Program-made: the position numbers and the translations under genes | Notes under the pieces: generated by a model | What the model saw: the letters and a program-made list of their open reading frames with translations, nothing else | The model's database searches: none | What the model was told of the DNA's origin: nothing | Shown here: positions 1 to 58,048 of the stretch, piece by piece | How positions within the stretch are numbered: position 1 is the first letter of the stretch | Layout: each line of letters begins with the position of its first letter | Origin: Nitrospirota bacterium | Lineage (GTDB): Bacteria; Nitrospirota; Thermodesulfovibrionia; Thermodesulfovibrionales; JdFR-86 | Direction: 5' to 3' | Assembly (NCBI GenBank): GCA_016207905.1 | Contig: JACQZC010000053.1 | Span: forward strand, 1-58,048 | Length of the DNA: 58,048 nt

Positions 1-13
1 ACAAGCTCAGGGC

Positions 14-172
14 GACAGGCTCAGGGCGACGAAAGAGGAGACAGAGGGTGGAGAAGTGCAAATAAAATGCATAAAAGTGAACCAAAACGGAACTAAACGG
101 AACTAAAATGGAAGCAGGAATCATTAAAAATCAATGGGTTAGGGGACACCCCCCCCTACCCTATAAATCAAG
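14..172 (+). repeat. Dispersed leader repeat, copy 1
   Basis: About 155 bases here are nearly identical to 9086-9246, and the last third also matches 16575-16650. The segment holds a tandem pair of the 10-mer CGGAACTAAA (about 89-108), then a TTAGGG arm, a C-run and a CCCTATAA arm that can close a hairpin with a C-rich loop. It lies directly upstream of the NtrC-like gene. The first 40 bases also carry GCTCAGGGCGAC twice, a common interspersed repeat motif. Any promoter would lie outside the window. Confidence 0.8.
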
Positions 173-269
173 TAAGGATGGAGGCATGAAGGCAGTCTTG
201 CTTATAAAGATTATACCTGAAACACCTGCTTGTGTTATAATCTTTACCTTCCCCAGACTATGGAAGATT

Positions 270-1544
270 ATGGATAAAGAAATTCTCATAATTGGCAATG
301 ACGAGAGCACTGTCCAAAGACTCAAAGAGTGTGTCAAAGGCTTTAAGATTATCTCGAGGTCAAGGCTTTCTCCTTCGGGCTTGAATGCGATTAAGCCTGA
401 AGGCCAGATTGTGCTTCTTGACTTGCCAGAGGGAGCGTTTATAGCCGGGGTAAAGGAAATCAGGACATATTATCCTCAGGCACTCATAATAGCGATACAG
501 GTTGAAAGTAAAAAACAATCCTCTATAACTGCAATGAAGGAAGGTGCATACGCCTGCATCGAGAAGCCTATGGATGAGGAAATACTCAGGCTAACCCTTA
601 AGTCTGCCGAGATGCATCTTGCACTCATGGAGGAGATTCAGAGACTAAAGGCATTGGGTCTCGTCTCTTATACAATTGTGGGCAAAAGCCCTGAGATGCT
701 CAGTGTCATTCGTAAGATTCAAAAGGTTTCCGAGAAAAATGCACCTGTTATCGTATCAGGAGAGGACGGAACCGGAAGGCAATTGGTTGCGAGGGCGATA
801 CATAACCAGAGCCTCCGTAGAGGAGGACCGTTTATAACCTTAAGCGTCTCCGAAGAGGACAGGCTCGAGGAAAAGGTTAAATCAGCCGAAGGAGGCACAC
901 TCTTTATTAATGGCGTCGAGGGGTTTGACAAAGACCTTCTAAGAAAACTCTTTATGCTTGTAGATAAGGGTCGGTTTCCTACCTCAGAGGAAACACCGAA
1001 AGCCAATGTGATGGTAATAGCCTCGTCAAAAGGAAAAGACCTTGACTGGACAGAGATTAAGGTGCCTGCCCTTAGAAACAGGAGGCAGGACATTCTGCCG
1101 CTTGCAAAACACTTCCTTAAAGAGGCAGAGGCAATGTTTGAGACAGGCAAAAAGAGATTTTCTAAAGAGCTTGAGGATTTTCTTCTCAGTTATGACTGGC
1201 CAGGAAATGTCAAAGAGCTTAAGACTGCCATCAGAAAGGCATGCATTATCTCAAAAGAAGAAGTAATTGGAAAACACGACCTTCTGGGGGAGGGCATAGG
1301 CACGATAAAGGAGTTCCTCGAGGCAAAGCTTAATAGATACATCAATGAAGTAGGAGGAGTGAATAAGTCCAATCTTTATGATACAGTCGTGTCAGAGGTT
1401 CAGAAATCTCTAATAGAAATAGCACTAAAAAAGACAAATGGCAATAAATTGCAAGCCGCAAAACTTCTGGATATAAGTAGAAACACCCTCGGCTCAAAGA
1501 CCAAGGTGTCACGGAGAGCAGTGCGTCTTCGTCGTGATTCGTAA
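270..1544 (+). CDS. Degenerate NtrC-family regulator (pseudo-receiver, AAA+ without GAFTGA, Fis-type HTH)
   Basis: A 424-residue protein with the NtrC layout: receiver-like domain (about 1-115), AAA+ region (about 135-345) and C-terminal Fis-type helix-turn-helix. The receiver keeps an Asp (D51 in LLDL) and a Lys (K99 in EKP), but the acidic pair is replaced by G9-N10. The AAA+ part has a Walker A-like GEDGTGRQ (164-171) and a good WPGNVKEL sensor II motif. The GAFTGA loop is absent: the segment between the PFITL strand and GGTLF is about 20 residues too short. Walker B reads GGTLFING instead of GGTLFLDE. By family knowledge it should not couple ATP hydrolysis to sigma-54 remodelling, so it may act as a DNA-binding or partner subunit. 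The frame is open from 108, but 108-269 is repeat sequence, so ATG 270 is preferred. The C-terminus after RNTLGSK is an atypical Arg-rich tail. Confidence 0.75.
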   Translation: MDKEILIIGNDESTVQRLKECVKGFKIISRSRLSPSGLNAIKPEGQIVLLDLPEGAFIAGVKEIRTYYPQALIIAIQVESKKQSSITAMKEGAYACIEKPMDEEILRLTLKSAEMHLALMEEIQRLKALGLVSYTIVGKSPEMLSVIRKIQKVSEKNAPVIVSGEDGTGRQLVARAIHNQSLRRGGPFITLSVSEEDRLEEKVKSAEGGTLFINGVEGFDKDLLRKLFMLVDKGRFPTSEETPKANVMVIASSKGKDLDWTEIKVPALRNRRQDILPLAKHFLKEAEAMFETGKKRFSKELEDFLLSYDWPGNVKELKTAIRKACIISKEEVIGKHDLLGEGIGTIKEFLEAKLNRYINEVGGVNKSNLYDTVVSEVQKSLIEIALKKTNGNKLQAAKLLDISRNTLGSKTKVSRRAVRLRRDS

Positions 1545-1547
1545 TCC

Positions 1548-2336
1548 CTAAACCCGTGCATCTTTAAGGGCATCTTTGCATGAACATCCGCGCCCTTTTG
1601 GTATTAAGTGGAATGTCTCGGAAAGAAGGGCATTTATTTTTTCGTTTGACTCCTTCATCTTCTCTATGACATCAACTGCAGTGAGCTTTTTCCGAGAAAT
1701 CCCAGCCGCATAGTTAGTGATAACCGTGATTGAACTAAGGCATAGCTCAAGCTCTCTTGCAAGGCAAGCCTCTGGCATGCCTGTCATTCCAACGACATCG
1801 GCACCTATGCTCGAGAAGAACCTTATCTCTCCTGCTGTTTCAAGCCTTGGGCCATTTACACAGATGTATGTGCCTTTCTCGATAAGAGGGATGCCTGCCT
1901 TTTTGCCTGCCTCAAGGACAGATGTCCTGAGCTCTAAGCAGTATGGCTCTGTGAAATCCACATGCACGACCTCCTCTTCGTCATAGAATGTGGACTGTCT
2001 TGTCCCTTGTGTCATATCGATGACTTGACTGAGCAAGACTATGTCTCCGGGTCTGAGGGAGGGATTTATTCCACCTCCTGCACTGACTGATATGAGCCTT
2101 TGGACTCCAAGGCTTTTGAAGCCCCAAAGATTCGCCCTATAGTTAATCTTATGAGGAGGGATTCTGTGTGGAATGCCATGTCTTGCGAGGAATGCAAGCT
2201 GGATGCCTGAGACCTCGCATATCTTATAATGTCCCGAAGGCTCGCCATAAGGGGTCTTAATAGGCTTTTCCTCTAAGAGCCTTAAAGACTGTAGCCTCTC
2301 GATTCCGCTTCCAGCTATAACACCGATTTTTGGCAT
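1548..2336 (-). CDS. MTAP/PNP-family phosphorylase, probably 6-oxopurine or methylthioinosine type
   Basis: A 262-residue member of the trimeric purine nucleoside/methylthioadenosine phosphorylase family. It would cleave a purine nucleoside with phosphate to free base and ribose-1-phosphate (or 5-methylthioribose-1-phosphate) in the cytoplasm. Visible family motifs are GVIAGSG at the N-terminus, RHGIPHRIPPHKINYRAN (52-69), the GMTGMPEA substrate loop (183-190) and ITNYAAG (206-212). MTA-specific enzymes normally carry VTDYD at the last site. N208 instead resembles the Asn of 6-oxopurine-specific PNPs and of methylthioinosine phosphorylases, so inosine, guanosine or MTI is more likely than MTA. 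It converges on the upstream regulator with only 3 bases between them. No strong ribosome site precedes ATG 2336. Confidence 0.85.
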   Translation of the reverse strand: MPKIGVIAGSGIERLQSLRLLEEKPIKTPYGEPSGHYKICEVSGIQLAFLARHGIPHRIPPHKINYRANLWGFKSLGVQRLISVSAGGGINPSLRPGDIVLLSQVIDMTQGTRQSTFYDEEEVVHVDFTEPYCLELRTSVLEAGKKAGIPLIEKGTYICVNGPRLETAGEIRFFSSIGADVVGMTGMPEACLARELELCLSSITVITNYAAGISRKKLTAVDVIEKMKESNEKINALLSETFHLIPKGRGCSCKDALKDARV

Positions 2337-2400
2337 AAGTATTCTGGTATAATTACTATAGCATAGAGAGCCAATTCCGTGAATTTAGAAAGGAAGTTTT

Positions 2401-3807
2401 ATGCTTGACAGGGAACTCTTATCAAAGATAATAAAGAAGACACTCTCAAAAGGTGGTGATTATGCTGATGTGTTTGTTGAATGGAGACAGCCAACATATA
2501 TCCAGCTTGAGGACAAAAAAATAGAAAAGGTTGTCTCAGGCACAGAGTTTGGAGTCGGTATAAGGCTTCTCTGGAGCGGAAAAACTGCTTATGCCTACTG
2601 TAACGATGTAAGCAGAAAGACCCTTCTTGAGACCGCAGGTATATTAGGGAAGGCAATTAAAAGCACACCCTCGGAACACAGGGTTATCGACCTTGACTTG
2701 AGAATAAAAACTCCATCCTTAAACTTCCAGATAAAACTGCCGCCTGAAGGCATAGCGATGGAGAGAAAGATTAATCTTGTTCGCTCTGCTAATGACACTG
2801 CATGGGCAGTAGACAAAAGGATAAAACAGGTGAGCGTTATATACAGGGACTCTGTCCAAAAGGTTCAGGTCGCAACATCAGAGGCAGAAATCGCAGAGGA
2901 CGAGAGAATCCATACGGTTTTTATTATAAATGTCGTGGCAGAAGAGGATGGCATTATACAGACAGGATACGAAACAGCAGGGGGTCTTATTGGGTTTGAG
3001 CTTTTCGATGAGACACCTGTTGAGGGGCTTTCCATTAAGGCAGGTGGCAGGGCAATCATGATGCTTAAGGCAAGAAGAGCACCTGCAGGCAGAATGCCTG
3101 CTATCGTATCCTCAGAGGCAGGCGGAACAATGATACATGAAGCCATTGGACATGGCATTGAGGCAGACCTTGCAGAGCAGGGTCTTTCTTCGTTTTCAGG
3201 AAAAATAGGCACACAGGTTGCATCTTCGCTCATAACAGTCATAGACGACTCCACCCTACCTAATAAAAGAGGCTCTTTCAGATTCGATGACGAAGGCACT
3301 CCTTCACAGAGAACTGTTCTCGTTAAAGATGGCGTGCTTATAAGCTATATGCATGACAAGCTGACTGCCATGAAAGCAGGGGTTTCCCCTACTGGAAACG
3401 GAAGAAGGCAGTCCTATGAGTTCAGGCCTATTCCGAGAATGACAAATACCTTCATAGCATCAGGAATCTCCAGTTCAAAGGATGTGCTCAAGGCAACCAA
3501 AAATGGTCTTTTTGTCAAAAAAATGGGTGGAGGTCAGGTAAATACCATTACAGGAGATTTCGTTTTTGATGTCCTCGAAGGCTATCTTATCGAGGAAGGC
3601 TCTATAGGAGAGCCTGTAAGAGGCGCTACACTTACAGGCAACGGCCCTGAGGTGCTTATGTCCATCGATATGGTATCGTCTGATTTGGGCTTTTCCATTG
3701 GAACATGCGGAAAAGACTCACAGGGTGTGCCTGTCTCGGATGCAATGCCAACTGTGAGAATCCCTGAGATAGTCGTTGGCGGGGAGGCACTGCCTTCAGC
3801 AGAATAG
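2401..3807 (+). CDS. tldD: TldD metalloprotease
   Basis: A 468-residue TldD/PmbA family protein. TldD-type subunits carry the zinc motif HExxxH, seen here as HEAIGHG with H246, E247 and H251, followed by a conserved E/D-rich stretch. TldD normally works with TldE (PmbA) to degrade unfolded or modified peptides, and no TldE gene is in the window. Other family signatures are GGGQVNTITGDF, GEPVRGATL and the C-terminal IGTCGKDSQGVPVSD. Start ATG 2401 is preceded by AGAAAGGAAG at a suitable distance. It is transcribed divergently from the phosphorylase gene (63-base gap). Confidence 0.93.
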   Translation: MLDRELLSKIIKKTLSKGGDYADVFVEWRQPTYIQLEDKKIEKVVSGTEFGVGIRLLWSGKTAYAYCNDVSRKTLLETAGILGKAIKSTPSEHRVIDLDLRIKTPSLNFQIKLPPEGIAMERKINLVRSANDTAWAVDKRIKQVSVIYRDSVQKVQVATSEAEIAEDERIHTVFIINVVAEEDGIIQTGYETAGGLIGFELFDETPVEGLSIKAGGRAIMMLKARRAPAGRMPAIVSSEAGGTMIHEAIGHGIEADLAEQGLSSFSGKIGTQVASSLITVIDDSTLPNKRGSFRFDDEGTPSQRTVLVKDGVLISYMHDKLTAMKAGVSPTGNGRRQSYEFRPIPRMTNTFIASGISSSKDVLKATKNGLFVKKMGGGQVNTITGDFVFDVLEGYLIEEGSIGEPVRGATLTGNGPEVLMSIDMVSSDLGFSIGTCGKDSQGVPVSDAMPTVRIPEIVVGGEALPSAE

Positions 3808-3920
3808 CACTGTCTCAGAATTGCAACAAGTCTTTGAACAAATGATACACCTATAGAAAGAAAAACCATTGATTTTAAAAGGTTTTATTATGGCATCTTA
3901 TTTGCATATAAAATCTCTTT

Positions 3921-4796
3921 ATGAGGCTACAGAGGACTTTAAAAAAAGAAGTAAGCATAGCAGGTATCGGGCTTCACACCGGGCAGAGCACATCTGTTAA
4001 GCTCATGCCTGCCCCAAGGGACAATGGCATTGTCTTTTACAGAAGGGACAGGGATGTATTCATTAAGGCTGACCTTAATTCAGTAAGCGATACTGCCTTT
4101 GCAACGACATTGGGCTCAAATGGCACAAAGGTAAAGACAGTTGAGCATATCCTTGCCGCACTTTCAGGTCTGGGCATAGATAATCTTCTCATCGAGGTCT
4201 CAGGCCCAGAGATTCCAATATTAGATGGAAGCTCATCAGGGTTTGTGGAGCTAATCCTTTCTGCCGGAGTTGCAAAGCAGGCAGAAAAAATGCCTCATTT
4301 AAGAATACTAAAGCCAGTATTCTTTAAAGAGGCTAATACTGAAATCTGTGTTTTACCATATGATGGCACACTTATCACATATCAGGCATCTTTTGACCAT
4401 AACCTCATTGGGAGGCAGAAAATGAGCATAAGGCTCAACGAGGAGACCTTTGTGAAAGAGCTTGCACCTGCAAGGACATTTGGGTTTCTAAAGGATATTG
4501 CCAATATGAGGGCAAATGGTCTTGCAAAAGGAGGCTCGCTCGAAAATGCAATAATCTTAAGTGACATCGGGGTCGTTAACAAGACAGGGCTCAGGTTTCA
4601 GGATGAGTTCATAAGGCATAAGGTGCTTGATTTCATCGGAGACATTTCCTTGATAGGGCTTCCTGTTTACGGTCATATTCACGCCATAAAAACAGGGCAT
4701 ACAACAAACATCAAGTTTGCAAAAAAACTCCTCTCCTCAGAAGACTGCTGGGAAATAGTATCGGAGCATAGCCTCTCTCAAGTCGCATATAACTAA
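3921..4796 (+). CDS. lpxC: UDP-3-O-acyl-N-acetylglucosamine deacetylase
   Basis: A 291-residue LpxC, the zinc deacetylase that catalyses the committed step of lipid A synthesis in the cytoplasm. The metal ligands are visible: H76 in VEHILAAL, H233 and D237 in HKVLDFIGD, plus H260 in the GHIHAIKTGH loop. The N-terminal GIGLHTG motif and PILDGSSSGF are also diagnostic. Length is slightly short of the usual 300-305 residues but the domain is complete. The gene lies 113 bases after tldD with no obvious terminator between. Its presence indicates an LPS-bearing outer membrane. Confidence 0.97.
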   Translation: MRLQRTLKKEVSIAGIGLHTGQSTSVKLMPAPRDNGIVFYRRDRDVFIKADLNSVSDTAFATTLGSNGTKVKTVEHILAALSGLGIDNLLIEVSGPEIPILDGSSSGFVELILSAGVAKQAEKMPHLRILKPVFFKEANTEICVLPYDGTLITYQASFDHNLIGRQKMSIRLNEETFVKELAPARTFGFLKDIANMRANGLAKGGSLENAIILSDIGVVNKTGLRFQDEFIRHKVLDFIGDISLIGLPVYGHIHAIKTGHTTNIKFAKKLLSSEDCWEIVSEHSLSQVAYN

Positions 4797-4822
4797 CGCC
4801 TGATTTAAAAATCTCTTTCTAC

Positions 4823-4847
4823 ATAGGACATTTCTAAATTGGCTTGA
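4823..4847 (+). repeat. 25-bp direct repeat, copy A
   Basis: A 25-base sequence starting ATAGGACATTTC and ending TTGGCTTGA is repeated exactly at 5662-5686. Each copy sits 17-19 bases upstream of a TTGACA-N17-TATTGT promoter-like pair. It could be a duplicated operator or the terminus of a lost mobile element. Confidence 0.85.
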
Positions 4848-4864
4848 CATTGGAATTTTTTAAT

Positions 4865-4893
4865 TTGACAAACGCAATACTTTTGTTTATTGT
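4865..4893 (+). promoter_or_regulatory. Predicted promoter for the BrnT/BrnA-type pair
   Basis: TTGACA at 4865-4870 and TATTGT at 4888-4893 are separated by 17 bases, about 24 bases before the likely toxin start. A second TTGACA lies at 4845-4850, partly inside the 25-bp repeat. Confidence 0.6.
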
Positions 4894-4916
4894 TAATTAA
4901 GCGGCAGGAACATTAT

Positions 4917-5201
4917 ATGATGAGAGCTATAAGCTCTATTAAATGGACAGGCGAAGGCATAAAGCACATAGCAAGACATGCAGTCAACCCAGCAGAGGTT
5001 GAAGAGGCATGTTTCAACGAGTATGATACTCCATTTATCAGAGCAGGCAGGGAAAACCTACACTATGTTTTTGGTAAAACTTACTCAGGAAGATTCCTCT
5101 TTATTGTAGTCAGATTTGTAAGACTGGGAGAGGCAAGAGTTATCACTGCAAGAGACATGAATACATGGGAAAGAAACTATTTTAAAAGGCAAGGTAAATA
5201 A
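4917..5201 (+). CDS. BrnT-like toxin
   Basis: A small basic protein (94 residues from ATG 4917; an upstream TTG at 4890 is possible but lacks support). It has the BrnT/RelE-like outline: an IKWTGEGIKHIARHAVNPAEVEEA helix region near the N-terminus and a C-terminal strand with EARVITARDMNTWERNYF, where BrnT proteins carry an R-rich ISAR.. segment. BrnT is an mRNA-cleaving toxin neutralised by BrnA. The next gene, one base away, encodes a BrnA/CopG-like antitoxin, which supports the assignment. Toxin-first order is as in brnTA. Confidence 0.7.
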   Translation: MMRAISSIKWTGEGIKHIARHAVNPAEVEEACFNEYDTPFIRAGRENLHYVFGKTYSGRFLFIVVRFVRLGEARVITARDMNTWERNYFKRQGK

Positions 5202-5202
5202 T

Positions 5203-5469
5203 ATGAGAAAAATACCGAAATTTAAGACCGATGAAGAATCTGCAAGATTCTGGGAGACCCATAGCTTTGAAGATTATTACAGAGATACTAAAGAAGCTGA
5301 GATACGATTTGTTAAAAAACCAAAAAAGACAGTTGCAATAAGGCTTGACCCAACCGATATTAAATCGGTGGAAGCAATTGCCGAGCAGAAGGGCTTAAGC
5401 TATACATCGCTTCTAAGGATGTGGATAAAAGAACATCTTACTAAGGAAGCAAAACATAAGGTCGCTTAG
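5203..5469 (+). CDS. BrnA/CopG-type antitoxin
   Basis: An 88-residue protein whose first half is acidic and mixed (FKTDEESARFWETHSFEDYY) and whose second half is a ribbon-helix-helix: KKTVAIRLDPTDIKSVEAIA followed by GLSYTSLLRMWIKEHL. This layout is typical of CopG-type antitoxins, where the N-terminal part wraps the toxin and the RHH binds the operator. It follows the BrnT-like gene by one base, so the two are co-transcribed and probably autoregulated at the upstream promoter. Confidence 0.8.
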   Translation: MRKIPKFKTDEESARFWETHSFEDYYRDTKEAEIRFVKKPKKTVAIRLDPTDIKSVEAIAEQKGLSYTSLLRMWIKEHLTKEAKHKVA

Positions 5470-5475
5470 TATTAT

Positions 5476-5595
5476 TTAGAAGCGTAAAGGGGCGACTTTT
5501 CCTGCCCTAACAATCTCAAGTCTTACTGTGGGATTTACAGCCTCATCAAGCACACCTAATGCCTGAAGAGTGGTAACTCTGACAATAAGCCACAT
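5476..5595 (-). pseudogene. Possible gene remnant (C-terminal 39 codons)
   Basis: On the minus strand 5595-5476 reads as an open frame ending ..RLEIVRAGKVAPLRF-stop, with a plausible coding look (ALGVLDEAVNPTVRLE) but closed by a TAG a few codons upstream of its ATG. I do not recognise the family. It may be the 3' remnant of a gene displaced when the toxin-antitoxin pair and the 25-bp repeats arrived, or chance. Confidence 0.25.
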
Positions 5596-5661
5596 AGAAG
5601 TGTTTTTATAGTTGAGCTACCGCTTGCACAGTCTTAAGATGGGCATATGCTTATTAACTAA

Positions 5662-5686
5662 ATAGGACATTTCTAAATTGGCTTGA
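5662..5686 (+). repeat. 25-bp direct repeat, copy B
   Basis: Exact second copy of 4823-4847. The pair brackets the BrnT/BrnA-type module (839 bases apart). Downstream promoter architecture is conserved with copy A (TTGACA, 17 bases, TATTGT). Confidence 0.85.
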
Positions 5687-5705
5687 TACCATAACATTAT
5701 TTATC

Positions 5706-5734
5706 TTGACATATATACTCGAAAATGATATTGT
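5706..5734 (+). promoter_or_regulatory. Predicted promoter of the 5762-6847 transcript
   Basis: TTGACA at 5706-5711 and TATTGT at 5729-5734 with a 17-base spacer, the same hexamers and spacing as 4865-4893. A strong purine-rich ribosome site (GAGGGGG, about 5747-5753) follows just before ATG 5762. Confidence 0.6.
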
Positions 5735-5761
5735 CAATATAACCTGAGGGGGATTACGTAT

Positions 5762-5953
5762 ATGAGAGAAATAGAAAATTCCGACCATAAGGCACCGCGC
5801 ATGATATTTGCACTCACTCACTCACTCTTAAGTTTTTTTAAGGGTTTAACCGCTATTCAAACGCGTCCCGAATTCCCGGGACGCGTTTTTTGTTTCAATG
5901 GTCGGTTCGCATTAACCATGAAATTCATATCAAAAACAGATATAGGGAGGTGA
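5762..5953 (+). CDS. Possible leader peptide ahead of a hairpin
   Basis: A 63-codon frame with a good ribosome site (GAGGGGG 8 bases before ATG 5762). Its last 25 codons run through the strong hairpin at 5859-5892. The peptide resembles nothing I know and contains FALTHSLLSFFKGL. Two readings are possible. It may be a short leader ORF whose translation affects the hairpin and so controls the membrane-protein gene at 5960, or the frame may be fortuitous within a 5' untranslated leader. Confidence 0.3.
   Translation: MREIENSDHKAPRMIFALTHSLLSFFKGLTAIQTRPEFPGRVFCFNGRFALTMKFISKTDIGR
5859..5892 (+). terminator. Strong rho-independent hairpin inside the leader of the 5960 gene
   Basis: AAACGCGTCCCG (5859-5870) pairs perfectly with CGGGACGCGTTT (5877-5888) around a 6-base loop, followed by a T-run to 5891. 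It lies between a promoter (5706-5734) and the gene at 5960, as expected for an attenuator. A weaker CTTAA/TTAAG hairpin lies just upstream (about 5827-5843). Confidence 0.75.
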
Positions 5954-5959
5954 AACATC

Positions 5960-6847
5960 ATGTCTGAAGCACCGAGAGGCACTACCCAAGGCGATATTTT
6001 AAGCAGGGCAAAAGATCACTTGTGGGACATTAATGCCGCTTATATGCTGGACTGCGAGAATATCACAAGGTGGCTGGAGGATGAGGCCAAGACAAAGTTC
6101 CTACCCCAGATTATCGCAGCGCAAACAATCGAAGAAAAGCGTGAGTCAATGGCATTGGCAATACAACATTATAAAGATAACTGCGACACGCACTTGGAGA
6201 AATTATGTAATTTGGAGGAAAAACCGGTTGACCCTCAGCACCTTCAGGATGCCAAAGACGGCATACTGCAACGTAAAGCTGCCACTTTCATGGCAATTGT
6301 GCTTTGGTTTATTTTATTACTGATGGCTGCGGGCGCGGAGGTTTCATTTTTCGGATTTCTTGTTTTTTTCAGAGACGCAGGTTTTGGCGTAATGGCAGTA
6401 GCCATAACATTGCTTCTTGGAGGCCTATTTACCGGTTATGGAGTTTCGCATTTGATTGAGCGCAGCAAGGAAGCGGCTGAGGAAAAAAAGGAACACATAT
6501 ACAAACACGAGAGAAAATACATCTATTGGGCAGTTGGGGGAATAATGTTAATTGCGGGCTCCGTTGGCCTCAGGTGGGTATATGGCGGCCCTCTCGCTGG
6601 GATAGTGGCCCTCTTTTTTGGATTTGCCCTGATTATGACGGAAATAATATGGTCTTATAACCGCTGGACGAAAAAGTACTATATGAAGAGGATGTTTCAG
6701 GCCCAACATTACTTCGCTGCGTTACAACTCAGGAAAGATTTAGGCGACAAGAACAAGCCCTATGATGGCACATGGATTAAAATGTTTAAAAGTTATATTG
6801 AGACAAGTGCAAAAACAGTTCTTGATATAGGTATACCTTCTCAATAA
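5960..6847 (+). CDS. Four-pass membrane protein of unknown function
   Basis: A 295-residue protein with no family I recognise. The N-terminal ~115 residues are soluble, helical and charged. Then come four hydrophobic segments at roughly 118-145, 150-175, 198-217 and 222-243. A K/E-rich loop (RSKEAAEEKKEHIYKHERK) separates the second and third. The C-terminal ~50 residues are soluble. ATG 5960 follows a good GGGAGG ribosome site. The next gene is a lipoprotein pseudogene 30 bases downstream, so the two may have formed an envelope operon. Codon use is more mixed (CGC, GCC, CGT) than in the core genes, consistent with acquisition. Confidence 0.7.
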   Translation: MSEAPRGTTQGDILSRAKDHLWDINAAYMLDCENITRWLEDEAKTKFLPQIIAAQTIEEKRESMALAIQHYKDNCDTHLEKLCNLEEKPVDPQHLQDAKDGILQRKAATFMAIVLWFILLLMAAGAEVSFFGFLVFFRDAGFGVMAVAITLLLGGLFTGYGVSHLIERSKEAAEEKKEHIYKHERKYIYWAVGGIMLIAGSVGLRWVYGGPLAGIVALFFGFALIMTEIIWSYNRWTKKYYMKRMFQAQHYFAALQLRKDLGDKNKPYDGTWIKMFKSYIETSAKTVLDIGIPSQ

Positions 6848-6877
6848 CATTCACAATAAAATGTAGAGGAATCTGAA

Positions 6878-7722
6878 ATGACAAATGATAAGCGCATCAA
6901 TATCGCTATAGCATTTATGGTCATCTTTTGTATAGCAATAGTTTTTTACGGCTGCGCATCAACTGAAAATGCATCAATCGTAGATGAGCCGTTGGATTTG
7001 CAGGGCCAACCCGATGTCGTAATTAAAACTGATGAGCAGCCCGAAGTTGTAATTCAAACTTCTCCTGATGCCGTAATAAAAACTCCTCAGCTTTTAACGC
7101 AGCCGATAATAACTTCAATAAAGCCGTCGAAGATATCGGGAAGCAAGTTCAATATAACCATAAAGGGAACGGATTTACTGAAGGAATGGATGTAGTTTTT
7201 ATTGATGCATCGGGCAAGATTGTCGGTACGGGTAAGCCTAAGAACAGAACCGACAATCAAGTAGTGGTCAGTGTAAAGAACATAAAACCCGGCAGATATA
7301 CAGTGAAGGTGAAGGGTTCAGACGGATTGTATTCAAATGCCGCGATCTTGACAATCCAGCAAAAGTCTAAGCCAGTGCAAAATGTTAAACACCAATGCTC
7401 CGGCAATTATTCCAATAATCCGAAAGTTGTTTATTTGGGCGGTGGCGATGCCGTGCAGTTATTCGAGGGTTTTCTCAACCACAACGGAGGAATAAAACTG
7501 AGTTACAACCTAAGGGTTAAGTATCATGAGAAGAATAACGAAACAAACAGTTTGGAGGTTAAGACCGCGAACTTAGGCGATATTGAACAAATGTTCGTTG
7601 AGTCGCAAGCGGATTTTGTAAATAGAATAAGAAAGATGTTGAAAGGGAAAACAGCAGAACTGCCGGACACATTTACTGCCGATGCGTTAGGTGAAAGTGC
7701 CGATTATTATATGTGCCCATGA
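6878..7722 (+). pseudogene. Lipoprotein with an IPT/TIG domain, broken by one frameshift
   Basis: Frame 1 (6878-7195) starts with a lipoprotein signal peptide (cysteine in YGCAST), then a Pro/Thr-rich linker and the start of an Ig-like IPT/TIG domain (PIITSIKPSKISGSKFNITI). At about 7171 the coding sense moves by one base: frame 2 (7186-7722) continues the same domain with DVVFIDASGKIVGTG, VVVSVKNIKPGRYTVKV and SNAAILTI. Adding one T after GGATTT gives KGTDFTEGMDVVF, the usual TIG core. The remaining ~110 residues are unrecognised. No slippery heptamer is visible, so a deletion or sequencing error is likelier than programmed frameshifting. If repaired the product would be about 280 residues, anchored in a membrane. 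Confidence 0.75.
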
Positions 7723-7887
7723 ACGATAAACCTTTGTTCCGATTCCTGGCGAGAAAATCCTGTTCGCCTCTTCCTCCGTATACGCATAGGAGCTTTTATT
7801 CGAGCAATTACCCAAGATTCTGATTTTCTCGAGGATGTCGTTTGTCCTTTTTGCCGCTATTTTTCTGAACCGTTCGCGCCGGGTTTC
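7687..7887 (-). pseudogene. Decayed small DNA-binding-like protein gene
   Basis: The minus strand encodes RRERFRKIAAKRTNDILE, then KIRILGNCSNKSSYAYTEEE, ending ANRIFSPGIG and a divergent tail to a stop. I recognise this as the small family (about 60-70 residues) with the pattern R..ki...iR.LGNcSN+s.Y.YTee...kIF found near phage and plasmid genes. Here a TAG precedes the first homologous codon with no start, and the end is out of register after RIFS, so it is a remnant. It lies antisense to the end of the lipoprotein pseudogene. Confidence 0.5.
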
Positions 7888-7951
7888 CTACACCATCTGT
7901 GTTATTTCCGAATCTCCTTGCCTTCTTTACGCTGTAGGTTGTTATAAGTTT

Positions 7952-8062
7952 TTGAGATTCTGAAATAAATTCAGAATGACAGACCCTTTCCCTGTCACCC
8001 TGAACTTGTTTCAGGGTCTAATGAGATGCTGAACTGAGATGCTGAAACAAGTTCAGCATGAC
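7952..8062. repeat. Cluster of palindromic interspersed repeats
   Basis: Three short inverted-repeat units: ATTCTGAAATAAATTCAGAAT, then CCCTGAACTTGTTTCAGGG, then GATGCTGAAACAAGTTCAGC, each linked to a TGACA or TGTCA motif. They are the kind whose translation gives HPELVSG/HAELVSAS peptides. A similar cluster lies at 8819-8990 on the other side of hicBA. Confidence 0.85.
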
Positions 8063-8264
8063 AATGCCTTTGGGCATTGCAGATAGAATGTATCCGGTGC
8101 AGATAACAGAATAATACAATTCTGGGGACACCATACTTAATTTCAGCCCGACAATAATTAAGGCGATTCTTTTGGATGTGGAATAATACGAATACATGGT
8201 TGCAGTGTTTCAGAAGCAAAAACGACTTGCCAAGAACGGCTTGATGCGGAACTTCTGTGGCTTT
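8063..8264. other. Intergenic stretch with a possible transposase-element scar
   Basis: No gene supported. At about 8121-8143 the bases CTGGGGACACCATACTTAATT occur; from memory this motif borders REP-associated IS200-like transposase genes in many genomes, but no transposase coding remains. The open frame on the minus strand (8219-7995) is repeat-derived. Confidence 0.35.
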
Positions 8265-8510
8265 TTAGTCAAAAAGCTCTTTACATAGTTTCAGAAAATC
8301 TATTTTAAGGTATGAGGCGACATCCTTAAGGATACCACTTAAAGTGCCGACTTTTAGGGTCTTATGTGCAGGTATGGTGATGCGATGTTGCCTGCCTTTT
8401 ATTGACGATACCAGCCTGACATGGCTGCCTGTCTGGTGTATTGTTTGATAACCGTATTTTGCAAGAAGTGAAGCAAGTGCATAGCCACCGATGTCCCGTG
8501 GCAGTTTCAT
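8265..8510 (-). CDS. hicA: HicA-type mRNA interferase toxin
   Basis: An 81-residue HicA/YcfA family protein: short, basic, double-stranded-RNA-binding-like fold. The conserved core is present: N-terminal helix (LASLLAKYGYQ), then TGSHVRLV with the catalytic His, then HRITIPAHKTLKVGTLSGIL. HicA cleaves mRNA and is blocked by HicB. The gene overlaps the upstream antitoxin by 4 bases (ATGA-type), so the antitoxin is translated first. The module is bounded on both sides by palindromic repeat clusters. Confidence 0.88.
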   Translation of the reverse strand: MKLPRDIGGYALASLLAKYGYQTIHQTGSHVRLVSSIKGRQHRITIPAHKTLKVGTLSGILKDVASYLKIDFLKLCKELFD

Positions 8511-8716
8511 ACGGCAAGAAGTTCTTCTGTTACCATATGCAAGCGTATTATTTTAGGTCTATCCTGCTCGTCGAAATGACACAGGACGGCATCATGAACC
8601 ATTTTTTTAAGTTCTTCAAGTGTATCAGCCTCGGTAAAGATTGAATGACCTAATGCCTTAGCCTCATAACCTCCTTCTAAAGATTCCTCGATAACAAAGA
8701 TAACTTCTTTTTCCAT
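8507..8716 (-). CDS. hicB: HicB-like antitoxin
   Basis: A 69-residue partner of HicA. It has the partial RNase H-like HicB core: VIFVIEESLEGGYEAKALGH, then TEADTLEELKKMVHDAVLCHF. There is no C-terminal helix-turn-helix, so any autoregulation would need another route. The frame is open back to 8803, but ATG 8716 has AGAGGTG at the right distance and removes a Lys/Cys-rich unrelated extension, so it is chosen. A promoter lies at 8747-8776. Confidence 0.82.
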   Translation of the reverse strand: MEKEVIFVIEESLEGGYEAKALGHSIFTEADTLEELKKMVHDAVLCHFDEQDRPKIIRLHMVTEELLAV

Positions 8717-8746
8717 ATCGCACCTCTTCTTATCTATATATATCCG

Positions 8747-8776
8747 ATTATAACAGGTAACCTTCTTTAGTGGCAA
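8747..8776 (-). promoter_or_regulatory. Predicted promoter of hicBA
   Basis: On the minus strand TTGCCA (8776-8771) and TATAAT (8752-8747) are separated by 18 bases, about 30 bases before the hicB start. Confidence 0.6.
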
Positions 8777-8818
8777 TATATTGGGAGGAGAATAAAAGAG
8801 CAACAGAGCAGGAGTAAC

Positions 8819-8990
8819 TGAGATTCTGAAATAAATTCAGAATGACAAATCGGTTTGCAGATATTCAATACTGTCACCCTGAACTCGTTTCAGGGTCTTA
8901 TAACCAGTTGATTTTATTAGATGCTGAAATAAATTCAGCATGACAGGCTGAGATTGCTTCTGCCGAGGCATCGGCATCGCAATGACAGAA
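8819..8990. repeat. Second cluster of palindromic interspersed repeats
   Basis: Contains ATTCTGAAATAAATTCAGAAT again, CCCTGAACTCGTTTCAGGG, GATGCTGAAATAAATTCAGC and an ATTGCTTC...GCATCGCAATGACA unit. The last unit is the same type found inside the DUF4384 gene at 54872-54912. No gene supported in 8820-9019. Confidence 0.85.
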
Positions 8991-9019
8991 AGGGGAGAAA
9001 ACCATAGTGCATTTTTTAC

Positions 9020-9049
9020 TTGACAAAAGGGGATAAAATCCTCTATTAT
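9020..9049 (+). promoter_or_regulatory. Near-consensus promoter upstream of leader repeat copy 2
   Basis: TTGACA at 9020-9025 and TATTAT at 9044-9049 with an 18-base spacer. Transcription from here would run through the repeat at 9086-9246 into the cytochrome operon, giving a 5' leader of about 310 bases. The sequence just after the -10 resembles that after the promoter at 16477-16505. Confidence 0.65.
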
Positions 9050-9085
9050 ATAACTTTAGTTTAAAGGAGCAAGGAGAGACCCTTT

Positions 9086-9246
9086 GACAGGCTCAGAAAG
9101 ACGAAAGAGGAGACAGAGAGTGCAGAAGTGCAAATAAAATGCATAAAAGTGAACCAAAACGGAACTAAACGGAACTAAAATGGAAGCAGGAATCATTAAA
9201 AATCAATGGGTTATGAGGCACCCCCCCTCCCTATAAACTAAAGCAA
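9086..9246 (+). repeat. Dispersed leader repeat, copy 2
   Basis: Near-identical to 14-172 over about 155 bases, including the tandem CGGAACTAAA pair. The core TTATGAGGCACCCCCCC...CCTATAA can close a stem with a C-rich loop. It lies between a strong promoter and the 13-heme cytochrome gene. Bases 9247-9350 hold no recognisable feature besides AT-rich sequence. Confidence 0.85.
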
Positions 9247-9368
9247 AAACATTAGACCCTGAAAGGATGAAGCAGGTTGCCTTACATTATTATATTGCTT
9301 TTTTCCAATCTAAGATTATATATTGTAATTATCAGCGAATCTAAATCTAAAGAAAGGAGGTAGTAAAG

Positions 9369-11090
9369 ATGTTCAAGCTTAATGCTGAACGGATTGCTGG
9401 AAAGGGAAGCATCTGGATGATTCTGCTTGGCCCGTTTTTTGGAGTGCTGTTTGTATGCTTAATCCCCTTTGTGTCAATGCTCGTTGCCGTAGTGTTTCTC
9501 ACCCGCATAGCCTCGGCAAGTGTCCTGTCTTCCGATGAGGCAGGGATGTGCATGGGCTGTCATTCGACTCCTATTGTCAAGACCTTTAAAAACGGAGAGA
9601 AACTCTCTATAGTTCTGAGCGAAAAGCACTTCAAAGACACTGTTCATAGTTTCCTTGGCTGTTCGGACTGCCACAACGACATCTCTATGGACAATCATCC
9701 ATCTGCGGTATATGGTAGCAAGCGGGAATTTAGCCTCCATGTCACATCTGCATGCAGAAACTGCCATCCAGATGAGCAAATCCTCAAAAAGCCCCTTCAC
9801 CAGCACGCAGTAACCAGAGCAAATGCACCGCCTTGCTCTGAGTGTCACGGCTCGCACTCCATCAGGAAGTCTTCTGGATGGAAAGAAACCGCATCTGACT
9901 CTCAGTACTGTCTTACCTGTCATAAGCAAGACCTGAAGCTCTCTTTAAACGGAGAGGTCGTTTCTCTAAAGATTGACGAGACGGTCATCAGGAAATCTGT
10001 TCACTCAAATCACAATTGCTCTGACTGTCATGTGGGGTTTTCTAAAAAGGAGCATCCGCTTAAGAAGTTTGAAGGGAGGAGGCAACTCTCTGTGGAGATA
10101 TCAAGCAGTGTATGCAGGAGATGCCACCCTGATAAGTACGCGGAGTTTGAAGGCAGTATCCACTTTGGAATGCTCAAGGAGGGAAACCTTAAGGCACCTG
10201 TGTGCACAGACTGTCATGGTGCCCACTCTGTAGGGCCAAAGGCAATAGCAGAGACAATGGCAGGTGTGCCATGCAGAAAATGCCATGAGGACACTTTTGA
10301 GGAGTTCAAGGGAAGCGTTCATGGTGTGGCAAAGGCAGGTGGCAAGGCAGCCGCACCAATATGTTCGTCCTGCCATTCTGCACATGGGGTAAAACCAGCT
10401 ACACTTTCAATGTCCCCAAAGGCAAGATGCACTGTCTGCCACAACAACGCTGAATATATGCATGACCAGTGGCTTCCGAATGCGGCTATACATCTCGAGG
10501 CAGTTGCCTGCACAGCATGCCATGTCCCTAATGTAGGACGCAGGATATACCTTAGTATAACGGACAGAGATTCAGGCAAGGTTATCTCAGAGCCAAAGGT
10601 AAAAGAGCTTTTGGGCGCAGACTATGGGATGCTAACAGATAACCCTAAAGGAGGCATAGGGGGCAGACAACTCTGGGATATCTATCAGAGGCTCAACGAT
10701 AAGGAAACCTCAGTGAGACTAAAAGGCACAGTTGGCATTCAGGACTCCATAAAGTCCCATTGCGTAACCGACAAGAGCAAGGCACTAAGGCAGTGCGATA
10801 CCTGCCATAACGCCCAGTCAGATTCCTTTAAGGCTGTTTCGCTTTCAGTCATAAAGGGCAATGGCAAGGAGGGGTTCGTCGATGTCAACCCCAAGGCGCT
10901 GAGTTCGATATTCTCTGTGTTGCCTCTTAACCAGTTCTATGCCTTAGGCTCAATGCGTGTGAAAATACTGGATTTCCTTGGCATATTCATGGTTCTGGCA
11001 GGTGCGTCATTCCCTGCAGTGCATATAACCATGAGGATACTGACAAGACGGCTGAGGGCTTCCAAAAAACATAAAGGACATGGGAGGTGA
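9369..11090 (+). CDS. Membrane-anchored 13-heme c-type cytochrome
   Basis: A 573-residue protein with thirteen CxxCH heme sites, in order CMGCH, CSDCH, CRNCH, CSECH, CLTCH, CSDCH, CRRCH, CTDCH, CRKCH, CSSCH, CTVCH, CTACH and CDTCH. Hemes 2-5 and 6-10 repeat the pattern CSDCH..CR.CHP..C.xCHGxHS, suggesting internal duplication. A hydrophobic helix at about 18-48 anchors the N-terminus and a second at about 533-553 lies near the basic C-terminus, so the heme domain should be periplasmic. It precedes a cytochrome b gene (5-base gap), so the pair probably moves electrons between the quinone pool and periplasmic carriers. The start is well set by AAAGGAGG before ATG 9369. The substrate cannot be told from sequence. 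Confidence 0.93.
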   Translation: MFKLNAERIAGKGSIWMILLGPFFGVLFVCLIPFVSMLVAVVFLTRIASASVLSSDEAGMCMGCHSTPIVKTFKNGEKLSIVLSEKHFKDTVHSFLGCSDCHNDISMDNHPSAVYGSKREFSLHVTSACRNCHPDEQILKKPLHQHAVTRANAPPCSECHGSHSIRKSSGWKETASDSQYCLTCHKQDLKLSLNGEVVSLKIDETVIRKSVHSNHNCSDCHVGFSKKEHPLKKFEGRRQLSVEISSSVCRRCHPDKYAEFEGSIHFGMLKEGNLKAPVCTDCHGAHSVGPKAIAETMAGVPCRKCHEDTFEEFKGSVHGVAKAGGKAAAPICSSCHSAHGVKPATLSMSPKARCTVCHNNAEYMHDQWLPNAAIHLEAVACTACHVPNVGRRIYLSITDRDSGKVISEPKVKELLGADYGMLTDNPKGGIGGRQLWDIYQRLNDKETSVRLKGTVGIQDSIKSHCVTDKSKALRQCDTCHNAQSDSFKAVSLSVIKGNGKEGFVDVNPKALSSIFSVLPLNQFYALGSMRVKILDFLGIFMVLAGASFPAVHITMRILTRRLRASKKHKGHGR

Positions 11091-11094
11091 AAAC

Positions 11095-11721
11095 ATGAAA
11101 AAGATATATCTTCACCCCATACCAGTAAGGATCTGGCACTGGATAAATGCCCTGAGCTTCCTTGCGCTGATTGTCACAGGGCTTCAGATACGCTACAGGG
11201 ACATCATGAACCTCATGACATTCAAGTTTGCAGTTGACACCCACAACATATGCGGGTTCATCCTTCTTGGAAACTTCCTTTTGTGGCTGGGCTACTATCT
11301 CATCTCAGGCAAGATTAAGACCTATGTGCCGGCATTCAGCCCTAAGAAGTTCATCGAGGGAAGCATCAGGCAGGCAAGGTATTACGCATACGGAATATTC
11401 GTTGGCGAAGAAAACCCGCATCATCCTTCGCCTGACAATAAATTCAACCCCTTACAGCAGATGGCTTATCTGAACATCATGGCCATGTTTATTCCGCTTC
11501 AGATTGTGACAGGCATTTTGATGTGGGATGTAAAGGGCTTCTCCCAATTCATAAGCCTTGCAGGCGGCATAAAGATAGTGGACACGGTTCATGTGCTTCT
11601 GTTTCTGTTCTTTAGCTCGTTTCTTTTCATACACATCTACCTTGCAACATTAGGACACACTGTAACTGCCCATATAAAGGCAATGTTTACAGGGTATGAA
11701 GAAGAAGAAGAGCATCACTGA
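11095..11721 (+). CDS. Cytochrome b subunit (b561/PhsC-like) partner of the multiheme cytochrome
   Basis: A 208-residue integral membrane protein with four or five hydrophobic helices. His residues placed as in the di-heme b561-type subunits of thiosulfate reductase and NiFe hydrogenase are visible: IWHWIN near residue 15, DTHNICG near 52, TVHVLLF near 164 and IHIYLATLGH near 180. It would oxidise or reduce quinol and exchange electrons with the 13-heme protein. The ATG at 11080 lies before its own ribosome site (GGGAGGTG), so ATG 11095 is the start. An acidic/His tail (EEEEEHH) ends the protein. Confidence 0.88.
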   Translation: MKKIYLHPIPVRIWHWINALSFLALIVTGLQIRYRDIMNLMTFKFAVDTHNICGFILLGNFLLWLGYYLISGKIKTYVPAFSPKKFIEGSIRQARYYAYGIFVGEENPHHPSPDNKFNPLQQMAYLNIMAMFIPLQIVTGILMWDVKGFSQFISLAGGIKIVDTVHVLLFLFFSSFLFIHIYLATLGHTVTAHIKAMFTGYEEEEEHH

Positions 11722-11731
11722 TTGATTTTTT

Positions 11732-11752
11732 GGGGGAGGCTTTGCCTCCCCC
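11732..11752 (+). terminator. GC-rich hairpin after the cytochrome operon
   Basis: GGGGGAGGC (11732-11740) pairs perfectly with GCCTCCCCC (11744-11752) around a TTT loop, 11 bases after the stop codon. The T-run lies before rather than after the stem, so it is a 3'-end stabiliser or a non-canonical terminator. Confidence 0.6.
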
Positions 11753-11884
11753 ATTGTAACTGCCGGGTAATGTCAATTATTCTGTGTAAATTCATTTAAG
11801 GGCTTTTAGCATGCAGAACATGTTATTATAAAAGTTGTTCTGCTTTATGTCGGTAAGAAACATAGAAAACACTCATAAGGGAGT

Positions 11885-13696
11885 ATGGTTTTGCGGAAAA
11901 CAAGGAATGACTTAAGGAATATCGCCATCATCGCTCATGTGGACCATGGGAAGACCACCTTGGTGGACGGCATGTTGCACCAGTCCGGCATCTTCAGGAG
12001 CAACCAGAAGGTAAAGGAAAGGGTTATGGACAGCATTGACCTTGAGCGGGAGAAAGGCATCACCATTATGGCTAAAAATACAGCCATCACATACGGCGAT
12101 GTTACTATAAATATAGTGGATACTCCGGGTCATGCCGACTTCGGCGGCGAGGTAGAGAGGACCCTTAAGATGGTGGACGGCGTGCTCCTTTTGGTAGACG
12201 CATCGGAAGGCCCCCTTCCCCAGACACGGTTTGTGCTGAAAAAGGCGCTTGAGCTTAAGCTGCCGCCCATACTTGTGATAAACAAGATAGACAGGCACGA
12301 CGCCCGGGTTCAGGAGGTCCTCAATGAGGTCTATGACCTCTTCATAGACCTTGGAGCCTTGGAGGAACAGCTTGATTTCCCGATAGTCTACACCAATGCC
12401 AAGGTCGGAGTTGCATCGCTTGAGCCGGGCGGCGAATTTAAAAACCTTATGCCTCTTTTTGATATGATAATCAACTACATGCCGCCTCCTGTGTACGACG
12501 ATTCAATGCCTCTTCAGATGCTCGTTACAAACATAGATTACGACGACTATACCGGCAGGCTTGCCATAGGCAGGGTGTTCTCCGGGGCAGTACGGCAGGG
12601 GCAGACCGTGAGGATTATCGGTGAAAACGGAGGGCCGGTCACAGGAAAGGTGAGCATGCTTTACTCATTTAAGGGTCTCGAGAAGGTGCCCATCGAATTA
12701 TCCAGCGCAGGCGATATCGTGTCCGTAGCCGGTCTTGAGGGCGTAGGCATAGGGGACACGGTGGGCGATTTGGAGGACCCCCGGCAGTTGCCACGGATTG
12801 CAGTGGACGAGCCAACGCTCTCGATGGTCTTTTCGGTAAATACATCGCCTATGGCAGGAAGGGAAGGCAGGGTTGTAACCTCCCGTCAGATATGCGACAG
12901 GCTCGAAAAAGAGGTGCTTCATAATGTAAGTATCCGAGTGGATTTTACCGTTACGGACTCCTTTACGGTCAAGGGGAGGGGAGAACTCCAGCTTGCAATA
13001 CTGATAGAGATGATGAGGCGGGAGGGTTACGAGATGTCCGTGTCCATGCCGGAGGTCATAACAAAGGACATTGGCGGAGTCATCCATGAGCCGGTGGAGC
13101 TTGTGGTTATTGACATCCCGGAGGAGTTCGTGGGCGTTGTCTCCCAGCAGATGGGTGTGAGAAAGGGTAGGATGCTCAAGGTGCAGCAGAGCCGGGGCAG
13201 GGTGAGGCTTGAATTCAATGTACCCTCAAGGGGGCTTATCGGATTCCGCGCCCGGTTTCTTATGGACACGAGGGGCACGGGGCTTGCGCATCAGGTCTTT
13301 GACGGGTATGAGCCTTGGACTGGCCCGATGACCAAGCGTCCCACTGGAGCGTTAGTGTCGGACCGCAAGGGCATATCCACCACATTTGCCCTTTTCCACC
13401 TTCAGCCGAGGGGAGTCCTTTTCATTCCGGCAGGCATAGAGGTCTATGAGGGCATGATAGCAGGCGAAAACTCACGGGATGTTGACCTCGATGTGAATGT
13501 GACCAAGGAAAAGAAGCTCACAAACATGAGGGCATCAGGTGCAGACGAAGCCCTCAGGCTGATACCTCCGAGGACGCTTTCCCTTGAGACGGCAATAGAG
13601 TTTATTAAAGAAGACGAGCTGATAGAAGTTACGCCTGTCTCCCTGAGACTGAGGAAGAGAGTGCTCGATGCCTCAAAAAGGCCAAGGAGAAGGTAA
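11885..13696 (+). CDS. typA: GTPase TypA/BipA
   Basis: A 603-residue translational GTPase of the TypA/BipA family, a ribosome-associated factor with roles in stress and 50S assembly. G-motifs visible: AHVDHGKTT (P-loop), the REKGITI switch [15 protein letters not shown] (G3) and NKIDR (G4). The C-terminal TypA-specific part includes RGLIGFR and the [20 protein letters not shown] segment. Length matches the family. Composition stands out: one 60-base line near 12781 counts 34 G/C, against 25 in a typical line near 30001, and arginine codons include many CGG/CGC instead of AGG. This hints at transfer or strong codon selection. ATG 11885 follows GGGAG. Confidence 0.96.
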
Positions 13697-13788
13697 GGGG
13701 CATTGTCCCTTCCCTCCTGTCCTGCCAAAATGATAATGTTCTAATAGAGGCTATAATTTTCCTGAGCCTATTTCTATTTCCAATCTTA

Positions 13789-13807
13789 TTTGGGGTTTCA
13801 CCCCAAA
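13789..13807. terminator. Hairpin downstream of typA
   Basis: TTTGGGG (13789-13795) pairs with CCCCAAA (13801-13807), about 95 bases after typA. No T-run follows. It marks the junction between the GC-richer typA block and the AT-rich island that starts near 13870. Confidence 0.4.
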
Positions 13808-13942
13808 CCCCAGTTGCTTTAGGTGAATCGCATCTGCGATGTCCTTCATGCCCAAGAAAATGAATTAAAAAAATTTGGACTAAGGCATTTTACCTTATCT
13901 ATGGTATAATTGAAACGAGAAGGATTTGTAAAAGGAGTGTAT

Positions 13943-14251
13943 ATGTATTCAGTAGAAACTAAATATGAGCATATCACAATTGATAAAAAAGGAGTGCCTT
14001 TTATTGCAGGCACTACCATGAAAGTGGTTGAGCTTGTAGCAGAAAAGATAGCATATGGATGGAGCCCTGAGGAGCTACATCTCCAGCATCCTTATTTAAC
14101 ATTGGGACAGATTCATTCAGCATTGGCTTATTATTATGACAATGAAAAAAAACTCAATGAAGATATCGAACAACGCCTTCAAGGCATTATGCAATACAAG
14201 GCCGAAAAATCCCCTTTGAAAGAAAGATTAAGAGCCTCCCGGCTACTGTAG
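13943..14251 (+). CDS. DUF433 antitoxin-like protein
   Basis: A 102-residue small protein of the DUF433 type: KGVPFIAGTTMKVVELVAEKIAYGWSPEELH is the usual family block (PxIxGTRixV..v......G.spEel), followed by a LTLGQIHSALAYYYDN helix. DUF433 proteins carry a winged or HTH-like fold and pair with PIN-like DUF5615 toxins. ATG 13943 has AAAGGAG upstream and is preferred over the open frame from 13910. Its stop overlaps the GTG start of the next gene, so translation is coupled. A second such pair is at 46684-47281. Confidence 0.82.
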   Translation: MYSVETKYEHITIDKKGVPFIAGTTMKVVELVAEKIAYGWSPEELHLQHPYLTLGQIHSALAYYYDNEKKLNEDIEQRLQGIMQYKAEKSPLKERLRASRLL

Positions 14252-14601
14252 TGGCTGTCAAGCTTTACATGGATGCTCATATACCAAAGGCAATTACAAA
14301 TGGTCTCCGTCTAAGAGGGATTAATGTTCTTACAGCACAGGAAGACAATGCTGATAAACTTTCCGACCCTGAACTGTTAGACCGCGCAACGGCATTAAGT
14401 CGTGTGCTTTTTACTTTTGATGATGATTTATTGGTAGAGGCAGCAAAGAGACAACGGTTATCAATCCCATTTTCAGGAGTAATTTATACATCCCCCTTGA
14501 GTATTTCGATTGGAGCCTGTGTCAGAGACTTAGAAATAATTGCTCAATCTGGAGAACCTGAAGACCTTACTGATAGAGTAGAGTTTTTACCACTGAAGTA
14601 G
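14251..14601 (+). CDS. DUF5615 PIN-like toxin
   Basis: A 116-residue Mut7-C/DUF5615 PIN-like protein. It begins with the metal-site motif KLYMDAHIPKAI (Asp as in LLDE/MDAH), has LRLRGINVLTAQED and the second acidic site VLFTFDDDLL, and ends in a GVIYTSP strand. These are the conserved PIN active-site acids, so an RNase toxin is likely. It starts with GTG at 14251, sharing a base with the stop of the antitoxin-like gene. Bases 14602-14775 hold no recognised feature. Confidence 0.82.
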   Translation: MAVKLYMDAHIPKAITNGLRLRGINVLTAQEDNADKLSDPELLDRATALSRVLFTFDDDLLVEAAKRQRLSIPFSGVIYTSPLSISIGACVRDLEIIAQSGEPEDLTDRVEFLPLK

Positions 14602-14775
14602 AATAAATCTTTTTTAGAGCTGATAGAAGGAACTACAGAGGGTTGAACTATATGACACCTTTTGATAAGGTTGAGAAAGTTAGGGGGGCCATTTTTTTCT
14701 CATTGACCTTGCTTTTTCCAGAGATTTTCAGTATCTTCTTCATAGATAAAAAATAATAGAAGGCGATAAATAAAA

Positions 14776-15858
14776 ATGACAAAAAGTCCTGAAATAAAAG
14801 TTAACCCTGAGGTGTTGAAAGCACTTCGTGAGATTTCTGGATATAGCATTGATGAGGTGGCTAAGAAACTTAAAACCACTGCAGAAAAGATAAAAAAAAT
14901 AGAAGGTGGTCTTGCGGAATTTACTTTAACCCAAATAAAAAAATTATCTGATATTTATCATCGCCCTCTCTCTGCATTTTTCACAGACATACTCCCTATA
15001 ATGCCTGCACTAACAGACTTTAGAATAAATCGTGAAAAAAGATTAACCCCGCAGGTATATATAGCTGAAAGAAGGGCTTATTACATTGCTTATAAATTAG
15101 CTGAGTTAAGTGGTAGAAGAAGTCAAATTCCAGATTTTCCAGAGACATTAAAACCTGATGAATTAGCACACGAATTTAAAAAATATTTGAAAGTAGATAT
15201 ATTGAAATCAAAAAAATCAGACGAACTTTTAACTCACTACAAACAGGTATTGGAAGGAAAATTGTTTATATCAATTATAGAATTACCATTAAAGGCAGAA
15301 GATGTTAGAGGCTTTAGTGTTTTTGCCAATATCTCTGTCATTGTTTTAAATGAGGAAGACAATCCATCAATAAAATTATTCTCTCTTTTCCACGAAGTAT
15401 ATCACTTACTAAAAAGAAGCTCCGGTATATGTTCAATAGAGATTGAGCAAAAAGACAAAGACATAGAAGCAAGCTGTAATTTGTTTTCTGCAGAATTCCT
15501 TGTCCCTTTAGATGACTTAAAGGAAGAGTATAAAAGGTTTTTACAATTAGATGAACGCACAGTTTTAGAGCTTTCCGAAATTTATGGAGTGAGTAAACAG
15601 GTAATTATGCTTAGACTTCTCTGGTTAGGATATATATCTAAAGAAAGATATGAACAGTTTAAGAGGGAGGGAGAAAAGAAATTAAAAGGGAAAAAGTTTG
15701 GCCGTAGGGATTGGAACAAGGTATTTCAGAATCGTGTTGGGAATTTAGTCGTCAGAGAGGCGACTAATGCCTATCGGTCCGATAAAATTTCATATTCTGA
15801 GGTAATGAATATCTTAGGGTTGAAAGCTAAATACACAGAAAAATTTGTCGAATGGTAA
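14776..15858 (+). CDS. XRE regulator fused to ImmA/IrrE metallopeptidase
   Basis: A 360-residue protein with an N-terminal XRE helix-turn-helix (about 12-65: LKALREISGYSIDEVAKKL, then EKIKKIEGG) and a C-terminal ImmA/IrrE zinc peptidase. The catalytic HEVYH (H206-H210) is followed by the EASCNLFSAEFLVP helix that carries the third ligand. Such fusions cleave repressors or regulate toxin and mobile-element genes. The next gene, 6 bases on, is a DUF4411 PIN-like protein. This pairing recurs in genomes as a toxin-antitoxin-type unit, with the XRE-peptidase as the likely antitoxin. The sequence is clearly AT-rich, unlike typA. Confidence 0.9.
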   Translation: MTKSPEIKVNPEVLKALREISGYSIDEVAKKLKTTAEKIKKIEGGLAEFTLTQIKKLSDIYHRPLSAFFTDILPIMPALTDFRINREKRLTPQVYIAERRAYYIAYKLAELSGRRSQIPDFPETLKPDELAHEFKKYLKVDILKSKKSDELLTHYKQVLEGKLFISIIELPLKAEDVRGFSVFANISVIVLNEEDNPSIKLFSLFHEVYHLLKRSSGICSIEIEQKDKDIEASCNLFSAEFLVPLDDLKEEYKRFLQLDERTVLELSEIYGVSKQVIMLRLLWLGYISKERYEQFKREGEKKLKGKKFGRRDWNKVFQNRVGNLVVREATNAYRSDKISYSEVMNILGLKAKYTEKFVEW

Positions 15859-15864
15859 TTTAGA

Positions 15865-16359
15865 ATGCCCAGAGAGCAGGAATTATTCCCGAAAACAATA
15901 TTTTGTATAGACGCCAGCGCTTTAATAAATCTCATGCCTCGTGGAAGGGATATATATCGGAGAGATGTATTCCCCACAATTTGGAATAAATTAGAAGATA
16001 TGATAAGAAATGGAGAGTTAATAGCATCGCTGGAAGTTTATAAAGAAATTAAAGCTGTGAGCGATAAAATTTATGATTGGTGTAAAAGTAACAAGGTGAT
16101 GTTCAAAGATATAGATGAATGTCAGAGACAAAAACTTCAGGAAGTTGAAAAGCAGTATGATAAAAATTATTGGAAAAATGAAAATAATAAAGAAGTGTGG
16201 GCTGATCCGTGGGTAATGGCTCTTAGCCTTTGTGAGGATGCAATCATCGTTACGGATGAGAAAAATACACAAAATAGGATTCCAGCAATAACTTCTATGC
16301 TTGGATTAAAGTGTCTTGGGTTATTAGATTTTTTTAAAAAGATAGGGATTAAATATTAG
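15865..16359 (+). CDS. DUF4411 PIN-like protein
   Basis: A 164-residue protein with a PIN-domain outline: IFCIDASALINLMPRGRDIY gives the first Asp and the Ser/Asn. ELIASLEVYKEIK supplies the Glu, WADPWVMALSL the central acid, and AIIVTDEKNTQ the last Asp/Glu. This is the DUF4411 family, a probable RNase partner of XRE-ImmA proteins. It lies 6 bases after the upstream gene. Start ATG 15865 follows a weak ribosome site. Confidence 0.85.
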   Translation: MPREQELFPKTIFCIDASALINLMPRGRDIYRRDVFPTIWNKLEDMIRNGELIASLEVYKEIKAVSDKIYDWCKSNKVMFKDIDECQRQKLQEVEKQYDKNYWKNENNKEVWADPWVMALSLCEDAIIVTDEKNTQNRIPAITSMLGLKCLGLLDFFKKIGIKY

Positions 16360-16476
16360 AGGCGAAAATCAAGCACCACCGAATGAAGAATAATTAAATT
16401 TTAAAACTCCAGCACTTCACTTCACTGAAATTTAACAAAGGGGTTATTGAGGGGCTTGACAAATGACAAAAAAGGC
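16360..16476. other. Intergenic sequence without a recognised gene
   Basis: Nothing coding. GGCTTGACAAAT occurs twice (about 16453 and 16474), so the first TTGACA (16456-16461) may be an alternative or decoy -35 box for the promoter that follows. Confidence 0.4.
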
Positions 16477-16505
16477 TTGACAAATCAAAAACCATGCCTT
16501 ATACT
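16477..16505 (+). promoter_or_regulatory. Near-consensus promoter upstream of leader repeat copy 3
   Basis: TTGACA (16477-16482), a 17-base spacer and TATACT (16500-16505). Two palindromes follow: CTACTAA/TTAGTAG around 16504-16525, and GTTGATA-AA-TATCAAC around 16552-16567. Both look like operator sites over the transcription start and early leader. The transcript would enter repeat copy 3 and then the PilZ gene at 16741. Confidence 0.7.
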
Positions 16506-16574
16506 ACTAACTATAGTTTTAGTAGATTATAGCTATAAAACGATGGTTGAGGTTGATAAATATCAACTTAATCA

Positions 16575-16650
16575 ACATGGGAATCCTTAAAAATCAAGGG
16601 GTTATGAGGCACCCCCCCCACCCCATAAACTAAAGCAAAGGGATGATGAA
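16575..16650 (+). repeat. Dispersed leader repeat, partial copy 3
   Basis: Matches the 3' third of the copies at 14-172 and 9086-9246: TTAAAAATCAA, then GGGGTTATGAGGCACCCC, then CATAAACTAAAGCAAA. TTATG and CATAA can pair around the C-rich loop. It lies about 90 bases before the PilZ gene and downstream of a strong promoter. Confidence 0.75.
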
Positions 16651-16740
16651 GAGCAGGAAAGGTCAAGGCTGAACTTTGATTTTGCTGACAGACAAAGAAT
16701 GATTTCTTGCAAACAGCATTTTAATGGTATAAACTAAGAC

Positions 16741-17067
16741 ATGCTTAAAAGGAAAAAAGTGCGGATTTCAATAACAAAGGATGTAACAATCAATAAGACT
16801 ACAAAGGCAGAAGGACTTGACCTCTCAGAGGAAGGGATGTATCTTTATACGACAAAGACATTCATTACAGGTAATATCATTCATATTAAGTTCAGGCTTG
16901 GCAATGAAACCCTTAATCTTACTGCAAAGGTCCAACACTCGCAAGCAGGCATAGGCATCGGAGTGAATTTTACAGACCTTGACAGAGAGACATTAAAGAA
17001 GATAAAAAATTACATCTCTATTAAGAGCCAGCTTTTACAGAAAGACTTTAGAGGAGAGAAATCATGA
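16741..17067 (+). CDS. PilZ domain protein
   Basis: A 108-residue single PilZ domain. The N-terminal KRKKVRI stands where c-di-GMP-binding PilZ domains have RxxxR, and GLDLSEEGMYL supplies the (D/N)xSxxG motif. Then come the beta-barrel strands and IGIGVNFTDLD. It probably binds c-di-GMP, although the first motif is not a clean RxxxR. It overlaps the substrate-binding protein gene by 4 bases, linking the two in one transcript. No clear ribosome site precedes ATG 16741. Confidence 0.85.
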   Translation: MLKRKKVRISITKDVTINKTTKAEGLDLSEEGMYLYTTKTFITGNIIHIKFRLGNETLNLTAKVQHSQAGIGIGVNFTDLDRETLKKIKNYISIKSQLLQKDFRGEKS

Positions 17068-18173
17068 GGAAAAGCTTTTTAGTATCAATATTCGTTATCC
17101 TAACAGCCATTACTGCATGTAAGCCAAAGGAAGATGTTATAAGAATCGGCATTGCAGGGCCAATGACAGGTCCTCAGGCAAAGATGGGAGCTGACTTTAG
17201 AAACGGCGTTGAGATTGCAGTTCAGGAGTGGAATCAAAAAGACGGGGTGTTAGGCAAAAGGATTGTCATAGAGGTCGGCGATGACCAAGCAGACCCAAAG
17301 CAAGCGGTCTCTGTTGCAAACAGGCTTGTTAACCGCGGTGTTGTCGGCATCATAGGGCACTTTAACTCAAGCTGTTCGATTCCAGCCTCTGATGTCTATG
17401 GGAGGGCAGGCATCCCTATGATAAGCCCTGCATCCACAAACCCCCTGCTTACAGAAAGGGGTATGAGAGGCGTCTTCAGGGTCTGCGGAAGGGATGACCA
17501 GCAGGGAATGATTGCCGCTCTTTTCGTAAAGAAAAAGCTGAAAGTGAAATCCGTTGCCATAATCCATGACAAGACAACCTATGGACAGGGACTTGCAGAT
17601 GAATTCAAGAAATCCTTAGGCAGTGATATAAAGACTGTTTACTACGGAGGCATTGTTCAGGGCGATAAGGACTTCAAGATGGTGCTTACTGCCATTAAGG
17701 ACAAAAATCCCGAGCTGATTTACTTTGGAGGCATATACCCTGAGGCAGGTCTCCTCGTAAGACAGGCAAGAGAGCTTGGCATCGAAACCCCCTTTATGAG
17801 CGGAGATGGAACGATAGACAAGAAGTTTGTTGAAATAGCAGGCAAAGATGCCGCAGAAGGCACATTCCTTACATTCAGCCCTGACCCAAAGAACATACCC
17901 ACTGCAAAGACATTCATGCAGACTTATAAGATGAGATTCGGAGACATCGGGCCTTACTCCATTTATGCATACGATGCGATAAACATACTCCTTACTGCAA
18001 TTAAGGAGGCAAACACAATAGACACTAAGGCTGTCATAGAGAAACTCCATAGCCTTGAGTTTGAAGGCGGCCTTGGCAGGATTAAATTCGATGAAAAGGG
18101 CGATGTGGTTAATGCACCTTATGTCATCTGGATTACAAAAAGCGGCGAGTTTGTGGAGTTCTGGAAACCCTAA
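17064..18173 (+). CDS. LivJ/LivK-type periplasmic ligand-binding lipoprotein
   Basis: A 369-residue type I periplasmic binding protein of the branched-chain amino-acid family. It has a lipoprotein signal (cysteine in ITACKPK), then IRIGIAGPMTGPQAKMGAD, the family N-terminal strand. Further blocks are VVGIIGHFNSSCSIPASDVY, ISPASTNPLLT and FRVCGRDDQQG. No LivHMGF permease or ATPase genes are nearby. With a PilZ gene overlapping its start, a sensory or scavenging role separate from a full transporter is possible. It converges on mqnB with a 4-base overlap. Confidence 0.9.
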   Translation: MRKSFLVSIFVILTAITACKPKEDVIRIGIAGPMTGPQAKMGADFRNGVEIAVQEWNQKDGVLGKRIVIEVGDDQADPKQAVSVANRLVNRGVVGIIGHFNSSCSIPASDVYGRAGIPMISPASTNPLLTERGMRGVFRVCGRDDQQGMIAALFVKKKLKVKSVAIIHDKTTYGQGLADEFKKSLGSDIKTVYYGGIVQGDKDFKMVLTAIKDKNPELIYFGGIYPEAGLLVRQARELGIETPFMSGDGTIDKKFVEIAGKDAAEGTFLTFSPDPKNIPTAKTFMQTYKMRFGDIGPYSIYAYDAINILLTAIKEANTIDTKAVIEKLHSLEFEGGLGRIKFDEKGDVVNAPYVIWITKSGEFVEFWKP

Positions 18174-18862
18174 ATCAGGCTTATTATCTTTAGCACTGCC
18201 TCCTGACATCTCCTTGAGGCAAGGGCTTTGTCCCATTTTCTTAAATCCCTGTCTTCAACCATATTGCTTATGCCCCTTAGCTCAAGAAGCGGTATGCCAT
18301 ACATAGTGCATATATGTGCGACAGAGGCGCCTTCCATATTCTCGCATATGGCATTACATTTTCTGCTCAGCTCATTTGCCCTTTTTAATGTGCCTGTAGA
18401 GGTAGATACGGTAAGAAATACGCCCTTATGCACAGTTGGTAGCACCCTCATAGCTTTTTTAATCAGTTTAGTGTCAAGAGGAAATTCGTTGAAGTATTTT
18501 TTTTTGCCTTTTTTAATCAGTGGTATCCCGATGGTATTTAGACCGTGAAATCCATTTTTTAAGAGTACTCCTGTGTCAGCATATATCTCCTTTTCAGCCA
18601 CTGCAATGTCACCTATTTTTAAGCCTGATGATGGATATGCACCACCAATGCCAAAGGCAATAACAGCCTGAGGTAAAAACTCCTTTATAAGCAGGGTAGT
18701 TGCATGTCCTGTATTTACAGCACCTATGCCTGAGGAGATATATAAGACATTATTGCCAATGAACAAGCCCAAGAGGTCGGACTTAGGGGGTTGCTTCAGG
18801 CAGAGCCTTTTTATCAGGAGATTGGCTTCAAAGGGCACTGCACTGATAAGTCCCCAACGCAT
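18170..18862 (-). CDS. mqnB: Futalosine hydrolase
   Basis: A 230-residue nucleosidase of the MTAN/futalosine hydrolase family, removing hypoxanthine from futalosine in the alternative menaquinone pathway. Motifs: WGLISAVPFEA at the N-terminus, SSGIGAVNTGHAT, FGIGGAYPSSGLKIGDIAVAE, then ENMEGASVAHICTMYGIPLLELRGISN, where MqnB has the M-E-G-A substrate loop. Plain MTA/SAH nucleosidases have a similar fold, but the ELRGISN end and the size favour MqnB. The gene abuts the SBBP gene upstream (1-base overlap). Confidence 0.85.
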   Translation of the reverse strand: MRWGLISAVPFEANLLIKRLCLKQPPKSDLLGLFIGNNVLYISSGIGAVNTGHATTLLIKEFLPQAVIAFGIGGAYPSSGLKIGDIAVAEKEIYADTGVLLKNGFHGLNTIGIPLIKKGKKKYFNEFPLDTKLIKKAMRVLPTVHKGVFLTVSTSTGTLKRANELSRKCNAICENMEGASVAHICTMYGIPLLELRGISNMVEDRDLRKWDKALASRRCQEAVLKIISLI

Positions 18863-20205
18863 CAGCCTATGCCGATTTTCTTAAGCAGTCCTTTGAAAAA
18901 CGATTTGATACGGCTAAAGAATCCCTCCTCCTTAGGTGCATTGAGCTTAAAAAGACAAAGGTCATAAGCGCCCTGACTGCCATTTTCTTCAATCGTGCCT
19001 GAGGTTTCTCCCACTGCATATACATTCATCGAGGAATCTACTGCCACACCGAATGCGTAATCTCCAGAGGAGGTTCCTGTCTGATAGGTCCATAGTTTTC
19101 TTCCCTTTGGGCTAAAGCTCACCACGAATGGGTCTGCATCTCCTCTGTTGACTCCACCAAGTCCACCCTCTGTATAGCCAGAGACATATGCATTCCCATT
19201 AGCATCGACTGCCACTGCATGTGCATAATCATTTTCAGCAGTGCCTGTCTGTTTCACCCAAAGCTTATTTCCATTGGAGCCATACTTAATGAGGAAGAGG
19301 TCGAATGCACCCGAACTTTTTAAGCCATCGAGCCCTCCGCCTGTGTAGCCCGCCACATAGGCATTACCGTCTTTGTCAACTGCCACTGCCCATGCCTCAT
19401 CCCATGATGGAGTCCCGGCTTGTTTACTCCAGAGCTTGGTACCGTTTGAGTCGTATTTAATAAGAAATATATCCCAACTGCCCATATGGGCATTGCCATC
19501 GAACCCTCCGCCTGTATAGCCAGCCACATAGGCATTTCCGTCTTTGTCAACTGCCACTCCGTAGGCTATATCATCCGATGCAGTCCCCATCTGTCTAACC
19601 CAGAGCATATTTCCATTTGTGTCGTATTTGATTAAGAAGATGTCTGCACTGCCTGCATTGGTTGAGCCCTCGAAACTTCCATATGTATAGCCTGCCACAT
19701 AGGCATTACCGTCTTTGTCAACTGCCACTGAATAGGCATAATCGTTTTTTTCTGTGCCCATCTGCTTGCTCCAGAGCTTATTGCCACCTGCATCGTGCTT
19801 GACCAGAAAAAAGTCATACTGGCCTAAGTTCATATTGCCGTCGAGACCTCCATATGTATAGCCAACCGTATATACATCGCCTTTTTGGCCAACTGCAATG
19901 CTATATGCCTCTTCCCACGATGAGGTTCCCATCTGCGTTGACCAGAGCTTCCTTCCGCCTGCATCGTATTTGCCTAAGATAAGGTCACGATAGCCTGCTC
20001 CACGAAGCCCATCAAAATTACCTGACGAGGAGCCTGCTATATAGGCATTGCCCTGTTCGTCTAATGCCACTGCATAGGCGAAATCATCCGCAGGACTTCC
20101 CATCTGTTTTGTCCATGCCTTTGTAGGCTGAGGCGGAGTGCAGGAGAAAAGCAATAAAACAGATAAAGCACCGATAATAACAAGAGGAGAGGATTTCCTT
20201 TTCAT
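18862..20205 (-). CDS. Seven-repeat SBBP beta-propeller lipoprotein
   Basis: A 447-residue secreted lipoprotein (cysteine in LLFSCTPP). It is built of seven ~51-residue SBBP repeats, each with a W..Q.G motif (WTKQMG, WSTQMG, WSKQMG, WVRQMG, WSKQAG, WVKQTG, WTYQTG), a DD/DYAY..AVD..GNAYVAGYT block and a D.FLIKYD strand. Seven repeats suggest a closed seven-bladed propeller. The last ~20 residues (FFSRIKSFFKGLLKKIG) form a basic amphipathic helix that is not part of the repeats and may sit on the membrane. Function is unknown; such propellers usually bind proteins or polymers. The repeats are near-identical at DNA level in the middle of the gene, indicating recent repeat expansion. Confidence 0.88.
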   Translation of the reverse strand: MKRKSSPLVIIGALSVLLLFSCTPPQPTKAWTKQMGSPADDFAYAVALDEQGNAYIAGSSSGNFDGLRGAGYRDLILGKYDAGGRKLWSTQMGTSSWEEAYSIAVGQKGDVYTVGYTYGGLDGNMNLGQYDFFLVKHDAGGNKLWSKQMGTEKNDYAYSVAVDKDGNAYVAGYTYGSFEGSTNAGSADIFLIKYDTNGNMLWVRQMGTASDDIAYGVAVDKDGNAYVAGYTGGGFDGNAHMGSWDIFLIKYDSNGTKLWSKQAGTPSWDEAWAVAVDKDGNAYVAGYTGGGLDGLKSSGAFDLFLIKYGSNGNKLWVKQTGTAENDYAHAVAVDANGNAYVSGYTEGGLGGVNRGDADPFVVSFSPKGRKLWTYQTGTSSGDYAFGVAVDSSMNVYAVGETSGTIEENGSQGAYDLCLFKLNAPKEEGFFSRIKSFFKGLLKKIGIG

Positions 20206-20282
20206 ATCAATACCTCCATAAATCTAATGCATATAAGAATAAAACAACTCGCATTAAAAAATCCACAGGGAAACTACGAATC

Positions 20283-20990
20283 TCAGGGTGAAGCTATATA
20301 TTGTATATGCGTCTTAATGAGCTCCTTAAGCTCAAGTAGCATACTAACCGATGGCTTTATCCTACTCATCTTCTGGATGTCCCAAAGCCTCAGGCTCTCA
20401 TAAAGCTTTATTGCCCCAGATGAAAGAGGGCTCAAAACCGAGATTTGGTTATAAGCCCTGACACAGGCATTACAGAGCATCGCCCCTTCCATATAAAAGC
20501 CATCTACTTGTTTTTTGCATTTTACGCACTTCAAAGAGGGTGAGTAGCCTGCTATGTCAAGCAATCTTATCTTATAAAGCATCACTGGTGGCACGGTAGA
20601 GTGTTTTTTATCGAGCATGTGAAGTGAGGTCATCAGAAGGGAGAATGCCTTTTTATTTACCTCTGCCTCGGGCAAAAGCATAAGGGTAATTCCTGCCATC
20701 TCGGATGCATCCATTAGGTCAGAGAGATTTTCCCTTAATCCGTGAAAGGATGTAATTATGTCTGACTGAGTCAATCTGGGCAGTCTTACATCTTCTTTTC
20801 CAACGAATGCGACTTTAGAATATGTAAATGGCTCCAGAGAGCTTCCAAACCTGCTTTTTATTTTTCGGGAGCTTTTTGCAATCGCATTTATGATGCCATA
20901 ATCCAGTGTAAGAAAAGTAACTATCAGGTCTGCTTCCTGAAAAGGATTATTCTTAAGGACAATAGCCTCTGTTCTACGATACAGGCTCAC
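20283..20990 (-). CDS. recO: DNA repair protein RecO
   Basis: A 235-residue RecO: an N-terminal OB fold (RRTEAIVLKNNPFQEADLIV, then SRKIKSRFGSSLEPF) and a C-terminal helical part with a zinc site CVKCKK...CNAC. RecO anneals DNA and loads RecA with RecR in gap repair. It starts with GTG at 20990, overlapping the stop of the upstream bifunctional nuclease gene (GTGA). The order era - nuclease - recO puts it in a compact operon. era and recO neighbourhood is common in bacteria. Confidence 0.93.
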   Translation of the reverse strand: MSLYRRTEAIVLKNNPFQEADLIVTFLTLDYGIINAIAKSSRKIKSRFGSSLEPFTYSKVAFVGKEDVRLPRLTQSDIITSFHGLRENLSDLMDASEMAGITLMLLPEAEVNKKAFSLLMTSLHMLDKKHSTVPPVMLYKIRLLDIAGYSPSLKCVKCKKQVDGFYMEGAMLCNACVRAYNQISVLSPLSSGAIKLYESLRLWDIQKMSRIKPSVSMLLELKELIKTHIQYIASP

Positions 20991-21439
20991 ATGACATTGC
21001 CAAAGTCTTCTGGCTTAAGGTTTTTAAGCCATTCTTCAAGCTCATCTGTATTTTTTCTTTCTAATATCCCATCCTCGACGAATATAGGTGCACTTGACCT
21101 AAGGGCAACTGCAACTGCATCCGAGGGTCTTGAGTCAATCGGTATATCCCGTTTTCCATCGGTTAGATAAATGAGGGCATAGTATGTGTTGTCTAATATC
21201 TCTGTAACCACAATCCTCGTGACCTTTACCTTAAGGAGGTCAATGAGGTTTCTGATGAGGTCATGGGTCAGAGGCCTTGGTGTTGCCACCTTGCCCAGTG
21301 CAAGGGCTATAGAGTCTGCCTCTGGTTTTCCAATCCAGATGGGTAAAGTGTCTGAGCCATCCACTTCCTTAAGAAGTAGGATATACATGTTACTTCTCGG
21401 GTCGAATAAAAGACCCTCGACCTTCATACGAATCAACAT
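20987..21439 (-). CDS. DUF151 bifunctional nuclease-family protein
   Basis: A 150-residue protein of the bifunctional nuclease (BFN, DUF151) family. Family strands are present: VEGLLFDPRSNMYILLLKE, LPIWIGKPEADSIALAL and DIPIDSRPSDAVAVALRSSAPIFV. The RPSDAVALA-like block is diagnostic. BFN proteins have RNase and DNase activity in plants; the bacterial role is unclear. It sits between era (1-base gap) and recO (4-base overlap), suggesting joint expression. Confidence 0.9.
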   Translation of the reverse strand: MLIRMKVEGLLFDPRSNMYILLLKEVDGSDTLPIWIGKPEADSIALALGKVATPRPLTHDLIRNLIDLLKVKVTRIVVTEILDNTYYALIYLTDGKRDIPIDSRPSDAVAVALRSSAPIFVEDGILERKNTDELEEWLKNLKPEDFGNVM

Positions 21440-21440
21440 A

Positions 21441-22343
21441 TCACTTTAACCCCAATTCTGCTAAAGCTGTCTCATTCTTTCGCCAGTGCGGTTTGACCTT
21501 GACCCAGAGCCTGAGATAAACCTTTGTATTAAGCATTCTTTCAATATCAGCCCTTGCTGAAGTCCCCACCGCCTTAAGCCTCAGCCCGGCTTTTCCTATT
21601 ATAATACCTTTTTGACTATTTTTTTCAACATAAATATTTGCCGAGATGGAAATTATGTCTTTTTCCTCTGACCAGTCGATAACCTCAACTGCACAGGCAT
21701 GTGGAACCTCCTCCTCGGTTTCTTCCATGACCTTTTCCCTTATTATCTCGGAAACCATAAACCTTTCGAGCTGGTCAGTTACAAGGTCATCGGGATAATA
21801 TTTAGGTCCAAGTGGAAGATGCTCGAGAATCCTCTCGAGGACTATATCTATGCCATCGCCTTTGAGGGCAGAAACAGGGATTATCTCCTTAAAGGGATAA
21901 ATCTCCTTATACTCCTCGATTACAGGCAGAATCATAGGCTTTTTCACAGTGTCTGTCTTGTTTATGAGAAGGAAAACAGGTGTTAGTGGAAAGCCCTTCA
22001 GGAGTTTTACGATGCCAATGTCATCATAAGAAGGCGCCGAGGGCTCCACCATAAAAAGTATCACATCCACATCCCTTAATGCCTCTTTTGCCCTTTTCAC
22101 CATAAGTGCACCGAGGGCATGTCTTGGTTTGTGAATGCCCGGTGTATCTATGAATATTATCTGGGAGTCCTTCAGGGTTTTTATTCCGATAATCCTGTTT
22201 CGTGTTGTCTGTGGCTTTGAAGTTACTATGGAGACCTTCTCGCCTAAGATCGAGTTAAGGAACGTGGATTTTCCTACATTGGGCTTTCCTGCTATCGTTA
22301 CATATCCCGAATGGAAAAGCCCCTGCCCATTTTCATCCTTCAT
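21441..22343 (-). CDS. era: GTPase Era
   Basis: A 300-residue Era: an N-terminal Ras-like GTPase with GKPNVGKST (P-loop), KPQTTRNRI (switch I), DTPGIHKP (G3) and NKTD (G4), then a KH domain with VEKNSQKGIIIGKAGLRLKAVG. Era binds 16S rRNA 3' ends and supports 30S maturation. It is the first gene of the era - BFN - recO unit. ATG 22343 is the start. A ~118-base divergent region separates it from the GYD gene. Confidence 0.97.
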   Translation of the reverse strand: MKDENGQGLFHSGYVTIAGKPNVGKSTFLNSILGEKVSIVTSKPQTTRNRIIGIKTLKDSQIIFIDTPGIHKPRHALGALMVKRAKEALRDVDVILFMVEPSAPSYDDIGIVKLLKGFPLTPVFLLINKTDTVKKPMILPVIEEYKEIYPFKEIIPVSALKGDGIDIVLERILEHLPLGPKYYPDDLVTDQLERFMVSEIIREKVMEETEEEVPHACAVEVIDWSEEKDIISISANIYVEKNSQKGIIIGKAGLRLKAVGTSARADIERMLNTKVYLRLWVKVKPHWRKNETALAELGLK

Positions 22344-22461
22344 ATCGGATTATAGCATTTACTTCATTGCCCTTATACAGCTCTTATACAAACCCATTGA
22401 CCCTTGATTCAAAAAATTATACAATGTATAAGGAAGAGGGAAAAGAAAGGAGGTAGGTAAA

Positions 22462-22746
22462 ATGGGGATATATGTTATATTAAGCACGCTAACGGATGAG
22501 GGCAGAAAAACCATCAAGCAGAACCCATCGAGGATTCTTGAGGTAAACAAAGAGCTTGAAAAAATGGGTGTTAAGGTGAAAGAGCAGTTTGCAGTGCTTG
22601 GACCTTATGACTTCGTAAATATCGTAGAGGCTCCTGACAATGACACAGTTATGCGCATGTCAGTTGAGCTTGGCTCGAGAGGCTCTGTTCATCTTCTTTC
22701 ACTTGCCGCACTGCCTATTACGGAATTTATAAAAAACCTGAAATGA
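22462..22746 (+). CDS. GYD domain protein
   Basis: A 94-residue GYD-family (dimeric alpha/beta barrel-like) protein: YVILSTLTDEGRKTIKQNPSR, KVKEQFAVLGPYDFVNIVEAP where the GxYD motif appears as GPYDFV, and ITEFIKNL at the end. The biochemical role of the family is unknown. AAAGGAGG before ATG 22462 gives a firm start. A TusA-like gene follows 85 bases downstream. Confidence 0.85.
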   Translation: MGIYVILSTLTDEGRKTIKQNPSRILEVNKELEKMGVKVKEQFAVLGPYDFVNIVEAPDNDTVMRMSVELGSRGSVHLLSLAALPITEFIKNLK

Positions 22747-22831
22747 TAAACATCTTCCCCCTTCCTCATATTCAGGTTTATAAAATCCAAAGGCAGAGGG
22801 TTAAAAACCCCAATTAGAACTGGAGGTAATA

Positions 22832-23068
22832 ATGGCTGATATAAAGGCTGATGTCTCTTTAGATACAAGCGGGCTGAATTGCCCAATGCCTATTCTTAAG
22901 GTAAAGAAAGCCCTCGACACAGTATCAGCAGGTCAAGTGCTTGAGGTCATATCAACCGACCCAGGCACAAAGGCTGATATTCCTGCCCTTCTAAGAAAGC
23001 TTGGTCATGAGCTCATAGGCTCCAAGGAAGAAGGAAAGTCTTTTTATTTCTATATAAAGAAAAAATAG
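22832..23068 (+). CDS. TusA/SirA-like sulfur carrier protein
   Basis: A 78-residue TusA-family protein with the conserved LDTSGLNCPMPILKVKKAL segment, in which Cys of CPMP carries the persulfide. The rest (GQVLEVISTDPGTKADIPALL) matches the family. TusA proteins move sulfur for tRNA thiolation, molybdopterin or dissimilatory sulfur pathways. Nothing adjacent decides which. It converges with the next gene (1-base gap). Confidence 0.92.
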   Translation: MADIKADVSLDTSGLNCPMPILKVKKALDTVSAGQVLEVISTDPGTKADIPALLRKLGHELIGSKEEGKSFYFYIKKK

Positions 23069-23069
23069 C

Positions 23070-23915
23070 TCACAGGTCTATGTCTCTGTCGGAGATGCAG
23101 GCATCTTCCTCTTCAGAGAGGGTATAGGTTTTTGTTTTTGCAATGTCAACGGTCTCGTTTCTTTCCTGAAGCTCCATAAAGATGTATGGTTTCGTTGACA
23201 CTGGAAGTTTTGGGTCGGAATAAAGGAGCCTAAGGTCAGAGGTCTTCATGCCCTTTATGAAGTCTATGATATACTGCATGGGCGTGTAGAAATTCCTGAT
23301 AAGCGCGTACCTGATAGCATATCTCAATGCCCATTTCGGATGCTCTGCTACTGCCTCTATCAGAGTCTGCTTTGTCGAGGATTTATTAATCAGTGTGTAA
23401 AGGTGTCCTTCTACGAGCGACGGACTGTCCAGGCATACGCTTATGACAGACTTATCGGATTTTCCCATGATTGCCATTACGACACTACTGCTTGCCCGCT
23501 TTGCAAGAGACTTTTTGACACCCAAGGGCATTGGCAGTATTTTCTCTATGAGAATCAGCTCTATCTTCTGCCTTATATTTAGGGGGATGCGCTGGTATCT
23601 CGTCAGGTCTCCGAGGTCTAATGTGCCAATGAACTTAAGAAGGGACAGTGTTACTTTCTGTGGGGTTTTGGGATTCTTGCAAAGGACAAGCTTTAGCTCA
23701 GAGCTTTCCTTAAACCTCACATCTCCTGCCAGAAAGCCAAGGGTCTCTAAAGGGGTGTTTCTGCTTCTTGCTATGAATACCGCCATCTCCTCCTTGAGAT
23801 TTTTATTGAATACAGCATTGGAAAGCACCTCAGGGTGTTGTGTTATCAGGAGTTCCCATAGGGCATCTCCACCTACAGTCCTTGCCGATTTTATGAGACT
23901 ATGAGCTATATCCAT
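23070..23915 (-). CDS. Helical-repeat protein of unknown function
   Basis: A 281-residue soluble protein without signal peptide or known catalytic motif. The sequence is a run of short helices: ITQHPEVLSNAVFNKNL, ARSRNTPLETLGFLAGD, VLCKNPKTPQKVTLSLLKF, AVAEHPKWALRYAI. This spacing is typical of HEAT-like or leucine-rich-variant repeats, in which each unit has a NP.TP or H-P turn. An acidic tail ends the protein. It may be a scaffold. Family not named with confidence. It is flanked by TusA-like and two-domain PilZ genes on the other strand. Confidence 0.7.
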   Translation of the reverse strand: MDIAHSLIKSARTVGGDALWELLITQHPEVLSNAVFNKNLKEEMAVFIARSRNTPLETLGFLAGDVRFKESSELKLVLCKNPKTPQKVTLSLLKFIGTLDLGDLTRYQRIPLNIRQKIELILIEKILPMPLGVKKSLAKRASSSVVMAIMGKSDKSVISVCLDSPSLVEGHLYTLINKSSTKQTLIEAVAEHPKWALRYAIRYALIRNFYTPMQYIIDFIKGMKTSDLRLLYSDPKLPVSTKPYIFMELQERNETVDIAKTKTYTLSEEEDACISDRDIDL

Positions 23916-24053
23916 CCCTTAATAAGATTATACTTGAATCGCCCTGTTATTTCTATTCAGAGTAATTAAAATATTTGTGTTGACATTCATTAGGTGATAT
24001 ACTTATTTTTAAAAAGGGGCATTCCTGAAGTAAGAGGTAAGAGACCTGCTTAG

Positions 24054-24710
24054 ATGGATGATAAAAGGCGTCATAAAAGATTCACCGTAGAAGGCATACA
24101 CGGCAACATGCTTTTTATCTCCGATATTCACATCATAAACATATCTCTTGGCGGTGCGGCTATCGAGACCAGCAGGAGGCTTCGGATTGGCACCGAATAT
24201 ACGATTAAGCTGGATGACAAAGGCAGAAGTATTTCCTTTAAAGGACTTGTTGTGTGGGCTGTTCTTAAAGAAGGTAAAAAGTCCGCCCACGGCGAGGTTA
24301 TTCCTGTATACAGGGCAGGGATAGAATTCAGAACCATTGTAAGCGAAAAATTAGAAGAACTCGTTACCTTCATAGATGGCCACAAGAAGGCAGATGAGGG
24401 CAGGCTGAAAGGTCTAAGATTCAAGATTCATGGTCCCGAGAGGGCAGTGTTAGATTATATTTATTCTTACACTGTCAAAAAACTCAGTCTGGGAGGAATG
24501 CTTATCGAGTCAAGCGACGAATTTAAATTAGATGAAACCTATTCTATGGAGATATTTCTTCCACATGATAAGGCAATCAGGTTCTCAGGCAGGATTGCCC
24601 ATTGTCAGCTGGCTGAAGGGCTTCCAATCCACTATGACATTGGAATAGAATTCACTGAATTGAAGGAGGAAGACAAGTCAAGCCTCGAGGAGTTCATCAA
24701 ATCTATCTAA
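24054..24710 (+). CDS. Tandem PilZ domain protein
   Basis: A 218-residue protein with two PilZ domains (about 4-105 and 115-215). The first has RRHKRF (RxxxR) and NISLGGAAIE, a full c-di-GMP signature. The second keeps KLSLGGMLIE but lacks an obvious RxxxR at its start (GLRFKIHG), so it may be structural. A YcgR-like output function is possible, though no flagellar genes are present. A plausible promoter (TTGACA near 23979) precedes it. It converges on mazG. Confidence 0.88.
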   Translation: MDDKRRHKRFTVEGIHGNMLFISDIHIINISLGGAAIETSRRLRIGTEYTIKLDDKGRSISFKGLVVWAVLKEGKKSAHGEVIPVYRAGIEFRTIVSEKLEELVTFIDGHKKADEGRLKGLRFKIHGPERAVLDYIYSYTVKKLSLGGMLIESSDEFKLDETYSMEIFLPHDKAIRFSGRIAHCQLAEGLPIHYDIGIEFTELKEEDKSSLEEFIKSI

Positions 24711-24714
24711 CCCC

Positions 24715-25485
24715 CTATTTCGCTGGGGTTCGTAACCCCTTTGCCTCATCCCATAATTTGTCCATTTCCTTGAGCGTCAGAGCCTTAAGGGTCAAGCCTC
24801 GTTCGGCGGCTTTTTCTTCCATGAACCTAAACCTCAAGATGAATTTGCTTATAGTTTTTCTCAGGGCATCCTCGGGATTGATGCCAACAAACCGTGAGAT
24901 ATTAACGAGCATAAAGAAGATATCTCCCAACTCATCTTCTATCTCGGAGTGTTTTTTATTTTCGAGGGCGGATTTGAATTCCGAAAGCTCCTCATCCAAT
25001 TTTTTAAGGGCATCCTCTATATTTTCCCAGTCAAAGCCTACCTTCGAGGCTCTGTCCTGAAGCCTATGTGCCCGTAAAAGAGAAGGCAGTATCTCCGGCA
25101 CACCCTCAAGGATAGATTCCCTGAGCTTGCCTTCTGTTTTTTTCTGTTCTTCCCAGTGAGAGAGCACCTCCTCGGCAGTCTTATACTCTTTTTGTCCAAA
25201 CACATGTGGATGCCTTTTGACCATCTTGTCGCAGGTTCCTTTTATCACATCGTTGATGTCAAACTCGGATTTTTCCTTTGCAATCTGGCAATGAAAGACT
25301 ATTTGGAATAGGAGGTCGCCTAACTCCTCCTTAACCCTATCGGGATTTCCTTCATCTATAGCCTCGATAACCTCGTATGCCTCCTCGAGCAAAAAAGGCT
25401 TAAGGGACCCAGGGGTCTGCTCTTTATCCCACGGACAGCCTTGTCTCAGGGACTCCATGATATTTATAAGAGGCTCAATGCTCAT
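24715..25485 (-). CDS. mazG: Nucleoside triphosphate pyrophosphohydrolase MazG
   Basis: A two-domain MazG of about 256 residues that hydrolyses NTPs to NMP and pyrophosphate. The first domain has LRQGCPWDKEQTPGSLKPFLLEE and EELGDLLFQIVFH (the EExxE/ExxD metal motif). The second has KKLDEELSEFKSAL and EDELGDIFFMLVNISRF. ATG 25485 overlaps the end of the CinA-like gene (ATG within its last codons); the TTG at 25491 is a less likely start. Confidence 0.95.
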   Translation of the reverse strand: MSIEPLINIMESLRQGCPWDKEQTPGSLKPFLLEEAYEVIEAIDEGNPDRVKEELGDLLFQIVFHCQIAKEKSEFDINDVIKGTCDKMVKRHPHVFGQKEYKTAEEVLSHWEEQKKTEGKLRESILEGVPEILPSLLRAHRLQDRASKVGFDWENIEDALKKLDEELSEFKSALENKKHSEIEDELGDIFFMLVNISRFVGINPEDALRKTISKFILRFRFMEEKAAERGLTLKALTLKEMDKLWDEAKGLRTPAK

Positions 25486-26206
25486 TGACAACTATCTCAT
25501 GGGGAAGAATCTTAAGCAGGGACCTATAAGCCTGAAGCAGGGATTTTCTGTTTTTGGATTCGAGCGTGATTTTAACCTTATACCCCGATGCCTCTACATC
25601 AGGATATGAGCCTATTGAAACATCAGGGAAACCAGACACTATCCTTTCGAGATGAGGTGCTATAAAGCACTCCTCATCATTTACATAGAGGTTTTTCAGA
25701 TGGAATGGCTTTAATGAACGGAAGCGGTCTTTTATCAGGGAGAACTTCCTTCTTAGAAACCGTGGGATTCCCGGAAATATAAAAATATTTTTTAAAACTA
25801 AAACCGGGAAACCCATTCCTTTTTCTTTGATGACCTCAGTGCCTTCTGGAAGGTAAGCCATCTTTAGGACAGAGTTCTCTAAGGCTCTTCCCCTACATCG
25901 TGATTTAATAAGCCTCACGATGTGATTGTTCCTGTGGGTCTTAAGTCCGAATCCTTTTGCTATGCCCTCTATTGTGAGGTCGTCATGCGTTGGGCCAATT
26001 CCGCCTGAGGTAAAGACATAGTTATATTTTTTTGATGTAGACGAGACCTCCTTTGCTATAACATCTACATCATCGGGTATAACGGAGATAGATTTGACAT
26101 TCACGCCGAGTGCCCTCAACTCTCCGGCAAGATAATACGAGTTTGTATCCTTTATCTTGCCTGAAAGAATCTCGTCTCCGATTATGACGATTGCGGCAGT
26201 TTTCAC
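25475..26206 (-). CDS. CinA N-terminal (MoaB/MocF-like) domain protein
   Basis: A 243-residue protein with only the molybdopterin-binding-like N-terminal domain of CinA: AIVIIGDEILSGKIKDTNSYYLAGELRALG, VFTSGGIGPTHDDLTIEGIAKGFG and FPGIPRFLRRKF. The C-terminal NMN deamidase domain of full CinA is absent, so it is a short MocF/COG1058-type protein, possibly an ADP-ribose pyrophosphatase by family analogy. It sits between ftsK (10-base gap) and mazG (overlap). Confidence 0.88.
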   Translation of the reverse strand: MKTAAIVIIGDEILSGKIKDTNSYYLAGELRALGVNVKSISVIPDDVDVIAKEVSSTSKKYNYVFTSGGIGPTHDDLTIEGIAKGFGLKTHRNNHIVRLIKSRCRGRALENSVLKMAYLPEGTEVIKEKGMGFPVLVLKNIFIFPGIPRFLRRKFSLIKDRFRSLKPFHLKNLYVNDEECFIAPHLERIVSGFPDVSIGSYPDVEASGYKVKITLESKNRKSLLQAYRSLLKILPHEIVVNEH

Positions 26207-26216
26207 CTGTTTTTTG

Positions 26217-28313
26217 TTAAGGGAGGTGTCCTCTATGCCCCTTTCTTAAGAAGTCTCGGGGTTTCCCTGCACCTTTCATAGGTCCTACGAGTCCGTCTTC
26301 TTCCATAAGCTCCATGATTCTTGCGGCTCTGTTATAGCCTACCTTGAACCTTCTTTGTATGGAGGATATCGAGACCTCGCCTACTGCCTCTGCGAAATCA
26401 AGTGCTCTCTGATATATCTCATCCCGCTCACCAGGGACCGTCTCTTTTTGCTCCTCAACTGTCTGAATTCCTTCAAAGAGACTATAATCGGGTCTCCCCT
26501 GTGCTTTTATGAAATCAGTGATAGCATTAATCTCAGAGCCCTGAATGAATGCGCCATGGATTCGTATTGTTCTTGCACCGGGAAGCATGAAGAGCATGTC
26601 TCCATTGCCTATGAGCTGTTCTGCTCCGTGGCTATCGAGGATTGTTCTTGAGTCTATTTTAGAGCTTACCTGAAACGATACCCTCGCAGGAAAATTCGCC
26701 TTTATGACCCCTGTTATTACATCCACAGAGGGTCTCTGGGTAGCCACAATCAGATGTATCCCCGATGCCCTTGCCATCTGTGCAAGCCTTGCGATGGAGT
26801 CCTCCACGACTACTGCCGATGTAAACATGAGGTCAGCCAGCTCGTCTATGAAGACCACAATGTAGGGCAATCTCTCCTCCTCTGAAACATGTGCATTAAA
26901 GCCCTCTATGTTTCTTGCTCCTTTCTCTGCGATAAGCCTGTATCTTCTGTCCATCTCGAACACTGTTTTTTTGAGGGCATCTGCTGCCTCCTTTGGACTT
27001 GTCACCACAGGCATGACAAGATGGGGTATATCCTCGTATGCCGAAAGCTCAAGGAGTTTCGGGTCTATAAGCAGTAATTTGACCTCGGCAGGCGATGCCT
27101 TATAAAGGATGCTCATTACCATTGCGTTTATGGAAACGCTTTTTCCAGAGCCTGTAGCGCCTGCCACAAGAAGATGTGGCATCTTAAGAAGGTCGGCAAC
27201 AGCTGGGTTTCCGAATATATCCTTCCCTAATGCGAGGGTCAGGGCAGAGGGACTTCTCCTGAACGCCTCCGAAGATATGATTTCCCTAAGTGAGACTGTC
27301 TCTCTGTATCTGTTTGGAACCTCTATCCCTATGGTTGCTTTTCCGGGTATGGGTGCAATCCTTACGCTTCTTGCCTTAAGACCCAATGCAAGGTCATCTG
27401 AAAGGGATACTACCCTGTTTATCTTAACCCCTGGTGCAGGCTCAAACTCATACATCGTAACCACAGGCCCGATATGCACCTGTGTAACCTTACCCTCTAC
27501 CTGAAAATCTCCAAGTCTCTTCTCGAGCAATACAGTGTCCGATATGGTCTCATCCTTTGTGGGTCTGAGCCCTGTGTCTTCATGAAGAACAAGCAGTTCT
27601 ATAGAAGGCAGTTCATAGCCTGATTTTTTTAGTCGTGGCAGATATTTCTTCTCAAGCTCCTCTTGTTCTTCGGCATAGGAAAATCCTTCTTCTTCCTCTA
27701 ATCGAGGCGGTAAAGAAGAAGGCATTGTAAAGACCTCTGGCTCATACCGTCTGCTTATATATTCCTCCTCTGGAACTTCTGGTTTCTCTTTGTCTTCTGT
27801 TTTTAGCCTGAATAAAGCATCGATAAATGACTCTGGACTCACGAGTATGAGCGAGGCAAGCACAAAGGCGATTGACAGGATGTATGCACCTACTATGGAA
27901 AGTAACGAACTAAAGGCGTTTCCTAATGCAGTTCCGATAATGCCTGCATTTAACTCGATGTCAAACGAATCTGCCATCAGTCCTGACAGAGTTGAAAACG
28001 AAAAGATAAAAAGCACTGCTCCTACTAAATTTATCCTACTCCTTTCCCTTAAGAGTAGCCCCTTTATCCCGTAAACACAGAGAAAAAGCGGTATGCTATA
28101 GGCAGAAACTCCGATGAGGCTCATAAGGGCATCTGATATGTAAGCGCCTGCTATTCCGCCAAGATTTTGAGCAGGCTCAGAGGTATATGTAAGTAGAGAT
28201 GGGTCCCATTTAGAATAGCTGAGGAGACTCAGTCCAAGGTATACACTGCCTAAAACAGTTATGATGCCAACTGCCCTTTTGCCTTTTGTGCCTGCCTTAC
28301 TTACCATAACCAC
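26217..28313 (-). CDS. ftsK: DNA translocase FtsK/SpoIIIE
   Basis: A 698-residue FtsK with a short linker. Four hydrophobic segments lie in the first ~175 residues, followed by an acidic linker and the motor domain with LVAGATGSGKSVSINAM (Walker A) and LLLIDPKLLELSAYEDIPHL. IVVFIDELADLMFT is Walker B, followed by ATQRPSVDVITGVIKANFPARVSFQV. The C-terminal winged-helix gamma domain (SSIQRRFKVGYNRAARIMELMEEDGLVG) binds KOPS-type sites. The start is GTG 28313 or ATG 28307; both lie inside the end of uppP, so translation is coupled. Confidence 0.96.
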   Translation of the reverse strand: MVMVSKAGTKGKRAVGIITVLGSVYLGLSLLSYSKWDPSLLTYTSEPAQNLGGIAGAYISDALMSLIGVSAYSIPLFLCVYGIKGLLLRERSRINLVGAVLFIFSFSTLSGLMADSFDIELNAGIIGTALGNAFSSLLSIVGAYILSIAFVLASLILVSPESFIDALFRLKTEDKEKPEVPEEEYISRRYEPEVFTMPSSLPPRLEEEEGFSYAEEQEELEKKYLPRLKKSGYELPSIELLVLHEDTGLRPTKDETISDTVLLEKRLGDFQVEGKVTQVHIGPVVTMYEFEPAPGVKINRVVSLSDDLALGLKARSVRIAPIPGKATIGIEVPNRYRETVSLREIISSEAFRRSPSALTLALGKDIFGNPAVADLLKMPHLLVAGATGSGKSVSINAMVMSILYKASPAEVKLLLIDPKLLELSAYEDIPHLVMPVVTSPKEAADALKKTVFEMDRRYRLIAEKGARNIEGFNAHVSEEERLPYIVVFIDELADLMFTSAVVVEDSIARLAQMARASGIHLIVATQRPSVDVITGVIKANFPARVSFQVSSKIDSRTILDSHGAEQLIGNGDMLFMLPGARTIRIHGAFIQGSEINAITDFIKAQGRPDYSLFEGIQTVEEQKETVPGERDEIYQRALDFAEAVGEVSISSIQRRFKVGYNRAARIMELMEEDGLVGPMKGAGKPRDFLRKGHRGHLP

Positions 28314-29076
28314 TGCCTGTAAATCCCCACCACATGATTATAACAGCAAGTGCAATCCTATAGTAAACAAATACATTTAGAGGATGTCTCCTTAGATAAC
28401 CAAGTAGAAATTTTATTGCAAAGATACCTGCTATAGAAGAGGCGAGAAAGCCTGATACAAAGACTCCGAGGTCATAATCTTCGGGATGGCTCATAAGTCT
28501 GCTTCCCTCAAGGACTGATGCACCAGCGACAATTGGTATTGAAAGGAGGAAGGAAAACCTTGCAGAGTCCTGTCTTTTCAATCCCATCATAAGTGCGGCT
28601 GATATTGTAATGCCTGAGCGTGAGACACCCGGGACAAGGGCAATTGCCTGGGCAATTCCTATGAATAGGACCTCAGAGAGTGTCAGGGTCTGCATGTCTC
28701 TTAGCTTTTGAAATCTCTCTGAGGCAAGCATCACCAATCCAAAGACTATAAGAGCTGAGGCTACTATAAACGGACTTCTGAGGGACCCACTAACGAAGTC
28801 CTCTCCGAGGAAACCTGCCAGTCCAGCAGGCAATGTGCCAATAGCAATAAAAAGGGCAAGCCTTTTATTTTCCTTAATGATATTGGCTATATCCTTTGAG
28901 AAGCATATGAGGAGGCTTGTAAGCGTGCCTGCATGAAGTGCCACATCGAATGAAAGGGTGCTTAACTCTCCATTCCAGCCGAAAAACCATCTCATGAGTA
29001 TCAGGTGGGCTGTAGAGCTAACAGGAAGAAACTCTGTGGCGCCCTGAATAATTCCGAGTATGGCTGGCTTAAGCAT
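28297..29076 (-). CDS. uppP: Undecaprenyl-diphosphatase UppP (BacA)
   Basis: A 259-residue multi-pass membrane enzyme that recycles undecaprenyl diphosphate to the monophosphate for peptidoglycan and O-antigen synthesis. Diagnostic motifs: GIIQGATEFLPVSSTAHLIL near the N-terminus and LVPGVSRSGITISAALMMGL in the middle, containing the catalytic Glu, His and Arg residues. About seven or eight helices. It leads a uppP-ftsK-cinA-mazG transcript on the minus strand. Confidence 0.96.
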   Translation of the reverse strand: MLKPAILGIIQGATEFLPVSSTAHLILMRWFFGWNGELSTLSFDVALHAGTLTSLLICFSKDIANIIKENKRLALFIAIGTLPAGLAGFLGEDFVSGSLRSPFIVASALIVFGLVMLASERFQKLRDMQTLTLSEVLFIGIAQAIALVPGVSRSGITISAALMMGLKRQDSARFSFLLSIPIVAGASVLEGSRLMSHPEDYDLGVFVSGFLASSIAGIFAIKFLLGYLRRHPLNVFVYYRIALAVIIMWWGFTGSGYGK

Positions 29077-29149
29077 TCAATAATTATAACACGGGTGCAG
29101 ATTTGACATGGGTGTCGCAAACTATCTATCAAAGAAGTTTTTTGGGAGG

Positions 29150-29176
29150 AAACAAAGGGGGGCTTAACGCCCCCCA
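29150..29176 (-). terminator. Terminator of the cold-shock gene
   Basis: On the minus strand GGGGGGCG and GCCCCCC (29157-29175) form a hairpin followed by TTTGTTT, just after the csp stop codon. Confidence 0.65.
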
Positions 29177-29185
29177 GAAAGGTCT

Positions 29186-29392
29186 TTATTGAACCTTTAC
29201 TACATTTGCGGCTTTTGGTCCGCGTTCTCCACTTACGACTTCAAACTGAACCCTATCGCCTTCGATAAGGGTCTTGAAGCCATCTGTCTTGATAGCAGAA
29301 TAGTGGACAAATACATCAGTGCCGTCGTCCTGCTGTATAAATCCAAAGCCTTTGTTTTCGTTGAACCATTTCACTTTTCCTTCAACTACCAT
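29186..29392 (-). CDS. Cold-shock domain protein
   Basis: A 68-residue CspA-family OB-fold RNA chaperone. RNP-1 (NKGFGFI) and RNP-2 (DVFVHYSAI) are intact, and it ends [14 protein letters not shown] 29392 is preceded by AAGGAGG and is chosen over the open frame from 29431, which reads through the ribosome site. The upstream region has TTGACA (29489-29484 on the minus strand) at about 95 bases, so the untranslated leader is short compared with E. coli cspA. Confidence 0.95.
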
Positions 29393-29534
29393 AACTACAA
29401 AAATCCTCCTTTTTTCCTTCCGGGAAAACAAAATCCAACCTGTAAAACAAGTTGTTATATAACTAACACACCACTTCTCGTGTTGTCAAGCAATATGTAT
29501 GGGTTCAACATATATGAGACAACCCTCCCCTTCA

Positions 29535-29595
29535 TCCCCTCCCTTCATGGAGGGGAATTATTTTTTTATAGGGGGACTTTGTCCCCCTATCCCTA
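29535..29595 (+). terminator. Two adjacent GC-rich hairpins in the csp-neuB gap
   Basis: CCCTCC(CTTCAT)GGAGGGG followed by an AATTATTTTTTT tail (about 29540-29570) looks like a plus-strand rho-independent terminator. A second stem TAGGGGGACTTTGTCCCCCTA (about 29569-29589) follows at once. No plus-strand gene ends nearby, so a small RNA or a lost gene may be served. Confidence 0.5.
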
Positions 29596-29680
29596 TTCTG
29601 TGAAGAAGATTCTTTATTTCTGCCTCATATGTATCTGAACTTAATCAGGGCTCAAATGGGTTGGTTAATGCAGGATTTGG

Positions 29681-29710
29681 TTGACAGTGAAAAACCTTTC
29701 TATATATAAT
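29681..29710 (+). promoter_or_regulatory. Predicted promoter of the sugar-acid operon
   Basis: TTGACA (29681-29686), an 18-base spacer and a perfect TATAAT (29705-29710), followed by GGAGGAGG before the NeuB-like start at 29745. Confidence 0.75.
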
Positions 29711-29744
29711 ATAAAATATTTTAAAAACTGGAGGAGGCATAAAA

Positions 29745-30614
29745 ATGTCGCCTGTTGTAAAAATAGGAGAAAAAAATGTTGGCGACGGCAACCCCTGCTA
29801 TATATGCGCAGAGATAGGCATAAACCATAATGGCTCTGTAGATATAGCCAAGCAACTTATAGATGTGGCAGTAACTGCCGGCTGTGATGCAGTTAAGTTC
29901 CAGAAACGCACAATTGAGGTAGTTTACTCGGCTGAAGAGCTTGCAAAGCCAAGAGAAAACCCTTTCGGAACTACAAACGGCGACTTAAAAAGAGGGCTTG
30001 AATTCGGGTATGAAGACTACACAGAGATAGACAGATACTGCAAAGAAAAGGGCATCCAGTGGTTTGCATCCTGCTGGGATGAAGGCTCTGTTGATTTCAT
30101 AGAGCAATTCAGCCCCCCATGTTATAAGATTGCCTCTGCCTGCCTTACAGACGACAACCTCCTCAGACACAATAGGAGGTATGGCAGACCCATCATCCTT
30201 TCCACTGGAATGAGCACAATGCAGCAGGTAGGGCATGCGGTTAAGGTGCTGGGAAGAGAGGAACTGATACTACTTCACTGCACAAGCACATATCCATCAA
30301 AGCCTTCAGAGCTGAATCTCGCTGGCATAGCGACCTTGAGGGAGAGGTTCGGGACTCCAGTGGGATATTCCGGGCATGAGGTAGGTCTGGCAACCACTTA
30401 CGCAGCAGTAGTTCTTGGGGCATGCATGGTTGAAAGGCATATAACCCTTGACAGGGCAATGTGGGGAAGCGACCAGGCAGCCTCTGTAGAGCCTCAGGGT
30501 CTACAGAGGCTCGTAAGAGATATAAGGGAATATCAGGTCGCAAGGGGTGATGGCATTATCAGGGTCTATGAAAGCGAAGAGCCTATCATACAGAAGCTCA
30601 GGCGGGTTGGGTGA
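29745..30614 (+). CDS. NeuB-like sialic/nonulosonic acid synthase, without SAF domain
   Basis: A 289-residue TIM-barrel enzyme of the NeuB family, which condenses phosphoenolpyruvate with a hexosamine-type aldose to make a 2-keto-3-deoxy nonulosonic acid. Family motifs: YICAEIGINHNGS, CDAVKFQKRT, WFASCWDEGSVDF, YKIASA, ILSTGMST, LLHCTSTYPS and GYSGHEVG. VERHITLDRAMWGSDQAASVEP is near the C-terminus. The usual C-terminal antifreeze-like SAF domain is missing, so the enzyme is shorter than classic NeuB (about 340-350). The substrate may differ. First gene of an eight-gene operon; it overlaps the next by 4 bases. Confidence 0.88.
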   Translation: MSPVVKIGEKNVGDGNPCYICAEIGINHNGSVDIAKQLIDVAVTAGCDAVKFQKRTIEVVYSAEELAKPRENPFGTTNGDLKRGLEFGYEDYTEIDRYCKEKGIQWFASCWDEGSVDFIEQFSPPCYKIASACLTDDNLLRHNRRYGRPIILSTGMSTMQQVGHAVKVLGREELILLHCTSTYPSKPSELNLAGIATLRERFGTPVGYSGHEVGLATTYAAVVLGACMVERHITLDRAMWGSDQAASVEPQGLQRLVRDIREYQVARGDGIIRVYESEEPIIQKLRRVG

Positions 30615-31114
30615 TTAAGGCTGTTTTTCTGGACATAGACGGTGTCCTTACAGATGGGAAGGTTACGATAAATGCCTCAGGTGAGGAGGCAAAGACCATA
30701 TCTTACGATGACATAGATGCCATCTTTGAGCTCAAGAGATTGGGCATAAAGATAGGCTTTCTAACCGGTGAGGACAACCACTTCACGAGATATGTCAAAC
30801 GCAGATTCCTGCCTGATTTTTTTTCAGCCGGTTGCAAGGACAAACTGAATACATTTAAAACCCTGATAGCAGAGGCATCGCTAAATGCCTCAGAGGTCTG
30901 TTATGTGGGCGACTCTAAAAAAGACATCTCCCTACTTGAGTATCTTGAACACAGCTTTGCGCCCTCTAATGCCATTGTAGAGGCAAGAGCCGCTGCAAAG
31001 ACAACCCTAAGGGCAACACGGGGGGAAGGTGTGGTAAAAGAGATCTTAGAGCACATTAGCCACCCTCGCAGAGATAAAAGGAAAACCAATGGCAGAAAGA
31101 ATCGTATACTTTAA
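30611..31114 (+). CDS. KdsC-like HAD phosphatase
   Basis: A 167-residue HAD enzyme of the KdsC/NeuA-phosphatase type. FLDIDGVLTDGKV carries D8 and D10, LTGEDN is motif II, CKDKL the lysine and VGDSKKDI motif III. KdsC removes the 8-phosphate from Kdo-8-P, and homologues dephosphorylate nonulosonic acid 9-phosphates. Here it follows a NeuB-like synthase directly (GTG start overlapping its stop), so the synthase product is probably phosphorylated. The C-terminus is basic and overlaps the aminotransferase gene. Confidence 0.88.
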   Translation: MIKAVFLDIDGVLTDGKVTINASGEEAKTISYDDIDAIFELKRLGIKIGFLTGEDNHFTRYVKRRFLPDFFSAGCKDKLNTFKTLIAEASLNASEVCYVGDSKKDISLLEYLEHSFAPSNAIVEARAAAKTTLRATRGEGVVKEILEHISHPRRDKRKTNGRKNRIL

Positions 31115-32072
31115 CAGAGACTTTGTTCCTGAGACAGAAGCCAAAATATCCATCTACGATTCTGCCCTTATGTTTGGTGACATGGTCTTTGAGATGACCC
31201 GCTCCTTCAATAAGGTACAGTTCAAGCTCATAGAGCATTTACAGAGGCTTTATAACTCAGCCCGCTATATCCATATAGATATTCCAATGACAATTGAAGA
31301 GCTGAAGCAGGCATGTCTTGACACCATAGAAAGAAACGACCCTGTCTTTGAGCCTGATGACGAGCACCGCCTCATGATAAATGTGACAAGGGGAACGCTT
31401 TCAATATACAGAGATGTGTTGGGTGGGCATAAAGGCACAAACATTATTATAGCGGATTTTCCGCTCAGATGGACTGTCTCGGCGATGGGAAGGCTCTTCG
31501 ATGAAGGCATAGAGGCAGTTGTGCCAAGCCAGAGGACAATCCCCTCAAGGCTGCTTGAGCCAAAGGTAAAAAACAGAAGCAGGCTACATTACATGATGGC
31601 AAATATAGAGGTCTCAAAATACAAGGGGCAGAATGTATGGGCACTTCTCCTTGACACAGATGGCTTTGTCGCAGAGGGCACAGGGGCAAATTTCTTCATA
31701 GTCAAGGATAGCTCTCTTTTTACGCCTGAGCCAAGAAACATCCTTCGTGGCATAAGCAGGGCATATGTGATGGATGAGCTCGCAAAACAGTTGAATATTC
31801 CATGCCATGAGCGAAATATAGAGCTTTATGATGTCGTCACCGCAGATGAGGCATTCTTTACAGGAACACCGTTTTGCATGCTTCCGGTGTCAAGGATTAA
31901 CGGACTTACCATAGGCTCGGGAAAGATGGGACCTATTACTAAAATGCTTATGGAGAGGTGGAGCAGGAATGTCGGAATAGACATAATAGCCCAGATAAAA
32001 AAATGGGGCATTACCCCGGCTGAAGGCACTGCCCCCACGCCCTATGAATTTAGGGGAGGGGATAAGGATTAA
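31089..32072 (+). CDS. Class IV aminotransferase (IlvE/D-AAT fold)
   Basis: A 327-residue PLP enzyme of fold type IV. YDSALMFGDMVFEMTRSF near the N-terminus, the PLP lysine K161 in KVKNRSRLHYMMANIE and EGTGANFFIV are class signatures. Branched-chain or D-amino acid transaminases are the known members. Its place inside the sugar-acid operon, overlapping the phosphatase gene by 26 bases, suggests it either aminates a pathway keto-sugar or makes an amino acid donor for decoration. True sugar transaminases usually belong to the DegT/fold I family, so this is unusual. Confidence 0.85.
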   Translation: MAERIVYFNRDFVPETEAKISIYDSALMFGDMVFEMTRSFNKVQFKLIEHLQRLYNSARYIHIDIPMTIEELKQACLDTIERNDPVFEPDDEHRLMINVTRGTLSIYRDVLGGHKGTNIIIADFPLRWTVSAMGRLFDEGIEAVVPSQRTIPSRLLEPKVKNRSRLHYMMANIEVSKYKGQNVWALLLDTDGFVAEGTGANFFIVKDSSLFTPEPRNILRGISRAYVMDELAKQLNIPCHERNIELYDVVTADEAFFTGTPFCMLPVSRINGLTIGSGKMGPITKMLMERWSRNVGIDIIAQIKKWGITPAEGTAPTPYEFRGGDKD

Positions 32073-32095
32073 TAAAGCTATTCTTTAATACAGTA

Positions 32096-32938
32096 ATGAA
32101 TAACCCTATCGGCATAATGCAGGGCAGGCTTTTGCCACCAGTTCAGGGATTGATTCAGGCATTCCCTGAGGAGGAATGGGAAAAGGAATTTTCCTCAGCA
32201 TCGGAGCTTGGCATTGACTGCATAGAGTTTATCTTCGGGGGGGATAACCCCGAGAGCCATCCCCTCATGAATATTAAGGGCATTGAAAGGATTAACTCCC
32301 TTGAGAAACAGACCGGGGTAAGGGTGCTGTCTGTATGTGCGGATTATTTCATGGACTATCCGCTCCATAGGGGTGATGGCAGGAAGGCACTTGGGGTTTT
32401 GAATGCCCTTATCAGGAACTGTGGGATTCTGTCTGTAAAGGATATAATAATTCCATGTGTTGACCGCTCAGGTCTGAAAACATTAGAGGAGATAAGACAG
32501 CTTGAGGTCTCGCTTAAAAAGTCCTTTCCTTTAGCTGAAAAATTAGGAATCAATCTTACACTTGAGACCGACCTTCCACCAGAGGGATTTATAGGGCTTC
32601 TCCGCAGGTTTAGCTCCCCGAATATAAAGGTCAATTATGATATGGGCAATAGCGCCTCTCTTGGCTATGACCCGGAGGAAGAGCTTGACATATATGGCAG
32701 ATGGATAACTGATGTGCATATAAAGGACCGTACATATAAAGGAGGAAGTGTTCCTCTTGGGGAAGGCGATGTCAACTTTCATCTTGTCTTCAGCAAGCTC
32801 AAGAGGCTCGGCTTCTCAGGCATTTTTATTCTCCAGACAGCAAGGGGACAGACAGGCAGGGAGAAGGAGAAAATAAAGGATTATCTATCCTTTCTTAAAA
32901 GGTTCATAGGAGGCGGAAAAGGCTCTAAATGGAACTGA
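32096..32938 (+). CDS. Sugar phosphate isomerase/epimerase-like TIM barrel
   Basis: A 280-residue protein of the xylose-isomerase-like/AP endonuclease 2 superfamily. The barrel strands and metal ligands are suggested by GIDCIEFIFGG, LSVCADYF, IIIPCVDRSG, LTLETDLPP, VNYDMGNSA, DVHIKDR and PLGEGDVNF. Members interconvert ketoses and aldoses or epimerise sugars using a divalent metal. It starts 23 bases after the aminotransferase and overlaps the next gene by 10 bases. The substrate is unknown. Confidence 0.85.
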   Translation: MNNPIGIMQGRLLPPVQGLIQAFPEEEWEKEFSSASELGIDCIEFIFGGDNPESHPLMNIKGIERINSLEKQTGVRVLSVCADYFMDYPLHRGDGRKALGVLNALIRNCGILSVKDIIIPCVDRSGLKTLEEIRQLEVSLKKSFPLAEKLGINLTLETDLPPEGFIGLLRRFSSPNIKVNYDMGNSASLGYDPEEELDIYGRWITDVHIKDRTYKGGSVPLGEGDVNFHLVFSKLKRLGFSGIFILQTARGQTGREKEKIKDYLSFLKRFIGGGKGSKWN

Positions 32939-33705
32939 ATATCGGTGGCAGGGTCTCGGTTGTCAGTGGCTCTTCAAGGGGAATAGGAAAAGCCATAGCC
33001 TATGGCTTGCTTAAGGAGGGTGCGATTGTTTATCTGACTGGTAGAGACAAAGAGGCACTGGACTCTACATATAGAGACCTCAGCTCCCAGTTCGGAAACA
33101 GTGTTTATAAGTTCAACGGGGACCTTAGCCTTACAGAGACTATAAAAACTCTCATAGAGACTGTTCTCAGGGAGCAGGGAAGGCTTGATATAGCTATTGC
33201 AAATATAGGAAGTGGAAGGTCCAAGGTCGGCTGGGATGTTGAGGACAGTTACTGGCATGAGGGCTTTGACATAAACTTCTACCCTGCGGTAAGACTCATA
33301 AGGGAATCCATAAGGGTGATGAAGGAGCAGGCTTCTGGCAGTATTGTCGCGGTATCCTCAATTGCCGGCTGTGAGGCAATTCCTGCGCCTATTCCTTACT
33401 CAGCTGCAAAGACAGCTCTCCTGAGCTTCGTAAAGAATGTGTCAGCCCTCGTTGCCTCAGACGGTATAAGGGTGAATGCTATCTCTCCGGGCAATGTGTA
33501 TTTTGAGGGAGGAACATGGGACAGAAAACTAAAGGAAGACAGAGCGGCAGTAGAGCGATATATAGAGACCTCTGTCCCCGCGAGAAGACTTGGCACACCT
33601 GAGGAGATAGCCGATGCTATATGTTTTTTGGTCTCTGATAGGGCATCGTTTATTACTGGTGCCAACCTTGTAGTTGATGGCGGGCAGATAAGGAGACTCC
33701 TATGA
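32929..33705 (+). CDS. SDR-family oxidoreductase 1
   Basis: A 258-residue short-chain dehydrogenase. GSSRGIGKAIAYGL binds the nucleotide, an NIGSG-type motif follows strand 4, and the catalytic set is S in VSSIAG with YSAAK. The C-terminal ITGANLVVDGGQ block is typical. It would oxidise or reduce a hydroxyl of the sugar-acid intermediate. It overlaps its neighbours on both sides (10 and 4 bases). Confidence 0.9.
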   Translation: MELNIGGRVSVVSGSSRGIGKAIAYGLLKEGAIVYLTGRDKEALDSTYRDLSSQFGNSVYKFNGDLSLTETIKTLIETVLREQGRLDIAIANIGSGRSKVGWDVEDSYWHEGFDINFYPAVRLIRESIRVMKEQASGSIVAVSSIAGCEAIPAPIPYSAAKTALLSFVKNVSALVASDGIRVNAISPGNVYFEGGTWDRKLKEDRAAVERYIETSVPARRLGTPEEIADAICFLVSDRASFITGANLVVDGGQIRRLL

Positions 33706-34523
33706 TGGAGAGATTTAATCTCAAAGGCAGAAACTCAGTGATAACAGGCGGGGCTGGGCTTCTCGGAAGGAAACATGCCGAAGCTGTCATTGAGGCAGGC
33801 GGACTCCCAATCCTTTTAGATATAAATAAGAAGTCTATGGAAAAGGTCTCTATGGAGCTTGCAAAAAGATACGGGAAGAAGATTCCAATTCATATAGTTG
33901 ATATAACAAAAAAGACTGCTGTGGAAAATGTAGGCAAGGAGATATTCAGGAAATTAGGGGCTGTGGACATCCTCATCAACAATGCCTCTATAGACCCAAA
34001 GGTCAAAGGAGTTTTTGGGCTTAAAGGTTTAAGGTTTGAAAATTATTCATCCCGCATGTGGGATAAGGAGCTTGATGTCGGCTTAAAGGGTGCTATGTTT
34101 TGCAGTCAGGTCTTCGGCACAGAGATGGCTCAAAAGGGCAGAGGGGTCATCCTGAATATCTCATCTGACCTTGGCATTATAGCCCCTGACCAGAGAATTT
34201 ACAGAAAAGAAGGGCTTTCAGAAGACAGTCAGCCTGTAAAGCCAGTAACTTATTCTGTAATCAAGCACGGCATCATCGGGCTTACAAAATACCTCGCTGT
34301 TTATTGGGCAGAAAAAGGGGTGAGGGTAAATGCCCTCTGCCCTGGTGGAGTCTATCAGAGCCAGCATGCGGACTTTGTGGAAAAACTAACAGACCTCATC
34401 CCAATGGGAAGGATGGCTGATGCCGACGAATACAAGGAAGCCATCATCTTCCTCATCTCAGATGCCTCATCTTATATGACAGGCTCTACACTTGTAATAG
34501 ACGGTGGAAGGACATGCTGGTAA
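33702..34523 (+). CDS. SDR-family oxidoreductase 2
   Basis: A 273-residue short-chain dehydrogenase related to but distinct from the one upstream. The nucleotide motif is GGAGLLGRKHAE, then DILINNASIDP, ISSDLG for the serine and YSVIKHG for Tyr-Lys. It ends SYMTGSTLVIDGGRTCW. Homologues of this shape (GGAGxLGxxH) occur next to NeuB and SpsF-like genes in surface-sugar clusters. The two SDRs could act in sequence, for instance an oxidation and a stereo-inverting reduction. Confidence 0.9.
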   Translation: MMERFNLKGRNSVITGGAGLLGRKHAEAVIEAGGLPILLDINKKSMEKVSMELAKRYGKKIPIHIVDITKKTAVENVGKEIFRKLGAVDILINNASIDPKVKGVFGLKGLRFENYSSRMWDKELDVGLKGAMFCSQVFGTEMAQKGRGVILNISSDLGIIAPDQRIYRKEGLSEDSQPVKPVTYSVIKHGIIGLTKYLAVYWAEKGVRVNALCPGGVYQSQHADFVEKLTDLIPMGRMADADEYKEAIIFLISDASSYMTGSTLVIDGGRTCW

Positions 34524-35246
34524 GTGCCTAAAACGGTAGTTGCCATCATACAGGCGCGCATGGGCTCTAAAAGGCTTCCCGGAAAATCAATGATGCCACT
34601 TGCAGGCAAACCCCTCCTATATAGGTTTATAGAAAGGGTAAAGAGAAGCAAGACCCCTGAGAAGATAGTGCTTGCCACTACCGAAAGGGCTGAGGACAAT
34701 GTGCTTGTCAGGGTTGCTGAGGAGCTCGGCATAAGCGTCTTCAGAGGCTCTGAAGATGACCTTGTTGACAGGTATTATCAGGCAGCAAAAGAATTCAAGG
34801 CGGATACTGTTGTGAGGCTCTGTGCTGATAATCCAGTTGTTGAGCCAGAAGAGATAGACCGAATCATAAGATACCATCTCGGCACTGACAATGACTTCTC
34901 TTCAAACACCCATAACATAAATGGAAACGGCTATCCGGATGGTCTTGGCGCTGAGGTTTATAATTTCTCTACCATTGAGAAGCTCTGGAAAATCACTAAA
35001 GACCCGACTCATAGGGAACATCCCCATAGCTATATCTATGAGCACAGGGCAGACTTCAAGGTCGGAACAGTGACATGCCCCCCTGAGTTCAGAAGACCTG
35101 AGCTAAGGCTTGATGTAAACACCGAGGAGGAATATCAATTCCTCAGTAAGATATACGAGTACTGGTATCCCCAAAAAAAAGACTTTCACATTACTGACAT
35201 TATCCAGTGGTATGATAAGATATATAGGTGCGCTCATCAGAAATAA
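34524..35246 (+). CDS. SpsF/CMP-sugar-type nucleotidyltransferase
   Basis: A 240-residue GT-A-fold nucleotidyltransferase: IIQARMGSKRLPGKSMMPLAGKPLL is the activation-loop signature of acylneuraminate cytidylyltransferase and SpsF-like proteins. Further motifs are LATTERAEDNVL, DLVDRYYQA, VRLCADNPVVEPE and LRLDVNTEEE. It probably activates the operon product with CTP. It starts with GTG directly after the upstream stop codon and overlaps the membrane-protein gene. Confidence 0.88.
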   Translation: MPKTVVAIIQARMGSKRLPGKSMMPLAGKPLLYRFIERVKRSKTPEKIVLATTERAEDNVLVRVAEELGISVFRGSEDDLVDRYYQAAKEFKADTVVRLCADNPVVEPEEIDRIIRYHLGTDNDFSSNTHNINGNGYPDGLGAEVYNFSTIEKLWKITKDPTHREHPHSYIYEHRADFKVGTVTCPPEFRRPELRLDVNTEEEYQFLSKIYEYWYPQKKDFHITDIIQWYDKIYRCAHQK

Positions 35247-37177
35247 ATAGACTGCCTTATTGGCATGGCACTGTTATCCTTTATGGCATAGCGGTATCGG
35301 CAATCAAACTCCTCATTATGAAGACCTATCTTCCGCTTATGAGGTCAGACATAATAGGGCCAATGAGATACCTTACAGGAGATGTCATCCTGGATGAGAC
35401 ACTTCCCCTTACAACTGCCATTAAGGCTCTGGCACAGTTTCCACTTGTGAGGTTTGCAGGTTTCATGGGCAGTATCATTGGAAATTATAACTATGAGTTT
35501 CTTCAATTCTTTGTGCTTTCTCTTATATATTTTATAGGGATATATCTCCTTGCCAGTTACTTTATCAGGGAAAGAAATATAGCCCTTTTTTTTGCTGTGC
35601 TGATGAGTATTACGCCTTTGTTCTCAAAGGTCTTTCTTTACACATATCCCTTTTACCCTGTGAGCGGAAAGCTCTTTGGCTATCTTTCTCAAGGATTTCA
35701 TCCCCTGATTTTATTTGCATTAGTCTCCGGGAGGTTTGCCCTTTATTTCATTTTTCTTACCCTTCTTCTTCTATTTCATCCTGCTCAGGGCATTCTTTTT
35801 AGTGCATTTGCATGCGGATATATCTCATTCCTTAAGGATTATAGTGTAAAGGGGAAAGCCCTGCGCATATTGCCTCTGATTGCTGTGCCAATGATTTATG
35901 TGCTTTATATGCCACAGCTCCAGTCATATAATGTTAATTTTACTGAATGGTTTAAGCTGGCTACTATTATGAAGACCAGTGGCCATGCTGTCTCGTGGAT
36001 GCATAAGGAGGAACTGACAAGCCTCTTGTACACTTATATCGTAGTTGCCTGCCTTGTGGTATTCATGAAGAAGAAGGAAAGGCAATACCCGGGTTTCTTT
36101 AAAGATTCCGTCAAAAACATGGATTCTGCATATTATCTGACCTATGCGCTCATGGCATATGTGGCAGTGATGGTATTTGTTGCTATAGGTGCATATGTGT
36201 TTCAGCATCCGAGGCTTTTGACCCTTTATCCAAGCAGGCTTGCCTCTCTTTTGGTGCTTGCCCTATTCATCCAGATAGCCCTTCTTATAAGATTTATTAT
36301 CGAAAAGCATGGTGTAAAAGGCATACCCTTAATAGTCCTCGTAGTTTTTTCTTTTTATTATGCACCGTTTCTGTTTTTCCCTATCCTCTGGATAATCTAT
36401 AAAGAGCACTTTAGCAGGTGGACTCTCAAAGATGCCCTTCTCTTTAGCCTCGTAGTGTTTGCCTTCTGTTTTATAGATTACTCTTCAGAGACATATATAG
36501 GTCTTGTGCTGAACTATAAAAAGCTCGCCATAGGAATACTTTATGTGGTGGCATGGCTTATGACATGGTTTACATTTGCTTATAACTCCCGACTCAGGCA
36601 GAGGATTGTTTCTCTGAGCTATCATGTCATCGTTGGCATGATTGTCCTTTTTGGGATTGCCTTTACATCAGTATTTTATGAGACAGTAATACGGTCTCTT
36701 CCCGAAATAACCAGAAGCGAAAAGAAGCTCCTGAGCTATATTGACCAAAATACGCCAAAGGATTCTGTTTTTTTTGTTTATCAGAGTGAAACCCTTAAAG
36801 ACCACTATTACCTGTATACATGGGTGAATGCGGCTTTCAGAAACACTGTGCTTGCCTATGGGGTCGTTTCAAACTCCATATATTTCCCTGATATGCTTCC
36901 GAAAATCTATAAGGAACTCGATGTTGTCTATGGACTTACACTAAAGGACATAGAGGAATCGGAAGAACAGCACCTCCTTATCTATAAGAAGGCACTATCA
37001 TTCAAAGAGGATGACTGGCTGAGGATAAAGGAGTATTACAAGAAATTCGATTATGTTCTTATGTCAGATGACACATTATATGAGCCTCCTTCTTATCTCA
37101 TAAGAGTCTTTGAAGATAAATATTTCAAACTCTATAGGGTTGACTGGGAGATGATGGGGAAAGAATCATTTGCATGA
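35228..37177 (+). CDS. Large polytopic membrane protein, GT-C-like
   Basis: A 649-residue protein with about 11-13 hydrophobic helices up to residue ~490 and then a soluble C-terminal domain (about 495-649) that contains SEKKLLSYIDQNTPKDSVFF and ends near YFKLYRVDW. This is the layout of GT-C glycosyltransferases that use polyprenyl-linked donors, whose C-terminal domain faces the periplasm. I see no unambiguous catalytic DD or ExD motif, so a flippase/polymerase role is also possible. It is the last gene of the operon, with a GTG start inside the end of the nucleotidyltransferase gene. Confidence 0.72.
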   Translation: MRSSEINRLPYWHGTVILYGIAVSAIKLLIMKTYLPLMRSDIIGPMRYLTGDVILDETLPLTTAIKALAQFPLVRFAGFMGSIIGNYNYEFLQFFVLSLIYFIGIYLLASYFIRERNIALFFAVLMSITPLFSKVFLYTYPFYPVSGKLFGYLSQGFHPLILFALVSGRFALYFIFLTLLLLFHPAQGILFSAFACGYISFLKDYSVKGKALRILPLIAVPMIYVLYMPQLQSYNVNFTEWFKLATIMKTSGHAVSWMHKEELTSLLYTYIVVACLVVFMKKKERQYPGFFKDSVKNMDSAYYLTYALMAYVAVMVFVAIGAYVFQHPRLLTLYPSRLASLLVLALFIQIALLIRFIIEKHGVKGIPLIVLVVFSFYYAPFLFFPILWIIYKEHFSRWTLKDALLFSLVVFAFCFIDYSSETYIGLVLNYKKLAIGILYVVAWLMTWFTFAYNSRLRQRIVSLSYHVIVGMIVLFGIAFTSVFYETVIRSLPEITRSEKKLLSYIDQNTPKDSVFFVYQSETLKDHYYLYTWVNAAFRNTVLAYGVVSNSIYFPDMLPKIYKELDVVYGLTLKDIEESEEQHLLIYKKALSFKEDDWLRIKEYYKKFDYVLMSDDTLYEPPSYLIRVFEDKYFKLYRVDWEMMGKESFA

Positions 37178-37371
37178 GCCACACAAGGCATAAAGTTTTA
37201 ATATTAAGGTCTTCTAAATTGAAAAATTGAAGTTGCATATTTACATATTCCTCTATATAATTTTTATAACAACTGCTGAAGGCAATAAAATTTCCAAAAA
37301 GGGAGGTGATGCAAAAGCACTTTCTTTTTAAAGTTGGTAGACTCACAAAAAAATAACGGGGAGGAGTAAAA

Positions 37372-38481
37372 ATGAAAAAATTATTGATTATTGGTGCATG
37401 CCTGATTCTTGCGGTTGCATTTTATCTTTCTCATACCACAATCAACTCCAAAGCACCAACTGCAATCGCCGCGGCAAAATATGTAGGCACACTCTATGTT
37501 GCAGGTATGGGTGGACATTTTGCAGCTGCCGATGTTGAGATAGACCCATCTGCCGCAAAGCCCATAAAGGTAACAAAGCTCGACAGGGTTGTCATTGGCA
37601 CGAAGGCTACACACCCGACACACGATGCAAGGATAGATGTCAATGACAGCACAAAGATGTACTGGTCAACATATATTCCTGACAAGAACATAGAAGGTGG
37701 AAGAACACTCCATGTTGGTATCTCGGACCTCAAAACAGGCAATGTAATAAAGGATGTTCCGATTAAGATCGCTGACAGGGCGACATGGATTGGTGCAAAC
37801 TACTGTGCCTCAGGACAGTCCTCAACGATGTTCATCCCTGTGATGATGACGGATGAGGCATATATAGATGTGCTGGACAAAAAGACACTTGAGCTCAAGC
37901 ACAGGGTCTTCCTTCCTTATAAGAAGGGCGAGACTAAGTTCTATCATGGCATAAACTCTCCTGATATGAAGGAGTTTATGGTTGCAGTAAATCTTGCTGA
38001 TGAGGGAAAGCCCAACGGAAAGATTGACATCATCAGGCTTGACATGGCAGCACTTGAAAAGGGCGAGGCAAAGATTCTGAAACAGAAACAGGTTACAGGC
38101 ACACCCGGAAAGACACTTACATTCAGGCAGACCTATACACCTGATGGCAATTATATACTTCAGTCAGGTGCTGACAGGTTCTTCCTCATTGATGCAAAGA
38201 GTCTTAAACTCATTGACGAGGAGATGCTTAATGAGGGACAGAACCACGATGCAATGGCAACCCCTGACAGTAAGTATGTAGTACTGACCTTAAGGGAGAT
38301 GGTTGAAAGCTCCGAAGGTGCAGAAGGAAAAGACATTACCGATGGTACGCTCCTTCTTTATGACATTGAGGCAAAGGGTGTTGTTGGAACATCATCATCT
38401 GCATGCTATCAGTGCCACAGGGCTCTTGGCATTCACGGCAATTCGGTTCTCTGCGGTCTGGACGGAAACTGGAAAAAGTAA
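37372..38481 (+). CDS. Secreted beta-propeller-like protein with one c-type heme
   Basis: A 369-residue exported protein with an N-terminal signal or anchor helix (about 3-20). The body is strand-rich with repeated GG...V.D..T motifs: TLYVAGMGGHFAAADVEIDP, MYWSTYIPDKN, AYIDVLDKKTL, FRQTYTPDGNYILQSGAD and HDAMATPDSKYVVLTLRE. These suggest a beta-propeller. One heme site, CYQCH, lies about 25 residues from the C-terminus. A further Cys in SVLCGLDGNW and one in GANYCASG are present. Function is unknown; periplasmic electron transfer or substrate sensing is plausible. GGGGAGGAG gives a clear start. A terminator follows. Confidence 0.8.
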   Translation: MKKLLIIGACLILAVAFYLSHTTINSKAPTAIAAAKYVGTLYVAGMGGHFAAADVEIDPSAAKPIKVTKLDRVVIGTKATHPTHDARIDVNDSTKMYWSTYIPDKNIEGGRTLHVGISDLKTGNVIKDVPIKIADRATWIGANYCASGQSSTMFIPVMMTDEAYIDVLDKKTLELKHRVFLPYKKGETKFYHGINSPDMKEFMVAVNLADEGKPNGKIDIIRLDMAALEKGEAKILKQKQVTGTPGKTLTFRQTYTPDGNYILQSGADRFFLIDAKSLKLIDEEMLNEGQNHDAMATPDSKYVVLTLREMVESSEGAEGKDITDGTLLLYDIEAKGVVGTSSSACYQCHRALGIHGNSVLCGLDGNWKK

Positions 38482-38504
38482 GCTCTAAGCTGGCTTGAAA
38501 ATAG

Positions 38505-38540
38505 CGGGCATCTGCTTTATTATAAAACAGATGCCCGTTT
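38505..38540 (+). terminator. Terminator after the monoheme protein gene
   Basis: CGGGCATCTG (38505-38514) pairs perfectly with CAGATGCCCG (38528-38537) around a 13-base AT loop, followed by TTT. It probably reduces read-through into the ABC genes. Confidence 0.7.
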
Positions 38541-38570
38541 CCCACATTTAAAATAATAAGGAGATAGGTC

Positions 38571-39758
38571 TTGAGATTTAATCTTTTCAGTGTTGCTATT
38601 AAGAACCTAAAAAGAAAGTCTTTTAGAACCGTAATCCTTATCCTCTCCATAGGTCTTTTAGTGTCAATCTTAGTGTTCGGGACATCGTTCCTTTTGAGTG
38701 TAAGCTCAACGCTTAAGAGGGCATCAGACAGACTTGGTGCAGACCTCTTGGTTGTGCCCATGGGTGCAAGGGATTATGCAGAGGAGGTCCTGCTTGAGAC
38801 AAAGGCAAAGACATTCTACATGGACAGCTCCATGGTAGAGAGGGTCAAGAAGGTTGATGGCATAGAAGAGGTTACATACCAGACATATCTTACCACTATA
38901 CTTGGTGTCTGCTGTGATATACCAGAGGTCAAGGTGGTTGCCTTCAATCAGGAAACGGATTTTATTGTTACCCCATGGCTTAAAAAGGCTATTGGAAGGA
39001 AGCTCGAAAAAGGCGAGGCAATCATAGGCTGGGAAGCAGATAGGAATTTAGGTCTTCTTGATATGGAAGGAAGTGTGCTTTTCGGGACCAAGTTTAAATT
39101 TGTAGGTGTGCTCGAAAAGACAGGCACAGGGCTTGACAATGCAATCTTTATAAGTGATGAAAATATTAATGAGGTAATTGAAAAGGGTAAATCTGGTATT
39201 AAACCATGTGAGATTTCCCTCATATTCACAAAGGTCAGGGAAGGGTTTGACCCTGTAAAGGTTGGTAGAAAGGTTGAGGGTGAGATAGTTGAAGTCGATG
39301 TTATTGAAAGAAGCGATATGGGCAAGCGGATAATCTCCACACTCAAGGATATAAATAGGGTGTTTCTGCTTACAATCATTCTTGCATCCTTGCTTTCGAC
39401 ATTTCTTGCGTGGGCAATATTCTCTGCTATTGTAAATGAGAGGTTTAGGGAAGTTGGAATAATGAGGGCAATTGGCGCAAAAGGCTCCCATATAATCAGG
39501 ATGTTCTTTATCGAGGTCATTGTCATTGGTGTGCTTGGAAGTCTTATTGGAATAGCACTTGGCACATATCTATCGGTTAGCCTTTCGAGGGTCTTTACCA
39601 TTCTAAGGGATGTATCTGCAACACTCACCGTATTTGAGCGCATTGAGGTGGGCATTCTTGGTCTTGCTATAGGTACTGGAATATGTATGATTGGTGCCTT
39701 TTCATCTATAATCCGCATAAAAAGGCTTGAACCCCTCAAGGCACTCAAGGAGGCATAA
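38571..39758 (+). CDS. ABC transporter permease (MacB/FtsX-LolC type)
   Basis: A 395-residue FtsX-like permease: an N-terminal helix (about 13-35), a periplasmic MacB-like domain, and three C-terminal helices (about 262-285, 310-335, 355-378). The conserved EVGIMRAIGAKGSHIIRMFFIE coupling segment is present. Such permeases act as mechanotransmitters or lipoprotein/substrate extractors rather than classic pumps. The start is TTG 38571, supported by AAGGAGAT. It overlaps the ATPase gene by 1 base. Confidence 0.88.
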   Translation: MRFNLFSVAIKNLKRKSFRTVILILSIGLLVSILVFGTSFLLSVSSTLKRASDRLGADLLVVPMGARDYAEEVLLETKAKTFYMDSSMVERVKKVDGIEEVTYQTYLTTILGVCCDIPEVKVVAFNQETDFIVTPWLKKAIGRKLEKGEAIIGWEADRNLGLLDMEGSVLFGTKFKFVGVLEKTGTGLDNAIFISDENINEVIEKGKSGIKPCEISLIFTKVREGFDPVKVGRKVEGEIVEVDVIERSDMGKRIISTLKDINRVFLLTIILASLLSTFLAWAIFSAIVNERFREVGIMRAIGAKGSHIIRMFFIEVIVIGVLGSLIGIALGTYLSVSLSRVFTILRDVSATLTVFERIEVGILGLAIGTGICMIGAFSSIIRIKRLEPLKALKEA

Positions 39759-40444
39759 TGGTACAGATACAGATAAATGATATAAGCAAGGTCTATACAG
39801 TTGGAAGTAGTGAAATCAAGGCAGTTGATGGTGCCTCACTTGAGATTGAAAAAGGCGAGTTCGTCTCCATCACCGGGCATTCAGGCTCTGGAAAGACAAC
39901 ATTGCTTTCAATCATAGGCGGGATACTCATGCCTTCATCAGGAAAGGTTTTCTTCGGTGGCACTGACATTTATAGCTTGAGCGAGGATAAGATTTCAGAG
40001 TACAGGGCTGAAAAGATTGGCTATATATTCCAGTTTGCAAGTCTTCTTCCTGTGCTTACTGTAGAGGAAAACCTCTTTCTTCCAACTATCTTTACTTCTA
40101 AAAGGAAATCAGGCATAAGGCAGAAGACACAGGAATACCTTTCTATGGTTGGGCTTTCAGATAAGATTAACTCCTATCCATCCGAGCTGAGCGGTGGTGA
40201 GCAAAGAAGGGTTGCCATTGCACGTGCACTTATGAATGACCCTGAAGTAATCCTTGCCGATGAGCCTACAGGAGACCTCGATGAAGAGACAGAGGCAGAG
40301 GTCATGGAGTTTTTAAAGAGCATAAATCGTGACAGAGGCATAACCTTTATTTTAGTTACCCATAGCACAGAGATAGCGAGGTCTGCAAAGAAGATGATAA
40401 GGATGTCTCATGGCAGGTTGAGCGAGGTCGCAATCTCTTCTTGA
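39758..40444 (+). CDS. ABC transporter ATPase (LolD/MacB type)
   Basis: A 228-residue ATPase: Walker A GHSGSGKTTLL, Q-loop IFQFASLLPVLTVEEN, signature LSGGEQRRVAIARAL, Walker B VILADEPTGDLD, and the switch His in VTHS. Pairing with the FtsX-like permease gives an M/LolCDE-type system. It lies immediately downstream of the secreted monoheme protein, so export, maturation or signalling linked to that protein is a fair guess. Confidence 0.92.
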   Translation: MVQIQINDISKVYTVGSSEIKAVDGASLEIEKGEFVSITGHSGSGKTTLLSIIGGILMPSSGKVFFGGTDIYSLSEDKISEYRAEKIGYIFQFASLLPVLTVEENLFLPTIFTSKRKSGIRQKTQEYLSMVGLSDKINSYPSELSGGEQRRVAIARALMNDPEVILADEPTGDLDEETEAEVMEFLKSINRDRGITFILVTHSTEIARSAKKMIRMSHGRLSEVAISS

Positions 40445-40510
40445 CAGAGTAACTCGTTAATTGCTAAATTAACCTGAAAAAGTTTAAACAAAGAGAGGAG
40501 GGGTGCATGG

Positions 40511-40705
40511 ATGCCCTCTATAAAGGTGAGGGAGAGTGATTCCTTTGAGAATGCACTTAAGAGGTTTAAGAAACAGTGCGAAAGAGAAGGAATACTCTCG
40601 GAGATAAAAAAAAGGGAGCATTACGAGAAGCCGAGTGTCAGGAAAAAGAAAAAGGCAATTGCCGCTCGCAAAAAGGCAGTTAAAAGGGTAAAATTTCAAG
40701 GTTAA
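40511..40705 (+). CDS. rpsU: Ribosomal protein bS21
   Basis: A 64-residue bS21: [27 protein letters not shown] followed by a Lys/Arg-rich tail ([16 protein letters not shown]). It binds the 30S platform near the anti-Shine-Dalgarno region. It opens the macromolecular-synthesis arrangement rpsU-(NIF3)-dnaG-rpoD. ATG 40511 follows GAGGAGGGG. Confidence 0.96.
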
Positions 40706-40735
40706 AAATGTCTTTATTATCTAAAGGGTGCGCAT

Positions 40736-41707
40736 GTGGGCTTATTGAAGCTTAGGGAACTATATAATAAAGCCGTTGGCATCGGTATAGACAACGACCC
40801 AAGGGGAACTGTCGTTGTCTTAAGAGAGCTTGAAGCCCGTAGAAAAGACTACGAGAACCTTAAGGAAAGCGAAAGGGAATTCTTTGATGTAGAATCCCTT
40901 ACCAACCCCTATCCTGACACAAGGATACTTCATGGCAGTGGCGATGAGGAGATAAACTCCGCTACCATAGGTATTGACATTGACACAGCCGAGGTCCTTC
41001 TATGCGACAGCTTAAGACAGAGAGGTCATGGCATTGACCTCATAATATCCCATCATCCCTCGGGCAGGGCTTATGCAGGGCTTTATGCAGTTATGCAGAT
41101 GCAGGCAGATATTCTGTCAAGATTTGGAGTGCCAATCAATATAGCAGAAGACCTGCTCGAGGGCAGGATTAAAGAGGTTCAGAGAAGACTCATGCCTGTC
41201 AACCATTCAAAGACAGTGGATGCCGCAAGGCTAATCGGTATACCCTTTGTCTGTTTTCACACGCCTGCAGATAACATGGTGTCTGCTTATCTACAGAGGC
41301 TTTTTGACGACAAAAAACCCTACAAGGTGGAAGACCTCATAGACATTCTTAGAGAGATTCCCGAATACAGGGATGCCGCAAAAAACAGTGCCGGGCCAGA
41401 GATACTCGTAGGAGCCAAATCAAGAAAATCTGGTAGGATATTTGTCGATATGACAGGTGGCACAGAGGGCTCAAAAGAGATATTCGGAAGCATTGCCCAG
41501 AGCGGTATAAATACCATAGTGGCAATGCACCTGAGCGAAGACCACAGAAAGGAAGCAGAGAAAAACCATATCAATGTCGTCATCGCAGGACATATCTCGA
41601 GCGACAACATTGGCATGAACCTCCTCTTAGATGAGCTTACAAAACAATCTCCCATCGGGATTACTGCCTGCTCGGGCTTTAGAAGGATAAGCAGGCTTAC
41701 ATACTGA
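40736..41707 (+). CDS. NIF3-like metal-binding family protein
   Basis: A 323-residue protein with NIF3/DUF34-type metal-site signatures: LIISHHPSGRAYAGLYAVMQMQ in the N-terminal half and IVAMHLSEDHRKEAEKNHINVVIAGHISSDNIG in the C-terminal half. The His and Glu/Asp residues are where NIF3 proteins hold two metals. The biochemical function of the family is unsettled; GTP cyclohydrolase-like and thiol or metal homeostasis roles have been proposed. It starts with GTG 40736 and sits between rpsU and dnaG. Confidence 0.75.
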   Translation: MGLLKLRELYNKAVGIGIDNDPRGTVVVLRELEARRKDYENLKESEREFFDVESLTNPYPDTRILHGSGDEEINSATIGIDIDTAEVLLCDSLRQRGHGIDLIISHHPSGRAYAGLYAVMQMQADILSRFGVPINIAEDLLEGRIKEVQRRLMPVNHSKTVDAARLIGIPFVCFHTPADNMVSAYLQRLFDDKKPYKVEDLIDILREIPEYRDAAKNSAGPEILVGAKSRKSGRIFVDMTGGTEGSKEIFGSIAQSGINTIVAMHLSEDHRKEAEKNHINVVIAGHISSDNIGMNLLLDELTKQSPIGITACSGFRRISRLTY

Positions 41708-41771
41708 AAACTATATTGCCTCCTCTACAAAAAATTTGCATATAACATATTTTAAAAATATATAATTATTT

Positions 41772-43430
41772 ATGAAATCAGACGGCATCCTTGAAGAGAT
41801 AAAAGGCAGGCTCGACATCGTAGAGCTTATATCCGAATATGTCTCCATTAAGAAGGTAGGACAGAACTACAAGGGGCTCTGCCCTTTCCACCCTGAAAAA
41901 ACCCCATCCTTTATGGTAAGCCCTCATAAGCAGATATTCCATTGCTTTGGCTGTGGAAGTGGCGGAGATATTTTGAGCTTTATAATAAAATACGAAAACC
42001 TTTCATTTAATGAGGCACTCCGAATTCTCGCTAAAAAGGCAGGCGTAAAGCTCAAGGATTATTCGCTTAAAAAAGACGAAGGTAAAGAGACGCTCAAGGA
42101 GATTCATGAAGAGGCATCTAAACTGTTCGTTAAAAACCTCGAGGGCTCAAGGTTAGCAAGCGAGTATCTTAAATCGAGGGGACTTAAGGATGACACCATA
42201 AGCCGATTTTCATTGGGCTATGCTCATCCAGGCTGGCATCAGCTTTACGAGCATCTGAAAGGTAGGGGATTCCCTGAATCGCTAATGCTTCAGTCTGGGC
42301 TTCTCTCGACGGGTCCAAAAGGCGTATATGACAACTTCAGGGCAAGAATAATGTTTCCCATATCCAGCCCTCATGGAGATGTCATAGCATTTGGCGGAAG
42401 GGTTATGGATAACGGAATGCCCAAATACCTGAACTCCCCTGATACAGTCCTTTTCAAGAAAGGCGAGACCCTCTATTGCCTGAATATGGCAGAAAAGGAA
42501 ATCAGGGGAAAAGACTGTGCCATTGCCGTTGAAGGCTACTTCGATGCAATCATGTGCCATCAAAATGGGATTGGAAATGTGGTTGCACCACTGGGGACTG
42601 CCCTTACGACAGGACATCTTAAAAGACTCAAAAGATTCACAAACAATATAATTGTTATTTTTGATGGAGACACCGCAGGTCTTATGGCGGCAAAAAGGTC
42701 TGTATCGTTAATGTTAGAGCACGGCATGAGGCCAAAAGCCCTCATACTGCCAGAGGGCAAAGACCCTGACAGCCTCCTGAGGGAAAAAGGGCACGAATAT
42801 ATGACTCATCTCATAGAAAAGGCTTCCACTATGCCTTTAGATTTTTTTATAAAGACATCGTCTAAGCCAAAGGCAGAGACAGTAAAAGAGGTATTGGCTT
42901 TAATATCAAAAGTGAATGACCCGATTTACAAGGAGGAGCTTCTCCTTGAGCTTACGGAAAAATCTAAGATGAGCGAGTCCACACTCAGAAAGGAATTGAA
43001 AAACCTCGTGAAGGCAGAACTCCATCACAAAGGGGTTGCAATGTCAATGACCTGCAATGAAGAGCTTCTGCTTTTAAGTGCCATAGTATCGTTCCCGGAG
43101 AAAAAACAGATGATACTTAAAGATATATCCTTAGAGGACATTAAAGACACCCTTTTAAGAAAGGCATTCCAGAAGGTCATCTCCTTAAAGGACATCGCAT
43201 CAGGAGTCCAAGAAGAAGACTCCGAGGAAAACAGGCTCATACGCATACTATCGGTTGAGCCGGGTTTTGACATCACAAATGTTGACAAAAACATCGATGA
43301 CTGTATAAAGAAGATAAAGAAACGGCAGATCGACGAGAGGATACAGATTGCCAGGGAAAGCGAAGACCTCGGGCTTCTAAGCAGTCTTCTTACGGAGAGG
43401 AAAAAACTCACTGGAGAGACAACAAGATGA
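41772..43430 (+). CDS. dnaG: DNA primase
   Basis: A 552-residue DnaG: an N-terminal CHC2 zinc ribbon ([11 protein letters not shown], then [11 protein letters not shown]), the catalytic core with FGGRVMD and KYLNSPDT, and a TOPRIM domain with [11 protein letters not shown] (Glu) and VIFDGDTAG (DxD). The last ~150 residues should bind DnaB and are divergent. It overlaps rpoD by 4 bases, so the two are translated together. Confidence 0.97.
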
Positions 43431-44899
43431 AAAAAGATTACGAGGATTCCGAAGAGTCGGAGAAAAATTCAGACATCTTAAGAGAAGCCGAACAAGACGC
43501 TGTTAAAGACGAGGCTGAGGAGGCATCGCTCGTTGCAGTGGAATACGAACCTATAAAGGCGTATCTCAGAGAGATGTCAGGCAGGCAACTCCTTACGAGG
43601 GAAGGAGAAGTCGAGATTGCAAAAAAGATAGAGGCAGGAAGAAAACAGCTCACATCCGTAATATTTCTTTTGCCCTTCGCTATAAGGAAACTGGTTCCTC
43701 TTGGGGACCTCGTTGAAAAGGGCGAGGCTCCGTTTGCAGAGATAATCTCAAATGGAGAGGATATATCCGAGGAGGACTTCATTGCAGAAAAGAAAAGATT
43801 TACAGACAAGGTAAGTCGCATAGAGAAACTCTTCAACAAAAGAGCTTCTTATCTGAAGGGTCAAAAGCCCTCACAAAAAAAACTTGCTGGCATTGAAAGA
43901 CAAATGCTCGATGAGGTAGAAAAACTGAAACTCAAAGAGGAAGTGATAACCTCCCTTACAGAAGAGGTCAAAGAACTGATTGCAACCGGTATATTTCTCC
44001 AAAGGGAGCTTCAGACATCGAGGAAGAAAACGAAGAAAGCCTTAAACGATAAGATTCACAAAGATTACAAGGATAAAAGAAGAAAACTCAGGGAGATACT
44101 TTTTTTGCTCGGTATCAAGGTTAGTGAACTCGAAAAGGTGCTCAGAAATATAATAGGTAGCGAACAAAGGATTACAGAGGCAAAGAAAGAGTTGACAGAA
44201 GCCAATCTCAGGCTTGTCATAAGCATAGCAAAAAGGCATATGGGTAAGGGACTGAGCCTTTCTGATTTAATACAGGAAGGCAATATCGGACTTATGAGGG
44301 CAGTCGATAAATTCGAGTACGCAAGGGGATATAAGTTCAGCACATATGCTACATGGTGGATAAGACAATCCATAACAAGGGCACTGGCAGACCAATCCCG
44401 GATGATAAGGATACCTGTGCACATGGTTGAGACGATAAACAGGATAACGAGGGCAACGAGGGAGCTTGTGCAGGAACTTGGCAGGGAGCCCGAGAAAGAA
44501 CTGATTGCACATAGGGTCAAGATGCCTATTCACAAGGTTGAGGCTGTGCTGAAAATAGCAAAAGAGCCCATATCCTTAGAAACACCAATAGGAGATGACG
44601 AAGACAGCCACCTTGCGGATTTCATCGAGGACAGGACCGCCTCCTCCCCGTTTGACTCTGCAATATCGGATGAATTAAAGAAACAGATTCAAAGGGCACT
44701 TGGAACACTCAGTAAAAAAGAGCAGAAGATCCTGATAAGAAGGTTTGGAATCGGCACTGATATGCCACATACACTTGAGGAGGTAGGACAGGAGTTCGAG
44801 GTTACAAGAGAAAGGATAAGACAGATTGAGGTAAAGGCTTTAAGAAAGCTCAAGCACCCCTCAAGGAGCAAGTGGCTTAAGATTTTTTTAGGGAAATAA
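43427..44899 (+). CDS. rpoD: Primary sigma factor
   Basis: A 490-residue sigma-70. Regions seen: 1.2 with [24 protein letters not shown], a charged non-conserved region (about 70-240), 2.1-2.4 with [30 protein letters not shown] and [17 protein letters not shown], 3 ([11 protein letters not shown]) and 4.2 with [29 protein letters not shown]. The N-terminal 1.1 region is short and acidic. It is coupled to dnaG by the overlapping ATGA. Confidence 0.97.
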
Positions 44900-44984
44900 G
44901 TGGGCTGATTGATTATATTCAATCAGGTATGTTATAAAATATAACTGGTTTATGAGGGAAATTAACTTACAGGAGGTATTATAA

Positions 44985-45272
44985 TTGCCGCCAAAGGCAC
45001 AGCCAAAGAAAAACCTTTCTGCCCTTAAAAGGGTCAGGCAAGCTAAGAAGCAGGAGCTGAGAAATAAGGCAGTTCGCTCTAAGGTAAAAACTATTAGAAA
45101 GAAATTAGTAAGTGTGGTTGCCTCAAAGAACAAAGACGCTGTATCAGCAGTGCTTAAGGAGGCAGTAAAGGTCATAACTTCGGCAGCATCAAAGGGTGCG
45201 ATACACAAAAACACTGCCTCAAGGAATATATCGAGGCTTTCGAAACTGGCAAACACTATCCTTAAAGCTTAA
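44985..45272 (+). CDS. rpsT: Ribosomal protein bS20, UUG start
   Basis: A 95-residue bS20: basic helical protein (KNLSALKRVRQAKKQELRNKAV; AASKGAIHKNTASRNISRLSKLAN). The only sensible start is TTG 44985, preceded by a strong AGGAGG. E. coli rpsT also starts with UUG and is autoregulated at translation, so the rare start may be conserved for that reason. The 3' end overlaps the converging holA gene by 11 bases. Confidence 0.95.
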   Translation: MPPKAQPKKNLSALKRVRQAKKQELRNKAVRSKVKTIRKKLVSVVASKNKDAVSAVLKEAVKVITSAASKGAIHKNTASRNISRLSKLANTILKA

Positions 45273-46128
45273 GGAGTCGGGTCAGCATGTATTCAAGCGG
45301 ATAGGATGTGCCACTGCTTTTGATGGCAATGTCTGTTTCATGGAGAATCTCAAAAGCCTTCTTTGCCATTTCGGTGTCTTTGCTCTGTGTAAACTGATAG
45401 TTTATTGCACCTAAAAGCATCTGTGGCTCTACTATGCCTGACAATGCCTTGAAGATTTTAAATACACTCTGGCTGTCTTTGTTATGAATTGCCTTAAAGA
45501 GGTCAAAGGCATCATAATCTCCAATGCCCCTGATGAGCTCTTCGATGTCTTTTCTTTCAAGTGTTTTCTTTCCTATCTCGGAGAACTTTTCTATCTCGGA
45601 AGTGAGAAGCCCTATATCAGTGCCAATAACGGCTATAAGGTAGTCCACTGCCTCTTTGGAGAGAGTGATTCCGATATTCGATGCCTTTTCCTTTATCCAT
45701 AACGGAATATCCGCTTCCCTGATATCAAGAGATATGGCTTGAGCACTGCCAAACATCCCATTATGTGACTTTTTAAATCTGCCTTTCTCTGTCTGATACA
45801 ACATTATGAGGACAGAGGAAGGCGAGGGCTTTGAGATATAGTGGCCGAGCACTGTAAGCTCTTTCTCTACAAGGAGATTGCAGTTCTCTACCGTAACTAC
45901 CCTTCTGCCTTCGATGAAGGGCACTGTGTAAAGTATGTCTATCACATTTTCTATAGTGCCTTCAGGCATCTCTCTGTCAAAGGTATAGAATAAAAAATCC
46001 CTTTCAGCCTGAGGGATAGTCCTTTTGGCTTCAAAGACCGCTTCTTTCAATAAATAAGGCTCATTTGAATGAAGAAGGTATACTGGAGATTTAAGACCCT
46101 TCTTTATTTCCTTTAAAAATCTAATCAT
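45262..46128 (-). CDS. holA: DNA polymerase III delta subunit
   Basis: A 288-residue HolA-type clamp-loader subunit: VYLLHSNEPYLLKEAV at the N-terminus, TVPFIEGRRVVTVENCNLL and the domain III helices (DYDAFDLFKAIHNKDSQSVFKIFKAL). It is shorter than the usual 330-340 residues because the C-terminal collar domain is reduced. It follows lptE by 6 bases, as in the leuS-lptE-holA order common in proteobacteria. Confidence 0.9.
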   Translation of the reverse strand: MIRFLKEIKKGLKSPVYLLHSNEPYLLKEAVFEAKRTIPQAERDFLFYTFDREMPEGTIENVIDILYTVPFIEGRRVVTVENCNLLVEKELTVLGHYISKPSPSSVLIMLYQTEKGRFKKSHNGMFGSAQAISLDIREADIPLWIKEKASNIGITLSKEAVDYLIAVIGTDIGLLTSEIEKFSEIGKKTLERKDIEELIRGIGDYDAFDLFKAIHNKDSQSVFKIFKALSGIVEPQMLLGAINYQFTQSKDTEMAKKAFEILHETDIAIKSSGTSYPLEYMLTRLLKL

Positions 46129-46134
46129 ACCTTC

Positions 46135-46650
46135 TCATCTATAAAGGATTGAAGAGACTATTTCGGAAGATAGCTCTCCCAATGCCCTTTCGATAGCCTC
46201 CTCTTTAAGTGCTGTTATTTCCTCTAAAGTGCCCTCACTCGAAAAAGTTATGGGGAATATCACAGTGCCTCCGAGTTCAAATGGAGACTCCTCTGTTACA
46301 TCCTGATGGAGATAGAAACTTCCTTTTATGAATACCTCAAACTGGACAGCTACATTTTCTTTATATGCAACCCCTCTGAGCTCAAAGGTATCGATGACAC
46401 CTCTAATGCTATAAGGCGAGGTCTTTTCGACCCTTATTCCGTTTTTCATAAGTTCCTCAGTAAGGGTAATCATGAGCTTGTCTTCAAGACCATGCTCGAA
46501 TGTCTGATTGACAATACTTCCGAGCCTTACGGAGTCAAGAGGGATGTTCTTATGAAGCGTGTAGCCACAGGAGGTAAGGAAGAGTAAAAGACAGAGCAAC
46601 AGTAACCACCATGTTTTGATTTGCATGTCTATTTTCCACTGCGGGTGCAT
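46135..46650 (-). CDS. lptE: LPS-assembly lipoprotein LptE
   Basis: A lipoprotein of about 163-171 residues with lipobox LFLTSCGYTL, then the LptE outline: short-strand core (LGSIVNQTFEHGLEDKLMITLTEELMKNG) and a final helix (ALKEEAIERALGELSSEIV). LptE plugs the LptD barrel that inserts LPS. The start is ATG 46650 or ATG 46626. The first has AGGAGAG but at long spacing; the second gives the more usual signal peptide length. Confidence 0.82.
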   Translation of the reverse strand: MHPQWKIDMQIKTWWLLLLCLLLFLTSCGYTLHKNIPLDSVRLGSIVNQTFEHGLEDKLMITLTEELMKNGIRVEKTSPYSIRGVIDTFELRGVAYKENVAVQFEVFIKGSFYLHQDVTEESPFELGGTVIFPITFSSEGTLEEITALKEEAIERALGELSSEIVSSILYR

Positions 46651-46683
46651 GTTAATCAGATATTCTCTCCTTTTTTATATTCT

Positions 46684-47046
46684 CTATACAGGCAATAATC
46701 TAACTCTATGCCGTGTTTCTTCCACACTGATGATCGCCCCTTTTATTAGAGCCTCTGAAGATTCTTTTAAAATCTGTTTCAGCCTTCTATTGATATTGTT
46801 TGGAGTTTCATTTTCAAGTCTTAAAATTATTGCGCTTGGAAACTTCTCTCTTGATGCAGAAATAATACCGCCAAAATCGAGGTCGCAGGTTAAGATGACC
46901 CTTCCTTCTTCTACTGCTTTTCTGACAATTTCCGTATCTGAGGCACGGTGCATATTAATATCCCTTACATGGATGGCATCAAACCCTTGCTCTTTCAACC
47001 ACTTTACGGTAGTCTGTGAAATACCCATATCTGCAAAAAATTTCAT
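46684..47046 (-). CDS. DUF5615 PIN-like toxin
   Basis: A 120-residue PIN-like protein: MKFFADMGISQTTVKWLKEQGFDAIHVRDINM (first acid in ADMG), EEGRVILTCDLDFGGII (second acidic pair) and SAIILRLEN. The family is the same as 14251-14601 but the sequence is clearly different. It lies 1 base after the DUF433 gene. The pair sits between leuS and lptE. Confidence 0.85.
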   Translation of the reverse strand: MKFFADMGISQTTVKWLKEQGFDAIHVRDINMHRASDTEIVRKAVEEGRVILTCDLDFGGIISASREKFPSAIILRLENETPNNINRRLKQILKESSEALIKGAIISVEETRHRVRLLPV

Positions 47047-47047
47047 G

Positions 47048-47281
47048 CTAAGGATAACTTACAGGATGCAGTTCTTCTTTAGCGAGCCATGAAGCGTATT
47101 GAAGCGCCTCTTTTATGTCCTCTGGCTCAAGGTCAGGATACTCTTTAAGTATCTCTTCTGTAGTCATTCCATTTGCAACAAGGTTTATTATGAGAGAAAC
47201 AGGTATTCTCAGCCCCCTTATGCAAGCCTGCCCGCCCATAATGTCCTTGTTGAATGTTATCCGTTTAAATTCTTTCATCAC
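47048..47281 (-). CDS. DUF433 antitoxin-like protein
   Basis: A 77-residue DUF433 protein: MGGQACIRGLRIPVSLIINLVANGMTTEEILKEYPDLEPEDIKEALQYASW is the complete family domain. It is the expected antitoxin of the PIN-like protein downstream. GGAGGAG precedes ATG 47281 or 47278, and a TATAAT (minus strand, near 47311) suggests its own promoter. Confidence 0.87.
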   Translation of the reverse strand: MMKEFKRITFNKDIMGGQACIRGLRIPVSLIINLVANGMTTEEILKEYPDLEPEDIKEALQYASWLAKEELHPVSYP

Positions 47282-47396
47282 GCTCCTCCTGCTTTGTGTA
47301 TTTCTTTATTATACAACCTTTCTCATAATCTCATGCCAAGGCATAGAGCCTTTGCATCATTAATATCAGCCTTTTTGCAAGCCTTTTTCCATATCC

Positions 47397-49907
47397 TCAT
47401 ACCACTATATTCACCAGCTTCCCCTTAACCACAAACACCTTCTTTGGAGGTTTATCTTTAAGAATCTCTTTTATCTTAGGCTCATTGAGAGCTATGTCTT
47501 TAAGCTCCTCATCTGACTTCCCATGAGGTGTTATGAGCTTTGCCCTTACCTTTCCACCTATCTGTATGACTAATTCTATCTCCTCTTCCTTTGCGGCAAC
47601 ATCATCCCATGAGGGCCATTTCTCATCGAGGATGCTTGGGCTTTTCCCAATAGCACTCCAGAGCTCTTCTGCTATATGAGGGGCAAAAGGGCTTAGAAGG
47701 ACAAGTAGTTTTTCAATTGCAAATCTCAATGCAAGGTAGTCCTCCTCAGAGGCAGGCTCAAAGGAGTTTATCTCATTTAACTGTTCCATAAGGGCAGATA
47801 TTGCAGTGTTGAAATGGAACTGCCGTTCTATGTCATTGGTTACCCTTTTGATGCTCTGGTGTGTTTTTTTATAAAGGGGATGGGTCTCAGACACAGTTCC
47901 TTCTTTTAATCTATCTTTATATTTATAGACAGTGAGGTAAAGTCTTCCAAGGAACCTATATGCTCCCTCGACCCCTTTGTCGGACCATTCAAGGTCTTTC
48001 TCAGGTGGTGCGGCAAAGAGGGTGAAGAGCCTTGTCGTATCTGCACCGTATTTTCCGATGAGATGGTCTGGGTCTATAACATTCTTTTTTGATTTAGACA
48101 TCTTCTCGACTCTGCCAAGCTCAATCTCATTCCCACATTTAATGCACCTGCAGTCTTTTATCTCATCAGGAGAAAGCCAGCCGTGTTCATGGCACTTAAG
48201 GGTTTCTTTTGAGACCATGCCTTGCGTAAGGAGATTTCCAAATGGCTCGCTCTGGGCTGTCAGTCCAATGTCCCTTATGACCCTCATAAAGAACCTCGAA
48301 TAAAGAAGATGTAAGACTGCATGCTCGACTCCTCCGACATACTGGTCAACAGGCATCCATTTATGTGCCTCTGAATGAGGGTCTTTTAAGAGACCCTGAA
48401 GGTCTATATCTCCTTTTGGAAGACAGTATCTTAGGAAATACCATGATGAGTCAACGAATGTATCCATAGTATCTGTTTCTCTTTTAGCAAGCCCTTTGCA
48501 TAAAGGGCAGGGAACATTTATGAAGTCCTCAAGCTCAAGAAGTGGACTGCCACCTTTTCCTGTAAACCTTACACTTTCAGGAAGTATTACTGGAAGGTCT
48601 GCTTCAGGCACAGGCACAATACCGCATTTTGAGCAGTAAAGCACAGGTATTGGTGTTCCCCAGTATCTTTGCCTTGAGATGCCCCAGTCCCTGAGCTTAT
48701 AGTTTACAACCTTTTTACCAACTCCCTCCTGCTTCAAATAATCAGCTATCTCCTGCCTTGCCATTTCAGAATAGATACCGCTAAACCTTCCTGAATCAAT
48801 GAGTATGCCTTCTCCCTCATATGCTGAGTCAAAGACTTTTTCCTGACTCTCGGGCACAATAACGGTTCTTATTGGAAGTCCATATTTTTTTGCAAACTCA
48901 AAATCCCTCTGGTCATGAGAAGGCACAGACATTATGGCTCCTGTCCCATATTCCATAAGCACGAAACTTGCGATATAAATAGGAAGCCTCTCCCCATTTA
49001 CAGGGTTAACTGCATAGTGACTTGTAAAAAGTCCTGTTTTTTCGTCCATCCTTCCATAATGCTCCTTTAGTTTTTCGAGCTTGATAGTGTCAGGAAGAAG
49101 TTTTTCGGACAAAGGATGGTTTGGTGCAAGGCAGAGGAATGTTGCGCCCCAAAGCGTATCGGGCCTTGTTGTGAAGACTCTTATCTTTTCATTCATACCT
49201 TCGATGGGAAAATCGGCCTCTATGCCTTCGCTTTTTCCGAGCCAGTTTTTCTGCATAAGGACAACGCTTTGAGGCCAGCCCTTGAGGTCGTCGCATGCTT
49301 TATGAAGCTCTTCTTCGTAATGGGTTATATTCAAAAACCACTGCTCTAATTCTTTCTGCTCTACTTCGCTATCGCATCTCCAGCACCTTCCTTCTATGAC
49401 CTGCTCATTAGCAAGCACAGTGGCACATGACGGACAGAAATTAACAAAAGACGATTTCTTATATGCAAGCCCCATCTTGAGCATCTTGAGGAAAAACCAC
49501 TGGTTCCACCTATAGTATTCAGGACTACATGTAGTTACTTCTCTTTGCCAGTCATAGCTTAGTCCCATGCGGATGAGCTGTTTCTTCATATAGCTTATGT
49601 TTTCGTATGTCCATGTAGCAGGGTGTATGCCTTCTTTTATTGCGGCATTTTCAGCAGGCAGTCCAAATGCATCCCATCCCATTGGATGTAGCACATTGAA
49701 GCCCTGCATCCTTTTGTATCGGGCAATAACATCTCCGATTGCATAGTTTCTTACATGTCCCATATGAATCCTGCCGGATGGATAGGGGAACATCTCAAGA
49801 CAGTAAAACTTCCTGTCATTAGGCGGATTTGTGCCGAAGATGTCCTTTTCAGCCCAGTAGCTCTGCCACTTAAGCTCTATTTCTTCTGGGATATATTTTT
49901 CTTTCAT
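47397..49907 (-). CDS. leuS: Leucyl-tRNA synthetase
   Basis: An 836-residue class I synthetase. The HIGH motif appears as HMGH in [19 protein letters not shown], and the KMSKS loop as KMSKSK in [14 protein letters not shown]. The CP1 editing domain has [11 protein letters not shown] and [14 protein letters not shown], and zinc-like Cys clusters ([23 protein letters not shown]) are present. Length fits bacterial LeuRS. It starts 1 base after the stop of trpD on the same strand. Confidence 0.97.
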
Positions 49908-50924
49908 TCAACAGGCTTTCAGGGTAAAGCCCTTAATCTCCTCAAGCTTTCCTATAGCCCTTCCCGAGTCAATCGCCTCTTCTGCTATCATAACGGCATC
50001 CTTAAACGAATCAGTCATGCCTGCGACAACCAGAGACGAAGAGGAGTTCATAAGCACAATATCCCTTTTAGGACCTTTTTCGCCTTTGAGGATTGAAAGT
50101 GTTATCTTTGCGTTTTCATCCTTTGTGCCACCTGAAATCTCTTTAAGCTCAGCCCTTTGAAGCCCAAAGTCCTCGGGGGAAAGCACAAAGTTATCTATTT
50201 TTCTGCCTGAGGAAAGCCTCGATACCATTGTGCCATTTGAGATTGTTATCTCATCGAGGCCGTCTTCGCCGTGGACAACCATTACATCTTCTGCACCTAA
50301 GTTTTGAAGGACACGGCAGAGGGTCTCTGTAAGTTTGTCCGAGAAAACACCAAGTATCTGTTTTTTTGCACCTGCAGGGTTTGTGATGGGTCCAAGGATA
50401 TTAAATATGGTCCTTATACCCATCTCCCGTCTTGGGCCAATTGCATACTTCATTGCAGGGTGAAAAAGAGGTGCAAAAAGGAATCCAAAGCCTGTCTGAA
50501 AGAGGCATTCCTCTACCTTCTCAGGAGGGAGGTCTATCTTGACTCCTAATGCCTCAAGCACATCTGCGCTTCCTGCTTGAGAAGACACAGAGCGGTTTCC
50601 ATGCTTTGCAACAGGCACACCGCATGCAGAGACAACAATGGCAGTGGTTGTGGATATATTGAATGTTCCTGCCATGTCTCCGCCTGTTCCGCAGGTGTCA
50701 AGTGTGCCTCGAGGTGACTTGATAGATGCGGCTTTCTGCCTCATAACCTTAGCCGCACCTGTTATCTCATCCACTGTCTCGCCCTTAATCCTGAGTGCAG
50801 TAAGGAATGAGGCTATCTGTGCATCGGTTGCCCTACCTTCCATTAGCTCAGTCATGCACTCAGCCATCTCGAACTCAGAGAGGTTTATATCGCTTACAAG
50901 GATGCTGATTGCCTCCTTTATCAT
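49908..50924 (-). CDS. trpD: Anthranilate phosphoribosyltransferase
   Basis: A 338-residue TrpD transferring phosphoribose from PRPP to anthranilate. Motifs: DTCGTGGDMAGTFNIST (PRPP loop), VAKHGNRSVSSQAGSADVLEALG, FNILGPITNPAG and VVHGEDGLDEIT. The C-terminus is usual. It belongs to trpE-trpG-trpD, interrupted here by a vapBC pair. Confidence 0.97.
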   Translation of the reverse strand: MIKEAISILVSDINLSEFEMAECMTELMEGRATDAQIASFLTALRIKGETVDEITGAAKVMRQKAASIKSPRGTLDTCGTGGDMAGTFNISTTTAIVVSACGVPVAKHGNRSVSSQAGSADVLEALGVKIDLPPEKVEECLFQTGFGFLFAPLFHPAMKYAIGPRREMGIRTIFNILGPITNPAGAKKQILGVFSDKLTETLCRVLQNLGAEDVMVVHGEDGLDEITISNGTMVSRLSSGRKIDNFVLSPEDFGLQRAELKEISGGTKDENAKITLSILKGEKGPKRDIVLMNSSSSLVVAGMTDSFKDAVMIAEEAIDSGRAIGKLEEIKGFTLKAC

Positions 50925-50975
50925 ATCTACCTCCTTAATTTCAAAAAGTTTCTTAGATTTTCCATAGCATCCTTA

Positions 50976-51347
50976 TTAGTCCTCAATCAAAACCACATCC
51001 TCAAGTCCTCTGAAGTGGGTATCGCTGGTTATCACCTTGCAACCCTTTTCCAGTGAGGTTGCATATACGATGGCATCAGCCATAGGCAGTAAGTGCTTCA
51101 AGCTTAAATCTGCTGATGTAAGTGCTATGCTTTCACTTAAAGGAACAATCGTTGTCTTCCACATTGAAGATACTGCAAGGATGGCATCAGCTTCGGTGCG
51201 CTCTTTTTTTATCTTCTTATAGACCTCATAAAGGATAATCGTTGGGGTTATTATCTTAGTTGGGTCCTTAAGATATCTTGAGTATTCGCTACAAAGGGGA
51301 CCATCTGTAAAGAATTCAATCCAGCCGGAAGAGTCCACAAGATACAT
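50976..51347 (-). CDS. vapC: VapC-type PIN toxin
   Basis: A 123-residue PIN nuclease: MYLVDSSGWIEFF (first Asp), ILYEVYKKIKKERTE (Glu), HLLPMADAIVYATSLEKGCKVITSDTHF (central and last Asp). VapC toxins cleave tRNA or rRNA sites. It shares 1 base with the stop of the antitoxin gene. Placed between trpG and trpD. Confidence 0.9.
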   Translation of the reverse strand: MYLVDSSGWIEFFTDGPLCSEYSRYLKDPTKIITPTIILYEVYKKIKKERTEADAILAVSSMWKTTIVPLSESIALTSADLSLKHLLPMADAIVYATSLEKGCKVITSDTHFRGLEDVVLIED

Positions 51348-51553
51348 TATCTGTCTTTGTCCTCTCTTATGTCCCCTCTGTCCATTCCCTTTAGAAATCC
51401 CTTGAATGAAGTAGCAGGCTTCTCAGGAATGAAATAGATTACCCCGCCTTTTGTGATGACAGTCATCCTCTGACCCTTTTTTAAATTGAGTTTCTCCCTT
51501 ATATCTTTTGGTATCACTACCTGAAATTTCGGTGATACGGTAGTAGTCGGCAT
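51347..51553 (-). CDS. vapB: AbrB-type VapB antitoxin
   Basis: A 68-residue swapped-hairpin AbrB protein: TTTVSPKFQVVIPKDIREKLNLKKGQRMTV binds DNA, and the tail (SFKGFLKGMDRGDIREDKDR) binds the toxin. ATG 51553 has AAGGAGG and replaces the longer open frame from 51628, whose first 25 codons are not family sequence. Confidence 0.92.
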   Translation of the reverse strand: MPTTTVSPKFQVVIPKDIREKLNLKKGQRMTVITKGGVIYFIPEKPATSFKGFLKGMDRGDIREDKDR

Positions 51554-51685
51554 TTTATCCCTCCTTATAGCATCGATACAAAAATTGTAAAACAAATACA
51601 TGGGACTGTCAACACCTATTACCTCCACTTGTCCCCTGTTTTTTAAGACAGCTCCTTTTCAAGATGTAATAGACGGTTAAGCATC

Positions 51686-52261
51686 CTATCCCTTTCTACT
51701 CAATCTTAGAAAATTCCTCAATATATCCTTACCCACCCTTGTAAGGATTGACTCAGGATGAAACTGAACACCCTCTATCAGAAACTCCCTGTGTCTTACA
51801 CCCATTATCTCACCCATATCTGTCCATGCACTTATCTCAAGGCACTTAGGGAGCGTCTTTTTCTCTATAAGAAGGGAATGATACCTCGTTGCCTCAAAGG
51901 GATTTACTATCCCCTTAAAAATGGTTTTTCCATCATGATAAATCATGGATGTCTTTCCATGCATGAGTCTTTCTGCCCTTATGATTTTTCCTCCAAATGC
52001 AGAACCTATTGACTGATGTCCAAGGCACACGCCCAATATTGGAATCCTGCCTGCAAAGTGCCTTATTAAATCAACGGAGATTCCTGCCTCATTCGGAGTG
52101 CAAGGGCCAGGGGATATTACAATCCTCATGGGCTTGAGCCTTTCAATCTCAGGTATGGTTATCTTGTCATTCCTGAATACCCTTATGTCCTCGCCCAGCT
52201 CTCCCAAATACTGAACGAGGTTATAAGTAAAGGAATCGTAATTGTCAATCATCAATAGCAT
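51686..52261 (-). CDS. trpG: Anthranilate synthase glutamine amidotransferase subunit
   Basis: A 191-residue class I amidotransferase: [31 protein letters not shown], the nucleophile in [11 protein letters not shown], and the HFHPES-like end as [10 protein letters not shown]. It supplies ammonia to TrpE, and may also serve p-aminobenzoate synthesis as PabA. The open frame extends to 52294, but the family start is ATG 52261. The gene overlaps nothing and lies 7 bases after trpE. Confidence 0.95.
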
Positions 52262-52268
52262 ATTAGTC

Positions 52269-53759
52269 TTAGCTCGCCTCCTCTGCCATTTCAACTGCCT
52301 TCATCATCCCTTTGGCTTTATTGACAGTCTCCATGTACTCAAGCTCAGGCTTTGAGTCTGCCACTATGCCTGCACCTGCCTGCACATATATCATGTTGTT
52401 TTTCTTAATGAGTGTTCTTATGGTGATACATGTATCCATATTGCCTGTATAGCCGAAATACCCGACTGCACCTGAATACAACCCTCTTCTTAAAGGCTCA
52501 AGCTCCTCGATTATTTCCATTGCCCGAATCTTTGGAGCACCAGTGACTGTGCCTGCAGGGAAAGAGGCATTGAGGACATCGAATGAATCGAGCCCATCTT
52601 TTAGGATGCCCTCTACATTTGACACCATATGCATTACATGGCTATACCTTTCCACAGCCATAAGCTCTGTGACCTTTACAGAGCCTGTCTTTGCAACCCT
52701 TCCCACATCGTTTCTTCCTAAGTCAACGAGCATTATGTGCTCTGCCTTTTCTTTTAAGTCATCTTTTAGTTGTTTTTCGAGGGCTATGTCTTGTTCCTCT
52801 TTGTCACCCCTTCTTCTTGTGCCTGCTATTGGTCTTAAGGTAATCTTTCTGCCTTCAAGCCTGACGAGGATTTCAGGGGAGGAGCCAATCATCTCACAGT
52901 CCCCTGTATCTAAGTAATACATATAGGGAGAGGGGTTTATCACCCTCAGTGCCCTGTAGATGGAGAATGCATCGATATGGCAGGGCTTCTGAAACCTCTG
53001 TGATAAGACCACTTGAACGACATCTCCGTTAGAGATATAATCCTTTGCCTTCATAACTGCTGATTTGAATGCCTCCTTTCCCCCAAATGAGGAGACGAAC
53101 GAATCGCCCCCTTTAGTGCCTTCTCCTGACCTGAACTCAAGGACATCTGGGGGCAATGGCTTTTTCAGTTTCTTTACTATGTTATTAATCTTTTCTCTTG
53201 CAGTTTTATAAGCAATTTCTGGGTCTTTGCCTTTTGTAGGCACAGTGGATAAAACCTTTATCGTTTGTCTTAGGCTGTCAAATATAAGCATTGTATCTGT
53301 GAGCATGAAAAACATATCAGGCAGTTCTATGTCTTTTCTTTTCATGTCAGGAAGTTTTTCCATGAATCTGACCATGTCGTAGCTCAGATACCCGACAAGA
53401 CCGCCTGAGAACCTCGGAAGACCTGCTACCTTTAGTGCCTTGTAATTTTTCATTGTTTGTCTCAGGAAATCTATAGGGTCTTTGACCTCAAGAGAGTGTG
53501 TTTTTCCTTTCTCTATTATCTCAACCTGTGTTCCTGTTGCCTTTATGACCTTTGAGGGGTTTAGACCTAAAAAAGAATACCTTGCCCATTTCTCTCCGCC
53601 AACAACGCTTTCAAGTAGAAACGAGGGGCAGTCTCTTAGCTTCAAGAATGCAGAGACAGGGGTATCGGTGTCTCCTGATATTTCCCTGTAAACAGGGATG
53701 AGCCTGCCTTTTGCCGAAAGGGCAATATTTTTAAAGTCTTCTATGTCAGGGTATATCAT
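52269..53759 (-). CDS. trpE: Anthranilate synthase component I
   Basis: A 496-residue TrpE making anthranilate from chorismate. The chorismate-utilising domain shows [70 protein letters not shown] and [15 protein letters not shown]. The N-terminal region has [18 protein letters not shown] with the LLES tryptophan-feedback motif. ATG 53759 touches the tRNA-Gly promoter that faces the other way. Confidence 0.96.
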
Positions 53760-53760
53760 G

Positions 53761-53790
53761 TTGACAAAGCACCTGATTATTAACTATATT
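53761..53790 (+). promoter_or_regulatory. Predicted promoter of the tRNA-Gly/tRNA-Cys transcript
   Basis: TTGACA (53761-53766), an 18-base spacer and TATATT (53785-53790), about 40 bases before the tRNA. It begins 2 bases from the trpE start codon. A minus-strand TATAAT (near 53798-53808) for trpE overlaps the same gap, so the promoters are divergent and interleaved. Confidence 0.6.
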
Positions 53791-53829
53791 TATTTATTAT
53801 AACCGATTGTCCTTATTAATTTTTAATAT

Positions 53830-53902
53830 GCGGGTGTAGCTCAGTTGGTAGAGCACAACCTTGCCAAGGTTGGGGTCGCGGGTTCAAGTCCCGTCGCCCG
53901 CT
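53830..53902 (+). tRNA. tRNA-Gly (GCC)
   Basis: 73 bases folding as a cloverleaf: acceptor GCGGGTG with CGCCCGC, D arm with TAGCTCAGTTGGTAGAGC, anticodon loop CTTGCCAAG giving GCC, and TPsiC GGGTTCAAGTCCC. No encoded CCA. Confidence 0.97.
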
Positions 53903-53910
53903 TTGAAGCC

Positions 53911-53934
53911 AAGAAAAATCTTACGATTTTTCTT
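53911..53934 (+). other. Perfect AT-rich hairpin after tRNA-Gly
   Basis: AAGAAAAATC, loop TTAC, GATTTTTCTT: a 10-bp perfect stem 9 bases after the tRNA. It could be a terminator or a processing signal in a bicistronic tRNA transcript. Confidence 0.6.
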
Positions 53935-53956
53935 AGAAAATAAATATTAAAGAGGT

Positions 53957-53983
53957 CTCCAAAAAGTCATAGACTTTTTGGAG
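53957..53983 (+). other. Perfect hairpin before tRNA-Cys
   Basis: CTCCAAAAAGTC, loop ATA, GACTTTTTGGAG: a 12-bp perfect stem that ends 6 bases before tRNA-Cys. It resembles the previous hairpin in design (A-run in the left arm, T-run in the right). Confidence 0.6.
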
Positions 53984-53989
53984 CTATAT

Positions 53990-54062
53990 GGCGGCGTACC
54001 CAAGTGGCTAAGGGAGAGGTCTGCAAAACCTCGATGCATCGGTTCAAATCCGATCGCCGCCT
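53990..54062 (+). tRNA. tRNA-Cys (GCA)
   Basis: 73 bases: acceptor GGCGGCG with CGCCGCC, anticodon loop CTGCAAA giving GCA, TPsiC CGGTTCAAATCCG. No encoded CCA. It converges on the DUF4384 gene, whose stop lies 6 bases away. Confidence 0.97.
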
Positions 54063-54068
54063 CTTTAA

Positions 54069-54929
54069 CTATCTCGTTAAAATATACCCTGCGCCTGCCT
54101 CTGTCCACTCTGAAGGCTCAATCTGATTAAGCCTTCTTACGAGGTCGCTTATCATGCCTGTGGATTTTGCATCATAGACTTTAAACATTCCTTCCTGAAA
54201 TCCTAATGAAACAAGCTCTTCTTTTTTCTTTGTGGCTATGACCTTAATCCATTCTTCAGCAGTATTTTCCCTGTATTCAGGAAGAAAAAGTGCCTTCAGT
54301 CTTATCGAACTTTTTAGAGGCGGAAACTCGTATGGCTCCCCTGCCTTTATGAAATTTTCCCGATTCACAGAATTCGGCAAAAGCACTGTTACAGAGCCAT
54401 CTACTGCAACTGAGAATATATAAACATAACAATCCGAGCTTGCCTGATAGAAGAGCTTTACCTCCTCGCCTTCTTTTAGCTCTGTCTTTGAAAGCGAGAG
54501 TTTTATGGAAATCCCCTCACCTTTTTCAGGATAAACAGGTATGATGAGTGCCTTTAAACTGACCTTGTAGAGGAATCTGTCTTTTTCATCCCAGCCCTCT
54601 TTTATAATTTCAATTTTATCTATTTTACCCCTCACACTTGCATATATGAGGTCTTCCTTAAGCTGACTGTTTGACACAAGGGTATGTGACCTTATGAATG
54701 TGCCGACTGCCTCTTCAATTGCCTTTCTCTGGGCGTCCTTTTTTGCACGCTCTTTTACCTCTTTTGGGGTGTCAAGCTCACCCATGTAGGCTTCGCCCTC
54801 TGCAGTAACCCAGATAGGTGCAGAAGAGGCAAAGACACTTGACGCAAATAAGAAAGCGCCGATGATTAGTGTCATTGCGAGTCCTGATGCTTCGGGGCGA
54901 AGCAATCTATTGCTTTGGGTATGCTTCAT
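54069..54929 (-). CDS. DUF4384 domain protein, secreted
   Basis: About 286 residues. An export signal (MTLIIGAFLFASSVFASSA) is preceded by ~18 odd residues encoded by a palindromic repeat (54872-54912). A central stretch with ERAKKDAQRKAIEEAVGTF resembles LPP20/FlgT-like N-terminal regions. Then the DUF4384 domain: LSKTELKEGEEVKLFYQASSDCYVYIF, VTVLLPN and ENFIKAGEPYEFP. DUF4384 is often fused or linked to caspase-like domains. Here the ATG at 54929 overlaps the TGA of the caspase-like gene, so the two are coupled. Confidence 0.85.
   Translation of the reverse strand: MKHTQSNRLLRPEASGLAMTLIIGAFLFASSVFASSAPIWVTAEGEAYMGELDTPKEVKERAKKDAQRKAIEEAVGTFIRSHTLVSNSQLKEDLIYASVRGKIDKIEIIKEGWDEKDRFLYKVSLKALIIPVYPEKGEGISIKLSLSKTELKEGEEVKLFYQASSDCYVYIFSVAVDGSVTVLLPNSVNRENFIKAGEPYEFPPLKSSIRLKALFLPEYRENTAEEWIKVIATKKKEELVSLGFQEGMFKVYDAKSTGMISDLVRRLNQIEPSEWTEAGAGYILTR
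54872..54912. repeat. Palindromic repeat in frame inside the DUF4384 gene
   Basis: On the minus strand AGATTGCTTCGCCCCGAAGC and then ACTCGCAATGACA match the unit at 8951-8987 (AGATTGCTTCTGCCGAGGCA..TCGCAATGACA). It contributes codons between the start and the signal peptide core. Confidence 0.75.
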
Positions 54930-56905
54930 CACTTTCTCAGGTTAAACCTTCCTCTCAGTTTCTCTATCTCCGGGCTTATGCTCGGAGACTGCTGAACATT
55001 AAGCTCCTTTGCCTCGTTTTCAACCAAAGGCTTTATATATTCATAAATCTCAGCAAGGCTCTTTTTGCCCTCTTTTAGTGCTTTAAGAAAATAATATGTG
55101 AATACCCCATGACCTCTTTCAGGATTAGATGTGCTTATATCAGTTCCCTGTGTTGAGGTCAAAACTGCCATGTTTTGAGGTAATATTAAACCCTCTACTG
55201 TCATCACCAATGGTCTTGCTCCTTTTGCTAAAACACTTCTTCCACCTGAGCCTGAAAAACAGGAATCCAAGACAACTACTACCTCAGCTACCTGCAATTT
55301 GCCCAGATTATCATAAAGCCTTTTTAATGGATACCCTGTAAGCTCAAGGTAATTAGGGTCTCCATCATATGGGACAAGATATGCATCACCTGTTTTTGGC
55401 TCTGGTGCACCATGTCCTGAGTAATAGACAAAAACACGACTTTCAGGCTTTGCCTTATTTTTTAGCCATCCCTCAATGGATTTTTCAATGCCTGATTTCG
55501 TTGCATCAGTGTTTGTTACAAATTGTATATTTCTTTCAGCAAAGCCCAATGCCTTAAGATATGCCTTCATTAATTTTGCATCATCATATGAGTAATCTGA
55601 TTTTGGGACATTCTTGTACTGCTCTATGCCGATTACAACAGCAATATCCATTGGGCTTACTACCTGCTCTGCGGTATTAAGGACCTGGACCGCATCTATA
55701 CCCTCAGAAGCCACAGGTGTAAAAAGTGGTGTCTCTTTAGCCTCCACTTTCACGACCTTTATTTCAGGAGCCTCCTTATTAAGGGCAAGCTTTATGTCAG
55801 GTCTCAGGGAAAACCTCTTTCGCTCCTCATCTATACTGAATGAGACAGGCAGGGTTTCAGCGCCGCTATATCTCTGTGTAACCGCTATGCTGAAAACAGC
55901 CTTCTTTGACTCGCCCGGATTAAGTATGCCGAGGACTACCTTATTGTCACCGAATACCTTGACATTGGGGTCCCCTGACTCTATTGTAACTACCACACCT
56001 CTTGCTATGCCCATGCCTGCATTCTGAACAGTAAGGGTTATATTAGTCTCCTTGCCTTTTGTGATGACCCTTCTTCCCTCAGAGTCCTCAATATTTAGTT
56101 TTGCGAGCTGTAAGACAGGTGGGATAAGCTGGCTCGTCTTAAAGGATAAAATCACAGGCTGGGAGTCAAAGCCTCCTGACTCTATAAGGGTTGCCTTTAA
56201 ACTAACATCCTTTGTTAAAAGAGCCTCATCTGCGGATATATCTATAGAGACTGTTTTTTCCTCATTAGGGTTTATGTTGCCGATAGAGGTCTCTTTAGCA
56301 AAACTCATGCCCTTAACTGACTCATTCGGGATAAGTCTGATGTGGACATCAAATGCTGTGCCTTTACCTGTGTTTTTAGCCTTTATAAAGATTGTCCCTT
56401 TTTCTTCTGCGTCAAGGATATTGTTTCCTGAAGGCTCGGAAAAAGTTAGAGAGACTATGTCAATTACAGGTGGAGCCTTCTGTGGAGGGGGAGTCTTCTG
56501 TTGAGCAATATATTTACCTTCCATTGCATACCCAAGCAGGGAAACAATCTCTGTACGACCATTCTTTACCGCATATATCAAAGCAGTATTGCCAAAATTG
56601 TTTTTTGCATTCACATTGGCGCCTTTGTTAAGAAGGGTCTGGACAATCTCTGTATGACCACCCACTGCCGCATACATCAAAGCAGTATTGCCATTATTGT
56701 CTTTTGCATTCACATCAGCACCATGCTGTAAGAGACTTTTAACTTTATTAATATCACCCTTTTCTGCCGCCCTTCTCAGGTCATCATTAATGTCTGCATA
56801 AATAGTAAGGGGAATAAAGAGCGCAGAGATAAGCAGGGCAAGGGTTAAGACAATTGAGATTCCGAAACAAGTTCGGAATGACATAAGCGAAAATACCTTT
56901 TTCAT
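54929..56905 (-). CDS. Secreted caspase-like (C14) protein with ankyrin repeats and CARDB-like domains
   Basis: A 658-residue exported protein. After the signal peptide come about three ankyrin repeats (35-130: LRRAAEKGDINKVKSLLQHG, then GNTALMYAAVGGHTEIVQTL). Next is a Pro-rich linker and two Ig-like CARDB/NPCBM-like segments (about 140-390: GKGTAFDVHIRL, GMGIARGVVV). A caspase-like peptidase follows at about 430-650, with the catalytic pair H498 (YYSGHG) and C549 (LDSCFSG). Both are intact, so a metacaspase-like Arg/Lys-directed protease is likely. The frame is open from 56947, but ATG 56905 has AGGAGGT. The signal peptide is partly encoded by a palindromic repeat (56856-56884). Coupled to the DUF4384 gene. 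Confidence 0.9.
   Translation of the reverse strand: MKKVFSLMSFRTCFGISIVLTLALLISALFIPLTIYADINDDLRRAAEKGDINKVKSLLQHGADVNAKDNNGNTALMYAAVGGHTEIVQTLLNKGANVNAKNNFGNTALIYAVKNGRTEIVSLLGYAMEGKYIAQQKTPPPQKAPPVIDIVSLTFSEPSGNNILDAEEKGTIFIKAKNTGKGTAFDVHIRLIPNESVKGMSFAKETSIGNINPNEEKTVSIDISADEALLTKDVSLKATLIESGGFDSQPVILSFKTSQLIPPVLQLAKLNIEDSEGRRVITKGKETNITLTVQNAGMGIARGVVVTIESGDPNVKVFGDNKVVLGILNPGESKKAVFSIAVTQRYSGAETLPVSFSIDEERKRFSLRPDIKLALNKEAPEIKVVKVEAKETPLFTPVASEGIDAVQVLNTAEQVVSPMDIAVVIGIEQYKNVPKSDYSYDDAKLMKAYLKALGFAERNIQFVTNTDATKSGIEKSIEGWLKNKAKPESRVFVYYSGHGAPEPKTGDAYLVPYDGDPNYLELTGYPLKRLYDNLGKLQVAEVVVVLDSCFSGSGGRSVLAKGARPLVMTVEGLILPQNMAVLTSTQGTDISTSNPERGHGVFTYYFLKALKEGKKSLAEIYEYIKPLVENEAKELNVQQSPSISPEIEKLRGRFNLRK
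56856..56884. repeat. Palindromic repeat inside the caspase-like signal peptide
   Basis: GATTCCGAAACAAGTTCGGAAT plus TGACA, the same type as 7952-8062. On the minus strand it is read as MSFRTCFGIS within the signal peptide and does not break the frame. Confidence 0.85.
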
Positions 56906-57119
56906 AAGAGACCTCCTGAAATTGTCATCATACACCCTATCTGTCATGCTGTCCCGACACTTCGGGATTCAGCATCTCAGTTTAGCATCTCTTAGACCCT
57001 GAAATAAATTCAGGGTGACAAAATATAAAAACCTTTTTCATAAAACCCTACTTAAATGTCATTATATCAGAAAGATTCCTGACAAGCAGGAATGACGGAA
57101 GCGGAAAAGCCTTTTTCAT
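56906..57119 (-). repeat. Tandem start-codon segments with palindromic repeats
   Basis: On the minus strand ATGAAAAAGG occurs three times (starts at 57119, 57041 and 56905), each after a ribosome-site-like or T-rich stretch and each followed by a palindromic unit. The first two give short frames of 23 and 19 codons (57119-57048, 57041-56982), and the third is the caspase-like gene. The second frame reads through a HPEFISGS-type repeat. Confidence 0.75.
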
Positions 57120-57166
57120 AAACCCCTCCTTAAAAACTCTTTCCTTTAAGTAAAAGGCTAAAGAAG

Positions 57167-57400
57167 TCAGGATGAAGGGACAAGCTCAGCTTTAACAGGA
57201 AGGGTCTTAACATCCTTTGCATCTTTAAACCATTTCCTAAAGTTTAGAATTGAAAACCCAACCACCTCACCATTAACAGGACTAACCCTGAGAAAGAAAT
57301 CAGCCTCTACTTCCTTAGAGATTGCCTCTTTAGGCTCGCCCAAAGAGACATCCAGTATATCTCCCTCATCATCATAAGCTATCTTTATTTCTTTTCCCAT
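57167..57400 (-). CDS. DUF2283 family protein
   Basis: A 77-residue DUF2283 protein: IKIAYDDEGDILDVSLGEPKEAISKEVEADFFLRVSPVNGEVVGFSILNFRKWF is the whole domain. The family commonly pairs with small RelE-like or DUF4258-like partners, so an antitoxin role is likely. GAAAGGAG precedes ATG 57400. It overlaps the upstream gene by 16 bases. Confidence 0.85.
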   Translation of the reverse strand: MGKEIKIAYDDEGDILDVSLGEPKEAISKEVEADFFLRVSPVNGEVVGFSILNFRKWFKDAKDVKTLPVKAELVPSS

Positions 57401-57690
57401 AAGGTCTCTCCTTTCTTTATTATATCAGTAATATAACAGGTAAGAATAAATGACCGCAATCCTTTCTTTGCTACTACGAGCAAATACTTTCCCGAAAAAA
57501 TATCTCCATAGAACTTATAGTAAAGCACTACATCCTTGTCCCTCATGCTTTCCTTCATGTAATCAGGCACCAATAAAACTTCTTGAATCCTTTCTTTATA
57601 AGGTTCAACCTCAGGATGCTCCTTTATAATGTGATGCCATCTCTCATCTGTAAGCTCAATTAAGTCTTTAAAGATGTCCTTTAATATCAA
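57385..57690 (-). CDS. PBECR/RelE-like nuclease-fold protein
   Basis: A 101-residue protein with ELTDERWHHIIKEHPEVEPYKERIQEVLLVPDYM, then KDVVLYYKFYGDIFSGKYLLVVAK and FILTCYITDII. This is the pattern of phage-type Barnase-EndoU-ColicinE5/RelE-like (PBECR) small nucleases, with a His pair near the start and TxYxT near the end. Paired with DUF2283 it is probably the toxin of a type II-like module. Assignment rests on recalled family pattern. Confidence 0.7.
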   Translation of the reverse strand: MILKDIFKDLIELTDERWHHIIKEHPEVEPYKERIQEVLLVPDYMKESMRDKDVVLYYKFYGDIFSGKYLLVVAKKGLRSFILTCYITDIIKKGETLWEKK

Positions 57691-57697
57691 AGTCTAT

Positions 57698-57914
57698 TTA
57701 CCAATCGCTAAAGCCAATACCAAAAGTAAAAGATGCTTGCATCAAAGCAGTCCTGCCATCATTCTTTTTTGCATTCACATCAGCACCTTTGTTAAGGAGT
57801 TCTTTAATTTTGGCAATATTACCTTGTTTTGCTGCATCAAACATCTCAGCATTAATGCCTGCATAAATGGAAAGGGGAACAAAAAGCACAGAGATAAGCA
57901 GGAATAGGACGCCA
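57698..57914 (-). pseudogene. Ankyrin-repeat gene truncated by the IS30-type element
   Basis: The minus strand reads from an open frame without start (LFLLISVLFVPLSIYAG, a signal-peptide end) into one ankyrin repeat (AEMFDAAKQGNIAKIKELLN, then TALMQAS) and then diverges to a stop (FTFGIGFSDW). It resembles the N-terminus of the caspase-like protein. The 5' end is lost where the IS30-type sequence begins (about 57905), and the 3' end is also broken. Confidence 0.7.
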
Positions 57915-58048
57915 GTTCAATGAGGAAGTGCAACACTTGGGGCTACGAAGGAGTTACCCTAAGTGTTTATGGAGAGACGATATAAGCAACTTAATTTGGA
58001 AGAGAGGGACAGGATAACGGAGTTGAAGGCAAGGGGTTTTAGCCTGAG
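57905..58048 (+). mobile_element. Left end of an IS30-family insertion sequence (partial)
   Basis: The sequence change at about 57905, where the ankyrin frame is cut, and the transposase start inside mark one end of an insertion sequence whose remainder lies beyond the window. The exact terminal inverted repeat cannot be defined from one end. Confidence 0.75.
57963..58048 (+). CDS. IS30-family transposase, N-terminal fragment
   Basis: GTG 57963 (AAGGAG 9 bases before it) or ATG 57969 starts a frame reading ERRYKQLNLEERDRITELKARGFSL to the window edge. QLxxEER..I..L...G.S is the helix-turn-helix start of IS30 transposases. Only about 28 codons are visible, and the DDE core is outside the window. 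Confidence 0.85.
   Translation, partial: MFMERRYKQLNLEERDRITELKARGFSL

Follow-up and report, generated by a model that had tools for sequence, protein, structure and literature searches.

A dispersed promoter element with an IHF consensus core, probably derived from a phage-type TerS control region, precedes host operons in a Nitrospirota bacterium

Here we describe an element which recurs 43 times in the genome of a Nitrospirota bacterium of the order Thermodesulfovibrionales (G000), each testable copy lying just upstream of a gene that it faces. It was followed up from the window, the whole stretch of 58,048 nucleotides that was analysed, which is the entire contig C53. The explanation that we favour, and consider rather probable, is that of a dispersed mobile promoter element which acts at the DNA level, stems from a phage-type TerS control region and now drives host operons.

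A sequence-only reading of the window had noticed a leader repeat in three copies ahead of unrelated genes and had proposed for it a pairable RNA structure. The repeat is real: positions 14-167 and 9086-9246 are 93% identical across 152 bases (E 3e-60), and the stretch 16580-16638 is a relative of its 3' part (92% over 59 bases, E 9.5e-17). The three copies do stand ahead of unrelated genes, whose products are a sigma-54 type regulator, a multihaem cytochrome and a PilZ protein. Sigma-70-like promoters, each with 11 of the 12 consensus bases, precede copy 2 (9020-9049) and copy 3 (16477-16505). The count of three was too low, as the genome carries 43 copies of the core.

All three copies are on the + strand. 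Copy 1 (14-172), which precedes the sigma-54-type regulator gene, has lost its 5' part and promoter at the contig start; no promoter is visible because the contig begins at base 1, and the copy starts at base 14 because the contig break falls within the repeat. The end of contig C80 carries a promoter module finishing in the same sequence that opens C83, C50 and C53. Copy 1 shows the phased repeats GGAACTAAAC GGAACTAAAAT GGAAGC at 89-115, of the 10-11-bp periodicity found in non-redundant copies, a predicted IHF site AATCAATGGGTTA at 129-141, which matches the consensus WATCAANNNNTTR exactly, and, as placed by the alignment of 52 copies, a C-run with right arm TATAAATCAAG at 149-172. In copy 2, the operator-like box O1 (AACCATAGTG, 9000-9009) lies 20 bp ahead of the TTGACA of a promoter TTGACA-18-TATTAT (9020-9049, 11/12 consensus positions), and box O2 (AACTTTAGTTTA, 9052-9063) is located at the presumed transcription start. 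The leader that follows (9086-9246) consists of dispersed-repeat filler, phased repeats (9161-9187, from the periodicity analysis), a predicted IHF site AATCAATGGGTTA with an exact consensus match (9201-9213) and, from the alignment of copies, a C-run and right arm TATAAACTAAAGC (9221-9244), with the multihaem cytochrome gene at 9369. Copy 3 has the promoter TTGACA-17-TATACT with box O2 AACTATAGTTT (16477-16519), a left arm GTTGATAAATATCAACTTAATCAAC (16552-16576) of another repeat class, common to L014, L020, L021, L023, L025 and L026, a predicted IHF site AATCAAGGGGTTA matching the consensus (16592-16604) and a C-run with right arm ATAAACTAAAGC (16612-16636), and precedes the PilZ gene at 16741.

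A DNA search gave 41 matches in the own genome, and a sequence-only profile built from 52 copies gave 43 strong core matches in its 2.03 Mb. A promoter pattern search added to these four core-less modules. Three of them precede pheT-like, lolA-like and aconitase-like genes and are scars of internal deletion; the fourth is cut at a contig end. The next downstream gene was on the same strand, with the core just upstream of it, in 42 of 42 testable copies; the 43rd runs into a contig end. Pfam matches were obtained for 37 of the 40 first downstream genes scanned. These genes encode cytochromes, FdhD, a sigma-54 regulator, thioredoxin, PfkB, ribosomal protein L9 (rplI), phosphofructokinase, a response regulator, ligases, DnaJ, TatD, DnaX, FolD, PilZ, HisD, phasin, GreA, a universal stress protein, enolase (eno), FtsJ, transketolase (tkt), a helicase and others. 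About 24 further copies are present in the genome of a sister genus (G001), where they precede argH, mnmA, mutL, miaA, selA, ribH, pyrE, surE-like and similar genes, names which were read off translations only, with no clear gene at 2 of the ~24 copies. These copies (L041-L064) are often preceded by TATATTAACCACAGAGGACACGGAGG, apparently one more repeat dispersed between genes. Only two downstream genes, for PfkB (82% identity) and a glycosyltransferase, are common to both genera. This is about chance level, so that the comparison of downstream genes, suggested as a check for a shared regulon, revealed none across the genera; the copies thus spread mostly within each lineage.

The whole core was present in no other genome among 176 of the order, where other matches were mostly short (20-30 bases). 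In public genomes, the same core and arms were found only in the Thermodesulfovibrionales bin JAUXOF01, which is G001 (the copies are identical), and a search of public genomes and viral contigs with the exact core pattern gave this sister genome only, plus one unrelated match to a Chitinophagaceae contig. No copy was found in phages or plasmids by blastn.

The upstream part of the element reads AAACCATAGTTCATTTTTTACTTGACA, 17-18 bases, TATTAT or TATACT, and then AACTATAGTTTATAG. This promoter module is present in at least 33 of the 43 copies, and 32 modules were recovered by pattern. The near-consensus promoter sits between two AAC[C/T]ATAGTT boxes: O1 lies exactly 20 bp ahead of TTGACA in all modules with both boxes scored, and O2 begins 30-33 bp after the TTGACA start, giving an O1-O2 spacing of 50-53 bp, mostly 51-53, which corresponds to five turns of the helix. 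In contig C54 of the sister genome a TerS gene is preceded by a related arrangement (AACTTTAGTT, TTGACA, AACTATAGTT). Behind O2 there is a filler whose length varies and which often consists of other dispersed repeats or TerS gene scraps, followed, left of the core, by direct repeats of 10-11-bp periodicity, with words that depend on the class: GGAACTAAAAC, AGTAAAGCAAA, TTAAAGCAAAA, CGGAAGCAAAT and GCAAAGCAAAA in the own genome, TGTAAACCAAA and AAATGCTTTAC in the sister genome, and a set of its own (AAAGCAAAAGCAAAGC) in the element of contig C75 of G000. Autocorrelation of the repeats, in non-redundant copies against dinucleotide shuffles, gave z values of 7.1 (lag 10), 6.8 (lag 11) and 4.6 (lag 21). 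The distances from O2 to the IHF site (20 distinct values, 78-476) are clustered at a period of 10.5 bp (P = 0.003, a value possibly inflated by the gain or loss of whole 11-bp repeats), and for this reason a DNA complex is favoured.

Right of the core there is a C-run and then the right arm (ATAAACTAAAGC, TATTAAATTAAAGC or AGTAAACTAAAC). Whether compared as direct or as inverted repeats, the arms on the two sides co-varied weakly in G000 (P = 0.03, with relatedness ignored) and not in G001 (P = 0.31). A module beginning AACTTAGGAAGGGAAAAGGGAGAATGAACGCTTGAACA recurs right of the core in about 10 copies (L008, L010-L012, L023, L024, L026, L030, L031), which suggests that 3' parts were shuffled separately from 5' parts. 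A promoter-like module, GGACATTTCTAAATTGGCTTGACA, lies right of the core in L015, L033, L034, L037 and L038 and leads into different genes.

The only invariant part of the element is AATCAA-NNNN-TTA (alignment columns AAA.TCAA....TTA), which is the IHF consensus WATCAANNNNTTR. Of 67 distinct copies from the two genera, 65 match it exactly, variation being confined to the four N (TGGG, GGGG, TAAC, CCAC, GGAC, TATG, TAGG, TTGG), and it occurred at 0 of 23,595 positions in the flanks of the copies. The window contains four such sites in all, about the number expected from shuffles, and three of them are the copies described here. The fourth lies in another dispersed repeat adjoining copy 2. A RIP-like palindrome (TGTCATGCTGAA...TTCAGGGTGACA, 8872-8945, - strand) is located just upstream of copy 2, with the IHF consensus AATCAACTGGTTA in mid-repeat, and its centre resembles the core of the element beyond the consensus itself. 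Elsewhere in the order, this motif was found immediately behind tRNA genes, within palindromic repeats and, by eye, before sigma-54-like promoters, all of them places where IHF sites are expected. The form TAAAATCAA[T/G]GGGTTA lies directly 3' of tRNA genes (Lys, Leu, Glu, Val, Thr) in other Thermodesulfovibrionales (L105, L107, L109, L110, L112, L114, L116, L121, L122, L125 and others); these are probably integrase attachment sites with an IHF site.

The own genome encodes IhfA (128.9 bits against an NCBIfam cut-off of 111), an IhfB-like protein whose best match is IHF-beta (94.8 bits, under the cut-off of 115), and also HU. Only one gene of the HU/IHF family was found in the sister genome. 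The exact consensus suggests that IHF would bind at the core of the element.

Complete copies carry in addition a gene of about 140 codons for a TerS-like protein, usually directly after the core, while most copies keep scraps of it or nothing. The gene adjoins the element at seven loci, five in the own genome and two in the sister genome. In G000 it lies between the core and a Clp-like ATPase gene in C75, before dnaX in C24, and before the core and ahead of pfkB in C96, and it is shortened beside the element in C82 and C11; in G001 it adjoins the element in C59 and C54. A gene like that for a REP-associated tyrosine transposase (L067, 2062-2580, +) lies beside the TerS-bearing element upstream of the Clp-like gene. 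Homologues of the TerS-like gene are found in other genomes immediately upstream of TerL, in Mu-type clusters. The structural model of the protein (mean pLDDT 78, pTM 0.43) has three N-terminal helices arranged as an HTH, then two long ones and a helix at the C-terminus, and thus matches the domain order of a small terminase, namely N-terminal HTH, central helical oligomerisation part and C-terminal segment. The match to PF10668 (E 0.0016, 18.6 bits) was below the cut-off of 22, a PHROG was matched at E 5e-4, and Foldseek with the model gave no match at E below 0.001. We therefore call the protein TerS-like, on the basis of gene neighbourhood and domain order, the profiles being sub-threshold and the fold search non-significant. 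A search for it in viral contigs and phage records found none.

The own genome also has a Mu-type late cluster in contig C1, encoding Mor, endolysin, a TerS without HTH, TerL, Portal_Mu, protease, major head and tail proteins. Host genes lie on its left, and there are no early genes in that stretch (L157 from ~14064, L158). The C-terminal tail of the C1 TerS is like that of the proteins linked to the element. It is possible that this cluster is gene-transfer-agent-like.

The layout of the element suggests that its ancestor was the promoter, operator and binding region of a self-controlled phage-type TerS gene. This region may have turned mobile or been copied by recombination, giving rise to about 43 copies and mostly losing the TerS gene, and copies would have been retained where they drive a host operon. 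Inspection by eye revealed no target-site duplication and no convincing terminal inverted repeats at the left edge (AAACCATAG) and the right edge (AAAGC). At each copy, the leader DNA would be bent by IHF, and the HTH protein would probably bind to the phased repeats, different repeat words possibly serving different TerS variants. The bent complex of IHF and TerS-like protein might then tune the downstream operon, as a block or tuner that probably limits transcription just past the start point, in the manner of the IHF-bearing Correia element in the mtr leader (PMC2649163). If so, a large set of core metabolic, translation and replication operons of one lineage would stand behind one phage-derived promoter/IHF module. 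Promoter take-over by a mobile element has rarely been documented on such a scale, and the element would offer a testable case of a self-controlled phage gene region becoming a host regulatory network.

The same repeat could instead be purely selfish and MITE-like, its IHF site and phased repeats serving its own mobilisation and its uniform orientation reflecting the purging of harmful insertions. Amplification has been lineage-specific, with only 2 downstream genes common with the sister genus, copies are mosaic, internal-deletion derivatives exist, and small repeats with IHF sites are known, such as Correia elements (PMC2229807). We regard this explanation as unlikely: 42 of 42 copies upstream in the sense direction far exceeds the 71 of 113 Correia elements reported 5' of genes in a single gonococcal genome (PMC2649163). 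Insertions 3' of genes should be neutral, yet none was seen, and the promoter/operator geometry has been maintained across copies.

A different role for the same parts would be that of a packaging start site (pac/cosB-like), where the TerS-like protein and IHF, on the repeats and the IHF site, would let the resident Mu-type terminase package the chromosome from there. The order of parts is as in lambda cosB, where TerS sites R3 and R2 flank the IHF site I1 (PMC4856287), and a TerS gene lies inside the element. The resident TerS of C1 has a C-terminal tail similar to that of the element proteins, and because it is without HTH, as is the TerS of RcGTA (PMC6854486), we keep this explanation as a case of low probability. 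We consider it improbable since the sites occur within transcribed leaders downstream of a strong promoter and keep to gene starts, neither of which packaging needs; moreover, TerS is missing from most copies, no cosN-like site was recognised, and the element was on no phage or viral contig searched. Its boldest form, which we hold to be very improbable, is that the 43 elements are chromosomal packaging or recognition sites, with HTH-bearing TerS from a few of them and IHF marking, for a domesticated Mu-type particle, where housekeeping operons begin. Such a gene-transfer system would start at chosen genes and not at random, the particle's own TerS having lost its DNA-binding domain.

The proposal of a cis-regulatory RNA or small RNA family survives in part only. 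A cis-acting leader common to unrelated operons behind promoters is strongly borne out by the 42 of 42 copies in the sense-upstream position, and the element does lie within the presumed 5' leader. The RNA part of the proposal failed: there was no Rfam match, consensus fold, convincing covariation or better pairing within copies, and evidence for a separate small RNA was absent. Arms that differ yet stay pairable had been taken as a hint of selection on RNA structure, a claim that was not upheld. RNAalifold predicted no pair over 52 copies, two-sided change was seen in one pair only of the named TTAT/ATAA stem, and of 51 copies 11 and 19 had its two inner pairs broken. In some copies there is partial complementarity between the 5' end and the right arm, and pairing within a copy was no better than between copies (permutation P = 0.21). 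Some leaders do fold stably alone (L014, z ~ -5.7 against mononucleotide shuffles). The leader from O2 to the IHF site ranges from ~78 to 476 nt, and the conserved columns coincide with a DNA-binding consensus. In the window, only tRNAs reached the Rfam threshold, and 7 loci at E up to 5 held nothing relevant. A conserved short leader peptide was rejected by eye, as the reading frame changes from copy to copy through single-base indels in the core; several apparent leader peptides look like scraps of the TerS start. The conserved features, namely an IHF consensus with free N, helically phased repeats and phased operators, are signatures at the level of DNA. An RNA function is thus largely refuted and, in our estimate, highly improbable, and a plausible but wrong RNA-motif reading is corrected. 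A chance or assembly artefact, which several copies at contig ends might suggest, is already refuted by the census: copies occur in the interior of long contigs, ahead of different intact genes, and another genus has copies of its own in a separate genome. The probability of an artefact is negligible.

Putative mobile promoters are promoter-bearing sequences which recur ahead of unrelated genes; unlike these, the element adds a dedicated predicted protein-binding architecture and a candidate regulator gene. RIP/RIB (BIME-1) repeats of E. coli are dispersed palindromic repeats with an IHF site, whereas the element is not palindromic around its IHF site, bears a promoter and lies 5' of genes. 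Correia elements (CREE/NEMIS) of Neisseria are short dispersed repeats in tens to hundreds of copies, with sigma-70 promoters and often 5' of genes; their long form carries an IHF site, and the IHF-bearing copy in the mtr leader lowers transcription (PMC2649163, PMC2229807). Like them, the element lies near genes as a short dispersed repeat and combines a promoter with an IHF site. It differs in that no convincing terminal inverted repeats, target duplications or RNase III-type hairpin were found, in that all testable copies face one way, and in its phased repeats, twin operators and linked TerS gene. In lambda cosB (R3-I1-R2-R1), the bend made by IHF brings R3 and R2 face to face for TerS (PMC4856287). 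The element similarly has repeats on one side of the IHF site, repeat-like words on the other and a TerS gene adjacent; in contrast to cosB, no cosN was seen, there are 43 chromosomal copies, a promoter lies upstream and the right-hand sites are putative. No profile link of the TerS-like protein to lambda gpNu1 was seen. Since convincing terminal repeats or target duplication, and a nicking site, were not seen, we file the element as neither Correia nor cosB. Functionally its nearest relatives are Correia elements, and architecturally the nearest is lambda cosB; it is best read as a mobile promoter and DNA-architecture element laid out like lambda cosB, with what appears to be a Correia-like function.

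What the first reader, a model, noticed from the sequence alone, without database searches (positions are those of the whole stretch)
54872..56884. Palindromic repeats captured in two signal-peptide coding regions
Units of the same families that lie between genes elsewhere are found in frame in the N-terminal coding regions of both adjacent secreted proteins (54872-54912 and 56856-56884). Signal peptides tolerate sequence change, so they may serve as landing sites. It resembles the Rickettsia palindromic elements found inside genes.
Basis: partly seen in the sequence, partly recalled or inferred. Interest (0 to 1): 0.6.

Follow-up and report, generated by a model that had tools for sequence, protein, structure and literature searches.

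The report
Palindromic repeats inside signal peptides
Short hairpin-forming DNA repeats that normally sit between genes have inserted, in frame, into the disposable export tags of two neighbouring secreted proteins, and relatives of these proteins in other bacteria have taken up different repeats at the same spot.

Summary
A 26-bp A-type palindrome (60 copies with at most 2 mismatches genome-wide, reversed-pattern control 0) lies in frame at 56857-56882, in the signal peptide (SP) of an ankyrin-caspase protein. A B-type unit (21 exact copies, control 0) lies at 54871-54908, in the SP of the DUF4384 protein downstream. Orthologues elsewhere carry different palindromes in or just after the same SP: at least five distinct insert kinds in 10 of 60 tree rows. 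The ankyrin gene too has orthologues with and without an insert. The units fit the CGTC-type REP description in tag, and A in stem and loop, but not in tail or dimer orientation. SPs are not the only sites: the YggS linker, membrane-protein loops and a prepilin leader are also hit. Best reading: REP-like elements insert broadly, and in-frame copies survive where extra residues are tolerated. Against a strict SP preference: 0 of 2 clear in-gene B units in relative G018 lie in an SP. In-gene REPs are known; recurrence at one SP and apparent swapping of insert-bearing SP modules look new.

The parts
54072..54929 (-). g1: secreted DUF4384 protein, 286 aa; ATG overlaps the stop of g2 (TGATG)
   Evidence: translation; Pfam PF14326 E=8e-20
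54871..54908 (+). B-type palindromic unit (TGTC tag), in frame in the SP coding region of g1 (codons 8-20)
   Evidence: absent from repeat-free orthologues
54932..56905 (-). g2: secreted ankyrin-repeat and caspase-domain protein, 658 aa
   Evidence: translation; Pfam Ank_4 E=1.2e-25, Peptidase_C14 E=2.4e-20
56857..56882 (-). A-type palindromic unit (8-bp stem, 5-base loop, TGTC tag), in frame in the SP coding region of g2
56906..56918 (-). Shine-Dalgarno region of g2 (AGGAGGTCTCTT before the ATG)
   Evidence: duplex energy -9.5 kcal/mol against -4.0 at the internal ATG
56994..57019 (-). intergenic A unit upstream of g2
57027..57134 (-). two partial, broken copies of the g2 gene start (MKKxF), the upstream one followed by another palindrome (GTCATTCCTGCTTGTCAGGAATCT)
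   Evidence: direct repeats D7 and D12, translation
57698..57889 (-). 5'-truncated ankyrin paralogue that lost the repeat-bearing SP start
7955..8944 (.). intergenic cluster of six A units

Best explanation
The units are REP-like palindromic repeats, closest to the CGTC type, that accumulate mainly between genes. Now and then one lands inside a gene. Copies are kept only where its length keeps the frame, its frame has no stop and the added residues (roughly 8-16) do no harm. The n-region of a cleaved signal peptide is such a site, and so are prepilin leaders, loops between membrane helices and surface linkers. In g1 and g2 the repeat is translated as part of the SP and, if the SP is cleaved as predicted, removed from the mature protein. 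Shown: repeat identity, reading frame, orthologues without the insert, recurrence with unrelated palindromes. Inferred: translation, SP cleavage, neutrality, and how the units move.
For: Copy numbers and zero controls. Repeat-free g1 orthologues have plain SPs, e.g. MTRLFAAILLLLPVISFA in G114 and MKRFLIIILFLMPVLSFA in G027. Other orthologues carry a different palindrome in the same SP: B unit RLLRLCLAMT in Nitrospinota L172; an ATTCCGC-type pair in G018, splitting an SP whose start MRRLFAVILL resembles that of G114; a CCCCCTT-type unit in L178/G098; multi-unit inserts in L171, L182 and L198; CCCC-type units just after the SP in L180 and L218. On the g1 tree insert against no insert needs at least 9 changes. 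In 71 g1 proteins no other inserts of 5 aa or more were found in the mature body, apart from those right after the SP, one C-terminal tail (L176) and one damaged row (L226). Stems of 9 or more were found in 8 of 35 N-terminal windows against 0, 0 and 2 of 35 in three body windows. g2: G018 and G114 carry a CCCC palindrome in the SP, while G016 reads MKMKDSLISLISVIFILLVG without it. Shine-Dalgarno energy is better at the upstream ATG than at the ATG inside the insert in L172, L171, L182, G016, G018 and g2. Tolerance elsewhere: own YggS has 29 residues between ENR and WH where the other scored relatives have 17-25, except G036 with 32 through an unrelated insert in the same linker.
Against: No protein evidence. 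The Shine-Dalgarno site of g1 in this genome is weak (-3.2 against -2.5 inside the insert), and in L198 an ATG inside the insert scores slightly better than the upstream one (-3.0 against -2.6), so a start inside the repeat is not excluded there. In several g1 lineages the insert ends in an in-frame ATGAC right before the hydrophobic core, which would also fit a start codon supplied by the repeat. A units are less often open than shuffled sequence (2.57 of 6 frames against 3.51). The starred branches of the tree force only 3 changes. B units exist in 6 of 61 genomes without any Y1 transposase hit and the counts do not correlate (rho 0.20, p 0.12), so the mover is unknown.
Confidence: 0.75

Rival explanations
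1. The units are really in 5' untranslated regions and gene starts are mis-set: translation starts at, or just after, the ATG that the unit carries (..AATGAC), so nothing is captured in the SP.
For: In G000, L172, L171, L182, L198, G016 and G018 the unit's ATG is in frame right before the hydrophobic core. In L198 an ATG inside the insert scores slightly better than the upstream one. Some N-terminal copies in this genome are of this kind or may be: C11 (real start MKKLLVIV downstream), C96 Cas1, possibly C80. PMC3733652 warns that many N-terminal REPs are extragenic through misannotation.
Against: Shine-Dalgarno energies favour the upstream start in most cases (L172 -5.6 against -1.4, L171 and L182 -5.6 against 0 at the ATGAC, G018 -5.8 against -1.9, g2 -9.5 against -4.0). 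The G018 insert splits an SP whose first ten residues (MRRLFAVILL) resemble those of repeat-free G114 (MTRLFAAILL). L178, the G018 g2 orthologue and the PilX-like leader have no well-placed later start in the stretch tested. MT-LIIGAFLF in G000 would lack a positively charged n-region.
Confidence: 0.15
2. Signal peptides are a preferred target: the mover or target choice directs palindromes to SP coding DNA.
For: Of six distinct in-gene sites I accept in this genome (g1 SP, g2 SP, PilX-like leader, YggS linker, two membrane-protein loops) three are SPs or leaders, while SP-like codons are about 2% of coding codons by a liberal heuristic. The g1 SP was hit repeatedly.
Against: Most copies are intergenic. 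In G018 0 of the 2 clear in-gene B copies are in an SP. YggS and membrane-protein loops are hit repeatedly too. The numbers are small and post hoc.
Confidence: 0.08
3. The insert is kept because it does something, for example an mRNA hairpin near the start codon tuning translation, or a slower or altered SP.
For: Recurrent capture at one gene in several lineages; stem-forming sequence at the 5' end.
Against: No shared sequence or position among the inserts, and repeat-free orthologues are the majority: 50 of 60 tree rows carry no scored insert, at least four of them because the N-terminus is missing. No expression data.
Confidence: 0.12

Closest known systems
CGTC-tagged REPs (Di Nocera et al. 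2013, PMC3733652; abstract, sections 6, 13, 15 and the first part of 17 read)
   Same: TGTC/CGTC tag; A unit has an 8-bp stem beginning AT and a 5-base loop; mostly intergenic; in-frame copies inside genes, including N-termini and presumed loops
   Different: A-unit tail is CT rather than CCA; neighbouring A units are mostly tail to tail (11 pairs against 2 head to head, counted by hand from the list) where the paper reports head to head; B units have only a 5-bp outer stem and longer inner parts. A text search of the paper gave 2 hits for 'signal', neither about signal peptides, and none for 'leader'.
Rickettsia palindromic elements (RPE; Ogata et al. 2000 and 2002 recalled, not held; described in PMC2229807, passages read)
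   Same: in-frame palindromes inside conserved protein genes as well as between genes; RPE-4 and RPE-6 are CGTC REPs
   Different: RPE proper is 105-146 bp against 26-45 bp here; different phylum
RU-2/YPAL in Yersinia YPO1552 (Delihas 2007, PMC2759123, passages read)
   Different: single case and a longer unit (168 bp); no recurrence by unrelated repeat families at the same orthologous SP was described in the passages read
GTAG REP and RAYT systems
   Same: the genome's single Y1 transposase gene (C75:29496-30014) is bracketed by GTAG-type hairpins and has B units nearby
   Different: A and B units lack the GTAG tag; 0 of 13 other Y1 loci checked had a B unit within the fetched flanks

Membership tests
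CGTC-tagged REP superfamily | unpaired CGTC, TGTC or CCTC tag at one end | tested here: met
   TGTC before both window units; CCGTC at C75:29361
CGTC-tagged REP superfamily | stem of 8-9 bp starting with AT, loop of 4-5 bases | tested here: inconclusive
   A unit met: ATTCCGAA-CTTGT-TTCGGAAT, with compensated stem variants ATTCTGAA/TTCAGAAT, ATGCTGAA/TTCAGCAT and ACCCTGAA/TTCAGGGT. B unit not met: outer stem ATTGC/GCAAT only, variable inner part
CGTC-tagged REP superfamily | CCA-like tail | tested here: not met
   A and B units end in CT; the paper says most, not all, fit CCA
CGTC-tagged REP superfamily | head-to-head dimers predominant | tested here: not met
   A units starting within 60 bp of each other: 11 +/- pairs (tail to tail) against 2 -/+ pairs, counted by hand from the 60 places
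CGTC-tagged REP superfamily | no dedicated transposase | tested here: inconclusive
   one Y1 gene in own genome with B units near it, but 6 of 26 B-bearing genomes lack any Y1 hit
Rickettsia palindromic element (in-gene type) | in-frame insertion in conserved protein genes relative to insert-free orthologues | tested here: met
   g1, YggS
Rickettsia palindromic element (in-gene type) | 100-150 bp unit of the RPE-1 kind | tested here: not met
   26-45 bp
GTAG REP | GTAG tag | tested here: not met
   no GTAG at the ends of A or B units
Rickettsia palindromic element (in-gene type) | translated product detected | not testable with these tools
   no proteome available

The most novel reading that the evidence does not exclude
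Palindromic repeats act as spare parts and recombination handles for signal peptides. B units read in one frame give a basic, hydrophobic start (RLLR..LAMT, RFLAMLGMT), and insert-bearing SP modules move between genes: L171, L182 and L198 share SP DNA at 91-98% identity over bodies at 74-75%, and the g2 5' cassette with its A unit recurs at C75, C57 and C14. Secreted proteins in this group of bacteria would thus exchange export tags through repeats.
Probability: 0.25. Interest if true: 0.65.

Novelty: new variant of a known kind. Interest (0 to 1): 0.48.

Why it matters
In-gene REPs have been listed before, with the warning that N-terminal ones may be misannotated. Here one orthologous signal peptide has gained different palindromes in different lineages, with insert-free orthologues for comparison. 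That makes a natural insertion experiment on how much sequence a signal peptide tolerates, and a way to date and trace repeat movement in bacteria for which the mover is unknown.

Tried and rejected
Census of exact B units in G018 with a codon-usage score: 106 matches in the loci fetched (the search listed 100 places of 120), 2 clearly inside genes, none in an SP. This goes against a strong SP preference.

Coding-potential idea (units shaped for translation): A units have fewer open frames than shuffled sequence (2.57 against 3.51) and B units more (4.71 against 3.87) (44 of the 60 A copies, those without mismatch, and all 21 B copies were given). Rejected as a general feature.

Y1 transposase as mover: one Y1 gene in own genome near B units looked promising, but there is no rank correlation over 61 genomes (rho 0.20, p 0.12), 6 B-bearing genomes lack Y1 hits, and none of 13 other Y1 loci has a B unit nearby. 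Left open.

Dropped from counts: C11 (5' UTR), C96 Cas1 (5' UTR, downstream ATG) and C80 (ambiguous start, TTG alternative). Short ORFs overlapping units at C19, C21, C22, C47, C62, C71 and C78 were taken as spurious. PDKxxQGQV in six g1 rows is palindrome-encoded in L182 and L187 but was not counted among the insert states. In one search, 35 of 60 rows were scored: 19 were dropped as too short at the N-terminus and 6 for lack of an anchor; most of the short ones carry no insert, so 8 of 35 overstates the share. In one search nine duplicate rows and two partial rows were left out. The loop comparison of the membrane-protein family by regular expression read only part of the rows.

Full report
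What is there. The window is contig C53 of a 2.03-Mb assembled genome. Named holders of g1 orthologues are mostly Thermodesulfovibrionales/Nitrospirota, Nitrospinota and Deltaproteobacteria assemblies. Two minus-strand genes overlap at TGATG. g2 (56905-54932) codes for an ankyrin-repeat and caspase-domain protein. g1 (54929-54072) codes for a DUF4384 protein. Both begin with a signal-peptide-like segment. In g2 an A-type palindrome lies at 56857-56882, and in g1 a B-type unit at 54871-54908, both read in frame.

The repeats. The A pattern occurs 60 times in the genome at up to 2 mismatches and the B pattern 21 times exactly; reversed-pattern controls gave 0 for both. Stem variants of A are compensated (ATTCTGAA/TTCAGAAT, ATGCTGAA/TTCAGCAT, ACCCTGAA/TTCAGGGT, ATTCCGAA/TTCGGAAT). 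The B pattern is present in 26 of 61 genomes searched (this one included), from 1 to 133 copies.

Where copies lie. In the own-genome loci, 57 A and 21 B copies could be scored for coding context; 7 had coding-like sequence in frame downstream, of which C11 is upstream of the true start. In-gene sites that I accept: g1 SP, g2 SP, a PilX_N protein leader (C50), the YggS linker (C68), and two loops of a membrane-protein family with copies at C3, C32, C36, C63 and C68. So three of six distinct sites are SPs or leaders, where SP-like codons make about 2% of coding codons by a liberal heuristic. The number is small and was formed after the fact.

Orthologues without the insert. g1: 12 close orthologues from 120 relatives align from about residue 16-27 of the window protein; one alignment starts earlier only because it runs into the upstream gene. 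Repeat-free ones read, for example, MTRLFAAILLLLPVISFA (G114), MKRFLIIILFLMPVLSFA (G027) and MKKVLIIILFLTPVFSFA (G063). g2-type: G016 reads MKMKDSLISLISVIFILLVG and G027 reads MKKLFLAVFFFSAFVFF without a palindrome, while G018 and G114 have a CCCC-type palindrome between the n-region and the same core (DNA seen for G018, protein for G114). YggS: the stretch between ENR and WH is 29 residues here and 17-25 in the other rows that could be scored, except G036 at 32, which has an unrelated insert (PPIPPLEKGGMKGG) in the same linker (30 of the 41 genomes were aligned).

Recurrence in g1. Among orthologues from two searches, palindromes in or right after the SP are of at least five kinds: a B unit alone (G000, L172, degenerate in G016/L081), B with further units (L171, L182, L198), an ATTCCGC-type pair (G018/L092), a CCCCCTT-type unit in the SP (G098/L178), and CCCC-type units right after the SP (L180, L218). 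A sixth, PDKxxQGQV, follows the SP in six rows and is encoded by a 9-bp perfect inverted repeat in L182 and L187. On a tree of 60 rows built from mature columns only, insert against no insert needs 9 changes; well-supported branches alone force 3. Stems of 9 or more occur in 8 of 35 N-terminal windows and in 0, 0 and 2 of 35 in three body windows; 25 of 60 rows could not be scored, most of them repeat-free.

Is it translated? The upstream start has the better Shine-Dalgarno energy in L172, L171, L182, G016, G018, g2, its C75 paralogue and the PilX-like gene. In G000 g1 the difference is small (-3.2 against -2.5) and the stop-start overlap is the main support; in L198 an ATG inside the insert is slightly better (-3.0 against -2.6). 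In G018 the insert splits an SP whose first residues resemble repeat-free G114, so the unit lies inside the SP. A unit-borne start cannot be excluded for g1 of this genome.

SP modules that move. L171, L182 and L198 share SP-coding DNA at 91.5-98.3% over 116-117 aligned bases, while their bodies are 73.6-75.4% identical; for L182 the upstream 300 bases are also only 69-70% identical to the others, whereas L171 and L198 share 90.6% there. On the tree their bodies lie on three separate branches. In the own genome the g2 5' cassette, ribosome-binding site, MKKVFS and A unit included, recurs with an ankyrin gene at C75 and as remnants at C57 and C14. This points to exchange or duplication of repeat-bearing 5' ends; repeat-mediated recombination is an inference.

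What moves the units. One Y1 transposase-like gene in the genome lies between GTAG-type hairpins with B units nearby, but over 61 genomes Y1 count and B count do not correlate and six B-bearing genomes have no hit. The mover is unknown.

Literature. PMC3733652 (abstract and sections 6, 13, 15 and part of 17 read) describes CGTC REPs, in-gene copies and the caution about N-termini. PMC2759123 and PMC2229807 (passages) describe a repeat forming part of a predicted SP in Yersinia. Search listings for REP with signal peptide, palindromic repeats with signal peptide and Rickettsia, REP with RAYT and coding sequence, Rickettsia palindromic with signal sequence and palindromic repeats in Nitrospirae genes showed no account of recurrent capture at one SP. 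The library lacks most subscription papers.

Verdict. It is best filed as in-frame insertion of CGTC-like REP units at tolerant sites, with signal peptides as one recurrent class of site, and with an unusual degree of convergence in one gene family.

Noticed in passing
G000 C68:9930-10655 (L078:2931-3656): YggS/PLP homeostasis protein (name by recall; Pfam Ala_racemase_N) carries an A unit in frame (CHAELVSAS) in a linker; relative G036 has an unrelated palindrome-like insert at the same place.
   Followed up: yes
G000 C3, C32, C36, C63, C68 (L039, L045, L046, L051, L052): A multi-copy polytopic membrane protein (TMTC-like by recall) has palindromes in two loops, up to five units in one loop at C63; different paralogues carry different repeat families in loop 2.
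   Followed up: partly
G000 C75:29496-30014 (L062:3496-4014): Single Y1 transposase-like gene bracketed by GTAG-type hairpins, the upstream one inside its own reading frame, with B units on both sides.
   Followed up: partly
L179, L182, L187, L194, L195, L197: PDKxxQGQV right after the signal peptide of g1 orthologues, encoded by a perfect 9-bp inverted repeat in two of them.
   Followed up: partly
window 57027-57134 and 57698-57889: Broken extra copies of the g2 gene start and a truncated ankyrin paralogue upstream of g2, suggesting repeated duplication of this 5' end.
   Followed up: partly
window 14-155, 9086-9227, 16580-16618: Another intergenic repeat (up to 142 bp, ending in a run of C), 92-95% alike between copies.
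   Followed up: no
window 53830-53902 and 53990-54063: tRNA-Gly(gcc) and tRNA-Cys(gca) immediately downstream of g1.
   Followed up: no
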